From Synechococcales cyanobacterium S06 (GTDB lineage: Bacteria; Cyanobacteriota; Cyanobacteriia; Cyanobacteriales; JAABRE01), in NCBI GenBank assembly GCA_011391125.1, contig JAABRE010000024.1:1-59165 (forward strand): DNA of 59,165 nt, in the 5' to 3' direction. Every line of letters begins with the position of its first letter. Positions within the stretch are counted from its first letter, which is position 1. Below are positions 1 through 59,165 of the stretch, piece after piece. Both the position numbers and the translations under genes were made by a program. A model generated the notes under the pieces. It worked only from the letters and a program-made list of their open reading frames with translations. It ran no database searches and was not told the DNA's origin.

Positions 1-1
1 T

Positions 2-1522
2 CAAGAATTAAAACGCATTGAACAAATTTTGCTCGACAAAATAAGCGAGAATAAATCACAAATATTAATGAGTTTTGTCACCCCAAATCAGTTTTTTGGT
101 ATGGACATTAATCCCTTTGCTGTGGAATTGGCCAAGGTAACTTTAATGATTGCTAGAAAAGTGGCGATCGACAGGTACAATTTAACGGAGTCTCCCTTAC
201 CTTTAGACAGTTTAGATAATAATATTATCTGTCAAGATGCACTTTTTTCAGATTGGATTAAAGCTGATGCAATTATCGGTAATCCTCCCTTTTTAGGAGG
301 TCATAGAATTAGATTAGAAGTAGGAGATCAGTATGCTGATCAAATCTTTAATAAATTTACTGATGTTAACAATAAAGTAGATTTTTGTACTTATTGGTTT
401 AGATTGGCCCATGATAATATTAACGACAAAGGTAGAGTTGGCTTAGTTGGTACAAATTCCATTAGTCAAGGATTATCAAGAACAGCATCTTTAGATTATG
501 TTACTAATAATAATGGCTATATTCATGACGCAATTTCTAGCCAAAAATGGTCAGGACAAGCAGCCGTTCATGTTAGTATTGTTAACTGGATAAAAGAAAA
601 ACCCACTGCTTATTTTTTGGATAATAAAGAGGTAAATTCTATTAATTCTTCCTTGACTTCTTTAACAGATGTTTCCCAAGCTAAAAAGATAAAAGTTAAC
701 GCCAATCTTTGTTTTAAAGGAATTGAACCCACGGGAAAAGGTTTTATTATCACAGAAGTTCAAGCTAAAAAATGGTTAGATCAAGATAGTAAAAACCAAG
801 ACATTATTAAACCCTTTTTAGGAGCAAATGATCTCGCAAAAAACCCTTTAGGAAAACCAGAAAGATGGCTTATTGATTTTAATACCATGAGTTTAGAAGA
901 AGCAAGTAATTATCAATTACCTTTTCAATATATTAAGGAAAATGTGAAACCAGAAAGGGAGAAAAATCGCTCTGAAAAATTAAGGGATTATTGGTGGAAA
1001 TTAGCAGCAAATGCGAGGACAATGAGGGGAAAAATTGCCGAATCTTCTTTTTATTTTGCCATTCCTCGACTTTCTAAATGGTTTATCTTTTTACCCTGTG
1101 AAAAAACTTGGCTACCCGGTGATTCTACCGTAGTTGTCATATCTGATGATTTTTATATATTAGGATTGTTAACCTCAAATATTCATCGTATTTGGATTAA
1201 ATCCCAAAGTTCAACTTTAGAAGATCGAATCAGATATACTCATACCAGCTGTTTTGAAACCTTCCCCTTTCCAGAAAATCCAAATCAAAAATTAATTGAA
1301 AAAATAAGGGAAACCATGGTAAATTTACATGAATATCGCAGTGAACAAATGTTAGCTAAAAAGTGGGGAATCACTCAGTTATATAACCAGTTTTTCCATG
1401 AACCAAGTAGCAATTTAGCTAAATTACATCGGTCATTAGATAAATTAGTAATGCAAATTTATGGTTTTCAAGAAAGTGATGATATATTAGCGAAACTGTT
1501 AGAAATGAACTTAGGTTTGTAG
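2..1522 (+). CDS. MmeI-like adenine-specific DNA methyltransferase, 5' truncated by window
   Basis: The reading frame is open from base 2, so the true start lies left of the window; the ATG at 29 is internal. The sequence before it matches the inside of the next gene. The product would transfer a methyl group from AdoMet to adenine N6. Visible parts are the FGMDINPFAVELAK stretch, motif IV NPPF with flanking GGHR, the SISQGLSRTASLD block, and the target-recognition and C-terminal region ending in a CFETFPFP motif, all typical of the MmeI methyltransferase family. Motif I is outside the window. The catalytic part is almost identical to the next gene, while the recognition region (bases about 840-1080) differs clearly. 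It is the first member of a tandem array. Confidence 0.85.
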   Translation, partial: QELKRIEQILLDKISENKSQILMSFVTPNQFFGMDINPFAVELAKVTLMIARKVAIDRYNLTESPLPLDSLDNNIICQDALFSDWIKADAIIGNPPFLGGHRIRLEVGDQYADQIFNKFTDVNNKVDFCTYWFRLAHDNINDKGRVGLVGTNSISQGLSRTASLDYVTNNNGYIHDAISSQKWSGQAAVHVSIVNWIKEKPTAYFLDNKEVNSINSSLTSLTDVSQAKKIKVNANLCFKGIEPTGKGFIITEVQAKKWLDQDSKNQDIIKPFLGANDLAKNPLGKPERWLIDFNTMSLEEASNYQLPFQYIKENVKPEREKNRSEKLRDYWWKLAANARTMRGKIAESSFYFAIPRLSKWFIFLPCEKTWLPGDSTVVVISDDFYILGLLTSNIHRIWIKSQSSTLEDRIRYTHTSCFETFPFPENPNQKLIEKIRETMVNLHEYRSEQMLAKKWGITQLYNQFFHEPSSNLAKLHRSLDKLVMQIYGFQESDDILAKLLEMNLGL

Positions 1523-1544
1523 TTGCGCTTTAGCGCTATCTTAT

Positions 1545-1572
1545 GTAGGGGTGAACGGCCGTTCACCCCTAC
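1545..1572. repeat. 28-bp perfect palindrome, copy 1
   Basis: The left arm GTAGGGGTGAACGG is followed directly by its reverse complement. Copies occur at 3803-3830 (one mismatch) and 35815-35842 (perfect), with a degenerate relative near 30793. It lies between the first two methyltransferase genes. It could form a cruciform or an RNA hairpin. Confidence 0.9.
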
Positions 1573-1591
1573 ACCTAACAAGCAACTTATT

Positions 1592-3715
1592 ATGTCAACA
1601 AACAAGGAATTATTAATCACCAAAAAAGCGGCCGAACATCTTGGCTTATTATTTCAGACATTAAAAGAAAGGATAAGCAATATGTCAAGTTGTCAAAAAT
1701 TTGTCTTACAATGTATGTTAATTTTCTGGTATGAAAACCGAGGTTTTTTACCAGCTAAACTGTTTATTAACAGTATTAATCAAGCTTTAATTACTGGTAA
1801 TGATGCTGAGATTTTTAGTAATTTATCTCAGCAATTAAATAAGTTACAAATTAAGGGTTTCTTGGCGATAATTTCTCCTTTTAATTTAACTATTTCTGAG
1901 TTACAACTATTAAAAATATGCTCTGATTTTGACTGGAATAATATTAATTTTACTATTTTTGGTAATATTTTTGAACAGGCGATCGCCTCTAAAAAACGTC
2001 ATCAATATGGAATTCATTTTACTACTGAAGCGGATATTCTGAAAATTGTTCGGCCAACCATTAGTAAATATTGGGAAGCAAAGATAGAATCAGCAAATAC
2101 TGTTAAAGAATTAAATCAATTACAAGTGGAATTAACTAATTATAAGGTACTTGATCCTGCTTGTGGTAGTGGTAATTTTCTCTATGTGGCCTATCAAGAA
2201 TTAAAACGCATTGAACAAATTTTGCTAGAGAAAATAAGCGAGAATAAATTACAAATTTTGATGAGTTTTGTGACCCCAAATCAGTTTTTTGGGATGGACA
2301 TTAATCCCTTTGCTGTGGAATTGGCCAAGGTAACTTTAATGATAGCAAGAAAAGTGGCGATCGACAGGTACAATTTAACGGAATCTCCCCTACCTTTGGA
2401 CAGTTTAGATAATAATATAATGTGTCAAGATGCACTTTTTTCAGATTGGATTAAAGCTGATGCAATTATCGGAAATCCTCCCTTTTTAGGAGGTCATAGA
2501 ATTAGAACTGAATTAGGAAATGAATATGCCAAAAATGTCTTTACTAAATTTTCAGAGGTTAAAGATAAGGTGGATTTTTGTATTTATTGGTTTAGGTTGG
2601 CCCATGATAATATTAACGACAAAGGTAGGGTTGGTTTAGTAGGAACAAACTCCATTAGTCAAGGATTATCAAGAACAGCATCTTTAGATTATGTTACTAA
2701 TAATAATGGTTATATTCATGAAGCAATTTCTAGCCAAAAATGGTCAGGACAAGCAGCCGTTTTTGTTAGTATTGTTAACTGGACAAAAGAAAAACCCACT
2801 GCTTATTTTTTGGATCATAAACAAGTAAATTTCATAAATTCTTCCTTGACTTCCTTAACAGATGTTTCTCAGGCAAAAAAGTTAAAAGTTAATGCTAATA
2901 TTTGTTTTCTAGGAATAAGTCCTAACGGAAAAGATTTTATTATTACAGAAGATCAAGCTAAAAAATGGTTAGATCAAGATAGTAAAAACCAAGACGTTAT
3001 TAAACCTTTTTTAGGAGCAAATGATCTAGCAAAAAATTATGAAGGAAAACCAAGTCGCTGGATAGTTGATTTTAATAACATGGAGTTAGAACAAGCGAGT
3101 AATTATCAATTACTTTTTCAATATATTAAAGAAAATGTGAAACCAGAAAGGGATAAAAACCGTCGAGAAACAACCAGAATTAATTGGTGGAAATTTGGCG
3201 AAAAACGTCCGGTAATGAGAGCAAAAATTAGCGAATTATCCTCTTATTTTTGTATTCCTCGACATTCTAAATGGTTTATCTTTTTACCTTGTAATAAAAA
3301 TTGGCTACCCGGTGATTCGACAGTCGTGGTAACTTCAGATGACTTTTATATCTTGGGAATTTTAACCTCTAAAATTCACCGTTTATGGATAGAATCACAA
3401 TGTTCAACTTTAGGAGAAACCATCAGATATACCCATAATACCTGTTTTGAAACCTTCCCATTTCCAGAAAATCCAAATCAAAAATTAGTCGAAAAAATAA
3501 GGGAAACCATGGTAAATTTACATGAATATCGCAGTGAACAAATGTTAGCTAAACAATGGGGAATCACTCAGTTATATAACCAGTTTTTCCATGAACCGAC
3601 TAGCAAATTAGCTAAATTACATCGGTCATTAGATAATTTAGTAATGGAAATTTACGGTTTTCAATTCAGTGATGATATTTTAGCGAAACTGTTAGAAATG
3701 AATTTAGGTTTGTAG
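1592..3715 (+). CDS. MmeI-like adenine-specific DNA methyltransferase, complete tandem copy
   Basis: A 707-aa class I N6-adenine methyltransferase of the MmeI-like group. From the ATG at 1592, residues 1-150 are helical, the AdoMet motif I DPACGSGNF lies at about 188-196 and the catalytic NPPF at 295-298. The recognition domain covers roughly 440-600 and the helical tail ends like the first copy. The frame stays open back to a TTG at 1523, but that start falls in the intergenic repeat, so 1592 is preferred. MmeI itself is longer and carries an N-terminal nuclease; no such nuclease is evident here, so this is probably an orphan or split-system methyltransferase. It is very similar to the upstream copy except in the recognition region. 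The target sequence cannot be read from sequence alone. Confidence 0.88.
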   Translation: MSTNKELLITKKAAEHLGLLFQTLKERISNMSSCQKFVLQCMLIFWYENRGFLPAKLFINSINQALITGNDAEIFSNLSQQLNKLQIKGFLAIISPFNLTISELQLLKICSDFDWNNINFTIFGNIFEQAIASKKRHQYGIHFTTEADILKIVRPTISKYWEAKIESANTVKELNQLQVELTNYKVLDPACGSGNFLYVAYQELKRIEQILLEKISENKLQILMSFVTPNQFFGMDINPFAVELAKVTLMIARKVAIDRYNLTESPLPLDSLDNNIMCQDALFSDWIKADAIIGNPPFLGGHRIRTELGNEYAKNVFTKFSEVKDKVDFCIYWFRLAHDNINDKGRVGLVGTNSISQGLSRTASLDYVTNNNGYIHEAISSQKWSGQAAVFVSIVNWTKEKPTAYFLDHKQVNFINSSLTSLTDVSQAKKLKVNANICFLGISPNGKDFIITEDQAKKWLDQDSKNQDVIKPFLGANDLAKNYEGKPSRWIVDFNNMELEQASNYQLLFQYIKENVKPERDKNRRETTRINWWKFGEKRPVMRAKISELSSYFCIPRHSKWFIFLPCNKNWLPGDSTVVVTSDDFYILGILTSKIHRLWIESQCSTLGETIRYTHNTCFETFPFPENPNQKLVEKIRETMVNLHEYRSEQMLAKQWGITQLYNQFFHEPTSKLAKLHRSLDNLVMEIYGFQFSDDILAKLLEMNLGL

Positions 3716-3742
3716 TTGCGCTTTAGCGCTAAAGCGCAACTA
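3713..3742. repeat. 30-bp perfect palindrome overlapping a stop codon
   Basis: The arm TAGTTGCGCTTTAGC is followed by its exact reverse complement. It begins at the TAG stop of the methyltransferase gene. The same half-arm follows the first copy (1520-1535) and forms the centre of the 128-bp MITE at 5984 and 55192. Confidence 0.9.
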
Positions 3743-3760
3743 CGAACCCTAGTCAATAGT

Positions 3761-3806
3761 TGATGATATATTAGCGAAACTGTTAGAAATTAATTTAGGT
3801 TTGTAG
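3761..3806 (+). pseudogene. 3' remnant of a third methyltransferase copy
   Basis: These 46 bases repeat the last 15 codons and stop (DDILAKLLE-NLGL) of the two upstream methyltransferase genes almost exactly. They are followed by the 28-bp palindrome and an ACACCCAACAAC flank like the one after copy 1. No upstream coding sequence remains. The array therefore once held at least one more copy or arose by unequal exchange. Confidence 0.85.
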
Positions 3807-3830
3807 GAGTGAACGGCCGTTCACCCCTAC
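3803..3830. repeat. 28-bp palindrome, copy 2
   Basis: Same family as 1545-1572 with one mismatch in the left arm (GTAGGAGTGAACGG). It follows the third methyltransferase 3' end. Confidence 0.9.
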
Positions 3831-3844
3831 ACCCAACAACCAAT

Positions 3845-4285
3845 TTAATAATTAATTGTTTTTGTGTATTCTTTGAATCTTTCTAAATCTGCTTGAATAG
3901 TAGATTCAACAATTTTACCCAAAAATAGACCATCCATGAGTTTTCCCAAAATTCCGGGAATGGAATAAGCAATGGATAATCTAACGATACTATAGGTGTG
4001 GCGATCGTAAAATCTCACCGCACCTCGATTGGGCAAACCATCCACTGATTCCCACTGAATAATTTGATTTGGTACAACTTTCAAAATACGGGAAAGCCAA
4101 GTAAATTCAAAGTTTCCACTGGCTAATTTCCACTGCGACAACTCGGGGTTATCCTCTTTAATCTGTACCGATTCTATCCATTTCATCCACCGCGGCATTT
4201 GTTCTAAATCTGACCACAAACTCCACACCAAGTCGATGGGGGCATCTACTTCTACTTGTACGCTATGTTCTAACCAGTTGCTCAT
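3845..4285 (-). CDS. SRPBCC (START-like) family protein
   Basis: A 146-aa single-domain protein of the polyketide cyclase/dehydrase SRPBCC fold, a helix-grip barrel that binds hydrophobic ligands. The N-terminal stretch with VEVDAPIDLVWSLWSD and the LEQMPRWM motif are characteristic. In other cyanobacteria a homologue usually sits directly beside crtQ (slr0940-slr0941 in Synechocystis, from memory). Here a MITE and a desaturase gene separate it from crtQ, all on the same strand. A role linked to carotenoids is suggested only by that neighbourhood. Confidence 0.8.
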   Translation of the reverse strand: MSNWLEHSVQVEVDAPIDLVWSLWSDLEQMPRWMKWIESVQIKEDNPELSQWKLASGNFEFTWLSRILKVVPNQIIQWESVDGLPNRGAVRFYDRHTYSIVRLSIAYSIPGILGKLMDGLFLGKIVESTIQADLERFKEYTKTINY

Positions 4286-4376
4286 AATTTTAGTTATTTA
4301 ATAATTATCTCGGTTTTCAGAGACTGTGGGAAAAATTTTTGCTCCCTTGAAATTCCCCTGATTAAGGGCTGGGAAA

Positions 4377-4548
4377 CTGTTTCAACGTAAATTTTTCTCT
4401 TTTTGAAACCCTTGCCTAATATTAGTTTAAATACTTTTTTCATAATTTTTTTAAAACTAGTTTTAAATATTATGAAATATGCTCCCCTCACCCTTTGGGA
4501 GAGGGGTTGGGGTGAGGGTCTTCAAATTTTGAGCTTGACTTTGAAACA
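4377..4548. mobile_element. MITE-like element, GTTTCAA-ended family
   Basis: The ends read ctGTTTCAACG and CTTTGAAACac in inverted orientation. The interior matches the element at 43361-43541, including CCCTTGCCTAATAT and CCTTTGGGA blocks. Short ORFs inside it (about 4294-4591) are repeat-derived, not genes. Confidence 0.7.
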
Positions 4549-4650
4549 CTTTCTCTGCTTATTAAGGAGGAATCATACTACCATATTTTGAAAATTGAAA
4601 ATCCTTAAACAATGAATAAATTATCTCAAATTTGGGGATATTTCAGTTTC

Positions 4651-5778
4651 TCAAGACTTAATAGCTTCATTCTCCAATACTCGCTCCAAAGCGATGGATT
4701 GAGACGATTGATGAAATGAGGCGATCGAGACCAAGCTATTTGAGTCAGCATCCCAGAGGATAAATTTGAAACAATCGGGAATATCCACTATGCGCAACTT
4801 TTTGACACTTGCGAGTAGGTGACTATTTTCATTGTGGCAAGCTTCAAGATTGTAATTCGGAATTTTTTCCGAGAGATGGTGGATATTGTGGTAGCCGATA
4901 TCCGCCGCAAACCATCTTAAAACCTTGGGTAACTCCAAGTAACTTGTGCCCTCAATCGCTCCACGAAGATAATCCCAGCCTTCGGTTTTATGGGCGTAAG
5001 AACCTTCAAAGTTGTGCTGCACAAAGAAGACGCAGATAAAGATGGCAGCCGAACCGGTTAGGGTGATGGAGTAAATACTAAAAAATAACCCAAAACCCAG
5101 TAAATAGCCCAGAAAAATCCAACTACTGACCACGCAAATATTATTGAAAAGCAGATCCCAAAACTCACCCTTGGTGTACCAATGTTTGGATTTATAAGAG
5201 GAAATGATATTTCCTAAACCCATACCTGGATTTTGCTTTAGACAAGTCAATAGATGAGTGATAAAACCAGAGATTCCTAAAATCAAGGCCAATCTTGGCT
5301 TAATTGCCAGATAGAAAAAACCTCCTGGAAAAAGCATCAAGGGATGTCTCAGAAATTCATACCACCATTGCCCCGAAGGACTAAGTTTGCCAAATTCTTC
5401 AGTCGAAATTAAGGCCGATGGCCCGCGATACTTTTCCCAATCGCCGTTTGTTTTATGATGATAAGCGTGTCCTCTTGACCAAGGGTATTGAGGAATGGCA
5501 TTAATCACACCGAAAATAAAACCCACCATGCGATTCACCTTTTTTGAGCGAAAGAGGGAATAGTGTCCACAATCGTGCATCAAGGAAAAACAACGCGCTG
5601 AAAAAAGTATCATCAAAACGAGGATCGGTGGAAGCAACCAAAGGGAAACAGAAGCTACTTTCACCGCCAAAATCCATAAAAGGAGATATGGAACAACTGT
5701 ATTAAGGATTTGATAAGTAGCCCGTAAGTCATTGCTCTTCATATAAGGAGCTAAAACGAAATCTGATTTTTTACTCAT
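4651..5778 (-). CDS. Membrane fatty acid desaturase family protein
   Basis: A 375-aa integral-membrane di-iron desaturase. All three histidine boxes are present: HDCGH at 68-72, HAYHH at 104-108 and HNIHH at 297-301. Hydrophobic pairs lie near residues 25-62, 83-95, 155-180 and 213-256. This pattern fits the DesA/omega-6-like acyl-lipid desaturase superfamily, which adds double bonds to membrane lipid acyl chains using reduced ferredoxin. Substrate and regiospecificity cannot be told from the sequence; a role on another lipid is possible. It sits between the SRPBCC gene and crtQ, an unusual position that suggests insertion. Confidence 0.85.
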   Translation of the reverse strand: MSKKSDFVLAPYMKSNDLRATYQILNTVVPYLLLWILAVKVASVSLWLLPPILVLMILFSARCFSLMHDCGHYSLFRSKKVNRMVGFIFGVINAIPQYPWSRGHAYHHKTNGDWEKYRGPSALISTEEFGKLSPSGQWWYEFLRHPLMLFPGGFFYLAIKPRLALILGISGFITHLLTCLKQNPGMGLGNIISSYKSKHWYTKGEFWDLLFNNICVVSSWIFLGYLLGFGLFFSIYSITLTGSAAIFICVFFVQHNFEGSYAHKTEGWDYLRGAIEGTSYLELPKVLRWFAADIGYHNIHHLSEKIPNYNLEACHNENSHLLASVKKLRIVDIPDCFKFILWDADSNSLVSIASFHQSSQSIALERVLENEAIKS

Positions 5779-5983
5779 TGTCCCTTAAATAAAAGTCCTT
5801 TTTAATGATTCTACTTTCAAGCAAGATGTTTTCTGGTTTCAGGTTTCTTCCCCTTTCAATGGGATTAATAATGATGTATCCCCCTATCCAGGGGCTACCA
5901 CAAGGGATTGCCCCTACACGATTCCAGATGTAATAAAAATATTCCTTATCTCAAGCTACCGCTTAAAGCGCTGTAGTAACTGT

Positions 5984-6111
5984 TATAGTGATTCCAATTA
6001 AGATTAAAACAGTTGAAAAATAGGTTCGTAGTTGCGCTTTAGCGCTTCTTAGGACTAAAGTCCAACAACAAACTAAAAACTTTTGTTTAATTTTTATTTG
6101 GAATTACTATA
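5984..6111. mobile_element. 128-bp MITE, copy 1
   Basis: Ends TATAGTGATTCCAA and TTGGAATTACTATA form 14-bp terminal inverted repeats with one mismatch. The interior holds TTGCGCTTTAGCGC and GGACTAAAGTCC palindromes and no ORF. The same 128 bases occur in reverse orientation at 55192-55319. TA at both outer ends suggests a TA target-site duplication as in IS630/Tc1-type elements. It lies in the 5779-6287 intergenic stretch, where I see no gene. Confidence 0.85.
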
Positions 6112-6138
6112 ACTGATAACTGAACTTACCACTTTATT

Positions 6139-6248
6139 AGACCTCTTGCGAAACTAAGAATAAAATCAATTTTTCTACAGAAAGCGTCAATTTCTTTACC
6201 TATTACCTATTACCTATTACCTATTACCTGACTTGGTGCAAGAAGTCT
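6139..6248. repeat. Inverted-repeat-bounded segment with CTATTAC heptamer array
   Basis: The segment starts with AGACCTCTTGC and ends with GCAAGAAGTCT, an 11-bp inverted pair with one mismatch. At 6196-6229 it contains about four to five tandem CTATTAC heptamers. It may be another small non-autonomous element. It precedes the crtQ 3' end. Confidence 0.6.
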
Positions 6249-6287
6249 ATTGTGCTTGATGTCTCTAGCTAAATCAATAATGAATAA

Positions 6288-7715
6288 TTATTCGTTGGAT
6301 AAAATTGCTTTAGCCGCCTGTTTTCCCGAAATTGTGGCCCCTTCCATACTATCAATGTAATCCTGTTGGGTATAACTTCCAGCGAGGAAACAGTTGCTAA
6401 TGGGGGTTTTCTGGGAAGGTCGATAGGGATCCATCCCCGGTGCTTCTCGGTACAACGATTGCGCTAATTTAACTACACTATACCAAGTCATGTTTAAGTC
6501 GCGACTCGACGGGAATAATTTGTGGACTTGTTTTAAGACATGGTTGGCGATGTCTTCGTTTTTTTGCTTAATGAAGGGATCACCAGGCGTTAATACTAAT
6601 TGTAACAGTGATCCTTGACCTTCTCGGTAATAATCGGCGGGGCTGGTGAGTGCTAAATCAGCAAAGCAAGAAAAATCAGCATCGGCGGTATAAAGCAAGT
6701 TATCGATCCCTTCCGCTTTTTCTAGTTGTTTCCGCTTGTTTTCGTCTTGTAGTTCTGTTACCCAACCATTAAATCTCAGTTGAACTGTGGCCACGGGTAC
6801 GGCTTCCAATTTATAAATGTTATCAAATTCCGACCATTTACGCCATTTTTCAGGAATTAAGCGCTGAATTCCGGGAATATCTAGGGCAAAAACGTATTTA
6901 TCGGCGATTATCGTGTCTTGGCTTTCTCCCTGTGCTATTACTATACCGGTGATTTCTTCTTTTTCTTCGTTATATAAAATTTCTCTGACTTGACAACGGG
7001 TGTGAATTTTTGCGCCTTTTTTTTCCAAATATTCGACGATGGGTTTGTGTAAAAATTCGTGGGGTGATCCTTCCAACATTCGCAAAATACTTGCTTCGGT
7101 TTTGGTGGCAAAAAATTGGAAAATCGTTAACATACAACGCGCGGAGATGTTTTCAGTGTCGATGAATCCCAAGGCATAGGCGATGGGATTCCACATTCGT
7201 TTTAAACTGTTATTATTGCCGCCGTGTTGTCTAAACCAGTCAGCAAAACTGATGGAATCTAAATTGCGTATGGTTTTCATCGCTCCTTCAAAGTCGATTA
7301 AACCCTGCACAATGGGACTTGTACCTAACGCCAAAGAGTTGAAAATTTTATCGGCGGCCGAAAGTTGGGAAGTGGTAAAAAATGCCTTTAAACCGTGGAA
7401 AGGTGCGCCCGTAATGAAACGAAAATCTAATTCCCCCACTTTTCCACCTTCGTTAATGAAAATGTGGGTATGTTCTTTTAAGCGAAGGTTGTCGATCGCC
7501 CCCACTTTTCTCATTACCTCAAATAGATTGTAATAACAGCCAAAAAAAACGTGCAGTCCCATTTCAATATGATTGCCGTCATTGTCAATCCAACTACCGA
7601 CTTTTCCGCCGACAAAAGGTCGAGATTCGTAAATTTCAACCTGATGTCCAGCATCAACTAAATCGAGGGCGGTTGTCATTCCCGCCAAACCTGCTCCCAC
7701 AATTGCTACGCGCAT
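6288..7715 (-). CDS. crtQ: Zeta-carotene desaturase
   Basis: A 475-aa flavoprotein of the plant-type phytoene/zeta-carotene desaturase family. It desaturates zeta-carotene towards lycopene on the thylakoid or plasma membrane. The N-terminal dinucleotide-binding motif [11 protein letters not shown] is followed by an acidic Glu (EIYESR), the GGKVGSW loop and the [11 protein letters not shown] block that distinguish ZDS. The C-terminal FAD contact [13 protein letters not shown] is intact. Length is normal for cyanobacterial CrtQ. It lies upstream of the desaturase and SRPBCC genes on the same strand, with a 509-bp MITE-bearing gap, so co-transcription is uncertain. Confidence 0.93.
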
Positions 7716-7807
7716 TTTCTCTCAATAATTTGTTAAGTTTCTTTACATATTTTAATATAAGGAGGGCAGTTGTTAACAATTGACAATTAAGTAAATGAGT
7801 AAATGGT

Positions 7808-7893
7808 AGGGTGGGCAATTTATTTTAAGAAAATAGTTAAAATGATAAATAATCATAAATTGCCCACCTTCATCAAACAAGGTGGGCAATTTA
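7808..7893. repeat. GGTGGGCAATTT palindromic repeat cluster
   Basis: GGTGGGCAATTT occurs at about 7810 and 7881, with its reverse complement AAATTGCCCACC at 7857-7868, allowing alternative hairpins. The same pair is embedded in the coding sequence at about 17607-17668. Confidence 0.8.
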
Positions 7894-7945
7894 TTGTTAA
7901 ATAATGATGAAGATGATCAATAATTATTAATGGTTCACCCGACAA

Positions 7946-8941
7946 TTAAAATAATTCACAATCGTGACAAGTGAGCATTTTTAATTGTTGTAAACGACGA
8001 TTAAAATAACTGTGATCTAACAGACACCAATTATGAATCATAGCAATATTAATACTAATGCCCCACATCCAAATATGGGCAACTTGAGTAAAATATCTTA
8101 GTAAGTCTAATTCCAGAGAAGTTAGGGGATTAATTGTTTGATATGCTTCCATAAATGCTGTTCTAGTTTTGCGAGTCATTCCCGTATTTATTGCTCTTTG
8201 AAAAAATTTAGCAATGTCAAAAATACGCCACCCATATCCACATTGATCAAAGTCAAATAAAGTTAATTGGGTATCAATGGTAAAGTGAGTATTCCCACTA
8301 TGGGGATCACCCCAGCAAGTAGTCCAAAATGGAGAATTTTGGGGTAATTTTTTGACTTTATTTTTAATATTAAATGCTGTTTCCTGTAGATAATTAATTT
8401 CAAAATGTTGCTCCTTTAACAAGGGAATAATTATTTTTAAAGAGTCATCTAATAAATAGTCTAAGGTTAAGGGTTGACGATAGAAATCGCTCTGAAAATT
8501 GCAACCAATTTGATGAATTTTAGCCAAATTTTCGCCTAATTTTCTACTTTGAGTAACGTTAAAATCGCCTAATGGGATTTCTCCCGGAGCATAAATAAAT
8601 AAAGCGGCATAACGTTTGCCTTCGGGAGCGTTAATTTCTATAGATAATTCGTCATTTTTTGTGCAAATGGGATAAGCGACTGGTAATTTATTTTGATGTA
8701 AAAATTTCAGTAATTCCAATTCAAAATCAGTTTCTTGCTGATTACGCCAATAATTATGAGAAACTCTTAATATATATTTATTATTTTCTGTTTCAACTAA
8801 ATAAACATCACTTAAACCACGATGCCATAATTGCAAATTAGTGATCATACTAAGATTATATTGCCCTAGTAGCATTGTAATTAGAGCATTTTTACCGAGG
8901 GTTGAGTAAACTACCGGAAATACCTCTTGACTAACCACCAT
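7946..8941 (-). CDS. Aminoglycoside/homoserine-kinase-like phosphotransferase (APH family)
   Basis: A 331-aa protein of the APH/ThrB2-like kinase fold. The N-lobe contains a conserved Lys-like ILRVSH strand. The catalytic loop reads WGDPHSGNTHF and the metal-binding triad LFDFDQCGYGWR, matching the Brenner-type motifs of the family. It is expected to be a soluble enzyme phosphorylating a small hydroxyl compound. The substrate is not identifiable, and homology does not imply drug resistance. The gene is followed by the repeat cluster at 7808-7893 and preceded by the thioesterase gene on the same strand. Confidence 0.8.
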   Translation of the reverse strand: MVVSQEVFPVVYSTLGKNALITMLLGQYNLSMITNLQLWHRGLSDVYLVETENNKYILRVSHNYWRNQQETDFELELLKFLHQNKLPVAYPICTKNDELSIEINAPEGKRYAALFIYAPGEIPLGDFNVTQSRKLGENLAKIHQIGCNFQSDFYRQPLTLDYLLDDSLKIIIPLLKEQHFEINYLQETAFNIKNKVKKLPQNSPFWTTCWGDPHSGNTHFTIDTQLTLFDFDQCGYGWRIFDIAKFFQRAINTGMTRKTRTAFMEAYQTINPLTSLELDLLRYFTQVAHIWMWGISINIAMIHNWCLLDHSYFNRRLQQLKMLTCHDCELF

Positions 8942-9051
8942 AATTCATAATCACCCCAATCTGAGCTAAATTTTCCCACCGTAATAATTTTGCCTATAAA
9001 AGTAATTTATTATGTATCAAAAATCACAAATTAATTATTAATTAATATTGA

Positions 9052-9465
9052 TCATGTTAGATTATCCAGAGTTAACCAAGTTAAGATTTTTTCTGGTAAA
9101 TTAGTGCGTTTTCTGGTGTTAATATTAATACCAACGTGAACGGTTTTTGCTTGTGCTAATTTTCGCTCACCTTCGGTTTTAAAAATATGATAATTTAGAT
9201 AAAATTCAGTTTCATTGATTAATTGACCGATGATTTTAATTAATATTTGATCGCCCCAAAAAATCGGTTTAAAAAAGTCAGTTTCACTATGAATAATAGG
9301 AATTGCGCAATCGGTTTCTTTAACTAAATTATTAAGATTAATGCCAAAATTTGCTAAGGATTCTTCATAACCTTGGTGACAAATTATGAGTAAATTAGCA
9401 AAATAAATTACTCCGGCTGCATCAGTTTCGTTAAGGTAAATTGTACGTTTAAAAGTATAGTTCAT
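9052..9465 (-). CDS. Hotdog-fold acyl-CoA thioesterase, probable DHNA-CoA hydrolase
   Basis: A 137-aa 4HBT-type hotdog protein. The N-terminal NETDAAGVIYFANLL motif carries the catalytic Asp (residue about 15) and continues into HQGYEESL, as in cyanobacterial 1,4-dihydroxy-2-naphthoyl-CoA thioesterase (Slr0204 type). That enzyme releases DHNA for phylloquinone synthesis. Length matches the family. The specific function is inferred from motif similarity; a general 4-hydroxybenzoyl-CoA-like thioesterase is the alternative. It is the first gene downstream of the kinase-WD40 gene, 37 bp away. Confidence 0.82.
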   Translation of the reverse strand: MNYTFKRTIYLNETDAAGVIYFANLLIICHQGYEESLANFGINLNNLVKETDCAIPIIHSETDFFKPIFWGDQILIKIIGQLINETEFYLNYHIFKTEGERKLAQAKTVHVGININTRKRTNLPEKILTWLTLDNLT

Positions 9466-9502
9466 TGTCTTAAAATAGGTGTTCAGAAATTGTTAATTGA
9501 GG

Positions 9503-12208
9503 TTACATTTTTTGCCAAATTTTAATAGTTTTATCCGCACTACCACTAATAATTAGATTACCAGTCCTGTTAATGGCGACACCATAAACAGCATAGGAAT
9601 GACCCCTTAAAGTTTGCCGACATTGACCCGATTTTACATCCCATATTTTAAGACTATTATCACTACTTCCACTGACAATAGTCTTACCATTACTACTAAT
9701 GGCCACTGAGTAAATAGCAAAGGAATGACCGATTAAAGTTTGTAAACATTGACCCGATTTTACATCCCATATTTTAATGGAATTATCATTACTACCACTA
9801 ACAATTATTTGACCATTGGTAGTTATGGCAACAGAATTAACAATATCAGAATGGCCGGTTAAAATTTGTTGACATTGACCTGATTTTAAGTCCCAAATTT
9901 TAATTGTATTATCCTCATTACCAGTAATCATTTTTTTCCCATCTGCACTAATTACAACGGAATTAACTGTTTCTGAATGACCAGTTAAAGTTTGAATACA
10001 TTCACTGGTTTCCAAATCCCAAACTTTAATAATATTATTGCTACTACTACTAAAAATTTTCTTACCATCTGCACTTAGGGAAACTGATTGAACAGCATAG
10101 GAATAACCTTTTAAAGTTTTTAAACATTGACCGGTTTCCACATCCCAAATTTTAATGGTGTTATCTCCACTACCACTAACAATTTTATCAGCATTTGGTG
10201 TTAAGGCTACGGATGTTACCCAATATTCATGACCAATTAAAGTTTTAATATCTTCCCAAATTTCTGGTTTAACAATCTCAATAATTGGAGCATTTTTGCT
10301 AGATTTAAGGTTATTTTTACTGGGTAATTTCTTCATATTTAATTCATAAATTGGATCACCCCAAATTTTAATCGTATTATCCCAACTACCACTAATAATT
10401 TTATTAGCATCAGCTGTTATTGCTAGGGAATAAACTGATTTTGAATGTCCAGTTAAAGTGTTTAAACATTTCCCAGTTTCTATGTCCCAAATTTTAATAG
10501 TTTTGTCACTACTCGCACTAATAATTTTAGAATTATCCGGAGTAATTACGATGGAAATAACAGCATAGGAATGTCCACTTAAAGTTTTTAAACATGCTCC
10601 GGATTCTAAATCCCAAATTTTGATTGTCGTATCGCTACTACCACTAATAACTTTAGTACCATCTGGTGTTATTGCGACTACATAAATCCAATCTGAATGG
10701 CCGATTAATGTTTTTAGACAAGTTGCTGTTATTAATTCCCCTATTTCTAAGTTCCAAATTTTAATCGTTTTATCCACACTACCACTAACAAATTTATTAC
10801 CATCTGGTGTTATTGCGATGGAATGAATTGTCTCAGTATGTTTGGTTAAATCTAATAGACAAATCCCTACTTCTAAGTCCCAAATTTTAATGGTATTATC
10901 GCCACTACCACTAATAAATCTCGTACCATCTGGGGTTATTGCGATGGTATAAACCCAGTCTCGATGCTCTTTTAAAGTTTGTAAACAAACCCCGGTTTCG
11001 ATTTCCCAAATTGAGATTGTGTCATCTTTACTACCACTAATAATTTTAGTGCCATCCGGTGTTATTGCTAGTGAAATGATCGGTTGATCAGATTCGTTTA
11101 ATGTGTTTAAACATTGACCAGTTTCCAGGTCCCAAATTTTAATTGTCGCATCACTACTGCAACTAACCAGTTTACTATTATCAGGTGTTATGGCTAGGTC
11201 ATAAACCCAACTTAAATGTCCAGTTAATGTCTCTAAACATTTTAATTTTTGGTAATCAAAAGTTAAATTTACTAAGTCAATTTCAGGGGTGATTTCAGTT
11301 TCCTGATGAAGGGGTTTTGTTTCTTGAATCTCTGGTGATTTAAGCTCAGATTTGGGGGGAATAAATGAGTCAAGAGGCGTTTTTTTTGTAATTGTAGCAG
11401 AATAAATATAATTAATTAATTGAGCCGAAGTTAGTCTTTGTTTCGGGTTAATTGCTAAACATCTTTGGACAATTATACGCCATTTAGTCGGTAATTTACT
11501 TAAGTTAGATTGGCCGGAAATTACTTGTTTAATTAAATCTAAATTGGTTTCTATTTCTGAGGTTTTTCCCGTTAATAATTGGTATATTAACACTCCTAAT
11601 GACCACATATCCCAAGCTGGTGAAATATAACCTTGATAGATTTCCGGTGGTGGATATCCAATTGTTTTTAAGATCATGGTACTTTTAAAATTGTTAAGTG
11701 GGATAGTTTTTCCTAGGCCAAAATAGGATAATTTCCAATGATCTTTTACTTTTAAAACATTGGGTAGTTTCACATCTTTATGTATCATTACAGGTGTTTG
11801 ACTATGAAGATAATTTAAAGCTTTAGCTAAACCAAGAATTAGTTGTTCGGTTTCGGTTTCGGGCAGAAGTTTTTGTTTAATTTGATCTTCTAAATTAAAA
11901 TCAGCTTTTTCCATGACTAAATAGAAAAAATTTACGCCATTTAATTGACATTCCCCACAGGTAATACAGTCTAAAAAGTTAGGATGTTTAAGATTAGTTG
12001 CGATTATTAATTCGTCTATTTGTTTTTCGGCGTAGGTTGGATTAATAATAATTAATTTAACAGCTAAGGCTCTAATTAATCTATTTCTAATTAATTCATT
12101 GGCGATAAATACGGCCTCAAAACTGCCAACGGCCAGTAATTTTTGCAGATAATATTTGTTGTCTATTACCTGCTTTTCTAATTTTTTAAAAATAATATTT
12201 GCATTCAT
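9503..12208 (-). CDS. Ser/Thr kinase-like domain fused to 13 WD40 repeats; DFG Asp missing
   Basis: A 901-aa protein. Residues 20-270 form a Hanks-type kinase fold: glycine loop LLAVGSFEAVF, Lys51 in LAVK, catalytic HKD (143-145), Asn150, and DMWSLG at 200-205. The Mg-binding DFG is replaced by YFG (Tyr162), so the domain may be a pseudokinase or use metal unusually. After a linker, residues from about 325 to the end hold 13 WD40 units (about 42 aa each). Seven precede a linker around 640-680 and six follow it, compatible with two propellers. No transmembrane segment is obvious. Such cyanobacterial kinases act in signalling; the partner is unknown. Confidence 0.9.
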   Translation of the reverse strand: MNANIIFKKLEKQVIDNKYYLQKLLAVGSFEAVFIANELIRNRLIRALAVKLIIINPTYAEKQIDELIIATNLKHPNFLDCITCGECQLNGVNFFYLVMEKADFNLEDQIKQKLLPETETEQLILGLAKALNYLHSQTPVMIHKDVKLPNVLKVKDHWKLSYFGLGKTIPLNNFKSTMILKTIGYPPPEIYQGYISPAWDMWSLGVLIYQLLTGKTSEIETNLDLIKQVISGQSNLSKLPTKWRIIVQRCLAINPKQRLTSAQLINYIYSATITKKTPLDSFIPPKSELKSPEIQETKPLHQETEITPEIDLVNLTFDYQKLKCLETLTGHLSWVYDLAITPDNSKLVSCSSDATIKIWDLETGQCLNTLNESDQPIISLAITPDGTKIISGSKDDTISIWEIETGVCLQTLKEHRDWVYTIAITPDGTRFISGSGDNTIKIWDLEVGICLLDLTKHTETIHSIAITPDGNKFVSGSVDKTIKIWNLEIGELITATCLKTLIGHSDWIYVVAITPDGTKVISGSSDTTIKIWDLESGACLKTLSGHSYAVISIVITPDNSKIISASSDKTIKIWDIETGKCLNTLTGHSKSVYSLAITADANKIISGSWDNTIKIWGDPIYELNMKKLPSKNNLKSSKNAPIIEIVKPEIWEDIKTLIGHEYWVTSVALTPNADKIVSGSGDNTIKIWDVETGQCLKTLKGYSYAVQSVSLSADGKKIFSSSSNNIIKVWDLETSECIQTLTGHSETVNSVVISADGKKMITGNEDNTIKIWDLKSGQCQQILTGHSDIVNSVAITTNGQIIVSGSNDNSIKIWDVKSGQCLQTLIGHSFAIYSVAISSNGKTIVSGSSDNSLKIWDVKSGQCRQTLRGHSYAVYGVAINRTGNLIISGSADKTIKIWQKM

Positions 12209-12302
12209 AATTTTTAGATAAATTTATCGTCTTGGAATCTTTGCCTTTATTATAAAATTAATTCATGAATTACTCCTAATTAATGGTACTTATAGCCTTA
12301 TC

Positions 12303-12337
12303 AAAAAAGTAACCCCAGAGCAGAAATGCTCTAGGGC
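12303..12337 (-). terminator. Rho-independent terminator of psbV
   Basis: Read on the minus strand, CCCTAGAGCA and TGCTCTGGGG pair around a TTTC loop and are followed by TTACTTTTTT. It lies 54 bp downstream of the psbV stop. Confidence 0.85.
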
Positions 12338-12390
12338 GATGATTTCTTGGTAATTTTTAAAATCCGCTCTTGAAATCAGTCATGGTTGGC

Positions 12391-12882
12391 TTAGTTTAAT
12401 ACTTTACCAGCACCCCAACCAATACCACGGACTTTAGGTTGAACGAGAATATAACCAGCAACGGCTTTTAATTCGTTATCGGTATAATTTCTCATGCCGG
12501 GGAATAGATCAAGTCGTTTTGTGTTGGGGTGTAAATCAGAAATGTCGGTTTCACCATCATAACTGCCGGGATTTTTCAAAAAGTTAACGATACCGTTAAC
12601 ATTATCCCGAGAAGGTTCAGCAAGGGCTAAATCTTCACCACTTAAGGTTACATTAGGATTAGTTTTGGTTCGGCCTCCGTTATGGCAATAGGAACAGCTA
12701 TTTTGGAAAACTCGTTGTCCTTGTTGATATTCTTTAACACTCAAAACAACGGTGTCACCACCATCATTGAGAGATACGGTTCTGTCTTCAACACTCAATT
12801 CCACTGCGGAAGCATTACCAATATTGCATTGAAATACAAAAAATAAGGTGGCTACAAATCCCCAAATTAATCGCTTGATCAT
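12391..12882 (-). CDS. psbV: Photosystem II extrinsic protein V, cytochrome c-550
   Basis: A 163-aa precursor, from the ATG at 12882. A GAGGAGA ribosome site is 3 bases upstream, so this start is preferred over the 13-codon longer frame. A signal peptide runs to about NASA-VEL, directing the protein to the thylakoid lumen. The heme attachment motif is CSYCH, and the distal His ligand is likely in DLHPNTKR. PsbV stabilises the oxygen-evolving Mn-Ca cluster on the lumenal side of photosystem II. Length and C-terminal RGIGWGAGK match the family. It is monocistronic, with its own terminator. Confidence 0.96.
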   Translation of the reverse strand: MIKRLIWGFVATLFFVFQCNIGNASAVELSVEDRTVSLNDGGDTVVLSVKEYQQGQRVFQNSCSYCHNGGRTKTNPNVTLSGEDLALAEPSRDNVNGIVNFLKNPGSYDGETDISDLHPNTKRLDLFPGMRNYTDNELKAVAGYILVQPKVRGIGWGAGKVLN

Positions 12883-13099
12883 GGTTCTCCTCAAAAAAGT
12901 TATCTTAATCGAATACAGCAATCACTTAATCTCTGTCAGACTCAAACTAAGTAATCAAAATTAATTTACCTGTTATGATCCTTTTTGATCTAGTCTTTGA
13001 GACAAAATTATTATAAAGGTTAATTATAAATGAATTAAGCCTTTACACAAAAAAATGAAACACAGAGGTCTCAAAATTGTTACAATTGATAATCCATGA

Positions 13100-13648
13100 T
13101 TAACTGATCCCTTGTAACTCGTCTAAACGAGCTAAAACTTCCGCACTGTGGATGGCTGGTTGAACTCCGATGAAGATGGAACGCAAGTTGCCTTCTGGAT
13201 CGATGATATAGGTATGACGGAGGGGAGAACCCATCCATGAACCGTAAGCCTTACTGACTTTTCCATCAGTGTCCGACAAAAGGGGAAATTTTAGCCCTTC
13301 TGAATCACAAAATTCGGCATGGGAGTTGACATCATCAGCACTAACGCCGATAATTTGGGCATTTTTAGCTTGATATTGAGCTAAATCTTGCTGAAAACGT
13401 TTTGCTTGAAGGGTACAACCGGGAGTAAAATCCCGGGGGTAGAAGTATAACACAATCCACTGACCGCGATAATCGGATAAGGAGATTCTACCGTCACCCG
13501 TGTTGGTGGGCAAGGTAAACTCGGGAGCTGGTTGATTTAAGATTGGTGGTTTTCCGCCAAGAGCGATCGCTTCTGGGGTAAAATTAAACCAACTTAACCA
13601 AAGTAAACAGGGAATTAAGATTAATTGGAAAAAATGACGACGAGACAT
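13100..13648 (-). CDS. PrxQ/BCP-type peroxiredoxin with N-terminal signal
   Basis: A 182-aa AhpC/TSA-fold peroxidase. Residues 1-30 form a signal peptide or membrane anchor, so it probably acts in the lumen or periplasm. The peroxidatic Cys lies in FTPGCTLQAK. The resolving Cys usually five residues later in PrxQ is absent (LQAKRF), so it may work as a 1-Cys enzyme or use Cys in EFCDSEG. It reduces hydroperoxides with thioredoxin-type donors. It lies on the same strand upstream of psbV with a 217-bp gap, probably a separate transcript. Confidence 0.88.
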   Translation of the reverse strand: MSRRHFFQLILIPCLLWLSWFNFTPEAIALGGKPPILNQPAPEFTLPTNTGDGRISLSDYRGQWIVLYFYPRDFTPGCTLQAKRFQQDLAQYQAKNAQIIGVSADDVNSHAEFCDSEGLKFPLLSDTDGKVSKAYGSWMGSPLRHTYIIDPEGNLRSIFIGVQPAIHSAEVLARLDELQGIS

Positions 13649-14081
13649 AAATAAATCAGAGTAATTAGTTTAAATATTATAGCAATTAACCATTATTATT
13701 TGTTAATTATTAGTTATATTTTAGGGACTTCAAGAAAGTTAATTTATAATGGAGAGAAAAAAGTTAAAAACAAATTGCGACAACCTGCTAATACATGGAG
13801 GCTAATTTTCTTGAGGTAAAAAAAACTGAATTTAGGTATTTTTAGCTCAAAAAAAACCACATTTAGTTAATAATTTTGCCCTTATTTAATAGTAGTTTTA
13901 TCTGATAAGTACGACTAAACAATTAACAAATTTTTTGTATCTTTAAGGGAATTACTAACATATTATCCAGCAAAGTTTGAGTAATTCGCCGCAATATTTT
14001 AATTAGAGTTGATAATAGCTCACAGATCAAGGATAATAGATAAATAATAATAGATAATTAACAGATTAAGCAATAATAATT
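13649..14081. other. Intergenic region between divergent genes, no gene seen
   Basis: 433 bases, very A+T rich, between the peroxiredoxin (minus) and rbgA (plus). It must hold both promoters. A 16-codon ORF at 13795 has no recognisable product. No RNA gene or clear palindrome was recognised. Confidence 0.5.
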
Positions 14082-14924
14082 ATGGCGCTAATTCAATGGT
14101 ATCCCGGTCATATTGCCAAAGCAGAAAGAGACCTAAAAGAACAACTCAAAAAAGTTGATGTAGTTTTCGAAGTATTAGACGCAAGAATCCCTTTAGCTTC
14201 CCATCATCCGGATGTTAACTCATGGATTGGCAGTAAACCACGAATTTTAATTTTAAATCGAATGGACATGATTCCGGGGAGTGTTTGTCGAGAATGGGAA
14301 CAATGGTTTAAAGACCAAGGCGAAGTTCCCTATTTTACGAATGCGAAAGATGGTAAAGGAATCAAAGGGATTAAACAAGCCGCTTACAACGTAGGGCATC
14401 AAATCAACATAAAAAGAAAAGAAAAAGGGATGTTACCGAGAGCAGTGCGAGCAGTTGTCATCGGATTTCCTAACGTGGGAAAATCAGCTTTAATTAACCG
14501 TTTATTAGGGCGAAAAGCCGTTGCTAGTGCGAGAAAAGCGGGAGTCACTCGTCAATTACAATGGGTAAGATTATCCGAAGAAATGGAACTTTTAGACGCA
14601 CCAGGAGTGATTCCCAATAAGTTACATAACCAAGAAAATGCTATTAAATTAGCCATTTGTGAAGACATTGGCCAAGCAGCCTATGATAATCAAAGAATTA
14701 CTGCTCGCTTTATAGACTTATTAGTAGAGTTAAATATATCTGATAATTTAGAAATTCGTTACCAATTAAATCCCTTAGAAATGACAGGAGAAGAGTATAT
14801 TTATAACTTAGGTAAACAGCGTTTTAAAGGTGATATAGAAAGGGCGACAATGCAATTATTAAATGATTTTAGAAAAGGATTAATGGGGAATTTGCCCTTA
14901 GAATTTCCACCGATTATTTCTTAG
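14082..14924 (+). CDS. rbgA: Ribosome biogenesis GTPase RbgA/YlqF
   Basis: A 280-aa circularly permuted GTPase. G4 (NRMD, about 66-69) comes before G1 (GFPNVGKS, about 129-136), with G3 DAPG near 171, which is diagnostic of the YlqF/YawG class. The N-terminal IQWYPGHIAKAERDL is the family signature. It acts in the cytoplasm in late assembly of the 50S subunit. The C-terminal helical domain (about 185-280) is complete. A CTTTGCG-type repeat follows the stop. Confidence 0.93.
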   Translation: MALIQWYPGHIAKAERDLKEQLKKVDVVFEVLDARIPLASHHPDVNSWIGSKPRILILNRMDMIPGSVCREWEQWFKDQGEVPYFTNAKDGKGIKGIKQAAYNVGHQINIKRKEKGMLPRAVRAVVIGFPNVGKSALINRLLGRKAVASARKAGVTRQLQWVRLSEEMELLDAPGVIPNKLHNQENAIKLAICEDIGQAAYDNQRITARFIDLLVELNISDNLEIRYQLNPLEMTGEEYIYNLGKQRFKGDIERATMQLLNDFRKGLMGNLPLEFPPIIS

Positions 14925-14966
14925 GATTTGTTTTCTCACGCAAAGACGCAAAGGCGCAAAGGGAGT

Positions 14967-17900
14967 TTATTCTTTGTTCATTGAGGTAATAATTTTTAGG
15001 GTTTCCACACTAACTGTAGTCACTTTTTTAAATAAGTCGATTACCGTTTCTTTGTAATCAGAAAAATGATAATTATTAAAATGTTTGGAAATAGTTTCAT
15101 CTTTAATTTTCTTCTCTTTATATTGGTCTAAAATCCACTCTAATGCACTGCGATTTCCTAGTGTATATTCCCAGGCAATTTCGGGTACATTTTCTAAGGT
15201 GGTAATCTCATCAATGATTATTTGACCCTTGGTTTTATCTATTTTAAATTTGGGTTTTGGGGTTGAATGTAGAGACGTTGCATGTAACGTCTCTACAATT
15301 TGCAAAGGGTAAGGTTTAATTGTCTCATAATTTAAGTGTAAATCCATTAATTGTTTACCCCAATTTTTCCACTGATTAAAGTCATCATAAAAAGGAATTC
15401 TTGGGAAATCTCGTTTCAAATTCTGCTCGTATTTTTCCCGATATTTCGGATTATGTAACACAGCATAAATGTAATGAAATATATCAAGTTTAGTTATTTT
15501 CCTCACCCCCAACTTTTCTTCTGTAGGGGGATTAGCCCTCACCCCCAACCCCTCTCCCACAGGGTGAGGGGAGCTAGAATTGTCTGAAAGTCTTCTCCCC
15601 CCTCTCTCTGAGAAAGAGGGGGGTTGGGGGGGTGAGGGTTGATAATAATCCCTAAACTGCTGTAATCCCCAATCGCTTATATTGTCAAGGCGATCTCCAT
15701 TTTCATAAGTATATAAAGGAAGACATTGACAACCTGCTGGTAAACAGTTTAAATCTATAAGATAATTAGATGCTAAAGTATGAAAATCTTTAGGTGAAGA
15801 TAACCCCGGAATTATCATATATTTATTTTGTGGATTATAAATATTAAACCATTGATAAGTCATTCCGTTAAAATGTTTATCAAAATAAAAATACTGCTTA
15901 GTAAATGGCCGATATAAACAGAAAATAATCTGCTCTTGATTAAATTCTTTATTGATTTTTCTCTTTAAATAATTACTTAATTCCCGATCCCATTTTATGT
16001 TATTTTTCTCCTTAAATTGGTCATCTTCTATGGTTTGTTGATAAATATTAATTAAAAACTGCACCTTTTTCGTTAAATTTTCCTCGGAAAAATCATAAAC
16101 CCATTCGTCTCTTTGTGTTTTTAACCCATTTGTGAATAACTTAAAGATTGCTTGATCAGATTTTCCTGACTTAACATTTTTGTCAATTAAAGGTAGTAAT
16201 TCCTCGAAATCATTATCCACTTGATTAATCCAGTCAGCATTTTTGTCAGGGGTAATATGTACAAAAGGAATTTGAGCAAATTTATGACTTGCTAAAAATT
16301 GTAACTTTTCTTGACCACTATTAAAATTATTTAAAGAATTATAAAATATTTGACAGTTTTCCCTCACCTCCAACCCCTCTCCCAGAGGGTGAGGGGAGTC
16401 TGATTTTTTCACGAAAAAAGTAATTGCAACCCCTACCATAATATTAAAAACATTACCAGATTGATCACCTGCGCGAATATTACCACCTAAATCTATCGTA
16501 TAAACATAATCAAATTCCTCCGCAATAACCTTTCTAAAACCATCAAAAGTTAGTGCATCAATAAAGGAATTATTAGTAATAAATGCGATAATTCCGTTAT
16601 TATTTAATCGGTCAGTTGCCCACCGAATAAACCTAGTGTACATATCATACAATACTATTTGATTTTGAGTGCTTCCTTCTTTAACATAAGTATCTTTGAT
16701 ACGTTTATCTATGTTTTGATAACCACGATTAGCATTATTTTGACTGTAATTTTCCTGTTTAGCATTATAGGGAGGATTACCAATAATTACCGAAATTTTA
16801 CGGTCATTTTGATATACCCCCCCTAACCCCCCCTTGAAAGGGGGGGAAGGGGGGGTATTTTCCTTAGTCATGGAGAATAAATCCATTTGTTTGCCACTAA
16901 AAATGGTACTATCCAAAGTATCAACCAAACAGATATTATTAAACTCAAGATATTCTCCCATTTTCTGCTGAAATGTATATTCAATATTTAGGTTAGCAAT
17001 GTAATAGGGTAAAATCGAAACTTCATTGCAATGTATCTCATTTTTATATTTATATTTAAGGTTATTTGTTGGTAAATATTCGATAATTTCTGTGATAAAT
17101 GTACCTGTACCTGTAGCTGGGTCTAATATTTCAACATTCTGATCGCCCAAAAACTTGCCGAAATGTTTAAATAATAAATAATCCGTACTTTCGAGCATGA
17201 ATTTAACAATTTCATTGGGCGTATAAACAAGGCCTAATTTATCAGCAGTCAAAGGATTATAAGCTTTGTAAAATTCTTCATAGACAACTTTGAGAAACTT
17301 TTGTTTTTCATGGTGATTAACAATATTCGCAGCAGTTCTAATAATCACCGAGTAATAATTATTAATAGTTTTAAGAGTATTGCGTTTAATTTCACCGGTA
17401 AAAAAAGTATCCAAAACTCCCCTTAAAGACTTAGAAATATTATTTTCCTGATGAAATTGTCCCTCATTAAAAATGTTAATAAAAATATCCTCAGTTAAAA
17501 TATGTTGAATCATGATTTCCCTAACATCATTAACAGTAATATCAGGATTAATTGACTCTTGACAAAGTGCTAAAAATGTGTTTAATTCTTGTTTAAAATG
17601 TGGAAGGTGGGCAATTTTAACATCCTGAACAGATTGATCATTTTCTTGTCCAGAAATTGCCCACCTAACCAAAGGATTAATTAGATTTCTAAGAGTAGTT
17701 AAAATAGTAGGTAAATCTTGTTTAAAAGAAGAAATTGCTTCCCGAAAGTCCTTAACTTCAGGACGTTGATAATCAAGAAATAAATTAAGTATCTTATCTA
17801 ATTGGTCCGGGATTTGCATAGAAATCCGCAATATTTCCCGACCATTCTGATATAAAACAGCAGTTTGTGAGTCTTCAAATAAGATATTATCGTCAGGATA

Positions 17901-18233
17901 ACCATCGTTATTAAGTTTTGTTGCGATTTCCTGATCTAAATTATCAAACTTCCCTCCTTTTAAAGGGGGGGTAGGGGGGTACATCCACTTAATACCTTCC
18001 CAATAACCCCAATCTAAACGTAAAGCATCCTTAACAATTCCATCTAAGCGAATATTCGTATTTAACTTACTTTTGATAAATAATTCATTGACTAATAAAA
18101 AATCTCGTTTTTGGCAATAATGATTAAGTAACCTTTCAAAAGCAGGCCGAATAGACTGCTCATTATTACTACCACCAAAACGCTTTAAATTATCCAAATC
18201 TTTATAATAATTATTAATCTGAAAAAGTGACAT
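14967..18233 (-). CDS. Type ISP/IIG-like restriction-modification protein (N6-adenine methylase)
   Basis: A 1088-aa protein. The N-terminal 150 residues look like a degenerate PD-(D/E)XK region (RPAFERLL, LDGIVK, WGYWEGIK). Residues of about 250-700 are an N6-adenine methylase with motif I DPATGTGTF and motif IV NPPY, and the C-terminal part resembles the ISP specificity region. No DEAD-box helicase motif is visible. In relatives the nuclease motif normally reads YWEAKD or YWESKD. Here it reads YWEGIK directly followed by a repeat insertion, so cleavage may be lost. At least six in-frame palindromic repeats interrupt the coding sequence. It may be an active methylase with damaged nuclease, or still functional. 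Confidence 0.82.
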   Translation of the reverse strand: MSLFQINNYYKDLDNLKRFGGSNNEQSIRPAFERLLNHYCQKRDFLLVNELFIKSKLNTNIRLDGIVKDALRLDWGYWEGIKWMYPPTPPLKGGKFDNLDQEIATKLNNDGYPDDNILFEDSQTAVLYQNGREILRISMQIPDQLDKILNLFLDYQRPEVKDFREAISSFKQDLPTILTTLRNLINPLVRWAISGQENDQSVQDVKIAHLPHFKQELNTFLALCQESINPDITVNDVREIMIQHILTEDIFINIFNEGQFHQENNISKSLRGVLDTFFTGEIKRNTLKTINNYYSVIIRTAANIVNHHEKQKFLKVVYEEFYKAYNPLTADKLGLVYTPNEIVKFMLESTDYLLFKHFGKFLGDQNVEILDPATGTGTFITEIIEYLPTNNLKYKYKNEIHCNEVSILPYYIANLNIEYTFQQKMGEYLEFNNICLVDTLDSTIFSGKQMDLFSMTKENTPPSPPFKGGLGGVYQNDRKISVIIGNPPYNAKQENYSQNNANRGYQNIDKRIKDTYVKEGSTQNQIVLYDMYTRFIRWATDRLNNNGIIAFITNNSFIDALTFDGFRKVIAEEFDYVYTIDLGGNIRAGDQSGNVFNIMVGVAITFFVKKSDSPHPLGEGLEVRENCQIFYNSLNNFNSGQEKLQFLASHKFAQIPFVHITPDKNADWINQVDNDFEELLPLIDKNVKSGKSDQAIFKLFTNGLKTQRDEWVYDFSEENLTKKVQFLINIYQQTIEDDQFKEKNNIKWDRELSNYLKRKINKEFNQEQIIFCLYRPFTKQYFYFDKHFNGMTYQWFNIYNPQNKYMIIPGLSSPKDFHTLASNYLIDLNCLPAGCQCLPLYTYENGDRLDNISDWGLQQFRDYYQPSPPQPPSFSERGGRRLSDNSSSPHPVGEGLGVRANPPTEEKLGVRKITKLDIFHYIYAVLHNPKYREKYEQNLKRDFPRIPFYDDFNQWKNWGKQLMDLHLNYETIKPYPLQIVETLHATSLHSTPKPKFKIDKTKGQIIIDEITTLENVPEIAWEYTLGNRSALEWILDQYKEKKIKDETISKHFNNYHFSDYKETVIDLFKKVTTVSVETLKIITSMNKE
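15268..15297. repeat. Palindromic repeat inside coding sequence
   Basis: GTAGAGACGTT pairs with AACGTCTCTAC around a 6-base loop. It is translated in frame in the restriction-modification protein as part of ETLHATSLHSTPK. Confidence 0.85.
15502..15641. repeat. Compound C/G-rich repeat insertion inside coding sequence
   Basis: Three or more CCCTCACCCCCAACCCCTCTCCC-like blocks and their complements are stacked here. They add a low-complexity stretch rich in Pro, Gly and Arg (PPSFSERGG, PHPVGEGLGVR) to the restriction-modification protein without shifting the frame. Confidence 0.85.
16360..16401. repeat. C/G-rich palindromic insertion inside coding sequence
   Basis: CCCTCACC...CCCTCTCCC and GGGTGAGGGG arms form a hairpin. 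Translated as PHPLGEGLEVREN in the restriction-modification protein. Confidence 0.8.
16812..16858. repeat. C/G-rich palindromic insertion inside coding sequence
   Basis: Long runs of C then G (CCCCCCTAACCC and GGGGGGAAGGG) pair as a hairpin. Translated as TPPSPPFKGGLGGVYQ immediately before methylase motif IV. Confidence 0.85.
17607..17668. repeat. GGTGGGCAATTT inverted pair inside coding sequence
   Basis: AGGTGGGCAATTT and AAATTGCCCACCT flank about 36 bases. This is the same pair as in the intergenic repeat at 7808-7893. It is in frame within the restriction-modification gene. Confidence 0.75.
17946..17985. repeat. C/G-rich palindromic insertion next to the nuclease motif
   Basis: CCCTCCTTTTAAAGGGGGGG hairpin, translated as MYPPTPPLKGGKF. 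It sits directly after the degenerate nuclease motif EGIK. Confidence 0.8.
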
Positions 18234-18370
18234 AAATTTAATAAATTAAGTTTTTAACTAAATCGGGATAACTGATCAAATAATGACAAGATAAGCTAAA
18301 TAATTGTCAATTGCTAAATTAGTTTACAATAGTTAACAATTGTGAAATTAGCCCGATATTTTTAACAACC

Positions 18371-18544
18371 ATGACTAATCCTACGACTGAGCCAGGAACT
18401 GAAACTAATACCCCCCAAGATAGCTATGTTAAGTTAGCAATGCGCAATATGGTGCGAAAAAGAGGAACATCTTTAAAACATTTTTTCCTAACTGTCACAG
18501 GTTTGCTAGGATTATTAGTTGGTTTATCCTATTTAACAAAATAA
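18371..18544 (+). CDS. DUF3285 family small membrane protein
   Basis: A 57-aa protein from the ATG at 18371 to TAA at 18544. It contains the DUF3285 signature SYVKLAMRNMVRK followed by HFFLTVTGLLGLLVGLSYLTK, one C-terminal transmembrane helix. The family is cyanobacterial and uncharacterised. It is the first gene of the plus-strand row DUF3285, ybeY, dgkA, trpG, 56 bp before ybeY, and divergent from the restriction-modification gene. Confidence 0.85.
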   Translation: MTNPTTEPGTETNTPQDSYVKLAMRNMVRKRGTSLKHFFLTVTGLLGLLVGLSYLTK

Positions 18545-18554
18545 GAAAACCTAA

Positions 18555-18597
18555 CTTTGCGTCCAAACTTTGCGCCTTTGCGCCTTTGCGTGAGATA
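18555..18597 (+). repeat. CTTTGCG short tandem repeat
   Basis: ACTTTGCG, GCGCCTTTGCGCC and TTTGCGTGAGA units in direct order. Relatives occur at 14936-14961 (reverse), 46459, 46523, 48427 and 51688. This family often sits just after stop codons. Confidence 0.8.
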
Positions 18598-18600
18598 ATC

Positions 18601-19095
18601 ATGACATTCAACGAGAACAGTAATCAAATAATAGAAATTCACATTGAGGAGCTTACTCCTAGTGAAATACCTGTAAATACTTGGGAAGACTGGTTTAAAA
18701 CATGGCTTAATCACCTTTCTTCCTACCTTCAAGAAGCTCCAAGTTACGAGTTAAGTTTACGTTTAACTGACGATGCTGAAATTCAAGAGCTAAATGCCAA
18801 TTACCGTCAAAAAGACCAACCCACAGACGTTTTAGCCTTCGCTGCTTTGGATGTTGATTTTCCAAATCCAAATGCTGATGTTGAACCTTTATATTTAGGT
18901 GATTTGGTGATTTCGGTGGAAACGGCAATTCGACAAGCAGAGCAACAAAACCACAGTTTAACTAAGGAATTAGCTTGGTTGGCTGCCCATGGTTTGTTAC
19001 ATTTGTTAGGATGGGACCATCCTGATGATGAAAGTTTGGAAGCAATGTTAGCTCAACAAGATCAGCTTTTGCAACAAATAAGTATAATTGCTTAA
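18601..19095 (+). CDS. ybeY: Endoribonuclease YbeY, rRNA maturation
   Basis: A 164-aa zinc-dependent UPF0054 family nuclease. The metal site HGLLHLLGWDH with its three histidines is intact near residue 136. It takes part in 16S rRNA 3' processing and ribosome quality control in the cytoplasm. The ATG at 18601 is preferred over an upstream in-frame TTG at 18586, because the latter lies in the CTTTGCG repeat. dgkA follows after 33 bp on the same strand, a widely conserved pairing. Confidence 0.92.
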   Translation: MTFNENSNQIIEIHIEELTPSEIPVNTWEDWFKTWLNHLSSYLQEAPSYELSLRLTDDAEIQELNANYRQKDQPTDVLAFAALDVDFPNPNADVEPLYLGDLVISVETAIRQAEQQNHSLTKELAWLAAHGLLHLLGWDHPDDESLEAMLAQQDQLLQQISIIA

Positions 19096-19128
19096 GTTAT
19101 AATATTAAATACTTATACGGATTAATTA

Positions 19129-19578
19129 ATGTCCAAAGAGATAACTCAATCTGTTTCCTCGGAGTCAGAATCAAAAACCAAATCCCAACGGGAATTAGCT
19201 TGGCAAGTGGCCCCTAATTTGCTGGTAAGTTTTAAGTATGCTTGGCAAGGTGTACGTTATGCTTATGCTAGTCAACGAAATTTTCGCATTCATGTTTTTG
19301 TCGCTATTATCGCTTTTAGTTTGGGTTTTATTTTGCAGGTGACAACGACGGAAATGGCTATTATTACTTTAACTGTAGCTATTGTCTTAGTTTTGGAACT
19401 GTTGAATACGGCGATCGAGTCGGTGGTTGACTTAACTGTTAAGCAGTCTTACCATGAATTAGCAAAAATTGCGAAAGATTGTGCTGCGGGAGCAGTGTTG
19501 ATTGCTGCTTTAACAGCTTGTATGGTTGCTGGTTATATTTTATTACCCCACGTTTTTCAGTTGACAACTGTTAACTGA
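19129..19578 (+). CDS. dgkA: Diacylglycerol/undecaprenol kinase family protein
   Basis: A 149-aa trimeric integral-membrane lipid kinase. About 35 polar residues precede the core. The family signature ELLNTAIESVVDL and the AKDCAAGAV segment are intact, with three transmembrane helices (about 52-70, 77-97, 119-142). It phosphorylates a membrane lipid alcohol, either diacylglycerol or undecaprenol; which one cannot be decided here. It is co-directional with ybeY and trpG. The stop is followed by TGATAGT heptamer repeats (19576-19602). Confidence 0.9.
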   Translation: MSKEITQSVSSESESKTKSQRELAWQVAPNLLVSFKYAWQGVRYAYASQRNFRIHVFVAIIAFSLGFILQVTTTEMAIITLTVAIVLVLELLNTAIESVVDLTVKQSYHELAKIAKDCAAGAVLIAALTACMVAGYILLPHVFQLTTVN

Positions 19579-19660
19579 TAGTTGATAGTTGATAGTTGAT
19601 AGCAAATCATTTTATTCATTTAATCAGATTTAATTAGAGTAAAAAAAGGAGAAGTTAATT

Positions 19661-20251
19661 TTGATTTTAGTTATTGATAATTACGATAGTTTTACTTATA
19701 ATTTAGTCCAATATTTAGGAGAATTAGGCGCTGAATTTAGTGTAGCGAAAGAAATTAAGGTTTTTCGTAATGATAAAATTGATCTGGAAACCGTGAAACA
19801 ATTAAAACCTGATGGTATTGTAATTTCTCCTGGTCCTGGTCGTCCAGAAGATGCGGGAATTTCTAGCGAATTAATCGAAAAGTTAGGCCAAGATATTCCC
19901 ATTTTAGGGGTATGTTTGGGGCATCAGGCGATCGGTCAAGTTTTCGGTGGAAATGTCATTTGTGCTCCGGTTTTAATGCATGGCAAAACCTCAGCAATTT
20001 ATCATAATAATGAAGGAGTTTTTGCGGGTTTAGAAAATCCTTTTACCGCCACCCGTTATCATAGTTTAGTAATTGAACGTGAGACGATTCCCGAAGTTTT
20101 AGAAATTACGGCTTGGGTGGAAGATGGTACAATTATGGGGGTAAGACATAAGGAATTTAACCAGATTCAAGGGGTACAATTTCATCCTGAAAGTATTTTA
20201 ACGGATTCTGGTAAACAACTTTTAGCTAATTTTCTTAAAATTTTAACATAG
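19661..20251 (+). CDS. trpG: Anthranilate/aminodeoxychorismate synthase glutamine amidotransferase subunit
   Basis: A 196-aa class I glutamine amidotransferase. The start is TTG at 19661 with an AAGGAGAA ribosome site, giving the usual MILVIDNYDSFTYNLVQ beginning. Nucleophile Cys lies in GVCLGHQAIG, and the His-Glu pair in VQFHPESILT. It supplies ammonia from glutamine to TrpE or PabB for tryptophan and/or folate synthesis; in cyanobacteria one subunit may serve both. The synthase partner is not in the window. Confidence 0.93.
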   Translation: MILVIDNYDSFTYNLVQYLGELGAEFSVAKEIKVFRNDKIDLETVKQLKPDGIVISPGPGRPEDAGISSELIEKLGQDIPILGVCLGHQAIGQVFGGNVICAPVLMHGKTSAIYHNNEGVFAGLENPFTATRYHSLVIERETIPEVLEITAWVEDGTIMGVRHKEFNQIQGVQFHPESILTDSGKQLLANFLKILT

Positions 20252-20345
20252 GTTTGTTGTTGGGCACGCGGCCCAATTTAAAAACGATAAAGGGCAATAA
20301 CGATTTATTTTTCATTATTCAGAGTCCAAGTTATTTAAAGTATTT

Positions 20346-21110
20346 ATGCAGCGTAGAAAATTTATCCAATGTGCAGGTGGTGGTGTATTAACCAGTTTAG
20401 GTTTAAGTTGGGGTCAAGAAATTTTCGCTCAAAACCTTCCCCCTACTTTAACAATTGAATGGTTTGGTCATAGTTGCTTTTTATTTACGGGTGATAATCA
20501 GAAAATTTTAGTTAATCCTTTCACCAATGTGGGTTGTACTGCTGGTTATAAGTTGCCACGGCCAGAAACTGATTTGATTTTAATTAGTAGTCAGCTTTTA
20601 GATGAAGGGTCTGTTGATGATTTTCCCACTGATATTAAAATTTTATATGATCCCGGAGATTATAAAATCAAAGAAATGACATTGCGTGGTATTAGTATGG
20701 ACCATGACAGAGAAGGAGGCCGTCGTTTTGGTCGTAATGTCGCTTGGTCATGGACTCAAGGTGGCGTAAAAATCCTACATTTAGGTGGTGCTGCTGCTCC
20801 CATTTCCCTAGAACAAAAAATCTTAATGACCAAACCGGATGTGTTAATTATACCGGTGGGTGGTGGTGAAAAAAATTACAATGCTGAGGAGGCAAAAAAA
20901 GTAATTTTGGAACTGAGTCCTAAGATTGTGATTCCTAGCCAATACTTAACCAAAGCAGCGGATACTAATGTTTGTAAGTTAAGTAAAGTGGAGGATTTTC
21001 TAACCTTAATTCCCCAAAAACAAGTGGGTATTCTTAAGGGAAATAGTTTAGCTTTGTCGTCTAAAAATTTACCGAAAAATGAATTTCTGGTGAGGGTTTT
21101 GACAATTTAA
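20346..21110 (+). CDS. MBL-fold hydrolase-like protein with Tat-type signal and degenerate metal motif
   Basis: A 254-aa protein starting MQRRKFIQCAGGG, a twin-arginine-like signal leading to export after IFA-QN. The body has the UPF0173/RomA-like MBL features IEWFGHSCFLF and LHLGG. The HxHxDH metal motif expected after the TDLILI strand reads SSQLLDEGS, so zinc binding through that motif is lost. It is probably a periplasmic or lumenal binding protein or an inactive hydrolase. Function is not assigned. Confidence 0.8.
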   Translation: MQRRKFIQCAGGGVLTSLGLSWGQEIFAQNLPPTLTIEWFGHSCFLFTGDNQKILVNPFTNVGCTAGYKLPRPETDLILISSQLLDEGSVDDFPTDIKILYDPGDYKIKEMTLRGISMDHDREGGRRFGRNVAWSWTQGGVKILHLGGAAAPISLEQKILMTKPDVLIIPVGGGEKNYNAEEAKKVILELSPKIVIPSQYLTKAADTNVCKLSKVEDFLTLIPQKQVGILKGNSLALSSKNLPKNEFLVRVLTI

Positions 21111-21130
21111 AAGACAATTTTAAGAAGATT

Positions 21131-21499
21131 TTAAAAGTTATTAAAATCAGTAGGATTAATAACGGTAATTTCTGGAAAACGCATAAAATCACGACTATTA
21201 AATGTCAGAATATGGGTAAGATTATGAACTAACATAATAGCGACTAATCTAGCATCATGAACATTAACTCCTTTAACTTTATAAGTAATAACTAATTTGC
21301 GCCATTCTTGATAGGTTTCAGGAGTATCTGGTAAGATTAAAAACATTTTTTCCAAGTCAGATAACTCCTTTTCTGCTTCTTTTATATCCATTCCTAACCC
21401 GTTTTTATCAAGAGGACGAGTACAAGTTCTCCAAAATTAAATCAAATTTTGATGAGTCAAATAATAATTAGCGTCTTGTTCTGTTAAATAAAAATAGTC
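21131..21499 (-). pseudogene. VapC-like PIN toxin, 5' deleted and with a nonsense codon
   Basis: Minus-strand coding sequence for residues like YYLTHQNLI, then TAA (21437-21439), then FWRTCTRPLDKNGLG and the full PIN C-terminal half (VHDARLVAIMLVHNLTHILTFN). In intact relatives the motif is QNLIEFWN, so the TAA replaces a Glu codon in the same frame. The usual N-terminal 25-30 residues with the first catalytic Asp are missing; a 105-bp MITE lies just beyond. An 86-aa ORF from 21391 could still be translated but lacks catalytic residues. PIN toxins are RNases of type II toxin-antitoxin systems. Confidence 0.85.
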
Positions 21500-21505
21500 T
21501 TAAAA

Positions 21506-21877
21506 TTATATTATAGCACTTGCCAAATTTATGAGGACTCTTTTCCCCCTCTCCCTTTGGGATGAGGGGGGTAGGGGGGTGAGGGGTTGTATCTCATTTA
21601 ATCTGAAAATGCTATAGTATCTAACAAACAGTTCATCTATATCATCCTCTTGATAAATTCCTTCTCTACTAACCGCAAAATCTGACAAAAGTATAGTAGA
21701 AGAATGATTCTCGTCCCAATTTTGGATCGATTTTAAGCGATCTTTGGCCGTCATTTCTGATGGATTAAGCTGATTTTGTCTAGGTAAATTCCCTAATTTT
21801 TGTTCCAAAAGGTTTCTTTCTGTCGGATTAAGGGAATCGATAATAGTAATTAGTGAATCTATTAATTTAGTATTCAT
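21506..21877 (-). CDS. Antitoxin-like protein with C-terminus supplied by a MITE
   Basis: A 123-aa ORF. The first about 88 residues resemble small cyanobacterial antitoxins paired with PIN toxins (N-terminal helical IDSLITIIDSLNPTERNLLEQ, then a SREGIYQED motif). From codon 89 on the frame runs into the 105-bp MITE (21512-21616), which contributes a Pro/Ser/Arg-rich tail (PLTPLPPSSQRERGKR) and the stop. The adjoining toxin gene is broken. The start ATG has an AGGAGAAATAAGGA leader. Whether it is stable or functional is unknown. Confidence 0.65.
   Translation of the reverse strand: MNTKLIDSLITIIDSLNPTERNLLEQKLGNLPRQNQLNPSEMTAKDRLKSIQNWDENHSSTILLSDFAVSREGIYQEDDIDELFVRYYSIFRLNEIQPLTPLPPSSQRERGKRVLINLASAII
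21512..21616. mobile_element. 105-bp MITE, copy 1
   Basis: Ends TATAGCA and TGCTATA are inverted. The interior is a C/G-rich hairpin (CCCCCTCTCCC against GGGATGAGGGG). It is identical over 105 bases to 45734-45838 and related to 28657-28761 and 43309-43599. No coding capacity of its own. Confidence 0.9.
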
Positions 21878-21897
21878 AAAATCCTTATTTCTCCTAA

Positions 21898-22999
21898 CTA
21901 ATTTGACTGTCGTAAATAGGCCTCAATAAAAGCATTTATCTCCCCATTCATAACATCATTAATAGCAGTTGTTTCCGTATTTGTACGCAAATCTTTGACC
22001 ATTTGATAGGGATGAAATACATAATTTCTAATCTGATTTCCCCATGCTGCTTCCACCATGTCGCCGCGAATTTCAGCGATCGCCTTGGCTTTTTGCTCCT
22101 GTAAAACAATCAATAATTTGGCCTTCAAAATGGCGATCGCCTTTTCCTTATTTTGCAACTGGGAGCGCTCTTGGGTACATTTCACCGCAATTCCCGTGGG
22201 AAGGTGAACAACTCGAACGGCAGTTTCCACCTTATTGACATTTTGCCCACCCTTACCCCCGGAGCGAGTGGTCGAAATATCTAAATCCTCTGGGGGAATA
22301 TCCAAATTAAGGGCTTCATTTTCCAAAATTGGCATAATTTCGACCCCAGCAAAGCTAGTTTGTCGTTTATCATTAGCATTAAAAGGGGAAATTCTGACCA
22401 GTCGATGAGTACCTTTTTCGGCCTTGAGATAACCGTAGGCGTAACGGCCAACCAATTCCAGGGTGGCCGATTTGATCCCTGCTTCCTCACCTTCGGATAA
22501 TTCGGCCAAATGGACTTTATACCCTTGTTGTTCACCCCAGCGACTATACATACGCAGCAGCATTTCCGCCCAATCTTGAGCATCTGTGCCACCAGCACCA
22601 GCATTGATGGTTAAAACAGCACCATGAGCATCGTAGGGACCAGATAATAATTGCTGTAACTCCCAACGTTCTAATTCTTTTTTTAAGCGAGTCAAATTAA
22701 TTTCAGCTTCAGTCAAAAGTGACTGATCTTCTTCCATATCAAGGAGTTCAGCGATCGCTCTTGTATCTTCAAGGGTATTTGACCAGTCATAATATTGGTT
22801 TAAATTGGACTTAAAACCGTTCAAATCCTGAAGAATTTTTTGAGCGTTATCTGTATTGTCCCAGAAATCAGATTGACTGGCCACCTGTTCTAAATCGCTA
22901 ATTTTAGCATTAAGTAAAGGTAAGTCAAAGATAGTCCTGGGTTTTCCCCAGGTGTGAGGTGATTTCGGCGATTTGTTTCTTAATTTCTGATAATTCCAT
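21898..22999 (-). CDS. prfB: Peptide chain release factor 2, expressed by programmed +1 frameshift
   Basis: The first frame runs from ATG at 22999 for 24 codons (MELSEIKKQ...) to an in-frame TGA at 22927-22925. The second frame continues after slippage on CTT, giving [16 protein letters not shown] and the remaining 328+ residues. RF2 releases peptides at UGA and UAA. The GGQ catalytic loop ([10 protein letters not shown]) is intact; the recognition tripeptide region is present earlier. Total length about 366 aa is normal. A separate start at the GTG at 22884 would give a truncated protein and is not preferred. Confidence 0.93.
22924..22941 (-). promoter_or_regulatory. prfB: RF2 programmed frameshift site
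   Basis: Reads CCCAGGACTATCTTTGAC on the minus strand. CTT-TGA-C is the classic RF2 slip site, and AGGA three bases before TATCTT resembles the internal Shine-Dalgarno stimulator. Low RF2 slows termination at TGA and favours +1 shifting, an autoregulatory loop. Confidence 0.93.
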
Positions 23000-23134
23000 T
23001 ATTTCAAGTGAAAAAGTCTGTTAGTAAAAATAACATTTTTGTGTTGCGGATTAAAGAGTATCTCGAATAATCTTAGCTTCTCAATCTGCCCAATTATAGC
23101 GTTTTGAGGGCAGGAGTTTCCCTCCCCCAAAAAA

Positions 23135-26100
23135 TTAAACTACCTCAAACTTAACCTGAAAAATTAAGTCATCGTAATCTCGATCGCCTCCATTGGCAAA
23201 GTCTTCAAAACCAAAACTATTATCGCCGAGTAAGCGCACGTGATCAACACCATCCCGATTACCTTGAGTAAAGGCAAAATAGACTTGGGGATCATTACCC
23301 GAATTACTGTCTAAAAGTTGATCCGGAGTACCATTAGCAATGAGGAAAGGAGCGTAGAGACTATGGCCGTCAAGAATTGCAGTAATTCCGCCACCACTAC
23401 GCGCGGAGAAACTAGCTCCGTTCTCGCTTTGTTGACTTTGGCGTACGGCTGCTTGAGCATAACCAGATTGTCCGGGGGTCAACTTTTGACCGGTGAGAGG
23501 ATCAACGACAGTTCCCTGGGCATCTTCAATCTTGTATAAACCGCCATGGTTGTTGTAACTGGCTTCACTGCGAATGATCTCAAAATTAGCTTGCACTTTT
23601 TCCCCTGGAACGTTGCTTAAATCAATCAATTCCCCCTCGGTTTGTCCTTGGTAATTAGCGATTAATTGTTCTAACTGGGGTGCAGTATCCTGCAATTGAA
23701 CAGTCATCACCAAGTCATCAAAAGACAAATCTAAACCTGCCGTTGAAGTTTCCCAGCTAAGATCAAATTGATTGTCACTGATATTGTTGATTTTGACATG
23801 GTCAAAGGAATCGGGATTTGCTTCCGTAATGCTGAAAAACACATTATTGGGATTTCCGCCACCTTGCTGAAAAGTATCAGTGGTGTCATTTTTAATGATG
23901 TAAAAAGCGAGGCGATCGCCAGAGGCATATTGAAGTTGGCGATTCAAGTCCATACCTTGTACTTCACCATTAGAATTGCGGTTCAAAGATGAAAAAATCA
24001 CTGTAGCTGAATTTAAAGCTTGATCAAGGAAATTGCCATCCGTGGGAGCGACTCCATTGACCTTATTTTCCGAATCGACGACAAAAACTCCGACTTCAGT
24101 GGTGTCATTACTATTAGTAGAAACGCGGGTAAAATCCAAATAAGCTGCTTGTTGATTAGCACTATTTAACTGAAAAACCTTGTCACTACCCCTAGTTAAA
24201 GTTACGTCATTATTAACAACTCCAGGAGCACCTTGATGGACAATCGTATTGTTTTTAGTTAAATCTCCATCACCATTTTGGCCATCAATTACATGGAGTA
24301 AAACCAAATCCGGATTACCATTATTATCAGTATCAAAAAACTTAGCTCCCTTCCCACTTTGAGAGATAAAACTTTCCCAATGATCTCGATTATTGCTAAT
24401 GGTTGGTTGGTACGTCCAATAGGTATTAAAATCTTGATCATCGGCAGAATTTGGTAATAATAAACTAATTAAACCTGCTTCTTCCTGAAAATTAATTACC
24501 TGTAAATTAAGGAAATCTAAGGGAAAATTAACGCCATTATTTTCGGGATTTGTGGTGGATTCTGTACCCGGATTTGGGAGAAATTCCACAGTATTTAAAA
24601 GGGAATTTTTGGGAGAAACAACTGTAAAAACATCATTCGGATTAGTGGAATTTTCAGTTGTTAAAATCGAGTAAACATTACTTTGTTCACTGTCTAAAAT
24701 TCCGTCTTTGTTATTGTCTTTATTATTAGGAAAAAGACCAGCATTGGGATCATTTTGTATCTTAACGGTAACATCATCAATTAGGGTATTAACAAAAGCA
24801 GAATCACTATCAGAAGATACTTCATGTTGAATAACACTTTGGGTAATTGCGGTTAAATTATCATTAACAGGAATTACGGTAATTGTTTGGGGTTGATTCC
24901 AATTTTGACGAGTAAAAGTTACCGAAGTAATACTTTGTAATTGATTATCGGTTGTAATATTAACTGTAACATCACTTTCAGGCTGACTATTGAGATACAT
25001 TAAATAGGTATCAATTGCTTTACCCTTAATAACAGTGGTATTTCCCTCTGTTTCCTCAATAATTACACCGGGTTGATCATTATCAGTAATTTCCACACTC
25101 AAATTAGTTTGTGAAAGTGCTAAATATTCAGTAGCACTTTCACTCCTAGCAAAATGTTTTATAACACTTAAATGAGGAGTATCTTCTACTAAATTATCAT
25201 CCATCGCTTTTACTGTAACTGTTTGTGGTGTGGTCCAATTTTCGGGGGTAAAAGTAAGAGGAATAATGGATTGTAATTGGTCATCGGTAACAACTTCAAT
25301 GAAGACATTTTCGCTAGGTTGGCTTTTTAAGTTTAAGGTGTAAGTACCCGTTGTTCCTGCTTCTGAAACAGCTACTTTTCCACTAACTTCTAAACCAATT
25401 TTATCATCATCTTTTACGTCAATCTTAACAGGATTAACGCTAATAGTGCGATATTCAGGAGCACTATTCGGGTTAATGGTATATTTGATTTCCTCAGTGC
25501 GATCGCCCCTTGCTATATCATCATCAACAGCAGTTACCGTAACTGTTTTAAATTGATTCCAATTGCTAGGAGAAAAAGTTAAATTTGTCTGATCAGGTTC
25601 TAATCCTTGATTTTCTAACAAAGGTGTTAAAGTAAGATTAACATTTGTAGAAGGTTCTTTATTTACAATCACCTTATAGGTAGCAGAATCTTCCCCATTT
25701 TCCCCGTTTTCAATAACCGTTAAATTTTCGACGGGAATAACAGTAATACCAAAGGTTTCATTATCGACAATATTAACTTTAGTCTCAGGTATTTTGACAT
25801 CTAAATAATCAGGAGAACTCGTGGTATTGATCGTATAATTTATTAAACTGGTGTGTAATCCTTCCTCAGTTTCATCATCAATTGCTTTAACCGCCACTGT
25901 CTGAAAAACATCCCAATTATTAGGAGTAAAAGTGAGGGAATTAAGTACATTTTCGCCATTTAACAACTCAATTTGACCATCTTTTGTTAAGTCAATGGTT
26001 ACATTTTGCTTGGGTTGGCTATTAAGCCTTATTTGATAATTAGTAACTAAACCACTTTCTGTGACATCTACAGTTTTCTCATCAGCATTTAACTGAACAG

Positions 26101-28579
26101 TAACACCAGCAAAATCATTGTCAATAATATTAACAATCAGAGGTTCAATTTCTATTCCTTGATAGGTACTATCACTATCAGGATCAGGATCAGGAGTTAC
26201 TTGAAAATTAATGTTACTATTATGATCACCTTCCGCAATATTATCATTAACTGCTGTAATGCTAACTACCTGTTTTTGATTCCAATTTTCTGATGTAAAA
26301 GTAACAGTTTCCTGATCAAGATTAACTTGAGTTGAATCGAAAGCAATATTAATTTTTACTTCAGAATTTGGAGCTGGAGCTTTATTTAATACAATTTGAA
26401 AAGTATCAGTTGCTCCTTCTTCACTAATATCGTTACTACCATTACTTCTGTAAATACTCACTCCGGGGGATTCATTGTCAATAATTGTCACAATGAAATC
26501 ATCTAAAGTAACTCCCGAATATTGAGTATCCGTCGAGGTTACAATCGGTTTAATAACAGTAGCATCATTACCCGTAACTTGGATTGCTGAAAAGGAAATT
26601 GTTTGCTCATTATTCCAGTTATCAGGAGTAAATGTTACCGGAGAAATTTGGCTGATTTTATTAGTATCAACCTGAAAATTAATCGTAACATCTGCACTCG
26701 GTTGAGTATTAAGTTTTATTTGATATTCAGAAGACAGTCCTTCAACCACCTTATTATCATCATCACCGGTTAAAGTAATATCAGGTTTAACCGCAAAAAT
26801 TGCCTCTTTAGCATTAATCAAACCATAACCACTCTTAACATCAAACCCGTCCGACTCCATGTCAATGGCTGTATTCGCCAAGGCATCATAGATTTCTTGA
26901 GAAGTCAACTTTTTCTCGGCCGCTTGTAGCATTAAAGCAGCAACTGCGGCAGCGTGGGGAGCAGCAGCAGAAGTGCCGAAAAATTCAGGAAATCCTGATT
27001 GATCTGAATCTGGACTACCAAAGAAGGTCGTATCAACCCCGTCAGGTGCAACAATCAAGGGAGTTTGACGAATTATTGGCTCGGCTAAAACTTGACCATC
27101 TCTATCAAAATAAATGGAGATACCACCCACACTGGAAAAATCTTCTAAAAGCGGTGGATTTTGCCCAAATGCGGGAGTTTCTTGGTATTTTGCCGCTCCA
27201 ACCCCTGCAACACCTTGTCCGTTAGGATGACCGAAAACTGTGGGGCTATCGGTGGTATATTCGGTAAATTCAGTATCACCGTTAAAATCAATATACTTAA
27301 TCAGGGTGGGAGCTGTTTGATCGCCATCAATGGTAGTATTATCAACGATCATTAGGTTGTAAGTGCCTGTCGTTTCGGTATCGTTGACAAAACTGAGGAC
27401 TTCCACTGCATCTTTACCGACGTTTTGATTAGCGCTACTCGCCAATATTTCCGTACCTGCTGCATTTAGTACATAAATATCTAAATCACGACTTGCTCCG
27501 GTTGATCCAGCTGAGATAAAAGGATCATTCCACTGAAAACTGAGGAGAATACTTTCTCCCGATTCCAGAATAAATTCCTGTAATTCGTCACCTTTTTCGT
27601 CAAATTGGTGGGCGACACCACCATAAAAAGCACCGCTAAAAAACCCGACTGGGTAGTTATTACCAGGATTAAAGGCACTTTCGTAGGAGTCTGTACCACT
27701 ATTACCCGCAGAGGAAAAATAGGCTACTCCCGAAGTTGCAGCGTCACTGGCGGCTTGAGCAATAATCCCATCTTGAAAAAAGGGCTGCTCAAAATAGGCC
27801 ACATCATCGACGATGATATCAGCACCTGCGCTTACTAATTCCCCAATGCCATTGGCGAAATCCACGGCACTAATAAAGGCGGTTCTGAAAAATAAGTCAG
27901 CTCCTGGAGCGACATCATGGACAATTTGTGCCATGGCTCTACCTTCATCACTGCCGCCGGATTCTATGTCTTTTAAAACTGTGACGGAGTCTGGTAAGTC
28001 TCCACTGGTAACATCTGCATCTGCTCCCTTGAGATTATCATAACTGTCGGACATTACACCAATTTTAATGCCGCTTCCGTCGACTTCAAAATCAGTTTTA
28101 GCGACATCGGATTGCATTGCTTTGTCACCTTGGGAAGTGACTTTTCCTGCTCTGGTGAAACCTTTGTAGGCTGGTTGGGCAAATTGAATGGTGGCTAAAC
28201 CGCTTAAATTAGCTAATTGACTGATTTGAATAAAACCAGCGGCCACTTTCCCATAGCTGGAAATGTCCTCTACGCCTAGTTTTTCTAGGTCTTTGACTAA
28301 TAAATTTATGTCGTCTTTAGCTACGGCTTGAACCAAAATGCGATCGCCTTGAGTTTGAACTGCGCTATTACTGGCTTGAAAATCGTTGGCGTCGCCTCCT
28401 TCGGCAATAAATTTTTGTTGTTCGGCGGAAATTAAAATGAGGTCATCCCCAATAATTTGACCTTGGGGAGTTCTTGCTATATTGGCGGCTTGTTCTCTTT
28501 CCGCCGGAGTTAAATTAACGCTGCTAGTTGGTTCGCGATCAGTTACTGTAGTATCTTCAGAACGATTTTCTGTAGTCAT
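23135..28579 (-). CDS. Large secreted S8 (subtilisin-like) peptidase with Calx-beta-like repeats and DUF4114
   Basis: A 1814-aa protein without a Sec signal. Residues 1-165 form an acidic prodomain-like region. The S8 domain covers about 170-600 with Asp178 (MSDSYD), His221 (IVHDVAP), Asn293 (SAGN) and Ser536 (GTSAAAP). From 605 to about 1310 lie six Calx-beta-like repeats of roughly 115 aa, each with FTPENW and VTVxAVDD-type motifs. Two DUF4114-like units end the protein (LSFDDLVM; GGDRDYDDLI). The gene is the last of a minus-strand row with HlyD, the ABC exporter and PpiC, so it is probably a type I secretion substrate acting outside the cell or on the surface. Its cleavage target is unknown. 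Confidence 0.88.
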   Translation of the reverse strand: MTTENRSEDTTVTDREPTSSVNLTPAEREQAANIARTPQGQIIGDDLILISAEQQKFIAEGGDANDFQASNSAVQTQGDRILVQAVAKDDINLLVKDLEKLGVEDISSYGKVAAGFIQISQLANLSGLATIQFAQPAYKGFTRAGKVTSQGDKAMQSDVAKTDFEVDGSGIKIGVMSDSYDNLKGADADVTSGDLPDSVTVLKDIESGGSDEGRAMAQIVHDVAPGADLFFRTAFISAVDFANGIGELVSAGADIIVDDVAYFEQPFFQDGIIAQAASDAATSGVAYFSSAGNSGTDSYESAFNPGNNYPVGFFSGAFYGGVAHQFDEKGDELQEFILESGESILLSFQWNDPFISAGSTGASRDLDIYVLNAAGTEILASSANQNVGKDAVEVLSFVNDTETTGTYNLMIVDNTTIDGDQTAPTLIKYIDFNGDTEFTEYTTDSPTVFGHPNGQGVAGVGAAKYQETPAFGQNPPLLEDFSSVGGISIYFDRDGQVLAEPIIRQTPLIVAPDGVDTTFFGSPDSDQSGFPEFFGTSAAAPHAAAVAALMLQAAEKKLTSQEIYDALANTAIDMESDGFDVKSGYGLINAKEAIFAVKPDITLTGDDDNKVVEGLSSEYQIKLNTQPSADVTINFQVDTNKISQISPVTFTPDNWNNEQTISFSAIQVTGNDATVIKPIVTSTDTQYSGVTLDDFIVTIIDNESPGVSIYRSNGSNDISEEGATDTFQIVLNKAPAPNSEVKINIAFDSTQVNLDQETVTFTSENWNQKQVVSITAVNDNIAEGDHNSNINFQVTPDPDPDSDSTYQGIEIEPLIVNIIDNDFAGVTVQLNADEKTVDVTESGLVTNYQIRLNSQPKQNVTIDLTKDGQIELLNGENVLNSLTFTPNNWDVFQTVAVKAIDDETEEGLHTSLINYTINTTSSPDYLDVKIPETKVNIVDNETFGITVIPVENLTVIENGENGEDSATYKVIVNKEPSTNVNLTLTPLLENQGLEPDQTNLTFSPSNWNQFKTVTVTAVDDDIARGDRTEEIKYTINPNSAPEYRTISVNPVKIDVKDDDKIGLEVSGKVAVSEAGTTGTYTLNLKSQPSENVFIEVVTDDQLQSIIPLTFTPENWTTPQTVTVKAMDDNLVEDTPHLSVIKHFARSESATEYLALSQTNLSVEITDNDQPGVIIEETEGNTTVIKGKAIDTYLMYLNSQPESDVTVNITTDNQLQSITSVTFTRQNWNQPQTITVIPVNDNLTAITQSVIQHEVSSDSDSAFVNTLIDDVTVKIQNDPNAGLFPNNKDNNKDGILDSEQSNVYSILTTENSTNPNDVFTVVSPKNSLLNTVEFLPNPGTESTTNPENNGVNFPLDFLNLQVINFQEEAGLISLLLPNSADDQDFNTYWTYQPTISNNRDHWESFISQSGKGAKFFDTDNNGNPDLVLLHVIDGQNGDGDLTKNNTIVHQGAPGVVNNDVTLTRGSDKVFQLNSANQQAAYLDFTRVSTNSNDTTEVGVFVVDSENKVNGVAPTDGNFLDQALNSATVIFSSLNRNSNGEVQGMDLNRQLQYASGDRLAFYIIKNDTTDTFQQGGGNPNNVFFSITEANPDSFDHVKINNISDNQFDLSWETSTAGLDLSFDDLVMTVQLQDTAPQLEQLIANYQGQTEGELIDLSNVPGEKVQANFEIIRSEASYNNHGGLYKIEDAQGTVVDPLTGQKLTPGQSGYAQAAVRQSQQSENGASFSARSGGGITAILDGHSLYAPFLIANGTPDQLLDSNSGNDPQVYFAFTQGNRDGVDHVRLLGDNSFGFEDFANGGDRDYDDLIFQVKFEVV

Positions 28580-28656
28580 TTTGATTATTTATTTAGATTA
28601 ATTAATTTACAATTTTAAGCATAAATGGTTATAGGTAATTAACAATTAATAATTGA

Positions 28657-28761
28657 TATAGCATTTTCTGATTAAATGTTATCTACCCCTCACCCCCCTA
28701 CCCCCCTCATCCCAAGGGGAGAGGGGGAAAGAGAGGTAAAATGTCAACTAAAAATGCTATA
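28657..28761. mobile_element. 105-bp MITE, diverged copy
   Basis: Bounded by TATAGCATTTT and AAAATGCTATA, with CCCCTCACCCCCC and GGGGAGAGGGGG inside. Same length as the 21512 and 45734 copies, opposite relative orientation, diverged in sequence. It lies in the 333-bp gap between hlyD and the protease gene. Confidence 0.8.
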
Positions 28762-28816
28762 ATTGATAATTAGTATTTCTTGTCAACTATCAACTATTGA
28801 TTATTAACTATTGCAC

Positions 28817-28911
28817 GGGCGCAAGCATTGCGCCCCTACTCTCAACTATTAACTATTAACTGTCAACTGTCAACTATCAACTATCAACTGTCAACTATCA
28901 ACTATCAACTG
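28817..28911. repeat. GGGCGCAA palindrome and TATCAAC-type heptamer array
   Basis: GGGCGCAA-GCA-TTGCGCCC (28817-28835) is followed by about nine units of the family CAACTRT (28841-28911). Related arrays are at 19576-19602, 34741-34776 and 52806-52839. Confidence 0.85.
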
Positions 28912-28912
28912 T

Positions 28913-30697
28913 TTATTGCATTTGTTTTAAGCTTTCCACTTCTTTGGTGAAGGATTCGGTAAGGAGACTTAAAACGGTACGTTGTTCGCGGATTTTGATG
29001 TTAGCACTAATTGTCATACCCGATTGAATGCCAAGGGTCATCGTGTCCCCATTCACATCTATTCCTTGTTTGTCTAAACGAATCTTAGCCGGAAAACGAT
29101 AGTAATTATATAGGGGTTGTTCAGGAGGTAAAGCATCTGAGCCAATGGAGATCATTTCACCTTTAATATCCCCATATTCACTGTAACTAAAGGAATCAAG
29201 ACGCACATCTGCGACTAAGGGATTACCATTTTGGTTTTTGCGTTTCATGGCTTCATGGACAAAACCAATGTCTTTGGAATTGATATAAATTTCAGCGATT
29301 AATTTCTCATCGGGAACGATTTTAACTGCTTTTTCCGGTGCATTTGGATTTGGTACTGCACCTGGAAATACTTTTAAATCAAAGATTGTTCCCGCAGCCG
29401 GAGCGCGTACTTCTTGATATTTCAAGGTAACTTCGCTGCTGCTGATTTGGCTATCACTTTGGGCCATACGGTTTTCATTATCTCTGATAACTTTGCCAAG
29501 TTGACTGTCAATGTTGGCGATATTTTGTTGATTAGCCGCCAGGCGATCGCGCACGTCTTTTTCTGAGACAGCTTGGGTATTGATTAAATTAGCATTTCCT
29601 TGTCGAATCGCGATGATTAGTCTTTGTTGTTCTTCGAGGAGGCGATCAATTTCCGCTAAACCCGATTGAACTTCCTGTTGTTGGCGATCATATTCGATTT
29701 TACCATTATTTTTTATTTCTACAATTTTGGCTAGGCGATCGTTAACTTCTTGTTTCTGTTTACGAGCAGAAATAGCAGCTAAAGCTCCTTCTTCCACCAA
29801 GGGTGAAATATCATCGAGAATACTTTGTTCTAGGTTTAAACTTGCTTGAGCTTGATCAAAATTTTGTTGATTCTTAACCCTGATTTGCTCCAAAACTATT
29901 CTATTGGTGGCTAATTTGGCTTTAGAGTCTGCTAACTGAACCTGAACTTGGGCTAGTTGTTTTTCTAATTGGGAGATGTCTAAATCGGCGGCAATACTGC
30001 GGGAATCTAATTCCCTTTGTCTGGCTTTTAAACGGCCAATTTGTTCGGGATCAAAACCATTATTGTCCATTATACCCACTTCGGCTCGGTAAAGGCGATT
30101 TTCTTCTTGAATTGCGACTCGGTTACGGGCCAATAGGGCAATTTCCGGAGGTAATTTTAATTCGGCGATCGCCTGTTCTAGTTGTGCCATATTGAGGGTA
30201 GAGCTCATTAAGGCGCGATAAAATTGATTTTCTTGTTCTAAGGAACGGCGAATGATTTTCAAGGATTGAAGTTCAGCTTTGGCCGTTGTCGAGTCCAAGA
30301 TAAATAATAGTTCCCCTTCTTCAACTGTATCTCCGTCTTCTACATACACTTGTTCCACCACCCCATTGAGAGGAACTTGTATTTCTTTGACTGATCCTTC
30401 GGGTTTTAATTGCCCTCTAGCTACAACTACCTGCTCCATTTGTGCAATAGAAGCCCAACCTAGGGAAAAGGTACACACTCCCATGATACTCCAGAGGATG
30501 GCTCTTGACCATACCGGCGATTGCTTAAGGACGACTGCTTGATCAAAATTTTTTCTTTTGGGGGTAAAGTTGCGATCGCTTTTTGATTGGGGAGGTTTAA
30601 TCATTAAATTGCTTTTAGCATTACCTTTACTTCCCTGTAAACCTATTGATTTAATATTTCCATTACTGTTATTGCCGTTGGAATAGTTACCATTCAT
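28913..30697 (-). CDS. HlyD-family membrane fusion protein of a type I secretion system
   Basis: A 594-aa periplasmic adaptor. A long Asn/Gly-rich cytoplasmic tail (1-60) is followed by one transmembrane helix (about 66-86). Then come a lipoyl-like half-motif (VYVEDGDTVEEGELLFILD), extended coiled coil (about 145-420) and the second lipoyl and beta-barrel part (VRAPAAGTIFDLKVFPGA). It bridges the ABC exporter to an outer-membrane TolC-like channel, which is not in this window. It lies between the exporter (132 bp upstream) and the S8 protease gene. Confidence 0.92.
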   Translation of the reverse strand: MNGNYSNGNNSNGNIKSIGLQGSKGNAKSNLMIKPPQSKSDRNFTPKRKNFDQAVVLKQSPVWSRAILWSIMGVCTFSLGWASIAQMEQVVVARGQLKPEGSVKEIQVPLNGVVEQVYVEDGDTVEEGELLFILDSTTAKAELQSLKIIRRSLEQENQFYRALMSSTLNMAQLEQAIAELKLPPEIALLARNRVAIQEENRLYRAEVGIMDNNGFDPEQIGRLKARQRELDSRSIAADLDISQLEKQLAQVQVQLADSKAKLATNRIVLEQIRVKNQQNFDQAQASLNLEQSILDDISPLVEEGALAAISARKQKQEVNDRLAKIVEIKNNGKIEYDRQQQEVQSGLAEIDRLLEEQQRLIIAIRQGNANLINTQAVSEKDVRDRLAANQQNIANIDSQLGKVIRDNENRMAQSDSQISSSEVTLKYQEVRAPAAGTIFDLKVFPGAVPNPNAPEKAVKIVPDEKLIAEIYINSKDIGFVHEAMKRKNQNGNPLVADVRLDSFSYSEYGDIKGEMISIGSDALPPEQPLYNYYRFPAKIRLDKQGIDVNGDTMTLGIQSGMTISANIKIREQRTVLSLLTESFTKEVESLKQMQ

Positions 30698-30829
30698 AAT
30701 TTTTTACTTGTTATTTAATTTATTGGTGATCAAATAATTAAAAGTGAATCTTTGATAGTTAAAACACATTATCAACTACCAAAATATTGTACGGGCGAAC
30801 GACCGTTCGCCTTTACTGTCAACTAACAA

Positions 30830-33800
30830 TTACATTTTTGATTCTTGCTGATGGTATAGGTAATAATAGCGACCTTTAGCAGCCATCAGTTCGTTATGGG
30901 TTCCCTGTTCTACTACAGAACCAGCATCCATCATTACGATAACATTAGCATTTTTAATTGTGCCTAAACGGTGAGTAATAAAGAACACGGTGGTATCTTT
31001 AAATTCTTCACTCAGGTTAAGACAAACTTGCTGTTCGGTGGCATAATCAAGGGCGCTGGTGGCCTCGTCTAAGACTAAAATCCTTGGTCTTTGCAGCACT
31101 GAACGGGCGATCGCAATCCGTTGTCTTTGTCCCCCAGATAAAGATGCTCCCCTTTCTCCCACCATGGTGTTGTATCCATTCGGCAAGTTCATGATAAATT
31201 CATGGGCTGCGGCTACTTGAGCGGCCCGAATAATCTCTTCGGTGGTAGCATCTGGGTTAGTCAGGGCGATATTTTCCTGAATGGTGCCATCAAAAAGCAA
31301 GGTATCTTGGGGAACTACGCCCACTTGACGACGCAGGGAATATAGTTCCACTTTGTTAATATCAAAACCGTCAATTAAAATCCTTCCTGCTTCTGGTTCA
31401 TAAAGACGGGAAATCAGTTTGGTTAAGGTACTTTTTCCCGCTCCGGATGAACCCACAATCGCTACAAATGTCCCCGCTTCAAAGTCAACGTTGACGTTAT
31501 AAAGGTTCAATGGACCGGTGGGTTTAAAACGGAAGGAAATATTGTCAAATTTAACGGCACCTTGAACTAAGGGCATGGGAATATTAGTTCTATCTTTCTC
31601 CGATTCTTGGGGTGTATCAACAATATCGGCCAGACGTTCTAAGGAAAGTGCCGTTTCTTGGAAGTTTTGCCACAGTTGGGTTAAACGCAAAATTGGTGTG
31701 GTGACATAACCAGAAATAATCCGGAAGGCAATCATGGACCCCAGGGTTAATTGACCTTCGAGCACTAAATAAACACCCACCCACAGAATCAACAAAGCCG
31801 AGAGTTTATTTAAAAAACTACTGGTATTACTGGCAATGGTGGAGGTAATTACGGTTTTAAAACTCGCGGATATATACCTACCATAACGTTCTTGCCATTC
31901 CCAACGGGATTTTAATTCGATATTCTGAGCTTTTACGGTTTGAATACCGGTCATGACTTCCACTAGGTGGGATTGGGTTTCGGCGTTGCGTTCAGCTTTT
32001 GTGCGCAATTGTTTCCGAATTATCGGTGAAAAAATAATGGTCAGGACCACGAAAACCGGAATAATCCCCAACGCAACCGCTGTCAGGAGGGGACTAAAGA
32101 TTAACATTACAACAATATAAATGACTGAAAAGATGGCATCTAATACTACTGTTAAGGCTGTACCGGTCAGAAACTGACGAATATTCTCTAATTCGTTAAT
32201 TCTGGTGGAAATTTCACCCACTGGCCTTTTTTCAAAATAACGCAAAGGCAAACGCAGCAGGTGATCAATAATTTCTGAACCTAAACTCATGTCAATGCGA
32301 TTGGTGGTATCGACAAATAGATAGGTTCTCAAGGCCGTTAACAAGGATTCAAAAACCGCCAAAACGACTAGGAATGTACCAATTACGTTCAGGGTGCTGA
32401 CGCTATTTTGGGCAATTACTTGGTCAATGATGATCCGGATCATTAAGGGGTTGGCCAAGGCGAATAACTGCACAAAAAAGGAGGCTATGAATACTTCGAT
32501 TAACACCCGTTTATATTGGATGATCGAAGGTATAAACCAACTCAGACCAAATCTTTCTTGGGGGGTATCTTTGGTTGTTTTCAGCAGTAATACTTGGCCG
32601 TCTTCTTCCCAAGTATCCAGGAATTGCTGCGGTTTCAGTTTTAGTACCCCTTTGGCGGGTACACCGATAACGATGTTTTTTTCGTTGCATTCGTAAAGCA
32701 CCACCAATTGATCTTGCCAGCGAATTAAGGCCGGTGGACTCAGACGGGTAAAAGCTGAAGTTGGCACTTTTACCAATTGCCCTTGCAACCCCATTAATTC
32801 CACTACTGCGCCACATAATGGCATGGTAATGGACCCTGTACGTTGCATTTGTTCGTTGAGTACGCGATTAATAACTTCTTTACGGAAGGGCATTCCGAAA
32901 TATTTACTAATCATCTGAAAACAAGCGACTCCAGCTTCTAAGGAGCCTTTTCCTCTGTAATAGGGATATTTTTCTTTTCTTGGTTGTTGTTCTTCTTCTT
33001 CGCTGTGAGCTTGATAATTTTGGCCTAATAACTCGACTTGAGCGTAGGGGATGTCTTCTTCTTCTTGTTCGTTTTTTTCGTCTTCAAAAAATGGATCTGG
33101 TTCAAGGATGCTTTCTTTGACTTGATTTGCGCTGGGTGCTGAGGTGGTGATCGCCGATTCTGATACCACGGTTTCTGAGGCCATGCTTTCTAATTCTGCC
33201 CAAGCACTGACAGGAAAACCTACTAAACGAGCGTTTTTATTGACGAAAATATTTTTTTGTCCCGCTTCTATATACAGATAACTACCTAATGGTGTGTCGG
33301 TGATACTACCCCCACTGACTAACCAAATTCGATTGTCATCTTGTAAGCTAGGATGATCTTTAATTTGAATGGTTCCAGGGTTGAGATGATAGATTTCCCC
33401 TTCTGGTAGGATTTTTTGTGCTAGTTCTTTGAGGTTGCCTTCTCCTTTTGCTTGTTGTTCTAATTGATAACCAATCAGGTCAAATACTTCGAGCAGGGAG
33501 GGACTATTTTTAAATTGTTTTTTTAGTTGGGGATATTGGTCGATTAGCTCGAAAAAGTCCTGGTTATTAATACTTAAAGCAATCACTTCTGTGGAGGCGA
33601 TCGCCGTTTCGCAAGCTACGCCACGAATTTGGTTAATTGCTCCTAAAAAACTGCCGGGGGTTAATAATTCTAAGGTTGAGGGCATTTGACTACGAGGATC
33701 ATAGCCCAATAAGCGGGCTTTTCCTTCATAGATAATCGATACTTGTAAGGGCATTTTGTCCCGCACGACAATTACTTGACCCATACGGTAACGTAATAAT

Positions 33801-33901
33801 TGAATTTTATCAGCTAATTTGCTGATGTCTCCGGGGGATAATTCACTTAAGATGGGTAAATTGGCCAAAAAATCGCCGATCGCTGTTGTTGTATATTCCA
33901 T
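30830..33901 (-). CDS. Type I secretion ABC exporter with cNMP-binding and C39-like domains
   Basis: A 1023-aa fused permease-ATPase. Residues 1-150 resemble a cyclic-nucleotide-binding domain, followed by an acidic linker near 270-310. The C39-like domain (about 310-445) has EAGVAC where peptidases have DCGxAC, so the catalytic Cys is lost and it should bind rather than cleave substrates. Six transmembrane helices lie at about 455-745. The ATPase has Walker A GSSGAGKST, signature LSGGQRQR and Walker B ILVLDEATSALD. The product would export unprocessed RTX/DUF4114-type proteins. The start is 5 bp after the ppiC stop, so they are co-transcribed. Confidence 0.92.
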   Translation of the reverse strand: MEYTTTAIGDFLANLPILSELSPGDISKLADKIQLLRYRMGQVIVVRDKMPLQVSIIYEGKARLLGYDPRSQMPSTLELLTPGSFLGAINQIRGVACETAIASTEVIALSINNQDFFELIDQYPQLKKQFKNSPSLLEVFDLIGYQLEQQAKGEGNLKELAQKILPEGEIYHLNPGTIQIKDHPSLQDDNRIWLVSGGSITDTPLGSYLYIEAGQKNIFVNKNARLVGFPVSAWAELESMASETVVSESAITTSAPSANQVKESILEPDPFFEDEKNEQEEEDIPYAQVELLGQNYQAHSEEEEQQPRKEKYPYYRGKGSLEAGVACFQMISKYFGMPFRKEVINRVLNEQMQRTGSITMPLCGAVVELMGLQGQLVKVPTSAFTRLSPPALIRWQDQLVVLYECNEKNIVIGVPAKGVLKLKPQQFLDTWEEDGQVLLLKTTKDTPQERFGLSWFIPSIIQYKRVLIEVFIASFFVQLFALANPLMIRIIIDQVIAQNSVSTLNVIGTFLVVLAVFESLLTALRTYLFVDTTNRIDMSLGSEIIDHLLRLPLRYFEKRPVGEISTRINELENIRQFLTGTALTVVLDAIFSVIYIVVMLIFSPLLTAVALGIIPVFVVLTIIFSPIIRKQLRTKAERNAETQSHLVEVMTGIQTVKAQNIELKSRWEWQERYGRYISASFKTVITSTIASNTSSFLNKLSALLILWVGVYLVLEGQLTLGSMIAFRIISGYVTTPILRLTQLWQNFQETALSLERLADIVDTPQESEKDRTNIPMPLVQGAVKFDNISFRFKPTGPLNLYNVNVDFEAGTFVAIVGSSGAGKSTLTKLISRLYEPEAGRILIDGFDINKVELYSLRRQVGVVPQDTLLFDGTIQENIALTNPDATTEEIIRAAQVAAAHEFIMNLPNGYNTMVGERGASLSGGQRQRIAIARSVLQRPRILVLDEATSALDYATEQQVCLNLSEEFKDTTVFFITHRLGTIKNANVIVMMDAGSVVEQGTHNELMAAKGRYYYLYHQQESKM

Positions 33902-33906
33902 TTTCC

Positions 33907-34656
33907 TTACTTGGTTAATGTAACTGGTTCAGATTTGGTGAAGCTGACATGATTTTGGATTTTATCCATTAACCATTGATTAAATTTTTCTTGTAATAAT
34001 CTTTGGCGCATTTGGGGATTTAATTGAGCAGACACAAACTGTTCTAATCTAACTATAACAATCCAGTTTTCGATTTTCGTTGGTGGTAAAAGTTGCCCCC
34101 CTTGACTGGATGTCAACATTTTGGCAATTTTGGGATGTGGTACATTTAACTCCACCGGTCCTACTATTCCCCCTGTTTTGGCCTCCGCTCCTTGGGAAAA
34201 TTCCTTGGCTATTTCGGCGAATGAATGTTCATCTTCTTGAATCCGAAAATATAATTCCTGTGCTATTCCTGCGTCTTGGGTTCTAATGAGAGAATAGACA
34301 ACTTGATCTAACTGTCCTTTACGTTCGAGAAAATAGGATTCTAGGGTACTTCCCCATCTAAGTTCTTTGAATTTTTCCACTTTTAAAGCGCGCAAAATCC
34401 TTTTGTCGAGTTGATCTCGACTCATCCATTGACTGGCTGCCCAGGCCTCGATTTGTTCTTCTGAGGTAATTTTATTTTGTTGTATAAATTGTTGACGAGC
34501 TAGATTTTGCTCTTCTTCTGTACAGTCTATTTCGGCGATCGCCTCATCAATAATCAGTTCCCTCACCAATTGGGGTAACAGTTGATGTTCGGCCATGAGC
34601 TCAAATAAATTTGTTTCAGTTATTTTTTTATCACCGATGGTTAAAACAGAACCCAT
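33907..34656 (-). CDS. PpiC-type peptidyl-prolyl isomerase, cytoplasmic
   Basis: A 249-aa parvulin-family protein. An N-terminal helical SurA-like part (1-115) is followed by the rotamase domain (about 125-215) with SFAEIAKEFSQG and GGIVGPVEL. No signal peptide is visible, so it should act in the cytoplasm, perhaps keeping large secretion substrates unfolded. It is 5 bp from the exporter gene. Pairing of such a protein with a type I exporter is seen in other cyanobacteria, from general knowledge. Confidence 0.85.
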   Translation of the reverse strand: MGSVLTIGDKKITETNLFELMAEHQLLPQLVRELIIDEAIAEIDCTEEEQNLARQQFIQQNKITSEEQIEAWAASQWMSRDQLDKRILRALKVEKFKELRWGSTLESYFLERKGQLDQVVYSLIRTQDAGIAQELYFRIQEDEHSFAEIAKEFSQGAEAKTGGIVGPVELNVPHPKIAKMLTSSQGGQLLPPTKIENWIVIVRLEQFVSAQLNPQMRQRLLQEKFNQWLMDKIQNHVSFTKSEPVTLTK

Positions 34657-34777
34657 AATAATTTTTTCTAATACAGCTTACTAGACAATGATGTCATATC
34701 TTAACAATTAACCATTGACAATTAATAATTGACAATGGTTAATTATCAACTATTAACTATCAATTGCCAACTGTCAA

Positions 34778-35536
34778 CTAACTAATATCCATAATAGTAG
34801 AAGGGAAAATCGCTTCTGGTTCTCCTAGGAATTTCTGGTTAATGACTTCTTGGAAGGTTTTTAAATCATTGTCCCAATTGGCGATCGCCTCTTTCATTTG
34901 AACAATTAATTGATCTCCGGTGGCGTTAGTAATAGGGTAATTAAAACTACCTGCAAATAATAAACCGGAGATATCGGGTTTATCGGGTTGTTGTAAGTTA
35001 ACTTGATTAATACTGATGTTTAACTGACATTTAGCCATCTGATAAGCAATATTCAAATTAGCTTGGATAATACCTTGACCGACATTACGCCAGTCACCGG
35101 ATGCCAATAATTGTTCAACGATGTATTTTTTACTGGCATCTTGTTGTTCACCAAAAGCAAGTACATTTTTAGGAGCAATGGCAACTCCCTGATATTCGGC
35201 ATTGGGCAATTTTTCGACATAGCGAGTAGCGACTTCACCAATTAAAAGAGGTTGCTCATTTTTGGGATTAACAGATTGAGAAAAGGTGACACTTCCTGCT
35301 TGAGCAACTATATTAACACCGTTTTTAAAAGTCAATTGTACTAAACGATTATTAACGACGGGATTTTTATCCAATTCCCAGTCACCTGGTAGCACTCCGC
35401 TCATTTTCAGAAAATCGGGATTAATAACTTGGGGATTGAGATTTTTCACACTAAGAACAATACCCACTTCTTGAATATCAAGGGTTTTGCTATTCGCGTA
35501 AGCATTTAAAGGCATAACTACATCTTTTGTGGCCAT
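34778..35536 (-). CDS. Hypothetical protein at the head of the secretion cluster
   Basis: About 252 aa if the ATG at 35536 is used; an in-frame TTG at 35584 would add 16 residues. No signal peptide, membrane helix or known motif is recognised. It looks like a globular beta-rich protein with a conserved-looking opening (TLDIQEVGIVLSVKNLNPQ). It precedes ppiC by 121 bp on the same strand, across a TATCAAC-type array. Its position suggests a chaperone or accessory for the secretion system, but nothing in the sequence proves that. Confidence 0.7.
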   Translation of the reverse strand: MATKDVVMPLNAYANSKTLDIQEVGIVLSVKNLNPQVINPDFLKMSGVLPGDWELDKNPVVNNRLVQLTFKNGVNIVAQAGSVTFSQSVNPKNEQPLLIGEVATRYVEKLPNAEYQGVAIAPKNVLAFGEQQDASKKYIVEQLLASGDWRNVGQGIIQANLNIAYQMAKCQLNISINQVNLQQPDKPDISGLLFAGSFNYPITNATGDQLIVQMKEAIANWDNDLKTFQEVINQKFLGEPEAIFPSTIMDIS

Positions 35537-35584
35537 TTTCTGATTATTTTCTAATTTTCCTAGTCTAGTATATGCTATCAACAA

Positions 35585-36106
35585 AAAAACAGCTACCCTA
35601 ATTTCATTTTAGCTAACAATTATTTTGTGAGATTGAGCTAAAACGGGAACATTAGTGTCCATTTCAGGAATAGTCTCTACTCCCATTGGCTCTCCCGTCC
35701 TGGTGATTGGTAGTAATAGTCAAAAACTGTTGACCCCTACCATAGTTGGTAGGGTGGGTTAGCCGCAATTCGTGATTTGGACTTAAGTCCAAAGCGGGCT
35801 CAGTAAGGTAAGGTGTAGGGGTGAACGGCCGTTCACCCCTACTAAGATTACTATTAATTGGTGTTTTGATTAAATATTTTCGATTTATAATGATGTCCCC
35901 CCCTCGCGATTCGGGAAGTTTTAAGTCTAAAAATGCCCTAAAAGTCTGAGCAAATGGGGCTTTTAAGCTGTCAAAAATTTGAGAATGAAACGGTTTCCCA
36001 GCCCGAAGTCGCGGGGGGTTAGGGGGATCGAATTTTACAACCTATTTAGGAATGCTATATAACAGTAGTAAAGGAAATAAGTCCCTAGACAGGAGAAATC
36101 TCAACC
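35585..36106. other. Intergenic region rich in palindromes, no gene seen
   Basis: It contains TTTGGACTTAAGTCCAAA (35776-35793), the third 28-bp GTAGGGGTGAACGG palindrome (35815-35842) and a longer imperfect hairpin element (about 35895-36025; CCCCTCGCGATTCGGG against CCCGAAGTCGCGGGGGG). No coding sequence is apparent. Confidence 0.75.
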
Positions 36107-36355
36107 ATGTTAAAAAATTTAGATAGAATCACCTTCGATCGCCATATTATGGCCGGAAAAGCTTGCATCAGAGGGATGAGAATACCAGTCTCTTTAATTC
36201 TTAATTTAGTGGGAAATGGTAAACCAAATGAAGAGATTTTAGAGGAATATCCAGATTTAGAATTAGAGGATATTCGTCAATCCTTGTTATATGCATCATG
36301 GTTGGCAGAAGAAGAAGTTTATCCCCTTGAATTTAGTCAACCAAAGGTGGGATAA
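36107..36355 (+). CDS. DUF433 family antitoxin-like protein
   Basis: An 82-aa protein with the DUF433 pattern DRHIMAGKACIRGMRIPVSLIL and EEILEEYPDLELEDIRQSLLYASWLAEEE. An AGGAGAAA ribosome site precedes the ATG. DUF433 proteins are usually antitoxins overlapping a DUF5615 PIN-like toxin gene. No such toxin follows here; a BrnT-like gene comes 80 bp later. It is the first of three small plus-strand genes inserted between the secretion genes. Confidence 0.83.
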   Translation: MLKNLDRITFDRHIMAGKACIRGMRIPVSLILNLVGNGKPNEEILEEYPDLELEDIRQSLLYASWLAEEEVYPLEFSQPKVG

Positions 36356-36435
36356 AATGATTTTTTTTTACATACATACATGGGGATTTCGCCAGTCTAT
36401 TATTAATCATTCTACTATTAAAGGAGAAATTAGCT

Positions 36436-36702
36436 TTGACAACTTTTGATTGGGATACAGCTAATATTAGTCATATTGCGCGACATAATGTTATATCAGA
36501 AGAGGTAGAAGAGGCTTTATTTGATCCTCGAAAAATCGGAACTCTAGCTTATCAAGTGGAAAATGAGCCAAGATGGGCGGTTTTAGGAAAATCTAACCAA
36601 GGAAGGGTGTTATTTATCGTATTTACTCGTAGAAACAATTTAATTAGAGTTATTACGGCTCGTGATGCTACAAATAAAGAAAAAAGACGTTATCGGAGGT
36701 AG
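36436..36702 (+). CDS. BrnT-family toxin-like protein
   Basis: An 88-aa protein from a TTG start with an AAGGAGA ribosome site. It shows the BrnT features FDWDTANISHIARHNV, EEVEEALFDP, GRVLFIVFTRR and RVITARDATNKEKRRY. BrnT is a RelE-fold ribonuclease-type toxin neutralised by BrnA. The probable antitoxin starts 5 bp after its stop. Confidence 0.85.
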   Translation: MTTFDWDTANISHIARHNVISEEVEEALFDPRKIGTLAYQVENEPRWAVLGKSNQGRVLFIVFTRRNNLIRVITARDATNKEKRRYRR

Positions 36703-36707
36703 TTTTC

Positions 36708-36962
36708 ATGGCTAAATCAAGGGAAAATCAAATGTCAGAAATCAAGAATTTTTCGGAAGTTCCTGTCTTTAACAATGAAGCAGAAGAAGCAAATTTTTGG
36801 GACCATCATGGTTTAGGAAATGATCTTTTAGCAGAGCTAAAACCTTTTAACATTGAGAATAATATTGAGCAGTATATTCTCGAAAATTTACGCATTTTAC
36901 CCTTAGATAAACAACAAGAGGTTTTAGATTTTACTGAGTTTTTACGTCAAAAAATAGTCTGA
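36708..36962 (+). CDS. BrnA-like/DUF2281 chimeric antitoxin candidate
   Basis: An 84-aa protein. The N-terminal 45 residues (EVPVFNNEAEEANFWDHHG) match the beginning of BrnA-type antitoxins. Instead of the expected CopG/ribbon-helix-helix end there is a DUF2281-like helical segment (YILENLRILPLDKQQEVLDFTEFLRQKI), typical of VapB-like antitoxins. A GGAGG site precedes the ATG. It may still neutralise the BrnT-like toxin but probably lost the standard DNA-binding domain. Confidence 0.72.
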   Translation: MAKSRENQMSEIKNFSEVPVFNNEAEEANFWDHHGLGNDLLAELKPFNIENNIEQYILENLRILPLDKQQEVLDFTEFLRQKIV

Positions 36963-37018
36963 ATTTCGCCTTTTCTAGCGGTTTTAACGGGCGATCGTCC
37001 AGTTTCTACCACAAAATC

Positions 37019-37048
37019 CAAGTTTTGTCAAGAGCTAGACAAAACTTG
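37019..37048. terminator. Inverted repeat between convergent genes
   Basis: CAAGTTTTGTC and GACAAAACTTG pair around an 8-base loop, lying between the plus-strand antitoxin and the minus-strand cadherin-like gene. A bidirectional terminator is likely, although no strong T-run follows. Confidence 0.55.
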
Positions 37049-37072
37049 AAGCCTCAAGCGCACAAAACCGAT

Positions 37073-37103
37073 AAAAAAATCTACCCCGTGACAGAGGTAG
37101 ATG
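37073..37103 (-). terminator. Rho-independent terminator of the cadherin-like gene
   Basis: On the minus strand ATCTACC and GGTAGAT pair around CTCTGTCACGG, followed by a run of seven T residues. Confidence 0.8.
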
Positions 37104-37126
37104 ATTAAAAAAGAGATTAAAGTAGT

Positions 37127-40100
37127 TTAGACAATGTTTACTGTGAAGCTGAGATCGTTGTAGTCAGGTTCACCACTACCACGAACCGCAGAATGTAAAT
37201 CTTCAATAAATAAGGTATCACCAGAACTTCTGAAGTGACCACTGCTTTTTTCACCATCATTGGTAGCATTAGCAGCACCAAAGGCAAAGTAAGCGGCAAT
37301 TTTGCTAATGTCACTACCAATGGTATTAGAAGCGTTAACTTCTAGGACATCTAAAACATCATTGAGATTACCACCATTAGCAATCAACATCGGTGCATAG
37401 AAACCATCAGTTGCAGAAGTAAAGGAAGCACCGTTACCCTCAATGGTATTGCTGCTTTCGCCCTGTCCGCGAATCAAGACATCTTGTTCAGCACGCAGTA
37501 AAGCTTGAGTGAGATAACCTGAATCACCGGGTTTATATGTTTGACCGTCTTCGGTAATTTCTCCATTCAAACTATCAACTCGGTAGAAAGTAACGAGGTT
37601 ATACAAGCTAGAAGCTGATTTTACGTCGCTTACTTCAAGTCGATCACCTGCGTCTAATTGGTAAATACCATTACGAGTAACGTCAACACTGGCCACGGTG
37701 GAAGCTTCTGCACCAGCAGGATCGACAGCACTAATGAGAAGATTAAACTCAGGAGAGCTATTGCTGGCTAAAATATCACCAAAGTCATTAACGGTAATTT
37801 GACCATTAGCTGAATCAATGGTAAAGGCGGACTCACCATCACCGTCAATATCGGTATTACCACCAACAATATTGTAAGTCAGAGCCTCTCCTTCAGGATC
37901 AGTTGCGAGTAATTGACCAACGAAAGTGTCATTGGCGCTAACTTCACCTACCTCAAAGTTGAAAGTTCTATCGAAGAAAGGAGTTTGATTAGGTAATTTT
38001 TCAAGGTTAACAGTTACCGCAGTAGTAGCGGTTTCCTGACCATCGCTGGCTTGAACACTCAGACCAAAATTAGGTTTGGTATTAAATTTAAGGTCGTCGG
38101 AGTCGTTAACAGTAATTAAACCACTGGAGTTAATCGTGAAAGCAAAGTTACCATCACCGTCGATGTCGTCATTACCACCGACAAGACTGTAGGTGAGGGT
38201 GTCGCCTTCTGGGTCAACAGCGAAGACTGTACCAACGGTTGTACCAACGGGACTAGCTTCCTTAATGGTGAAAGGTCCAAAAGTTTGCTCAAAAACAGGA
38301 GCTTCGTTAATGGGACCACCAACATCATTGAGATTGATCGCAACCGTAGCGGTATCAAATTCACCGAGAATATCAGTGGAGTGGACACTCAGACTAAAGT
38401 TAGTACCAAAGACCAAATCATCGGCGTCATTAACTTTAATTTGACCGGTGGTAGGATCAATAGTGAAAGCTAAGTTAGTGTCACCGTCAACGTCAGTATT
38501 ACCACCAACAATGCTATAGGTGAGAGCGTCATTATCGGCGTCAGTTGCTGTAAGGGGAGTACCAACATTTGTACCGACTGCACTTCCTTCATCAATGGTA
38601 AAAGTAAAGGCATCTTGTCCAAAAACAGGAACGCTGTTAACGGTGACGTCAAAGCGAGGAACATCTGCAACAAAACCGTTAGCAGGATTAACTGTAAAGT
38701 TAACAGGGGTACTACCAGTGAAGCCCTCAGCTACATCAAAAGTAACGTTATAGAGGTCAATAGGGGTTGTACCAGGCCAATTTTGAGTTCCATCAGCCCA
38801 AGCAGTCAAGAATAACTGATCTGTGTTGCTGTCTTGGTCGTTGTCGCTTTCATCAGCCCGAGAGTCAGCCGGAAAACTGTTGGGGAAGGTGCGATTAGTA
38901 CCTAAAATATCCGCTTGTTGTACGGGATTTAAGTCTAAAGCGCTAGAATCAAAGTAAAGACCAGCGCCAAAAGAACCAACAGTGGAGTCTGAACTTTCAT
39001 ACTGAACGGTAAATTCAAGAGTTGTACCATCTGATTTAATTCTCAGAGGTTCAGGACTAACATTAAGGCGCTGGAATTTATCAGTAATAGCGACAGTAAC
39101 GTCAGCATTACCAGAAGTTCCGGCCGTATCAGTAGCTTGAATATCAAGGGTATAACCGGTACTGTTGGCAAAATTGAGGTCGTCGGCATCGTTGACCACA
39201 ATATTCCAAGTACCATTGGCAAAGGTTAAAGCTGGTGCAAAAGCTGAATTACCGTCGCCATCAGCATCAAGATTACCACCAGCAATCTCAACAGTTAAGG
39301 TGCTGATTTCATCATTGGCATCGGTTACATTAACAGTGGTGAAAGTATCACCGTTGGCTAATTTGCTGTATTTAGTAATCTCATTGCCGAGGATGGTAAG
39401 GCTTTTACCAGTAACAACAGGAGGTTCAGGTGGTGGAGCATCAGTGATAGTGACAGAAACAACACCAGTAGATGACTCTTGCAGTGAGTCAGTGGCTTCT
39501 ACGGTTAAGTCAAAAGTGGTGACACTCGTATCAGTTAAGTCATCTCGGTCATTAACAACGAGATTCCATGTGCCATTAGTAAAGCTTAAAGCCGGTGTAA
39601 AAGCATTATTGCCGTCACCATCTGTGTCAAAGTTGCCATTAACAAGATTGACTCCTAATGTATTGATGGCATCATCTCCGTCAGCGACAATAACGCTGGT
39701 GAAGAAGCCCTGGTTTGCGGGGATATCGCTTCTGGCAATGCTGAAATCTTTAGCGGTAACAGTCGGAATTTCGTTAGTTACTGTGGTAAAAGATGTGGGG
39801 ATGATTGTTTCTACTGGATTAGCACCATTAGAAGGCACCGCTACCAAATTAAGGGTAGGATTGTCAACACCAGGAGTAATTTGAAAAATAGCAGTGTATA
39901 ACTGAAAATTACTACTGTTACCTTGCCAATTATTAGGATCATTCCAAGTGGCTAGAAATAATTGATCAGTGGTGTTATCTTCATCAAGATTGGATTCATC
40001 TGGTCTGGAATCACCTGGAAAAGTAGAAGAACTTGGATTGGGAAATTTTAAACCCGTTCTATAGATTTCAGAAATAGTAATCAAGTCTAATTCGCTAGAA

Positions 40101-40255
40101 TTAAAATAAAGACTTGACCCCAAATTGGTTGAGGTGGTGATTGGATCACCGGTTATGCTATCTGTACTCTCGTAGGAAACTGTAAACTGTCCTAATGTAC
40201 CATCAGCATTAACTTTGATGATATCAGATATGTTGATTTTTTGTTGTAAGGCCAT
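37127..40255 (-). CDS. Large secreted cadherin-like protein with cohesin-resembling domains and DUF4114
   Basis: A 1042-aa protein with no Sec signal. Two homologous beta-sandwich units (about 5-150 and 395-545) share FTVSYES, LYFxSSxLDL, PADSRxDES and QLFLxxW motifs. They resemble cohesin or carbohydrate-binding folds, an inference only. About five cadherin-like repeats (155-390, 545-870) carry DADGDGN/DIDGDG calcium motifs. The C-terminus is DUF4114 (GEPDYNDLSFTV), as in the S8 protease. It is a probable type I substrate, extracellular or surface-attached, possibly adhesive. It sits 150 bp downstream of the dockerin-bearing gene on the same strand. Confidence 0.82.
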   Translation of the reverse strand: MALQQKINISDIIKVNADGTLGQFTVSYESTDSITGDPITTSTNLGSSLYFNSSELDLITISEIYRTGLKFPNPSSSTFPGDSRPDESNLDEDNTTDQLFLATWNDPNNWQGNSSNFQLYTAIFQITPGVDNPTLNLVAVPSNGANPVETIIPTSFTTVTNEIPTVTAKDFSIARSDIPANQGFFTSVIVADGDDAINTLGVNLVNGNFDTDGDGNNAFTPALSFTNGTWNLVVNDRDDLTDTSVTTFDLTVEATDSLQESSTGVVSVTITDAPPPEPPVVTGKSLTILGNEITKYSKLANGDTFTTVNVTDANDEISTLTVEIAGGNLDADGDGNSAFAPALTFANGTWNIVVNDADDLNFANSTGYTLDIQATDTAGTSGNADVTVAITDKFQRLNVSPEPLRIKSDGTTLEFTVQYESSDSTVGSFGAGLYFDSSALDLNPVQQADILGTNRTFPNSFPADSRADESDNDQDSNTDQLFLTAWADGTQNWPGTTPIDLYNVTFDVAEGFTGSTPVNFTVNPANGFVADVPRFDVTVNSVPVFGQDAFTFTIDEGSAVGTNVGTPLTATDADNDALTYSIVGGNTDVDGDTNLAFTIDPTTGQIKVNDADDLVFGTNFSLSVHSTDILGEFDTATVAINLNDVGGPINEAPVFEQTFGPFTIKEASPVGTTVGTVFAVDPEGDTLTYSLVGGNDDIDGDGNFAFTINSSGLITVNDSDDLKFNTKPNFGLSVQASDGQETATTAVTVNLEKLPNQTPFFDRTFNFEVGEVSANDTFVGQLLATDPEGEALTYNIVGGNTDIDGDGESAFTIDSANGQITVNDFGDILASNSSPEFNLLISAVDPAGAEASTVASVDVTRNGIYQLDAGDRLEVSDVKSASSLYNLVTFYRVDSLNGEITEDGQTYKPGDSGYLTQALLRAEQDVLIRGQGESSNTIEGNGASFTSATDGFYAPMLIANGGNLNDVLDVLEVNASNTIGSDISKIAAYFAFGAANATNDGEKSSGHFRSSGDTLFIEDLHSAVRGSGEPDYNDLSFTVNIV

Positions 40256-40405
40256 GATGTCTTTAACTCCTCACGGAAGGTAAAATGATTAAATTTTAAC
40301 TGAAAATTATCCTAGCTAATTTTTCAAATTGTAAACTTTTTTCAGACTACAAAAGTTTTGATGTCATTTGTAGTCAAAAAGCTGAGAATACCGATCAATA
40401 TCAAA

Positions 40406-41707
40406 CTAGGCCGCTGCTGGATAGAATGGATCTAAGAAGGTTGTAATAGCAGCCGCGGTGATACGATCACCAGCGGGATCAAATAGGCCAGCAATGTCGT
40501 CATCTCCCAGTGTTACCCCAAAGGTTTTGGTGGTAAGATACTGGTTAATCAAGAGAGCATCAGTAGCTTCAGATGCCGTGCTGTCTCCATCAACGTCCAA
40601 ACCACCAGAGGTAAGATCATTATAGAATGGATCTAGGTATCCTGTTATAGCAGCAGCGGTGATACGATCCCCTGTGGGATCAAATAGGCCAGCAATGTCG
40701 TCATCGCTGAGAGTTACCCCAAAGGTTTTGGTGGTAAGATATTGGTTAATCAAGAGAGCATCAGTAGCTTCAGATGCCGTGCTGTCTCCATCAACATCAA
40801 GGCTAAAAGTTGAAACAACATCGGTGATCTCAACTGTTCCAGTTACAGGAGCGGCAATACCGTCACTAACTGCAATGGTTAAAGTGGCTGCTGTTGCTTC
40901 GGTGGGTGCTGTATCAGTTAAAGTTAAGGCACCAGTGAGAGGATTAATGGCAAAATATCCTTCAGCATTACCATCCGTAATTGCATAGGTTAATTCATCT
41001 TGGTCGGGATCAACCGCTTGAACCGTACCTAATTGGCCGTAGGAAAATGATTGGTCCGCTGTGATGGTCGGAGCTGCGTTTGGTAAGGGGGGAAGTACAA
41101 TTTCACCTTCGACAACGGCCACATTACCACTAAGAATATTGCCTTCGGCATCCCGGGTCACTGGGGTCAAATCATCAGCTGCGACACCTTCAAGAATGGC
41201 AATATCTGTACCATCCAAACTGATGGTCGTATTGCCATTAGCTTCAGTGATATCTAAATCTGTAAATTCTTTTAAGTTTGGACTTAAAGAAACGCCAATA
41301 TAATCAAGACTGGGCTTAAAACCTGTGATGGTATTAGCAGAGGTGGGTAATTCAGCAGTGGCAATCAGGACTATATCACGACCTTCTCCACCCGAAATGG
41401 TGCTACCACCATTACCGTTGGGAGCGGCGTAAATTACGTCTCTACCTGTACCACCGTCGATAATACCGTCGATACCACCGAAGAGGGTATCGTTACCACT
41501 GTTACCATTGAGGGTATTGCCAGTGCCTTCTGTGCTATCTAAGACATCATTGCCTTCATCACCATTAACGGTGTTGTTGTCACCGATAATGTCAACTAAG
41601 TCGTTTCCTCCTAATAGGTCAAGGGTTTGATCATCTCCTTGTAAAATACCATTGTCAGCGCCGGTGGTAGGCACCAATACGTTGCCAAGGTTATCCATAA
41701 AAGCCAT
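40406..41707 (-). CDS. RTX/cadherin protein with two tandem dockerin-like repeats
   Basis: A 433-aa protein. Residues about 20-110 have degenerate RTX calcium repeats (GGNDLVD, GNSGNDTLFGG, GGEGRDIV). Residues about 205-290 form a cadherin-like unit. The end consists of two near-identical 67-residue repeats. Each has a dockerin-type calcium loop LDVDGDSTASEATDALLI and a second loop FDPTGDRITAAAI or FDPAGDRITAAAI. The DNA of the repeats (about 40440-40600 and 40640-40800, period 201 bp) is almost the same, implying recent duplication. No Sec signal, consistent with type I export. It may dock on the cohesin-resembling neighbour. Confidence 0.82.
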   Translation of the reverse strand: MAFMDNLGNVLVPTTGADNGILQGDDQTLDLLGGNDLVDIIGDNNTVNGDEGNDVLDSTEGTGNTLNGNSGNDTLFGGIDGIIDGGTGRDVIYAAPNGNGGSTISGGEGRDIVLIATAELPTSANTITGFKPSLDYIGVSLSPNLKEFTDLDITEANGNTTISLDGTDIAILEGVAADDLTPVTRDAEGNILSGNVAVVEGEIVLPPLPNAAPTITADQSFSYGQLGTVQAVDPDQDELTYAITDGNAEGYFAINPLTGALTLTDTAPTEATAATLTIAVSDGIAAPVTGTVEITDVVSTFSLDVDGDSTASEATDALLINQYLTTKTFGVTLSDDDIAGLFDPTGDRITAAAITGYLDPFYNDLTSGGLDVDGDSTASEATDALLINQYLTTKTFGVTLGDDDIAGLFDPAGDRITAAAITTFLDPFYPAAA

Positions 41708-42195
41708 TTGTGTTACTCTCCTTTTTTTATTCTCTACAGTAGTGTAGCCATAAAATCTAAATTTTAGGCAAATTTATTGATATTTTTTAATTATTCCCTT
41801 GGGTAAAGGGAATTAAGGGTGTTTTTTCTACTTTGAAAGCAAGTAGATGAGCTTAATTGTAACAAGGGTTGCGAATTTTGATTCACTGAATTTAAAATCA
41901 CTATTCTTGTTATAACAGATTAAAAATGGTTTTCTTAGGAAAGTATAACAGGTAGTTTAATTTTGGGTAGGGGAAAAGGAGATTTTTTTTTACGGAAGTT
42001 ATGAGTTTCTGATTATGATAAGTAAAACTTATTATATTGTTAACACCTATCTATGCGTTTTATTTTAGGGAGATTATACTAGGGAGTGTCACCAATGGTT
42101 AGATGAACACATTTTTACCAGTTTGCTATAAAAATCAGAAGCTGATTTAACTCAGTATAACTAAGTGATTGAATAATATATCTTGGTACGAAACA
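41708..42195. other. Intergenic region between divergent genes, no gene seen
   Basis: 488 A+T-rich bases between the dockerin-bearing gene (minus) and hicB (plus). It includes a small ATAAGTAAAACTTAT palindrome (about 42018) and the ribosome site CTCTCCTTT (minus) before the dockerin-bearing gene. It presumably holds both promoters. Confidence 0.5.
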
Positions 42196-42411
42196 ATGAA
42201 AATATTTACAGCTTATATTGAATATGATCCTGATAGTCAACTTTATGTCGGAATTATACCTGGTGTTCAAGGTGCTCATAGTCAAGGAGCCACTTTGGAT
42301 GAATTACAACATAATTTGAAGGAGGTTTTAGAGTTATGTTTGGAAGAAGATCAAGACTCTCTTGAAACTTTACCTCGTTTTGTCGGTTTACAACAAATAG
42401 AGGTATCTTAA
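42196..42411 (+). CDS. hicB: HicB-family antitoxin
   Basis: A 71-aa protein with the partial RNase H-like fold of HicB: TAYIEYDPDSQLYVGIIPGVQGAHSQG followed by ATLDELQHNLKEVLEL. The ATG at 42196 is preferred to the upstream TTG at 42169 because it gives the standard N-terminus. No C-terminal DNA-binding domain is present, so repression may need another factor. It overlaps hicA by one base (TAATG). Confidence 0.88.
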   Translation: MKIFTAYIEYDPDSQLYVGIIPGVQGAHSQGATLDELQHNLKEVLELCLEEDQDSLETLPRFVGLQQIEVS

Positions 42412-42644
42412 TGAGTAAACTTCCCCTTATTAATTTTAAAATTATGGAAAAAATCCTCACTAATTTAGGATTTGAAAAAGTTAGGCAAAAGGGTAGTCAT
42501 GTTTTTTTTCGACATGAAAATGGCAGAACTACTACTGTTCCTAATCATAAAGGTAGAGATTTAGCACGCCCATTAATACGGGAAATATTGAGAGAAATAG
42601 AGTTAACTTTGAATGATTTTTTAAAGGAATTAGAAAAATTATGA
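42411..42644 (+). CDS. hicA: HicA-family mRNA interferase toxin
   Basis: A 77-aa double-stranded-RNA-binding-fold toxin. The catalytic His is in KGSHVFFRHENGR and the TVPNHKGRDLARPLIREIL segment is typical. It cleaves mRNA when free of HicB. Order here is antitoxin first, translationally coupled by the one-base overlap. Confidence 0.9.
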   Translation: MSKLPLINFKIMEKILTNLGFEKVRQKGSHVFFRHENGRTTTVPNHKGRDLARPLIREILREIELTLNDFLKELEKL

Positions 42645-42649
42645 CCAAA

Positions 42650-43273
42650 TTATTGAATAGTTAAGTTTGACTCATTTTGTACTGCATTAATTAAGCGACG
42701 CATCAGTAGGTCTAAATCATCCGGAATGCGCAATAATTCTAAGTCTTGATATATTTGTTTGTTGTTACGGTCAAGTAACGCTAATTGCCAGATTTGACCG
42801 GTTGTTACAGCACCCATTAAAATTGGTTGTTGTTGGGTTTTTACCCATTGACTCAGGGCGATTAATTCGACTACCAATTGGTTAAAACCATTTACTAGGT
42901 CTTCATTTTTAGCCTCAATGACTAGAAATTGTTGCTCATTTTGGATCAGATAATCTAAATAATCTTGCAATTGGGGAGAAATATTTAGCTGATATTCAAT
43001 GCGTAAATGAGCATGGGTTAATCTGATTAAATATGAAACTACAGGAGCGATCAACATTTCCCGTTTTGACATTTCTGTCGTTAAATTCACTAAAGGGAGG
43101 ATTTCTTCTAGGTCATTTTTTAGTTGCTCTAAACGGGCTAATTCTCTTGGGTAGGGCGCTAGGTTCAATCGTTTTTTGACCAATGTGTAACCATAATAGT
43201 CACAAATTTCATCGGTTTCAGCCCTCAGTTCAAAGATTTGACTAAAGGTGTATGATTGTTCAGGATTTAACAT
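42650..43273 (-). CDS. PD-(D/E)XK-like hypothetical protein, copy A
   Basis: A 207-aa soluble protein, paralogous to 55352-55957. A candidate nuclease-fold signature is Glu93 (RIEYQL), Asp107 (YLDYL), Glu120-Ala-Lys122 (VIEAKNEDL) and Gln132. The N-terminus is helical and charged. Similar 200-residue proteins are common in cyanobacteria and uncharacterised, as far as I know. It converges on hicA with only 5 bp between stops, so it does not belong to that operon. Confidence 0.72.
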   Translation of the reverse strand: MLNPEQSYTFSQIFELRAETDEICDYYGYTLVKKRLNLAPYPRELARLEQLKNDLEEILPLVNLTTEMSKREMLIAPVVSYLIRLTHAHLRIEYQLNISPQLQDYLDYLIQNEQQFLVIEAKNEDLVNGFNQLVVELIALSQWVKTQQQPILMGAVTTGQIWQLALLDRNNKQIYQDLELLRIPDDLDLLMRRLINAVQNESNLTIQ

Positions 43274-43308
43274 AAGCTCCTTTAATCTTTGTCATTTCAG
43301 TTATCAGT

Positions 43309-43599
43309 TATAGCATTTTCATTTGACATTTTACCTCTCTTTTCCCCCTCTCCCTTTGCAGGGCTGTTTCAAAGTAAAAATTGCTATTTTTGAAACCCTT
43401 GCCTAATATGAGTTTAAATACCTTTTTCCTAATACTTAAAAAACAGGTTTTAAATATTAGGAAATATGCTCCCCTCTCCCTTTGGGATGAGGGGTTGGGG
43501 GTGAGGGTCTTCAAATTTTGCTCTCGACTTTGAAACAGCCCCCCTCATCCCTAGGGGAGAGGGGGAAAGAGAAGTAAAAGGTCAACTAAAAAGGCTATA
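43309..43599. mobile_element. 105-bp-type MITE interrupted by another MITE
   Basis: The outer ends TATAGCATTTT and GGCTATA, with TTTGACATTTTACCTCTC near the left end and GTAAAAGGTCAACTAAAA near the right, match the 28657-28761 family. The middle is interrupted at 43361-43541 by a second element. The ORF that spans it (43308-43514) is repeat-derived. Confidence 0.85.
43361..43541. mobile_element. GGGCTGTTTCAAAG-ended MITE nested in another MITE
   Basis: Ends GGGCTGTTTCAAAG and CTTTGAAACAGCCC are perfect 14-bp inverted repeats. The interior matches the element at 4377-4548. It interrupts the C/G-rich centre of the surrounding element. Confidence 0.88.
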
Positions 43600-43632
43600 T
43601 CTGTAGTTAAAAATCGAATTTCTGATCCTTAT

Positions 43633-45375
43633 TCAATCTTTAATGGTTAACCTTTCCAGATTCCAAAAAGCACCTCCCAAAGCAGAATATTGAATTCCTT
43701 GAATTTTATTTCTGACAGCACTTAAAGACAGGGGATTAACTAAATAAATAAAAGGTAAATATTCCTCGGATAAACGTTGAGTTTCAGCGTAAATTTCCTT
43801 CCTTTTTTCTAAGTCTAATTCCTGAGCACCTTGAATATATAATTGACCAATTTTTTTCTCCCAATCCTCCACTTTTCTATCAGTTAACGGTTTACTTCCG
43901 GGATTAGCAATTTGGTTAAACATATGTAAATTACCATCAGGAAACCAAACATTTGCCCCGTCATTTGGTTCATTTCCACCAGTTAAACCAAGTAAATGAC
44001 ATTCCCAATCTAAAGAATTACTTAACTTATCAATTAAAACATTAAAAGCCAGGGGAATAAAATCTACTTGCATCCCAATTATAGCCAAATCCTGCTTAAT
44101 TTGTGAACCCATCGCTTCCCGAATTTTATTACCCGCATTAGTGATTAAACTAAAGCGAACTTGATTACCATTTTCATCCAATAAATTACCTTCTGCATCG
44201 TATTTGAAACCAGCTTCTAATAATAGTTGCTTAGACTTTTCAATATTATAATCATAACCTTTTAAACCTTGGGCAAAATAGGGAGATTGTACCGAAATTG
44301 GCGAAAGTTGAGCCTCACCTAAACCTCGATAAATATTATTAATCATCCTTTGTCTATCTATTCCATAAGCCACCGCTTGGCGAAATTTAATATTATTAAA
44401 CCAAGCCGATTTAAGGGGATCAACTAAAGGTTTGTTATCCCTTTTTCCCGTGTTTAAATTAAAGGAAATAAAGGTAGTACCGTAAGACGAACCTCCATTA
44501 TAAATCGTAAAATTACCACGTTTTTCCTCCTTTTTTAACAGGGAATAATAGTCTGGAGTTACTCCCAAAGAATCCAAACCACCGGAGCGAAATTGTAAGA
44601 TGGAAGTATCCGTATTTGAAACAATTTGCCAAATAACCTTTTCAATATAAGGTAACTGATTTCCTTGCTCATCTTTTTGCCAATAATGGGGATTTTTTTC
44701 GAAAATTAACCTTTGATTTGTGGCATAATTAACTAATTTATAAGGACCATTGACAATAATTTCCTTTGGAGGAGTATCTACCCCCCATTTAGATAAAAAT
44801 AAAGGCTTTCCTTCCTGATCTTTTTTAATAATAGATTCAGCTAAAATATGTTTCGGTAAAATCGGTAAACCAATATTAGCTAAAAAAGGAGCAAATGGTT
44901 CAGGAATACTAAATTCAATTTGGGTATTATTTAACTTTTTAACATTAGGTAAAGCTCCACTTTGACCTACTTTCAAACTATCCCTTGCATTAGAAGGAAT
45001 TTCATCATTTAAGTACAATTGATTGTAAGTGAAAATAACATCATCCACCGTTAAATCTTTACCATCCGACCATTTTAAATTATCCTTTAAAGTAACATTA
45101 ATCTTTAATTTATCCTCAGAAAAAGTCCAGGATTTCGCCAAAGCAGGTTCTATTTTTCCCGTTAAAGGATTTTCCCTGACTAAACCTTCATAAGTCAAAC
45201 CAAAAATATTCGGTGATTCTTGGGATAAAACCGCATTAAAAGTTTTAGGATCACTTAAAATACTAAAAACCACTTGAGATTCCCCTTTTGCTTGAATTTG
45301 AGAACCACAACCACTAAGTGGTAAAATTAACATTAAACTAAAAAAAATAACCTGTAATCTGTGCCAAATAGTCAT
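43633..45375 (-). CDS. Peptide/oligopeptide-type ABC transporter substrate-binding lipoprotein
   Basis: A 580-aa family 5 solute-binding protein (DppA/OppA/NikA type). A lipobox LPLSGCGS follows the N-terminal hydrophobic segment, so it is anchored in the periplasm. Family features include LAKSWTFSEDKLKINVTLKDNLKWSDGKDLTVDDVIF near 85-115 (read as separate blocks) and FRQAVAYGIDRQRMI near 330. No permease or ATPase gene is adjacent, so the transporter partner is elsewhere. The ligand is not predictable. Confidence 0.9.
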   Translation of the reverse strand: MTIWHRLQVIFFSLMLILPLSGCGSQIQAKGESQVVFSILSDPKTFNAVLSQESPNIFGLTYEGLVRENPLTGKIEPALAKSWTFSEDKLKINVTLKDNLKWSDGKDLTVDDVIFTYNQLYLNDEIPSNARDSLKVGQSGALPNVKKLNNTQIEFSIPEPFAPFLANIGLPILPKHILAESIIKKDQEGKPLFLSKWGVDTPPKEIIVNGPYKLVNYATNQRLIFEKNPHYWQKDEQGNQLPYIEKVIWQIVSNTDTSILQFRSGGLDSLGVTPDYYSLLKKEEKRGNFTIYNGGSSYGTTFISFNLNTGKRDNKPLVDPLKSAWFNNIKFRQAVAYGIDRQRMINNIYRGLGEAQLSPISVQSPYFAQGLKGYDYNIEKSKQLLLEAGFKYDAEGNLLDENGNQVRFSLITNAGNKIREAMGSQIKQDLAIIGMQVDFIPLAFNVLIDKLSNSLDWECHLLGLTGGNEPNDGANVWFPDGNLHMFNQIANPGSKPLTDRKVEDWEKKIGQLYIQGAQELDLEKRKEIYAETQRLSEEYLPFIYLVNPLSLSAVRNKIQGIQYSALGGAFWNLERLTIKD

Positions 45376-45733
45376 AATCTTCTCAATAAAAATTTAAAAT
45401 TTACGGAAATCAAAGCAAAAATAAAATAGTAATTATAATTAATAACTATTAGTTAATTTCTCCTACTTATCTATTCACTATTTGAAAAATATTATATAAC
45501 AATACTCAAAAAGTAGTTAATTTTTTAAACTCGTTTAATTGTTAATTAACGCCTACTTTTTCTCAATTTAATTGATCAACAAACTAGAAAAATAGAAAAG
45601 TAAGTTGATCGAAAACCATTTTTTGAAAAACCTGATTAGATCAGGAAGGAAAGCCCTTAGCATTAAGATAGAAAAACCTAAATCAAGTGTACAATAAAAG
45701 TGTAATAGAAATGTCTAATTGATATAGACTTAC
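45376..45733. other. Intergenic region, no gene seen
   Basis: A+T-rich stretch upstream of the lipoprotein gene, holding its promoter. The only notable structure is a short CCTGAT-TAG-ATCAGG hairpin near 45630. Confidence 0.5.
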
Positions 45734-45838
45734 TATAGCACTTGCCAAATTTATGAGGACTCTTTTCCCCCTCTCCCTTTGGGATGAGGGGGGTAGGGGG
45801 GTGAGGGGTTGTATCTCATTTAATCTGAAAATGCTATA
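45734..45838. mobile_element. 105-bp MITE, copy 2
   Basis: Identical over 105 bases to 21512-21616, including the TATAGCACTTGCC and AAATGCTATA ends. The identity implies recent mobility or gene conversion. Confidence 0.92.
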
Positions 45839-45970
45839 ACCAACTATTTAATTAAATGTGCAGTAAAATTTTTTATTTAAACGAGTTATTTAAACGCTAA
45901 AATAGTTACTTTAGGGGTGTAGCTTTCTCACTCCTGATCATTGAAAATTAACCATCAAAAAATAACAAAC

Positions 45971-46402
45971 ATGGAAAAAATTTCCGCATTAGGATTAGAT
46001 GTCGGGCAAAAAAGAATCGGAGTAGCAGGTTGTGATGGCACAGGATTAATTGCCACCGGATTAACCACAATTGAACGTAAATCCTTTCAACAAACCATTG
46101 AAAATATTAAAGAATTAATAATAGAAAGAGAAGCAAATATCTTAGTAATTGGACTTCCTTACTCCCTAGATGGCACAATAGGAAAACAAGCAGAACAAGT
46201 CCAAAAATTCGCCCAAAAAATAGGAAGAATTTTAGACTTACCCATTGAATATGTCGATGAAAGATTAACCTCCGTAGAAGCAACAGAACAACTAAAATCG
46301 AGCAAAAAATTCTCTACTTACAATAAAGGATTAATCGACAAACAAGCAGCCAAAATTATTTTACAACAATGGTTAGATCAACGTCGCAACGCACTTAATT
46401 GA
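45971..46402 (+). CDS. ruvX: Holliday junction resolvase-like YqgF/RuvX
   Basis: A 143-aa RNase H-fold protein from the ATG at 45971; an in-frame TTG at 45941 is less likely. Catalytic acidic residues lie in LGLDVGQKRIGVA, in VIGLPYSLDGT and in YVDERLTSVEA, with a final Asp-like position near LIDKQAA. It is linked to pre-16S rRNA processing and possibly junction resolution. Monocistronic. The tandem 64-bp repeats follow. Confidence 0.9.
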   Translation: MEKISALGLDVGQKRIGVAGCDGTGLIATGLTTIERKSFQQTIENIKELIIEREANILVIGLPYSLDGTIGKQAEQVQKFAQKIGRILDLPIEYVDERLTSVEATEQLKSSKKFSTYNKGLIDKQAAKIILQQWLDQRRNALN

Positions 46403-46431
46403 GCTTTTTTTCTTTGCGTACTCAAAAATCA

Positions 46432-46588
46432 AAGACTAAGAAGCCAACCGATCATCCCCTTTGCGCCTTAGCGTCTTTGCGTGAGAAAACAACCCAAGAC
46501 TAAGAGGCCAACCGACTATCCCCTTTGCGCCTTAGCGTCTTTGCGTGAGAAAACAACTCAAGACTAAGAGGCCAACCGACCATCCCCT
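46432..46588. repeat. 64-bp tandem repeat, two full units and a partial
   Basis: Units start at 46432, 46496 and 46560 with AAGACTAAGARGCCAACCGA, followed by CCCCTTTGCGCCTTAGCG and TCTTTGCGTGAGAAAACAAC. A separate relative lies at 48403-48462. There are no unique spacers, so this is not CRISPR. Confidence 0.9.
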
Positions 46589-46674
46589 GAGCTTGAGCAA
46601 AAATAATTAAATTACGAATAAAAAAAGCCTAACAAATAAGCTTAAGAAATTAATAATTAACAAATAAAAAGATA

Positions 46675-48312
46675 TTACTCAACAAATTTTGTTTGTGGAT
46701 TAAAAGCGGTAACAGGGTGAATTGTATGGTAAGAATCTCTCACCTGACTATTAACAGCGATGGTAGTTGTATCATAAACTTGAGTCGCTATTTTTGGATA
46801 AAAACCAATGCCAACAATTAAAAAGAAGAAAGACAAAGCAATGAAAATTTCCCTTGGTTTTGCGTCAGTATAGACCGCATTTCCGGGTAAAACGCAACTT
46901 GTTCCAAAACAAACCGCTTCTTCATTATCCAGTTTTTTACTACTAGGATTAGTAATTGTACAAGACGGTGGTAAATTGATGCCGTAAAATAATTGACGTA
47001 ACATTGATAACAAATAAATCGGCGTTAAAATTAATCCAACTGCCGCTAATAATGCGATTATTGCGCGAAAATTACTACTATAAAAATCGCTATTTGTTAT
47101 TCCTACAAATACCGAAAGTTCACTTGCAAAACCACTCATCCCGGGTAAAGCTAAGGATGCCATTGCTCCAGCCGTAAACAAAGCGAAAACTTTGGGCATT
47201 GCTTCACCAATATTACCCATCTCATCTAATGCTAAGGTATGAGTGCGATCGTAAGTTACCCCTGCTAAAAAGAACAACACCGCCGCAATTAAACCGTGGG
47301 AAATCATTTGCAACATCGCGCCACTAATACCTAAATCGGTAAATGAAGCAATGCCCAATAAGACAAAACCCATGTGAGACACGGAAGAATAAGCTAAACG
47401 GCGCTTCATGTTACATTGTCCAAAGGAAGTAAAACCACCATAGACAATATTAACAACACCGAGAATAATTAAAACTGGGGCAAAATAGACATGAGCATCG
47501 GATAAAAGACCTAAGTTTAAGCGAATTAAGCCATAACCGCCCATTTTTAACAAAACTCCTGCCAAAATCATGGAAACAGGAGCTGAAGCTTCACCGTGGG
47601 CATCAGGTAGCCATGTATGTAACGGAAACACAGCCAACTTAACACCAAAAGCGATTAATAAACCAGCATATAAAGGTAATTCTAAAGCGAGGGGATATTC
47701 TCTCAGTGCTAACTCTGCTATATCAAAAGTAGGGTTGTCACCACCGGACAAAGATAGACCTAAACCGGCAACAAGGATAAAAATGGAAGCACCAGCCGTA
47801 TAAAGCAAGAATTTCGTAGCTGCATAACGGCGTTTTTGCCCACCCCAAATCGAAACCAACAAATAAACTGGTACTAATTCCAATTCCCACATAATGAACA
47901 GTAACAGCATATCTTGGGCAACAAAAACCCCAATTTGCGCCGAATACAGCAATAACATCAGAAAATAGAACAAACGGGGTTTATGATCCACTTGCCAAGC
48001 TGACAAAATAGCTAAAGTTGTCACTAAACCGGCCAATAACACTAGAGGAACAGAAATTCCATCCACAGAAACAGCCCAACTTAAACCTATTTGGGGAATC
48101 CAGTTATATTTTTCGACTAATTGAAAACTTGAATTATTGGGGTCATAATTTTGCCAAAAAGCGTAACACATTAACACAAAGTCAAAAATACCCACTCCAA
48201 GAGCAAACCATCGGATTTGTTTACCATCTTTATCGGGAAGAAAGGGAATGGCAAAAGCGGCAATTAGTGGCAAAAGTGTGATTATACTGAGCCAGGGAAG
48301 TTGGTTGACCAT
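46675..48312 (-). CDS. ndhD1: NADH dehydrogenase-like complex subunit NdhD1
   Basis: A 545-aa polytopic proton-pumping subunit (about 14 helices) of the photosynthetic NDH-1 complex in the thylakoid membrane. Diagnostic blocks are [20 protein letters not shown] with the essential Glu, [19 protein letters not shown] with the conserved Lys, and [15 protein letters not shown]. The long loop near 450-490 ([19 protein letters not shown]) matches NdhD1-type proteins used in respiration and cyclic electron flow. It is monocistronic here. Confidence 0.93.
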
Positions 48313-48402
48313 AATTCTTTTAAGTAAAAATTCCTATTCTGTTTTCTGCTATTTTATCAGAAGTGTAAATAAATGTAACGAAAAATTAAAAAAAAATAAC
48401 AA

Positions 48403-48462
48403 GATTATGAGACCAACCGACAACCCCCTTTGCGTCTTTGGGTCTTTGCGTGAGAAAATAAA
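48403..48462 (+). repeat. Dispersed relative of the 64-bp repeat
   Basis: AAGATTATGAGACCAACCGAC and TTTGCGTCTTTGGGTC / TTTGCGTGAGAAAAT match the unit at 46432-46588 imperfectly. It lies just upstream of aroC. Confidence 0.8.
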
Positions 48463-48492
48463 ACCATAAAAAATAGCAATAACCTAAAAAAT

Positions 48493-49581
48493 ATGGGAAA
48501 CACATTCGGCCACTTATTTAGAATCACTACCTTTGGCGAATCCCACGGGGGGGGAGTAGGAGTTGTCATCGACGGTTGTCCACCACTGCTAGAAATATCC
48601 GAAGCTGAAATTCAGGTGGAATTAGACCGTAGAAAACCAGGCCAAAGTAAAATTACTACCCCACGTCGCGAAAGTGACATCTGTGAAATCATTTCTGGCG
48701 TATTTGAAGGGAAAACCACCGGAACTGCCATCGCCATTTTAGTCAGAAATCAAGATGCTCGATCGCAAGATTACAACGAAATGGCCGAAAAATATCGCCC
48801 TTCCCACGCTGATGTTACCTACGATGCTAAATATGGCATCCGTAGTTGGCAAGGAGGAGGCCGCTCTTCCGCTCGCGAAACCATTGGTAGAGTTGCAGCC
48901 GGGGCGATCGCCAAGAAAATACTTCAACAAGTAGCGGGCATTGAAGTTATCGGTTATGTCAGCCGAATCAAAGATTTAGAGGCGATCGTTGATCCTAATA
49001 CCGTAACTTTAGCACAGGTTGAAAGCAACATCGTTAGGTGTCCAGATTCCGAATGTGCTGACAAAATGATTGATTTAATTGACCAAATAAGAAGGGAAAA
49101 AGACTCCATTGGCGGTGTAGTCGAATGTGTCGCCCGCAACCTCCCGAAAGGCCTCGGAATGCCAGTATTTGATAAACTCGAAGCAGACTTGGCTAAAGCA
49201 GTCATGTCCTTACCTGCCAGCAAAGGTTTTGAAATTGGCTCCGGTTTTGCTGGTACACTTTTAAAAGGTAGTGAACACAACGACGAATATTACCTTGACG
49301 AAGACAAAGAAATTAGAACTCGTACCAATCGCTCCGGTGGTATTCAAGGAGGCATTTCCAACGGCGAAAATATTACCCTCCGTGTTGCCTTTAAACCCAC
49401 AGCTACCATCGGTAAAGAACAAAATACCGTCACCCGTAGCAAAGAAGAAACCGTACTTGCAGCCAAAGGCCGACATGATCCTTGCGTCTTGCCCCGCGCT
49501 GTGCCCATGGTGGAAGCTATGGTGGCTTTGGTTTTATGTGACCATCTCCTCCGTCATCACGCTCAATGTAATCTTTTATAA
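48493..49581 (+). CDS. aroC: Chorismate synthase
   Basis: A 362-aa FMN-dependent enzyme that converts EPSP to chorismate, last step of the shikimate pathway. Signatures [18 protein letters not shown] at the start, [10 protein letters not shown] near 119 and the Arg/Gly-rich FMN contact [14 protein letters not shown] are intact. Length is normal. The start ATG is at the family-typical position. MBL and ycf39 genes follow on the same strand but with separate spacing. Confidence 0.96.
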
Positions 49582-49695
49582 CCGGACTTTTTTGATCACG
49601 CTCTCGACGCAAAGGGTTTTAGGGTTGGCATCCTAAGTTTTGCTCTTCTTTTTGTGTTACTCGTTTTTACCTATTCTCTCTTTTTTTTATCTATA

Positions 49696-50553
49696 ATGAA
49701 TAACCTATTCAATAATCAGTTTTTCGTAAAGTTTTGGGGTGTTAGAGGTAGTATTCCTACTCCTGGTAATACTACTATTCGTTATGGTGGTAATACTTCT
49801 TGTTTGGAAATTCGTGTCGGTAATAAATTATTAATCTTTGATGCGGGAACAGGTTTAAGAAATTTAGGCAAAAGTTTAATTCCTCAAAATAACCTTGAAA
49901 TCTATATGTTTTTTACCCATTATCATTGGGACCACATCCAAGGCATTCCTTTTTTTGAGCCGTTTTTTCACCAGGATAATCTTATTCATATCCATGGTAA
50001 AGTTCCCGATGAAATGCAGCCCCTCAAATTAAAAGAGCATTTTTTTGAAAAAGTTATTCATGTTAATTCCGATGTTCCTGTTAAAAACATTGAAGCTCAA
50101 TTACGGTTTTATGATTTAATTTGTGGCGAAACATTTGTCTTTGATGATATTACCATGGAAACTAGACCACTAAATCACCCTAACGGTTCTATGGGTTATC
50201 GTCTTACTTGGGCCAATCACTCCATCGTCTATTGTACCGATACTGAGCATTGTCCCGATCACCTTGACGAGAATATCCTCTATTTAGCACGTGATGCTGA
50301 TATACTCATTTATGATGCCATGTACACCGATGCTGAATATTATCACCCTAAATCCCCTAAAATCGGTTGGGGACATTCCACTTGGCAGGAAGCTGTTAAA
50401 ATCGCCAAAGAAGCCAGGGTGAAAAAGTTGGCGATTTTTCATCATGAACCTAGCCACAATGATGACATTCTCGATCAAATTGGTGTCGAAGCTAAACAAG
50501 CTTTTGATGGTGCATTCATGGCCTCTGAAGGTTTAATCGTGAGCGCTTTGTAA
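49696..50553 (+). CDS. MBL-fold metal-dependent hydrolase
   Basis: A 285-aa protein, from the ATG at 49696; an in-frame GTG at 49654 would add a hydrophobic 14-residue leader and is less likely. FWGVRGSIPTPG and RYGGNTSCLEI open the domain; the metal motif is THYHWDHIQG, with later His in PLNHPNGSMGY, Asp in CTDTEH and His in GHSTWQEA and HHEP. This resembles the phosphodiesterase-like MBL branch near RNase Z/PhnP. The substrate is unknown. In contrast with the gene at 20346, all metal ligands are present. Confidence 0.87.
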   Translation: MNNLFNNQFFVKFWGVRGSIPTPGNTTIRYGGNTSCLEIRVGNKLLIFDAGTGLRNLGKSLIPQNNLEIYMFFTHYHWDHIQGIPFFEPFFHQDNLIHIHGKVPDEMQPLKLKEHFFEKVIHVNSDVPVKNIEAQLRFYDLICGETFVFDDITMETRPLNHPNGSMGYRLTWANHSIVYCTDTEHCPDHLDENILYLARDADILIYDAMYTDAEYYHPKSPKIGWGHSTWQEAVKIAKEARVKKLAIFHHEPSHNDDILDQIGVEAKQAFDGAFMASEGLIVSAL

Positions 50554-50569
50554 AGTTTTGTAAAAAGAC

Positions 50570-50598
50570 TTGACAAAAGTCATAAAATATGATATGAG
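50570..50598 (+). promoter_or_regulatory. Sigma70-type promoter candidate upstream of ycf39
   Basis: TTGACA (50570-50575), 17-bp spacer, TATGAG (50593-50598), about 100 bp before the ycf39 start. Confidence 0.6.
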
Positions 50599-50702
50599 CC
50601 ATGAAAAAGTATATAAAATCGTACTTTTTAACTAGGCTCAAATAACTCAATTATGATAGTATCTTAGAGAAAAGTTAAAAAATGTTAAGAAATATAAAAT
50701 AA

Positions 50703-51674
50703 ATGAAATTATTAGTCGTTGGTGGTACAGGAACTTTAGGCCGACAAGTAGTCCGTCAGGCTTTGGATCAAGGGTATCAAGTGCGTTGTTTAGTGAGAAA
50801 TCTCAGAAAAGCCTCCTTTTTAAAGGAATGGGGCGCAGAATTAATCAAAGGAGATTTCTGTGATGAAAAAACCTTACCACCGGCTTTGGAAAATATAGAA
50901 GTAGTGATCGATGCTGCCACGGCCAGACCAACGGATCGAATTAAGGATATAGATTGGGACGGCAAGGTAAAATTAATTCAAGCAGTGAAAGCAGCCGGAA
51001 TTGACAGATATGTATTTTTCTCCATACTTAACGCTAAAGACTATCGAGAAGTACCTTTAATGGACGTTAAATACTGCACTGAGAAATTTTTGGCCGAAAT
51101 TGGCTTAAATTATACGGTGTTACAACTGTCTGGTTTTATGCAAGGTTTAATCAGCCAATATGCTGTTCCCATCTTAGATAATCAAGCGGTGTGGATTACA
51201 GGGGAAAGCTCCCCCGTTGCTTATATGAACACCCAAGATGTTGCTAAATTTGCCATCAGAGCTGTCGAAGTTCCGGGCACGGAAAAACAAACTTTTCCCG
51301 TAGTAGGAACTAAAGCTTGGAGTGGCGAAGAAATCATAAATCTTTGTGAGAAATTAACGGATAAACCAGCGAAAATTGCCCGTATTTCCCTGGGATTATT
51401 GAAATTCATGCGTCGTTTTGCTAGATTCTTCCAATGGGGGCAAAATACAGCTGATCGCTTCGCCTTTGCTGAAGTTTTATCCAGTGGAAAACCCTTGAAT
51501 GCTGATATGACCCCCGTCTATGAAATATTTGGCTTAGATTCTAAAGAAACCACCACCTTAGAAGGCTATTTACAGGAATATTTTGGTAGAATTACCAAAA
51601 AACTAAAAGAAATCGACTACGAAAAAAATAAAAACAAGAAAAAGAAAAAAACACCTTTTAAAACTAGTCAGTAA
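50703..51674 (+). CDS. ycf39: Ycf39-type atypical SDR / NmrA-like protein, photosystem II assembly
   Basis: A 323-aa Rossmann-fold protein. The N-terminal nucleotide motif is VVGGTGTLGRQVVRQAL; the rest follows the Ycf39/HCF244 pattern (GADELIKGDF-like, VVIDAATARPTDR, DVKYCTEKFLAEIGLNYTVLQ). The classical SDR Tyr-x-x-x-Lys is atypical (YCTEK). The homologue binds high-light-inducible proteins and delivers chlorophyll to nascent D1 in the thylakoid membrane. The C-terminus ends in a Lys/Asn-rich tail. Confidence 0.9.
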   Translation: MKLLVVGGTGTLGRQVVRQALDQGYQVRCLVRNLRKASFLKEWGAELIKGDFCDEKTLPPALENIEVVIDAATARPTDRIKDIDWDGKVKLIQAVKAAGIDRYVFFSILNAKDYREVPLMDVKYCTEKFLAEIGLNYTVLQLSGFMQGLISQYAVPILDNQAVWITGESSPVAYMNTQDVAKFAIRAVEVPGTEKQTFPVVGTKAWSGEEIINLCEKLTDKPAKIARISLGLLKFMRRFARFFQWGQNTADRFAFAEVLSSGKPLNADMTPVYEIFGLDSKETTTLEGYLQEYFGRITKKLKEIDYEKNKNKKKKKTPFKTSQ

Positions 51675-51862
51675 CACGTTGTGGATTTTTGCGTCTTTGC
51701 GTCTTTGCGTGAGCTCTATCCAGACAGTGAATTGCTAAAAAGTGAGCGCAATTTATAGGGAGAAAAATCATTAAACTCCCCATAAATTGTCCTAAAATAT
51801 GTCAAGATGAGAAAAATAAAATAAAAGTTTAAGATATTTAAGTTAATTTAAGTAGGACTGTT

Positions 51863-52783
51863 GTGGGGTTAAAAGCAGGAATTATCTATAATGACATAAA
51901 GCCCATCGCTTGTGAAGTCGCCGCCGACTTAAAAGACAAGCTGAACAAGGCTGGTTGGGAAGTATGTATGGCCACTGGATTCGGTGGCATTTTGGGCTAT
52001 TCATCCCCAGACAAACCCGTTTGTCATACCCAAATTGAACAATTAGTACCGCCAGGATTTGCTCAAGATGTCGCTTTTGGCATCGTCTTAGGTGGAGATG
52101 GTACGGTTTTATCAGCATTTAGACAATTAGCTCCTTGTAATATACCTTTGTTAACGGTAAATACGGGACACATGGGCTTTTTGACCGAAATTTATCTCAA
52201 TCAATTATCTGAAGCTTTAGACAAAATATTAGCTGGAGATTATCAAATTGAAGAACGCACCCTGCTGACGGTTCAGCTAGTGCGCGATGATCTGGTTTTG
52301 TGGGAAGCTTTGTGCATGAATGAAATGGTACTCCATCGCGAACCCTTGACCTGTCTGTCCCATTTTGAAATCCAAATCGGCCACCATGCGGCTGTTGATA
52401 TTGCCGCCGACGGCATAATAATTTCAACGCCCACGGGTTCAACGGCCTACTCCCTCAGTGCAGGAGGTCCCGTAGTTACCCCCGATGTCCCTGTCTTACA
52501 ATTAGCTCCCATCTGTCCCCATTCTCTAGCTTCTAGAGCTTTGGTTTTTTCCGATAGTGAAACTGTACAAATATTTCCTGCGACTCCCAATCGCATTGTC
52601 ATGGTTGTTGATGGTAATGGTGGCACTTATGTGCTACCCGAAGATCGAGTAGTGATGAAACGATCACCCTATACCGCTCGTTTTATTCGCCTACAACCAC
52701 CGGAATTTTTCCGCATTTTACGAGAAAAATTGGGTTGGGGTTTACCCCATATTGCCAAACCCACTTCGGTGGAATTACCTTAA
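51863..52783 (+). CDS. nadK: NAD kinase
   Basis: A 306-aa ATP-NAD kinase that makes NADP. The start is GTG at 51863, just before [14 protein letters not shown]. Signature GGDGTVL near 78-84 with [10 protein letters not shown], and the glycine-rich [17 protein letters not shown] block, are intact. It is followed by a response regulator gene after 56 bp of heptamer repeats. Confidence 0.94.
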
Positions 52784-52839
52784 TAAGTAAGTAAAAAGTA
52801 AAGATCAACGATCAACTATCAACTATTAACTATCAACTG

Positions 52840-53538
52840 ATGAGTATGATCAATGACGAATCGAAAAAGTATGTTTTTTTAGTCAAGCCAAATGAAGGTT
52901 TTGCTCATCAGGTCAGTATGTCTTTAACCGAGAATGGTTATTATCCTTTCTTAATCTCAGATTTTTCGGAAGCTTTGGAGCAGGTAGAAACTTTACAACC
53001 TCTGGTAGTGGTAACTGATTATAGTATTGGTCAGCAACAAGCGGTTAAATTTTGCCAAGAATTGAGACAACGAGGAAAAAAACTGGTTATTCTCATGCTT
53101 CTTGATCAAGTAACGGTGACAGAAAGGGTGGTTGTTTTAGAATCCGGAGCTGATGATTACCTAGTGAAACCCTATTCGACTAAGGAGTTTCTCAAATTAT
53201 TGCGGTTGTATATCAAGACTGAAACCATTGTCAAGGAACAGTTGAAATTTGCGGATTTAGTCTTGGATGTAAACTCCCGTCAAGTTTGGCGAGGCGATCG
53301 CAAAATTGACTTAACAGTGAAAGAATTTGAACTCCTCAAATATTTGATGTCTTATCCCGAAAAAGTGTTAACGAGGGAAGAAATTTTAGATCAGGTTTGG
53401 GGTTATGATTTTCGTGGCGAATCTAATGTAATTGAAGTTTATATTCGTTATTTACGTCTTAAAATTGAACCAAAGTCAGAAACTCGCTTAATTCATACGA
53501 TTAGAAAAGTGGGTTATGTGTTAAAAATTAATAATTAA
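52840..53538 (+). CDS. OmpR-type response regulator with atypical receiver, NblR-like
   Basis: A 232-aa regulator. The receiver (1-125) keeps Asp60 (VVTDYS) and the LVKPYS lysine, but the acidic pair normally at the first strand reads VKPNE, so standard phosphorylation is doubtful. The winged-helix output domain (135-232) is complete (LTVKEFELLKYLM, REEILDQVWG, TIRKVGYVL). NblR, which controls phycobilisome degradation, is known to lack such residues, so an NblR-like identity is likely but inferred. The first codons follow a TATCAAC array directly. Confidence 0.8.
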   Translation: MSMINDESKKYVFLVKPNEGFAHQVSMSLTENGYYPFLISDFSEALEQVETLQPLVVVTDYSIGQQQAVKFCQELRQRGKKLVILMLLDQVTVTERVVVLESGADDYLVKPYSTKEFLKLLRLYIKTETIVKEQLKFADLVLDVNSRQVWRGDRKIDLTVKEFELLKYLMSYPEKVLTREEILDQVWGYDFRGESNVIEVYIRYLRLKIEPKSETRLIHTIRKVGYVLKINN

Positions 53539-53659
53539 CAATTACTAATTGACAGTTTTCTAGGGTGGGTTAGGCAGGTAAAATTTAATTAAACTGAACC
53601 GAGATCATAAAATCAGCCGTAACCCATCATTTTACATTTTAGACATTCTTACTAAAAAT

Positions 53660-54184
53660 ATGACCAAATACATAACTTTACTCCTGACAATAATATTATT
53701 AGGTTGTGCTGCAACACTTGAAGAAGTCACGAAATCACCATCAGAACCGGTATTAAATGAGAGCAAAACACAAACAGAAACAGTTGTAAATCAAGAAAAC
53801 TCAGGGCAAAGTTTACCGATAAAAGCTAATACAATGATCGGTGGTCAATTAATTGAATTAGAAGTGGCGGAAACGGACGAACAACAACAAATCGGTTTAA
53901 TGTCTCGTACTTCTTTAGCTGATAATCGCGGAATGTTATTTACTTTTTCGCCCCCTCGACCAGTGTATTTTTGGATGAAAAATACCTTAATTCCTTTGGA
54001 TATGCTGTTTTTACGCAATGGTGTCGTTCAGGCGATCGAATCTAATGTTCCCCCTTGCAAAAGTGACCCCTGTCCCACATTTGGACCAAATGTGGAAATT
54101 GATCAAGTGATTGAATTGCGCAGTGGAAGAGCGAAGGAATTAGGTTTACAACCCGGAGATGCCATCAAAATTAACTTCCTTTAA
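53660..54184 (+). CDS. DUF192 family lipoprotein
   Basis: A 174-aa protein. A lipobox LLGCAA follows a hydrophobic leader, then a Ser/Thr/Glu linker to about residue 55. The DUF192 domain (about 60-174) has QQIGLMSRTSLADNRGMLF and VYFWMKNTLIPLDMLF. DUF192 proteins are small export-associated proteins of uncertain function. It lies between the regulator and the outer-membrane barrel gene. Confidence 0.88.
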   Translation: MTKYITLLLTIILLGCAATLEEVTKSPSEPVLNESKTQTETVVNQENSGQSLPIKANTMIGGQLIELEVAETDEQQQIGLMSRTSLADNRGMLFTFSPPRPVYFWMKNTLIPLDMLFLRNGVVQAIESNVPPCKSDPCPTFGPNVEIDQVIELRSGRAKELGLQPGDAIKINFL

Positions 54185-54200
54185 ATTTTTTAATTTAATC

Positions 54201-54229
54201 TTGTCATTTTCTGAAAAATAAGTTATATT
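54201..54229 (+). promoter_or_regulatory. Sigma70-type promoter candidate of the barrel gene
   Basis: TTGTCA (54201-54206), 17-bp spacer, TATATT (54224-54229), 56 bp before the ATG. Confidence 0.7.
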
Positions 54230-54285
54230 TAGCCTGAGATTGAGAAATCTAACTCATTTTTTTTGGTGTTTGAGGTTAAGTTAAA

Positions 54286-55050
54286 ATGAAAACTCGTTTA
54301 TTCTCTTTAGGCTCTTTAGCCGCAGTTTTGGCGATCGCATCCCCTAGTATCGCAAGTGCAGAAGTTGCTCCCGTTTCTGAGACTGCAACTAATACTTTTA
54401 AATCTGAATTTGTACAATCCAATAATGAAGCTTTCACCGCTTCGACTTCTGCTGAATCTTTAGGTACTTTTGAATCTCAAAAACAAATTAACCCTACTTT
54501 TAGCGAAGATAGCAATAAAACCGAAGTTGCCCAATATGGTGATACTGCTGAAGCGAAAAGCACTGGTATCTATGTTGGTGGTAATTTAGGTTTCTTTTTT
54601 CCCCTATATAGTAATGTTGATAGCGGTTTTGGTGGTGGTGGCTATGTTGGCTATAAGTTTAACGAAAAGTGGGGAGCGGAAATTGATTTAGGTTATGTGG
54701 GAGCTGATCTGGATAATGGCTATGACGTTAGTCTTCAAAATTTCTATGTTTTACCCACTGCACGTTATACCATACCTTTTGGAAGCAACGATAAATGGAC
54801 TGCTAATGTGGGAGTAGGACTCGGTTTTGCTAGTCGTTCTTATGGTGGTGATGATGGTGACGATCTTGATGGAGATAGCTATTTTACTCTCCAAGTTAAA
54901 GGAGGAGTTTCCTATAAGTTTAATCCCAAATTAGAAGCTTTTGGCCAAGTAAGATGGATCAATATGTTTGATAGCGCTATTAATTATTATGGAGAAAGTG
55001 ATAGCGGTGGTTTTATCTCCCCAGAATTAGGTATTCAATACAACTTCTAA
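54286..55050 (+). CDS. Outer-membrane beta-barrel protein (OMP_b-brl type)
   Basis: A 254-aa protein. A signal peptide ends at ASPSIASA-EV. An about 70-residue Ser/Thr/Glu-rich linker precedes the barrel, which starts at STGIYVGGNLGFFF. About eight amphipathic strands follow with alternating aromatics, ending in a typical ISPELGIQYNF C-terminal aromatic. It resembles OmpA/OmpW-type small barrels. An acidic loop DDGDDLDGD near residue 185-195 may bind calcium. Function unknown. Promoter and hairpins flank it, so it is monocistronic. Confidence 0.87.
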   Translation: MKTRLFSLGSLAAVLAIASPSIASAEVAPVSETATNTFKSEFVQSNNEAFTASTSAESLGTFESQKQINPTFSEDSNKTEVAQYGDTAEAKSTGIYVGGNLGFFFPLYSNVDSGFGGGGYVGYKFNEKWGAEIDLGYVGADLDNGYDVSLQNFYVLPTARYTIPFGSNDKWTANVGVGLGFASRSYGGDDGDDLDGDSYFTLQVKGGVSYKFNPKLEAFGQVRWINMFDSAINYYGESDSGGFISPELGIQYNF

Positions 55051-55059
55051 CCTTTGTGG

Positions 55060-55107
55060 AGCAGGCATTTTGTCTGCTTTCCCAACCCTCCTTATTTTAG
55101 GGGGGTT
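55060..55107 (+). terminator. Tandem hairpins after the barrel gene
   Basis: AGCAGGCA-TTT-TGTCTGCT (55060-55078) is followed by AACCCTCCT with AGGGGGGTT (55084-55107). At least one is a plausible terminator. Confidence 0.65.
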
Positions 55108-55191
55108 GTTGTTTGAGTAAGTTGGACAGTATAGTAGGGTGTGTTAGCAACGCGTAACGCACCTAAGCAAAATTAATTGTGACCATCTACT

Positions 55192-55319
55192 TATAGTAAT
55201 TCCAAATAAAAATTAAACAAAAGTTTTTAGTTTGTTGTTGGACTTTAGTCCTAAGAAGCGCTAAAGCGCAACTACGAACCTATTTTTCAACTGTTTTAAT
55301 CTTAATTGGAATCACTATA
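55192..55319. mobile_element. 128-bp MITE, copy 2
   Basis: Exact reverse complement, as far as can be read, of 5984-6111. Ends TATAGTAATTCCAA and TTGGAATCACTATA. Flanked by TA. Confidence 0.9.
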
Positions 55320-55351
55320 AGTGCTGTTTTAACCAATTTAACTTTTTGTGC

Positions 55352-55957
55352 TTAAATTAATGCTTGGATTAAAATACGCATTAAGGGTTCTAAATCATCT
55401 GGAACTCGGTAACTTTCTAAACCTTGTTCAATCTGTTTGGAACGACGATTTAAGCGGCCAAATTCCCATATTTTACCCGTGGAAACGGCTCCTAAAATTA
55501 TTTCTTGATTACCCATTTTTGGCCATTGATCTAAAGCTATTAATTCCGCCGTCAGTTGGGTAAAACCATTCATCAAATCCTCATTTCTAGCCTCAATAAT
55601 GATAAAATTATTTTCAGTATGAAGTAGATAATCTAAATATCCTTGTAATTGTTCTGAAACTTTTAATTGATACTCAATTTTTAAGTGAGCATGGGTATAA
55701 TGAATTAACTCGGTGACGACACGAGAAATTAAAATTTCTCGCCTTGAAAGTTCGGTAGTTAAACTCACATAAGGTAAAATTTCTTCAAGGCGATCATTTA
55801 ATTCTTCAAGTCGATCTAAGTCACCTTGATATTTACATAAATTAAGTTTTTTCCTAGTAAAAGAATAACCAAATTCAGCTACCAATTCATCTACTTCGGG
55901 TTTCAATTCAAAAATTTTACTAAAAGTATAGGATTGATTAGGATTAAGAATAGACAT
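55352..55957 (-). CDS. PD-(D/E)XK-like hypothetical protein, copy B
   Basis: A 201-aa paralogue of 42650-43273. It shares NPNQSYTFSKIFEL, LTTELSRREILI and HAHLKIEYQL blocks. The candidate signature is Glu95, Asp109, Glu122-Ala-Arg124 and Gln134. The Lys of the ExK motif is Arg here, unlike copy A, so catalytic competence is questionable. It is separated from mazG by 93 bp on the same strand. Function not assigned. Confidence 0.72.
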   Translation of the reverse strand: MSILNPNQSYTFSKIFELKPEVDELVAEFGYSFTRKKLNLCKYQGDLDRLEELNDRLEEILPYVSLTTELSRREILISRVVTELIHYTHAHLKIEYQLKVSEQLQGYLDYLLHTENNFIIIEARNEDLMNGFTQLTAELIALDQWPKMGNQEIILGAVSTGKIWEFGRLNRRSKQIEQGLESYRVPDDLEPLMRILIQALI

Positions 55958-56050
55958 ATTTTTTTACCTTAAATAATTGTAATAACGACAAGAATTGTCG
56001 ATAACATCACTGTAGTGAAACAGGCATTTTGCCCGTTCCACAGTTGTATA

Positions 56051-56863
56051 CTACGATTTTAATTGGACTTTTGCTTGTTGCCAAAATATTTCTAATTCGG
56101 CCAAAGTATATTCATCTAAAGGTTTTTCCGCGAATTGTTCCATTAATTGTAAACGCTTAATAAAACGTAGATTTGTTTTGTGTAAAGCTTCAGTAGGGTC
56201 AATTTTAGTCCATCGTGCGATATTAATTAGCACAAATAAGATATCCCCTAATTCCGATTCTTGATGCTCCTTATCCTCCGTTAAAAGTGCTTCTTTAAAT
56301 TCCCCTAATTCCTCCTCAAATTTATCCCAAACACCTTCTATATTTTCCCATTCAAAACCAGCTTGAGCCGCTTTTTTAGAAATTTTCATTCCCGCCATTA
56401 ATGGTGGTAAACTGCGAGCATAACGATTAAGTTTTTTACTCAGTAATTGGCTTTCTGTGGGATTTTCACCCTTTTCTTGAGCCTTAATTTCTTCCCAATT
56501 TTTTCTCACTTCTTCCGTATTTTCCACCTCAATATTACCGAACACATGGGGGTGACGACGAATCAGTTTATCGGTTATTCCTGTAGCGACTTCATGGAGG
56601 CTAAAATGCCCTTTTTCACTCGCTATTTGTGCCTGTAATACTACTTGCAATAATAAATCCCCTAATTCCTCTGCGATGTCCTTTGTATCCCCCCTCTTGA
56701 TCGCATCGACAGTTTCGTAGGCTTCCTCAATGATATACGGGATCAGCGTTTCGGGAGTTTGTTCTAAATCCCAAGGACATCCCCCCACGGGCGATCGCAA
56801 TTGTGCCACTACTTGAATCAGATTTTCTAATGCGGGTAATATATTTTCTTTGGAGTTCGACAT
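56051..56863 (-). CDS. mazG: Nucleoside triphosphate pyrophosphohydrolase MazG
   Basis: A 270-aa tandem-domain MazG. The N-terminal GGCPWDLEQTPETL and EEAYETVDAI-EELGDLLLQV blocks give the metal-binding EExxE-ExxD pattern, repeated more weakly in the second half (ELGEFKEAL and ESELGDILFVLINIAR). It hydrolyses noncanonical NTPs, limiting their incorporation. Length is normal. The 5' end is next to a divergent small membrane protein gene. Confidence 0.93.
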   Translation of the reverse strand: MSNSKENILPALENLIQVVAQLRSPVGGCPWDLEQTPETLIPYIIEEAYETVDAIKRGDTKDIAEELGDLLLQVVLQAQIASEKGHFSLHEVATGITDKLIRRHPHVFGNIEVENTEEVRKNWEEIKAQEKGENPTESQLLSKKLNRYARSLPPLMAGMKISKKAAQAGFEWENIEGVWDKFEEELGEFKEALLTEDKEHQESELGDILFVLINIARWTKIDPTEALHKTNLRFIKRLQLMEQFAEKPLDEYTLAELEIFWQQAKVQLKS

Positions 56864-56925
56864 ATTTTTTTAATAAAAAGTTATATGATGAAAATATCTA
56901 AATAAAGACAGAGGTTTTTTCAACG

Positions 56926-57114
56926 ATGGATTATGCCACAAAAATAGCGGTAATCGCGATTATTTGGAGTTTTGGTACAGCTATGTTTGCCCTGAGTATT
57001 CCTCTTGTCAAAATAACACAAAGTGGCGTTATTTTACCTGTAATTCTGGTTATTTGTCTTTTTTTATCCACTATAACCATCGTTAAAGTTTCTACTTTTG
57101 ACAATCGTAAATAA
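56926..57114 (+). CDS. Small two-helix membrane protein
   Basis: A 62-aa hydrophobic protein with helices at about 5-27 and 32-55 and a short polar tail (STFDNRK). No recognised family. It is divergent from mazG and convergent with the DUF2227 gene. An AGAGG-like site lies before the ATG. Real coding status is likely but not certain. Confidence 0.6.
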   Translation: MDYATKIAVIAIIWSFGTAMFALSIPLVKITQSGVILPVILVICLFLSTITIVKVSTFDNRK

Positions 57115-57148
57115 GTGGTTCAGGACTAGGAAACCGTGTCCCGATTTG

Positions 57149-57718
57149 TTATTTTTTACTTCTTCGTTGCGGTTTTGGCTTTGGTTTTCTCCTGATTATT
57201 CCTTTGATTCCTTCTTTTTGGTATTTTTTGTAAGCTGTATTCGTCGAATCGGCTAAATAATGACTCATTGCTCCTAATTCTAGTCCCAAAAACAGGGCGA
57301 TCGCCTCCTGCTTGTATTTTTCAACAAGTCCCGCCGCAAGTTGCTCAAAAAATTCTTGCCAATTCCACTCAAATCCCCAAACTAATTGACTAATTCCCAC
57401 TACAAAAAGGCTAGTAATAAAAAGCCATGTACCTAAATAAATTAATCTGATTACTGTACCAATGAGAAAACCGTGGGATAATTTTGAACGATGGCGCAAA
57501 GCCTTTTGATAAGGTAGCCAAATAAAGCTTAATTTACCCCAACGTTTAAATTGAACTGAATATATATCCAAATCTGGACCGAACATCAGTCCACTGAAAG
57601 CGAAGCAACTCGCTAATATTAAGGCAATTTGACTACTACGGGTTAAGACAAGGGTGACACCAAGAAGCCAAGGTAGTAGCCATAAAGTAAGGCGATCGTG
57701 GGTTTTACCGGAGGGCAT
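57149..57718 (-). CDS. DUF2227 family membrane metal-binding protein
   Basis: A 189-aa protein starting MPSGKTHDRLTLW with His/Asp residues typical of DUF2227 (KTHD, GPDLDIYS, HRSKLSHG, SHYLADS), which could bind a divalent metal. Three to four transmembrane helices alternate with these motifs. The C-terminal tail is Lys/Arg-rich (RRKPKPKPQRRSKK). Function unknown. A GGGGGA-GCAT-TCCCCC hairpin is located upstream at about 57753-57768. Confidence 0.85.
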   Translation of the reverse strand: MPSGKTHDRLTLWLLPWLLGVTLVLTRSSQIALILASCFAFSGLMFGPDLDIYSVQFKRWGKLSFIWLPYQKALRHRSKLSHGFLIGTVIRLIYLGTWLFITSLFVVGISQLVWGFEWNWQEFFEQLAAGLVEKYKQEAIALFLGLELGAMSHYLADSTNTAYKKYQKEGIKGIIRRKPKPKPQRRSKK

Positions 57719-57906
57719 GATTTAGATATCTACTAAAAAACTGCTTTGGTTAGGGGGAGCATTCCCCCAATTAAATCATATTTGAAGCCGAAATTAGGAC
57801 AGACAAGGCTTTGCACCTCAAAAAAAATTGGTTTAAAAAGAATTTTGCCAAACCCCTTGATCTTTTTAAAATGACCATGCTATAGTTAATAACTGTGAAC
57901 GGAAAC

Positions 57907-57978
57907 GGGCGATTAGCTCAGCGGTAGAGCGCCTGCCTTACAAGCAGGACGCCACAGGTTCAAATCCTGTATCGCCCA
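57907..57978 (+). tRNA. tRNA-Val(UAC)
   Basis: 72 nt. The acceptor arms GGGCGAT (57907-57913) and ATCGCCC (57971-57977) pair, with discriminator A. D arm is GCTC/GAGC, the anticodon stem CCTGC/GCAGG encloses CTTACAA giving anticodon TAC, and the T arm is ACAGG-TTCAAAT-CCTGT. No CCA is encoded. The integrase gene begins on the other strand 40 bp away, so this tRNA 3' end is a likely attachment site. Confidence 0.96.
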
Positions 57979-57995
57979 TTATCTTATAAGGGTTT

Positions 57996-58026
57996 CCTAA
58001 CTCAGTCTGAACGTGAGTTAGGTTTT
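57996..58026 (+). terminator. tRNA-Val terminator overlapping the integrase stop
   Basis: CCTAACTCA and TGAGTTAGG pair around a 9-base loop and are followed by TTTT. The right arm covers the integrase stop codon at 58018-58020. Confidence 0.8.
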
Positions 58027-59076
58027 CCCATTATTTTCCCATATTTTTAAGTGAGCCTCCTTATCAAGATATTTCTGATAATCTTTTTGGTGAACAGCTA
58101 AACTGTGTCCCATCCATTTAGCAGCAATTGCTGAATCAATACCCAGAACAGCGGCTCGAATCGCATAAGCGTCTCTTAATGCGTAGGGAACAAAACCAGT
58201 ATTTTCTCTACTAAATGCTTGAGTCACCGCTTGACCAATTTTTTTATTTGGCCGATCTAAATTAATAGGGGGAATAATCGCCTTTTTTAAGTTCCACTCT
58301 TCAACCCAATTACCAAATAAAGGAAAAACTAAATGTTCCTTGGTTTTAGTTGTATTTAAAACTTTTAAGACTGGTAATTCTGATAAATCAAGATGAAACA
58401 CCTCATGATTTCTTAAACCATAAGCGGCCATCATTCCATAAACCCATTGCCATGCGGGATTTTTGATTTTTTCTCTAGTTTCAACAATCTCCTTGTCTGA
58501 GGGAATATAGCGGTCAGAATCCGCTTCATAATTTGTTTTTAATTTTGACCAATCTTTTTTTTAATCAAGATCACTCCATTTTGCTAAAGCTTTTAAGGCT
58601 ATATAAGCTTTTTCTCGTGAACGACTATTTGGTGTAAAACTAATTAATAATTCTCTTAACATTTGCTCATTTAATAATTCATTGCTTGGTAATCTCTTAA
58701 AAAAGCGTAAGTAATCATTGTTAAATGTTGATTCCTTAGTGAGGGTTTGTGGTCTTGTTTCCCAATAATTCTTTTCAAATCCTACAATCGCCTCCTCTAT
58801 TGTTAATAATTTTTGTTCATTTTCTAATTCAGATTTTATTCCCCAATCAGACCAATTAAAAACTCCTAAAAATAAATCTGATTCTAATTTTTGCGCTCTT
58901 GCATAAGCAATTTTTATCCCCTCAGAAGTTGGTGGCAAACCTGTTTTGATGTCATATTGCTGATATAATTGAGATTGTGGATTTTTAGACGGTAGAGAGG
59001 CTCTTAAATATAGTTTTTCTCCCTTCTGTCTTATTTTTACTTTATGTAACCGTTCATTAGCTATTGTTAAATTCAT
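58018..59076 (-). pseudogene. Tyrosine recombinase (integrase) interrupted by one in-frame TAA
   Basis: The frame runs from ATG at 59076 (GAGGAG site 5 bases before) with an N-terminal domain and a SAM-like core-binding domain, to TAA at 58563-58561. It then continues in the same frame (KKDWSKLKTNYEADSDRY, then NPAWQWVYGM) into the catalytic domain with Arg in GLRNHEV, YALRDAYAIR, MGHS and the Tyr in HQKDYQKYL. A later ATG at 58434 could start the C-terminal part alone. A single base change (for instance TTA to TAA) would explain the break. It would integrate or excise the neighbouring element at tRNA-Val. Confidence 0.88.
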
Positions 59077-59165
59077 TTTCAAACTCCTCAAATATTTCTC
59101 TCGGTATAGCTGTTTCTAAGGCAAAATCTAATAATTGATATGCCGAATACGGGGTTATTCCCGAA
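59057..59165 (-). CDS. Partial coding sequence upstream of the integrase
   Basis: An open minus-strand frame enters at the right edge and ends at TAA (59059-59057). The visible tail includes SGITPYSAYQLLDFALETAIP and then REIFEEFENEFNNS. It overlaps the integrase start by 20 bases, suggesting translational coupling. It may be a small element-borne regulator; identity is unknown. Confidence 0.6.
   Translation of the reverse strand, partial: SGITPYSAYQLLDFALETAIPREIFEEFENEFNNS

What the first reader, a model, noticed from the sequence alone, without database searches (positions are those of the whole stretch)
14967..18233. Restriction-modification gene colonised by in-frame palindromic repeats
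At least six repeat insertions of three types occur in one ORF without breaking it, one directly after the nuclease motif (YWEGIK) and one before methylase motif IV. It recalls Rickettsia palindromic elements in genes, but concentrated in a defence gene.
Basis: partly seen in the sequence, partly recalled or inferred. Interest (0 to 1): 0.65.

Follow-up and report, generated by a model that had tools for sequence, protein, structure and literature searches.

The report
Palindromic repeats colonising a restriction-enzyme family
A cyanobacterial defence gene carries six short mobile-DNA inserts that it reads as part of its protein, and in related bacteria inserts of the same kind frame a small DNA-cutting domain lodged inside DNA-defence genes, which hints at a little-noticed parasite of the defence machinery.

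Summary
The ORF at 14967-18233 (minus strand, 1088 aa) is a DrdV-like single-chain restriction-modification (RM) enzyme with six in-frame inserts from five repeat families, in low-confidence loops or linkers of the predicted structure. It is not one odd gene. The genome holds about 14 mosaic paralogues plus remnants, and at four of the six sites different copies carry different repeat families. Several other groups of RM genes are colonised too: 26 of 35 exact copies of repeat A and 7 of 7 of repeat B sit in RM genes. Backbones stay under purifying selection. One insert splits the E-x-K nuclease motif found in 75 of 75 aligned homologues, so this copy may not cleave, although its nuclease region shows no relaxed constraint. 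The most novel lead is DUF559, a nuclease family related to EDxHD homing endonucleases. In other cyanobacteria it sits in frame, mostly between GC-rich palindromic repeats, inside large ORFs; all 23 listed cases are in DNA-modification or defence genes (one assigned weakly). At the window's fifth site, homologues carry repeat-DUF559-repeat where the window gene has only repeats. The repeats may therefore be homing-cassette scars or passengers. That is inferred, not shown.

The parts
14967..18233 (-). DrdV-like (Type IIL/ISP-related) single-chain RM enzyme, 1088 aa
   Evidence: Pfam Type_ISP_C, ISP_coupler, N6_Mtase, Eco57I; PADLOC Type IIG; DrdV 7lo5 is the closest solved structure by sequence and by fold
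17682..18233 (-). nuclease region, aa 1-184, with RLDG (aa 62-65) and split motif YWEGIK (aa 77-82)
   Evidence: alignment with paralogues and homologues
17946..17996 (-). S1 insert (family B), aa 80-96, splits E-x-K
   Evidence: nine other aligned paralogues read YWEAK/YWESK; E-x-K in 75 of 75 homologues with the residue aligned
17598..17678 (-). S2 insert (family E, GGTGGGCAATTT...AAATTGCCCACC), aa 186-212, between nuclease and coupler
   Evidence: other families at this site in other paralogues
16812..16853 (-). S3 insert (family B), aa 461-474, just before motif IV
   Evidence: absent from 10 of 14 aligned paralogues
16356..16403 (-). S4 insert (family A), aa 611-626, between methylase and specificity regions
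   Evidence: family B here in C88 and C154, none in C118 and C136
15498..15641 (-). S5 composite insert (A2 + A units), aa 865-912
   Evidence: matches flanks of DUF559 cassettes at the same site in other genomes
15258..15302 (-). S6 insert (family C palindrome at 15268-15297), aa 978-992
   Evidence: families D and B at this site in paralogues
16404..17294 (-). N6-adenine methyltransferase region; DPATGTGTF (17097-17123) and NPPY (16767-16778) intact
   Evidence: Pfam N6_Mtase and Eco57I hits within aa 314-583, extended to S4 by alignment; motifs placed
15033..16151 (-). Type ISP C-terminal specificity region (Pfam aa 695-1067)
   Evidence: aa 695-834 is the most variable part among paralogues

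Best explanation
The ORF is one copy of an expanded, recombining family of DrdV-like single-chain RM genes in a cyanobacterium. Several unrelated families of mobile palindromic repeats have inserted, or been copied, in frame into six flexible linkers and loops, and are kept because the protein tolerates them there. Shown: the inserts, their repeat identity, their rough placement in the model, the paralogues, the change of insert type at fixed sites, the mosaic backbones and the purifying selection. Inferred: that the protein still methylates, that the S1 insert lowers or abolishes cleavage, that exchange between paralogues spreads the inserts, and that the GC-rich families A and B are delivered by, or left behind from, DUF559 nuclease cassettes.
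For: Shared sites across 14 aligned paralogues, with different families at S2 (E, C, A2A and other units), S4 (A, B or none), S5 (A2A or B) and S6 (C, D or B), and B or nothing at S3. C90 and C66 are about 95% identical on both sides of S2, yet their S2 inserts differ completely. Backbone dN/dS is 0.07-0.39 over 12 pairs. S1, S3, S4 and S5 fall in unstructured segments with pLDDT below 50. Mosaic copies: C113 and C136 share the specificity core at 96% while S2-S3 is 75%; C98 and C131 are 88-95% identical from S2 on except for a specificity core at 53%. In-frame repeats also occur in MmeI-like, ISP, Eco57I-type and N6_N4 methylase genes.
Against: Mere tolerance does not explain why inserts are so concentrated in DNA-modification genes: 26 of 35 exact A and 7 of 7 exact B copies, against 8 of 38 C and 3 of 12 D. 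Raw counts are inflated by gene duplication; collapsed by hand to gene group and site they are 11 of 20 (A+B) against 7 of 46 (C+D), Fisher p = 0.002. Housekeeping genes (CobN, GcvP) also carry an insert, so the restriction to RM genes is not absolute. The test for exchange centred on inserts was inconclusive. Low pLDDT at inserts is partly expected, because the aligned homologues lack them.
Confidence: 0.6

Rival explanations
1. Homing scars: families A and B are the ends of cassettes built as repeat-DUF559-repeat that home into DNA-modification genes. Loss of DUF559 between the flanking repeats leaves in-frame repeats, as at S3-S5 of the window gene.
For: The DUF559 profile matches endonuclease-like 3hrl (E 1.7e-27) and the mobile-intron protein 3r3p (E 0.004). 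All 23 listed DUF559 hits in frames of 360 aa or more lie in DNA-modification or defence genes, 22 by profile and one (L270) only by 66% identity over 50 aa to an RM enzyme. The window S5 insert aligns over nearly its full length with the 5' flank of DUF559 cassettes at the same site in L254 (106/144) and L030 (100/142), scores 126 and 106 against shuffled maxima of 26 and 25. Small DUF559 ORFs have GC-rich flank hairpins in 20 of 24 against 25 of 138 other small ORFs, and shared flank 12-mers in 13 of 24 against 9 of 138. Two supported DUF559 clades each span several host gene families.
Against: The own genome has only one DUF559. Families C, D, E and F have no shown link to DUF559. A strong direct repeat across the cassette is seen in 8 of 23 cases, 4 are mainly inverted, 7 are weaker, and the three Type III-like methylase cases and L267 show little or none. 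The 23 are not independent: several are near-copies from one family. No target cleavage was tested.
Confidence: 0.3
2. The repeats serve as recombination handles that shuffle specificity regions among the paralogues and are selected for that.
For: S4 and S5 flank the most variable region, and specificity regions have clearly been exchanged.
Against: S1, S2, S3 and S6 do not flank it. Breakpoints were not shown to fall in the repeats, and conserved backbone near the sites would serve equally well.
Confidence: 0.12
3. The gene is a decaying copy filled with junk repeats.
For: S1 splits E-x-K; C113 and C88 have a TGA inside the S3 insert; C108 and C154 close early and C94, C103 and C104 hold only remnants.
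Against: The window frame is intact, methylase motifs are kept, dN/dS is well below 1, and even the nuclease region of C85/C154 has dN/dS 0.17.
Confidence: 0.12

Closest known systems
DrdV (PDB 7lo5/7lvv; that it is Type IIL is recalled); LlaBIII and LlaGI (Type ISP)
   Same: Full-length relation to DrdV by sequence (E 1.8e-267) and top fold match (40% identity); the coupler, methylase and specificity regions match LlaBIII and LlaGI
   Different: The printed DrdV alignment has gaps at S1-S5; the window protein has no helicase domain as LlaBIII/LlaGI have (recalled); its E-x-K is split. TM-scores are only 0.42-0.46, so the domain arrangement of the model is not reliable
Rickettsia palindromic elements (RPE) and intragenic GTAG/CGTC REPs
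   Same: Short palindromes translated in frame; one survey reports intragenic REPs, many in DNA replication and repair genes (PMC3733652, passages), and a review describes in-frame RPEs (PMC10969869, passages)
   Different: Several unrelated families share the same sites of one RM family; RM genes are not named among the hosts in the passages I saw
EDxHD homing endonucleases such as I-Bth0305I, and DUF559 in inteins
   Same: The DUF559 profile matches 3r3p; a paper places a DUF559 gene in the EDxHD family in its section on inteins (PMC9403480, passages)
   Different: In most cases here the DUF559 is read as part of the host frame with no intein recognised, and is mostly framed by palindromic repeats
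Specificity exchange in Type IIG enzymes
   Same: Specificity regions exchanged between backbones; domain exchange is named for Type IIG in PMC4081073 (passages)
   Different: Here among about 14 single-chain paralogues in one genome, with repeats near some boundaries

Membership tests
DrdV-like single-chain RM enzyme | methylase motifs I and IV, coupler and Type ISP specificity region in one chain | tested here: met
DrdV-like single-chain RM enzyme | intact D...E-x-K nuclease motif | tested here: not met
   window and C154 read E-G/S-I-K; 75 of 75 homologues with the residue aligned read E-x-K; D64 is kept in 75 of 75
DrdV-like single-chain RM enzyme | methylation and cleavage activity | not testable with these tools
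   needs an assay
In-frame palindromic element (RPE/REP type) | copies repeated elsewhere in the genome and read without a frameshift | tested here: met
In-frame palindromic element (RPE/REP type) | GTAG tag with a cognate RAYT transposase (families C and D only) | tested here: inconclusive
   C and D start with GTAG; one of 7 Y1 transposase loci (L276) has a D-like palindrome nearby
DUF559 (EDxHD-like) homing cassette | nuclease domain present | tested here: not met
   no DUF559 hit in the window protein; the domain is seen in related loci only
DUF559 (EDxHD-like) homing cassette | same insertion site with and without the nuclease | tested here: met
   S5 holds DUF559 in L030, L252, L254, L255, L258, L268 and L269; repeats only in the window gene
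DUF559 (EDxHD-like) homing cassette | cleavage of the insert-free target | not testable with these tools
   needs an assay

The most novel reading that the evidence does not exclude
Cyanobacteria carry a class of homing-like mobile elements, palindromic repeat - DUF559 nuclease - palindromic repeat, that invade DNA-modification and defence genes in frame without a splicing domain and are translated as part of the host enzyme. The repeat-only inserts in the window's RM family are their scars or non-autonomous forms; they spread among the paralogues and remodel, or at S1 disable, the restriction function.
Probability: 0.38. Interest if true: 0.85.

Novelty: new variant of a known kind. Interest (0 to 1): 0.66.

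Why it matters
If the inserts are tolerated passengers, the family is a natural experiment in how much foreign peptide a large DNA enzyme can carry, with matched copies that differ by insert. If the DUF559 reading holds, defence genes have a dedicated in-frame parasite, and the question of how short palindromes enter coding sequence gets a testable enzyme. The S1 insert also gives a concrete case in which a mobile repeat may turn a restriction enzyme into a methylase only.

Tried and rejected
A test for exchange centred on the inserts (flank identity near and far from each site, by insert family) gave no clear signal except a weak one at S2, where misalignment may contribute. The idea that the S1 insert relaxed selection on the nuclease region was not supported: C85/C154 dN/dS is 0.17 there. 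The idea that repeat units are unusually open in all six frames was not supported: 1 to 4 of 6 frames are open, against a mean of 2.8 in random 40-nt stretches. Y1 transposase loci explained little: one of seven has a D-like palindrome.

Ten paper searches, covering open-licence papers only, showed no description of repeat-framed DUF559 in RM genes in the titles and abstract starts that I saw; one search listed 20 of 420 papers. One paper does place DUF559 in the EDxHD homing family. I read passages of four papers and no whole text.

Searches failed on wrong coordinates and were repeated. Rows dropped: 3 of 80 named homologues were too short to align, and 2 of the 77 aligned lack the E-x-K column; six short paralogue fragments were left out of the paralogue alignment; the DUF559 tree holds 23 embedded domains but only 13 of 26 free-standing ones, because my motif filter missed the rest. 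All 23 DUF559 hits listed with frames of 360 aa or more were examined; further hits were not listed. All exact A, B, C and D copies were placed; copies with mismatches were read only in part. On checking, I lowered the paralogue count from about 16 to about 14 and raised the odds of the decay rival from 0.10 to 0.12, because several fragments are truncated copies or remnants rather than halves cut at contig ends.
Full report
What is there. The ORF at 14967-18233 on the minus strand encodes 1088 aa without a stop. Pfam finds the ISP coupler, N6 methylase, Eco57I and Type ISP specificity families, and PADLOC calls it Type IIG. The nearest solved protein is DrdV, 7lo5/7lvv, by sequence (E 1.8e-267) and by fold (TM-score 0.42-0.46, so the overall arrangement of the model is not reliable). 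LlaBIII and LlaGI match the coupler, methylase and specificity parts. That DrdV is a Type IIL enzyme is recalled.

The inserts. Against paralogues the ORF has six in-frame inserts: S1 aa 80-96, S2 186-212, S3 461-474, S4 611-626, S5 865-912 and S6 978-992. They belong to five repeat families, named here B (S1, S3), E (S2), A (S4, S5), A2 (S5) and C (S6). C has 69 copies in the genome at up to 3 mismatches, A 108 strand matches, the GTAG-starting family D 90 copies and B 50 strand matches at up to 2 mismatches; the reversed controls gave 0 in all four. In 361 kb of sampled sequence 12 repeat units lie in ORFs, 7 of these in this gene, and 19 lie outside; the 21 pieces of the RM family read here (the distant C29 copy included) hold 69 units in 45.3 kb.

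A family, not a gene. The genome holds nine near-complete copies (C85, C154, C90, C66, C98, C131, C123, C113, C118). Of these C98 and C131 lack the start, C154 closes about 100 codons early and C113 has a TGA. Five N-side (C95, C35, C43, C89, C137) and five C-side fragments (C88, C136, C121, C91, C140) are cut at contig ends, so about 14 copies if the halves pair; C108 is truncated, and C94, C103 and C104 are short remnants. The same sites recur, but the repeat differs. At S2 the E element sits in C85, C98, C131 and C113, the C palindrome in C154, C66, C123 and C95, an A2A composite in C108 and C118, and other units in C35 and C90. S3 has B in four of 14 copies and nothing in ten. S4 has A in nine of 13, B in two and none in two. 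S5 has A2A, except B in C136. S6 has C, D or B. C90 and C66 are about 95% identical around S2 and carry completely different S2 inserts, so inserts turn over faster than backbones.

Selection and structure. Backbone dN/dS is 0.07-0.39 in 12 pairs, inserts and stops left out. In the AlphaFold2 model (mean pLDDT 71.1, pTM 0.50) S1, S3, S4 and S5 fall in unstructured segments with pLDDT below 50; S2 overlaps the last residues of helix 158-194 and includes a short helix, and S6 overlaps strand 978-981. Low confidence there is partly expected, since the aligned homologues lack the inserts. S1 is special. All 75 homologues with the residue aligned read E-x-K, and in the 77 aligned homologues no S1 insert was seen, whereas the window and C154 read E-G/S-I-K followed by the insert. 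Two other copies (C89, C137) have a different S1 insert after an intact E-S-K. I infer reduced cleavage. Against this, the nuclease region of C85/C154 shows no relaxed constraint (dN/dS 0.17). Copies C113 and C88 have a TGA inside the S3 insert.

Mosaic paralogues. C113 and C136 share the specificity core (aa 695-834) at 96.3%, while other segments range from 75% (S2-S3) to 94%. C98 and C131 are 88-95% identical from S2 to the end, except 53% in the specificity core. S4 and S5 flank the variable region, but breakpoints were not shown to fall in the repeats, and a test for exchange centred on the inserts was inconclusive.

Other RM genes. In-frame repeats also occur in MmeI-like genes (L083, L095, L133, L289), the C29/C80/C20-like group (L080, L093, L094, L096, L301), ISP pieces (L097, L103, L113), Eco57I-type genes (L084-L086, L106, L114, L297) and an N6_N4 methylase (L296); L080, L094 and L096 are assigned by similarity, not by a Pfam scan. 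Non-RM hosts with a frame over 300 aa are CobN (L071), GcvP (L119, between its two halves), M23, Calx-beta and related surface proteins (L104, L109, L298; L074 without a Pfam hit) and a CARDB protein (L121); several small ORFs were not classified. Of exact copies, 26 of 35 A, 7 of 7 B (two of them bring an in-frame TGA), 8 of 38 C and 3 of 12 D lie in DNA-modification genes. One of the 8 C cases rests on a 168-aa frame without a Pfam hit beside an MmeI specificity frame. Duplication inflates these counts; collapsed by hand to gene group and site they are 11 of 20 (A+B) and 7 of 46 (C+D), p = 0.002. RM genes make up roughly 3.4% of the genome (51 Eco57I hits, some of them pieces of one gene; mean length assumed).

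DUF559. The only DUF559 in this genome lies in frame in an MmeI-like enzyme, between B repeats, just before motif IV. A DrdV-like homologue in another family (L030) has a DUF559 between A-type repeats at S5. In 195 genomes of the order, 132 have DUF559. All 23 hits listed there in frames of 360 aa or more were read. Hosts: DrdV/ISP 7, MmeI 5, Eco57I-type 5 (L270 only by 66% identity over 50 aa to L084, with no PADLOC hit), Type III-like methylase 3, HmaB 2, HmaA 1. Several are near-copies from one family, so they are not 23 independent events. The window S5 insert aligns with cassette flanks at the same site (L254 106/144, L030 100/142; weaker or partial in L252, L255, L258, L268, L269). Small DUF559 ORFs have flank hairpins in 20 of 24 against 25 of 138 other small ORFs, and shared flank 12-mers in 13 of 24 against 9 of 138. 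Across the 23 embedded domains a strong direct repeat is seen in 8, 4 are mainly inverted, 7 are weaker, and the three Type III-like cases and L267 show little. That the flanks are of the A/B kind in the other host groups is my reading of the translated flanks. The 14 aligned domains keep FRRQ, DF, E-x-D-G and H. The profile matches 3hrl (E 1.7e-27) and the mobile-intron protein 3r3p (E 0.004); that 3r3p is I-Bth0305I is recalled. A paper places a DUF559 gene in the EDxHD family in its intein section (PMC9403480, passages). The tree has two supported DUF559 clades that each span several host groups.

Cross-species view. Among 80 named homologues, 77 of which were aligned, S1 has no insert and S3 none that looks palindromic; S2 has two long inserts; S5 and S6 vary most, including the ESFC-1 copy with A-type repeats on both sides of a DUF559. 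In unnamed relatives, S2 carries an A2A-like composite in two copies of G022 (L033, L047) and an A-like unit in L030.

Reading. The best-supported account is tolerated, in-frame colonisation of flexible linkers in a redundant, recombining RM family. The concentration of A and B in RM genes and the DUF559 cassettes suggest that homing-type delivery adds to it. A published precedent for intragenic REPs, many in DNA replication and repair genes, exists (PMC3733652, passages), so the phenomenon is a variant of a known kind; the listings of my searches of open-licence papers showed no account of repeat-framed DUF559 in RM genes.

Noticed in passing
L083:2-2926 and L095:537-3086: Two MmeI-like enzymes of the own genome carry inserts at the same place before motif IV: one with DUF559 between B repeats, the other with four tandem A-type units and no DUF559.
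   Followed up: yes
L263, L265, L266: DUF559 inside Type III-like N6_N4 methylase frames, in a context that looks like an intein (judged from recalled end motifs; no intein profile was tested).
   Followed up: partly
window 1-3715: Two tandem MmeI-like genes, 83% and 95% identical in two matched 300-nt stretches, with D palindromes (1545-1572, 3803-3830) beside them.
   Followed up: no
window 7810-7939: Two E-type elements (GGTGGGCAATTT ends, the second one degenerate) in tandem, the same family as site S2.
   Followed up: no
window 21509-21616 and 45731-45838: A 108-nt stretch repeated at 99% identity 24 kb apart.
   Followed up: no
window 46424-46551, 48393-48456: 64-nt repeats ending in TTTGCGTGAGAA; related 26-nt copies at 18569 and 51688.
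   Followed up: no
G000: 51 Eco57I-family matches in a 4.8-Mb genome (some are pieces of one gene): a heavy load of bifunctional RM enzymes. Borrelia isolates with up to 20 Type IIG systems are in print (PMC4081073, passages).
   Followed up: partly
L141, L148, L149, L150, L158 (Anabaenopsis elenkinii, NZ_CP063311.1): Five loci of the same RM family in one finished chromosome, so paralogue expansion is not unique to this genome.
   Followed up: no
L098, L104, L298, L299, L300: A B-like variant (CCCCCCCTTGAAAGGGGGGA) recurs at the 3' end of small ORFs ending IGNFPPFKGG.
   Followed up: no
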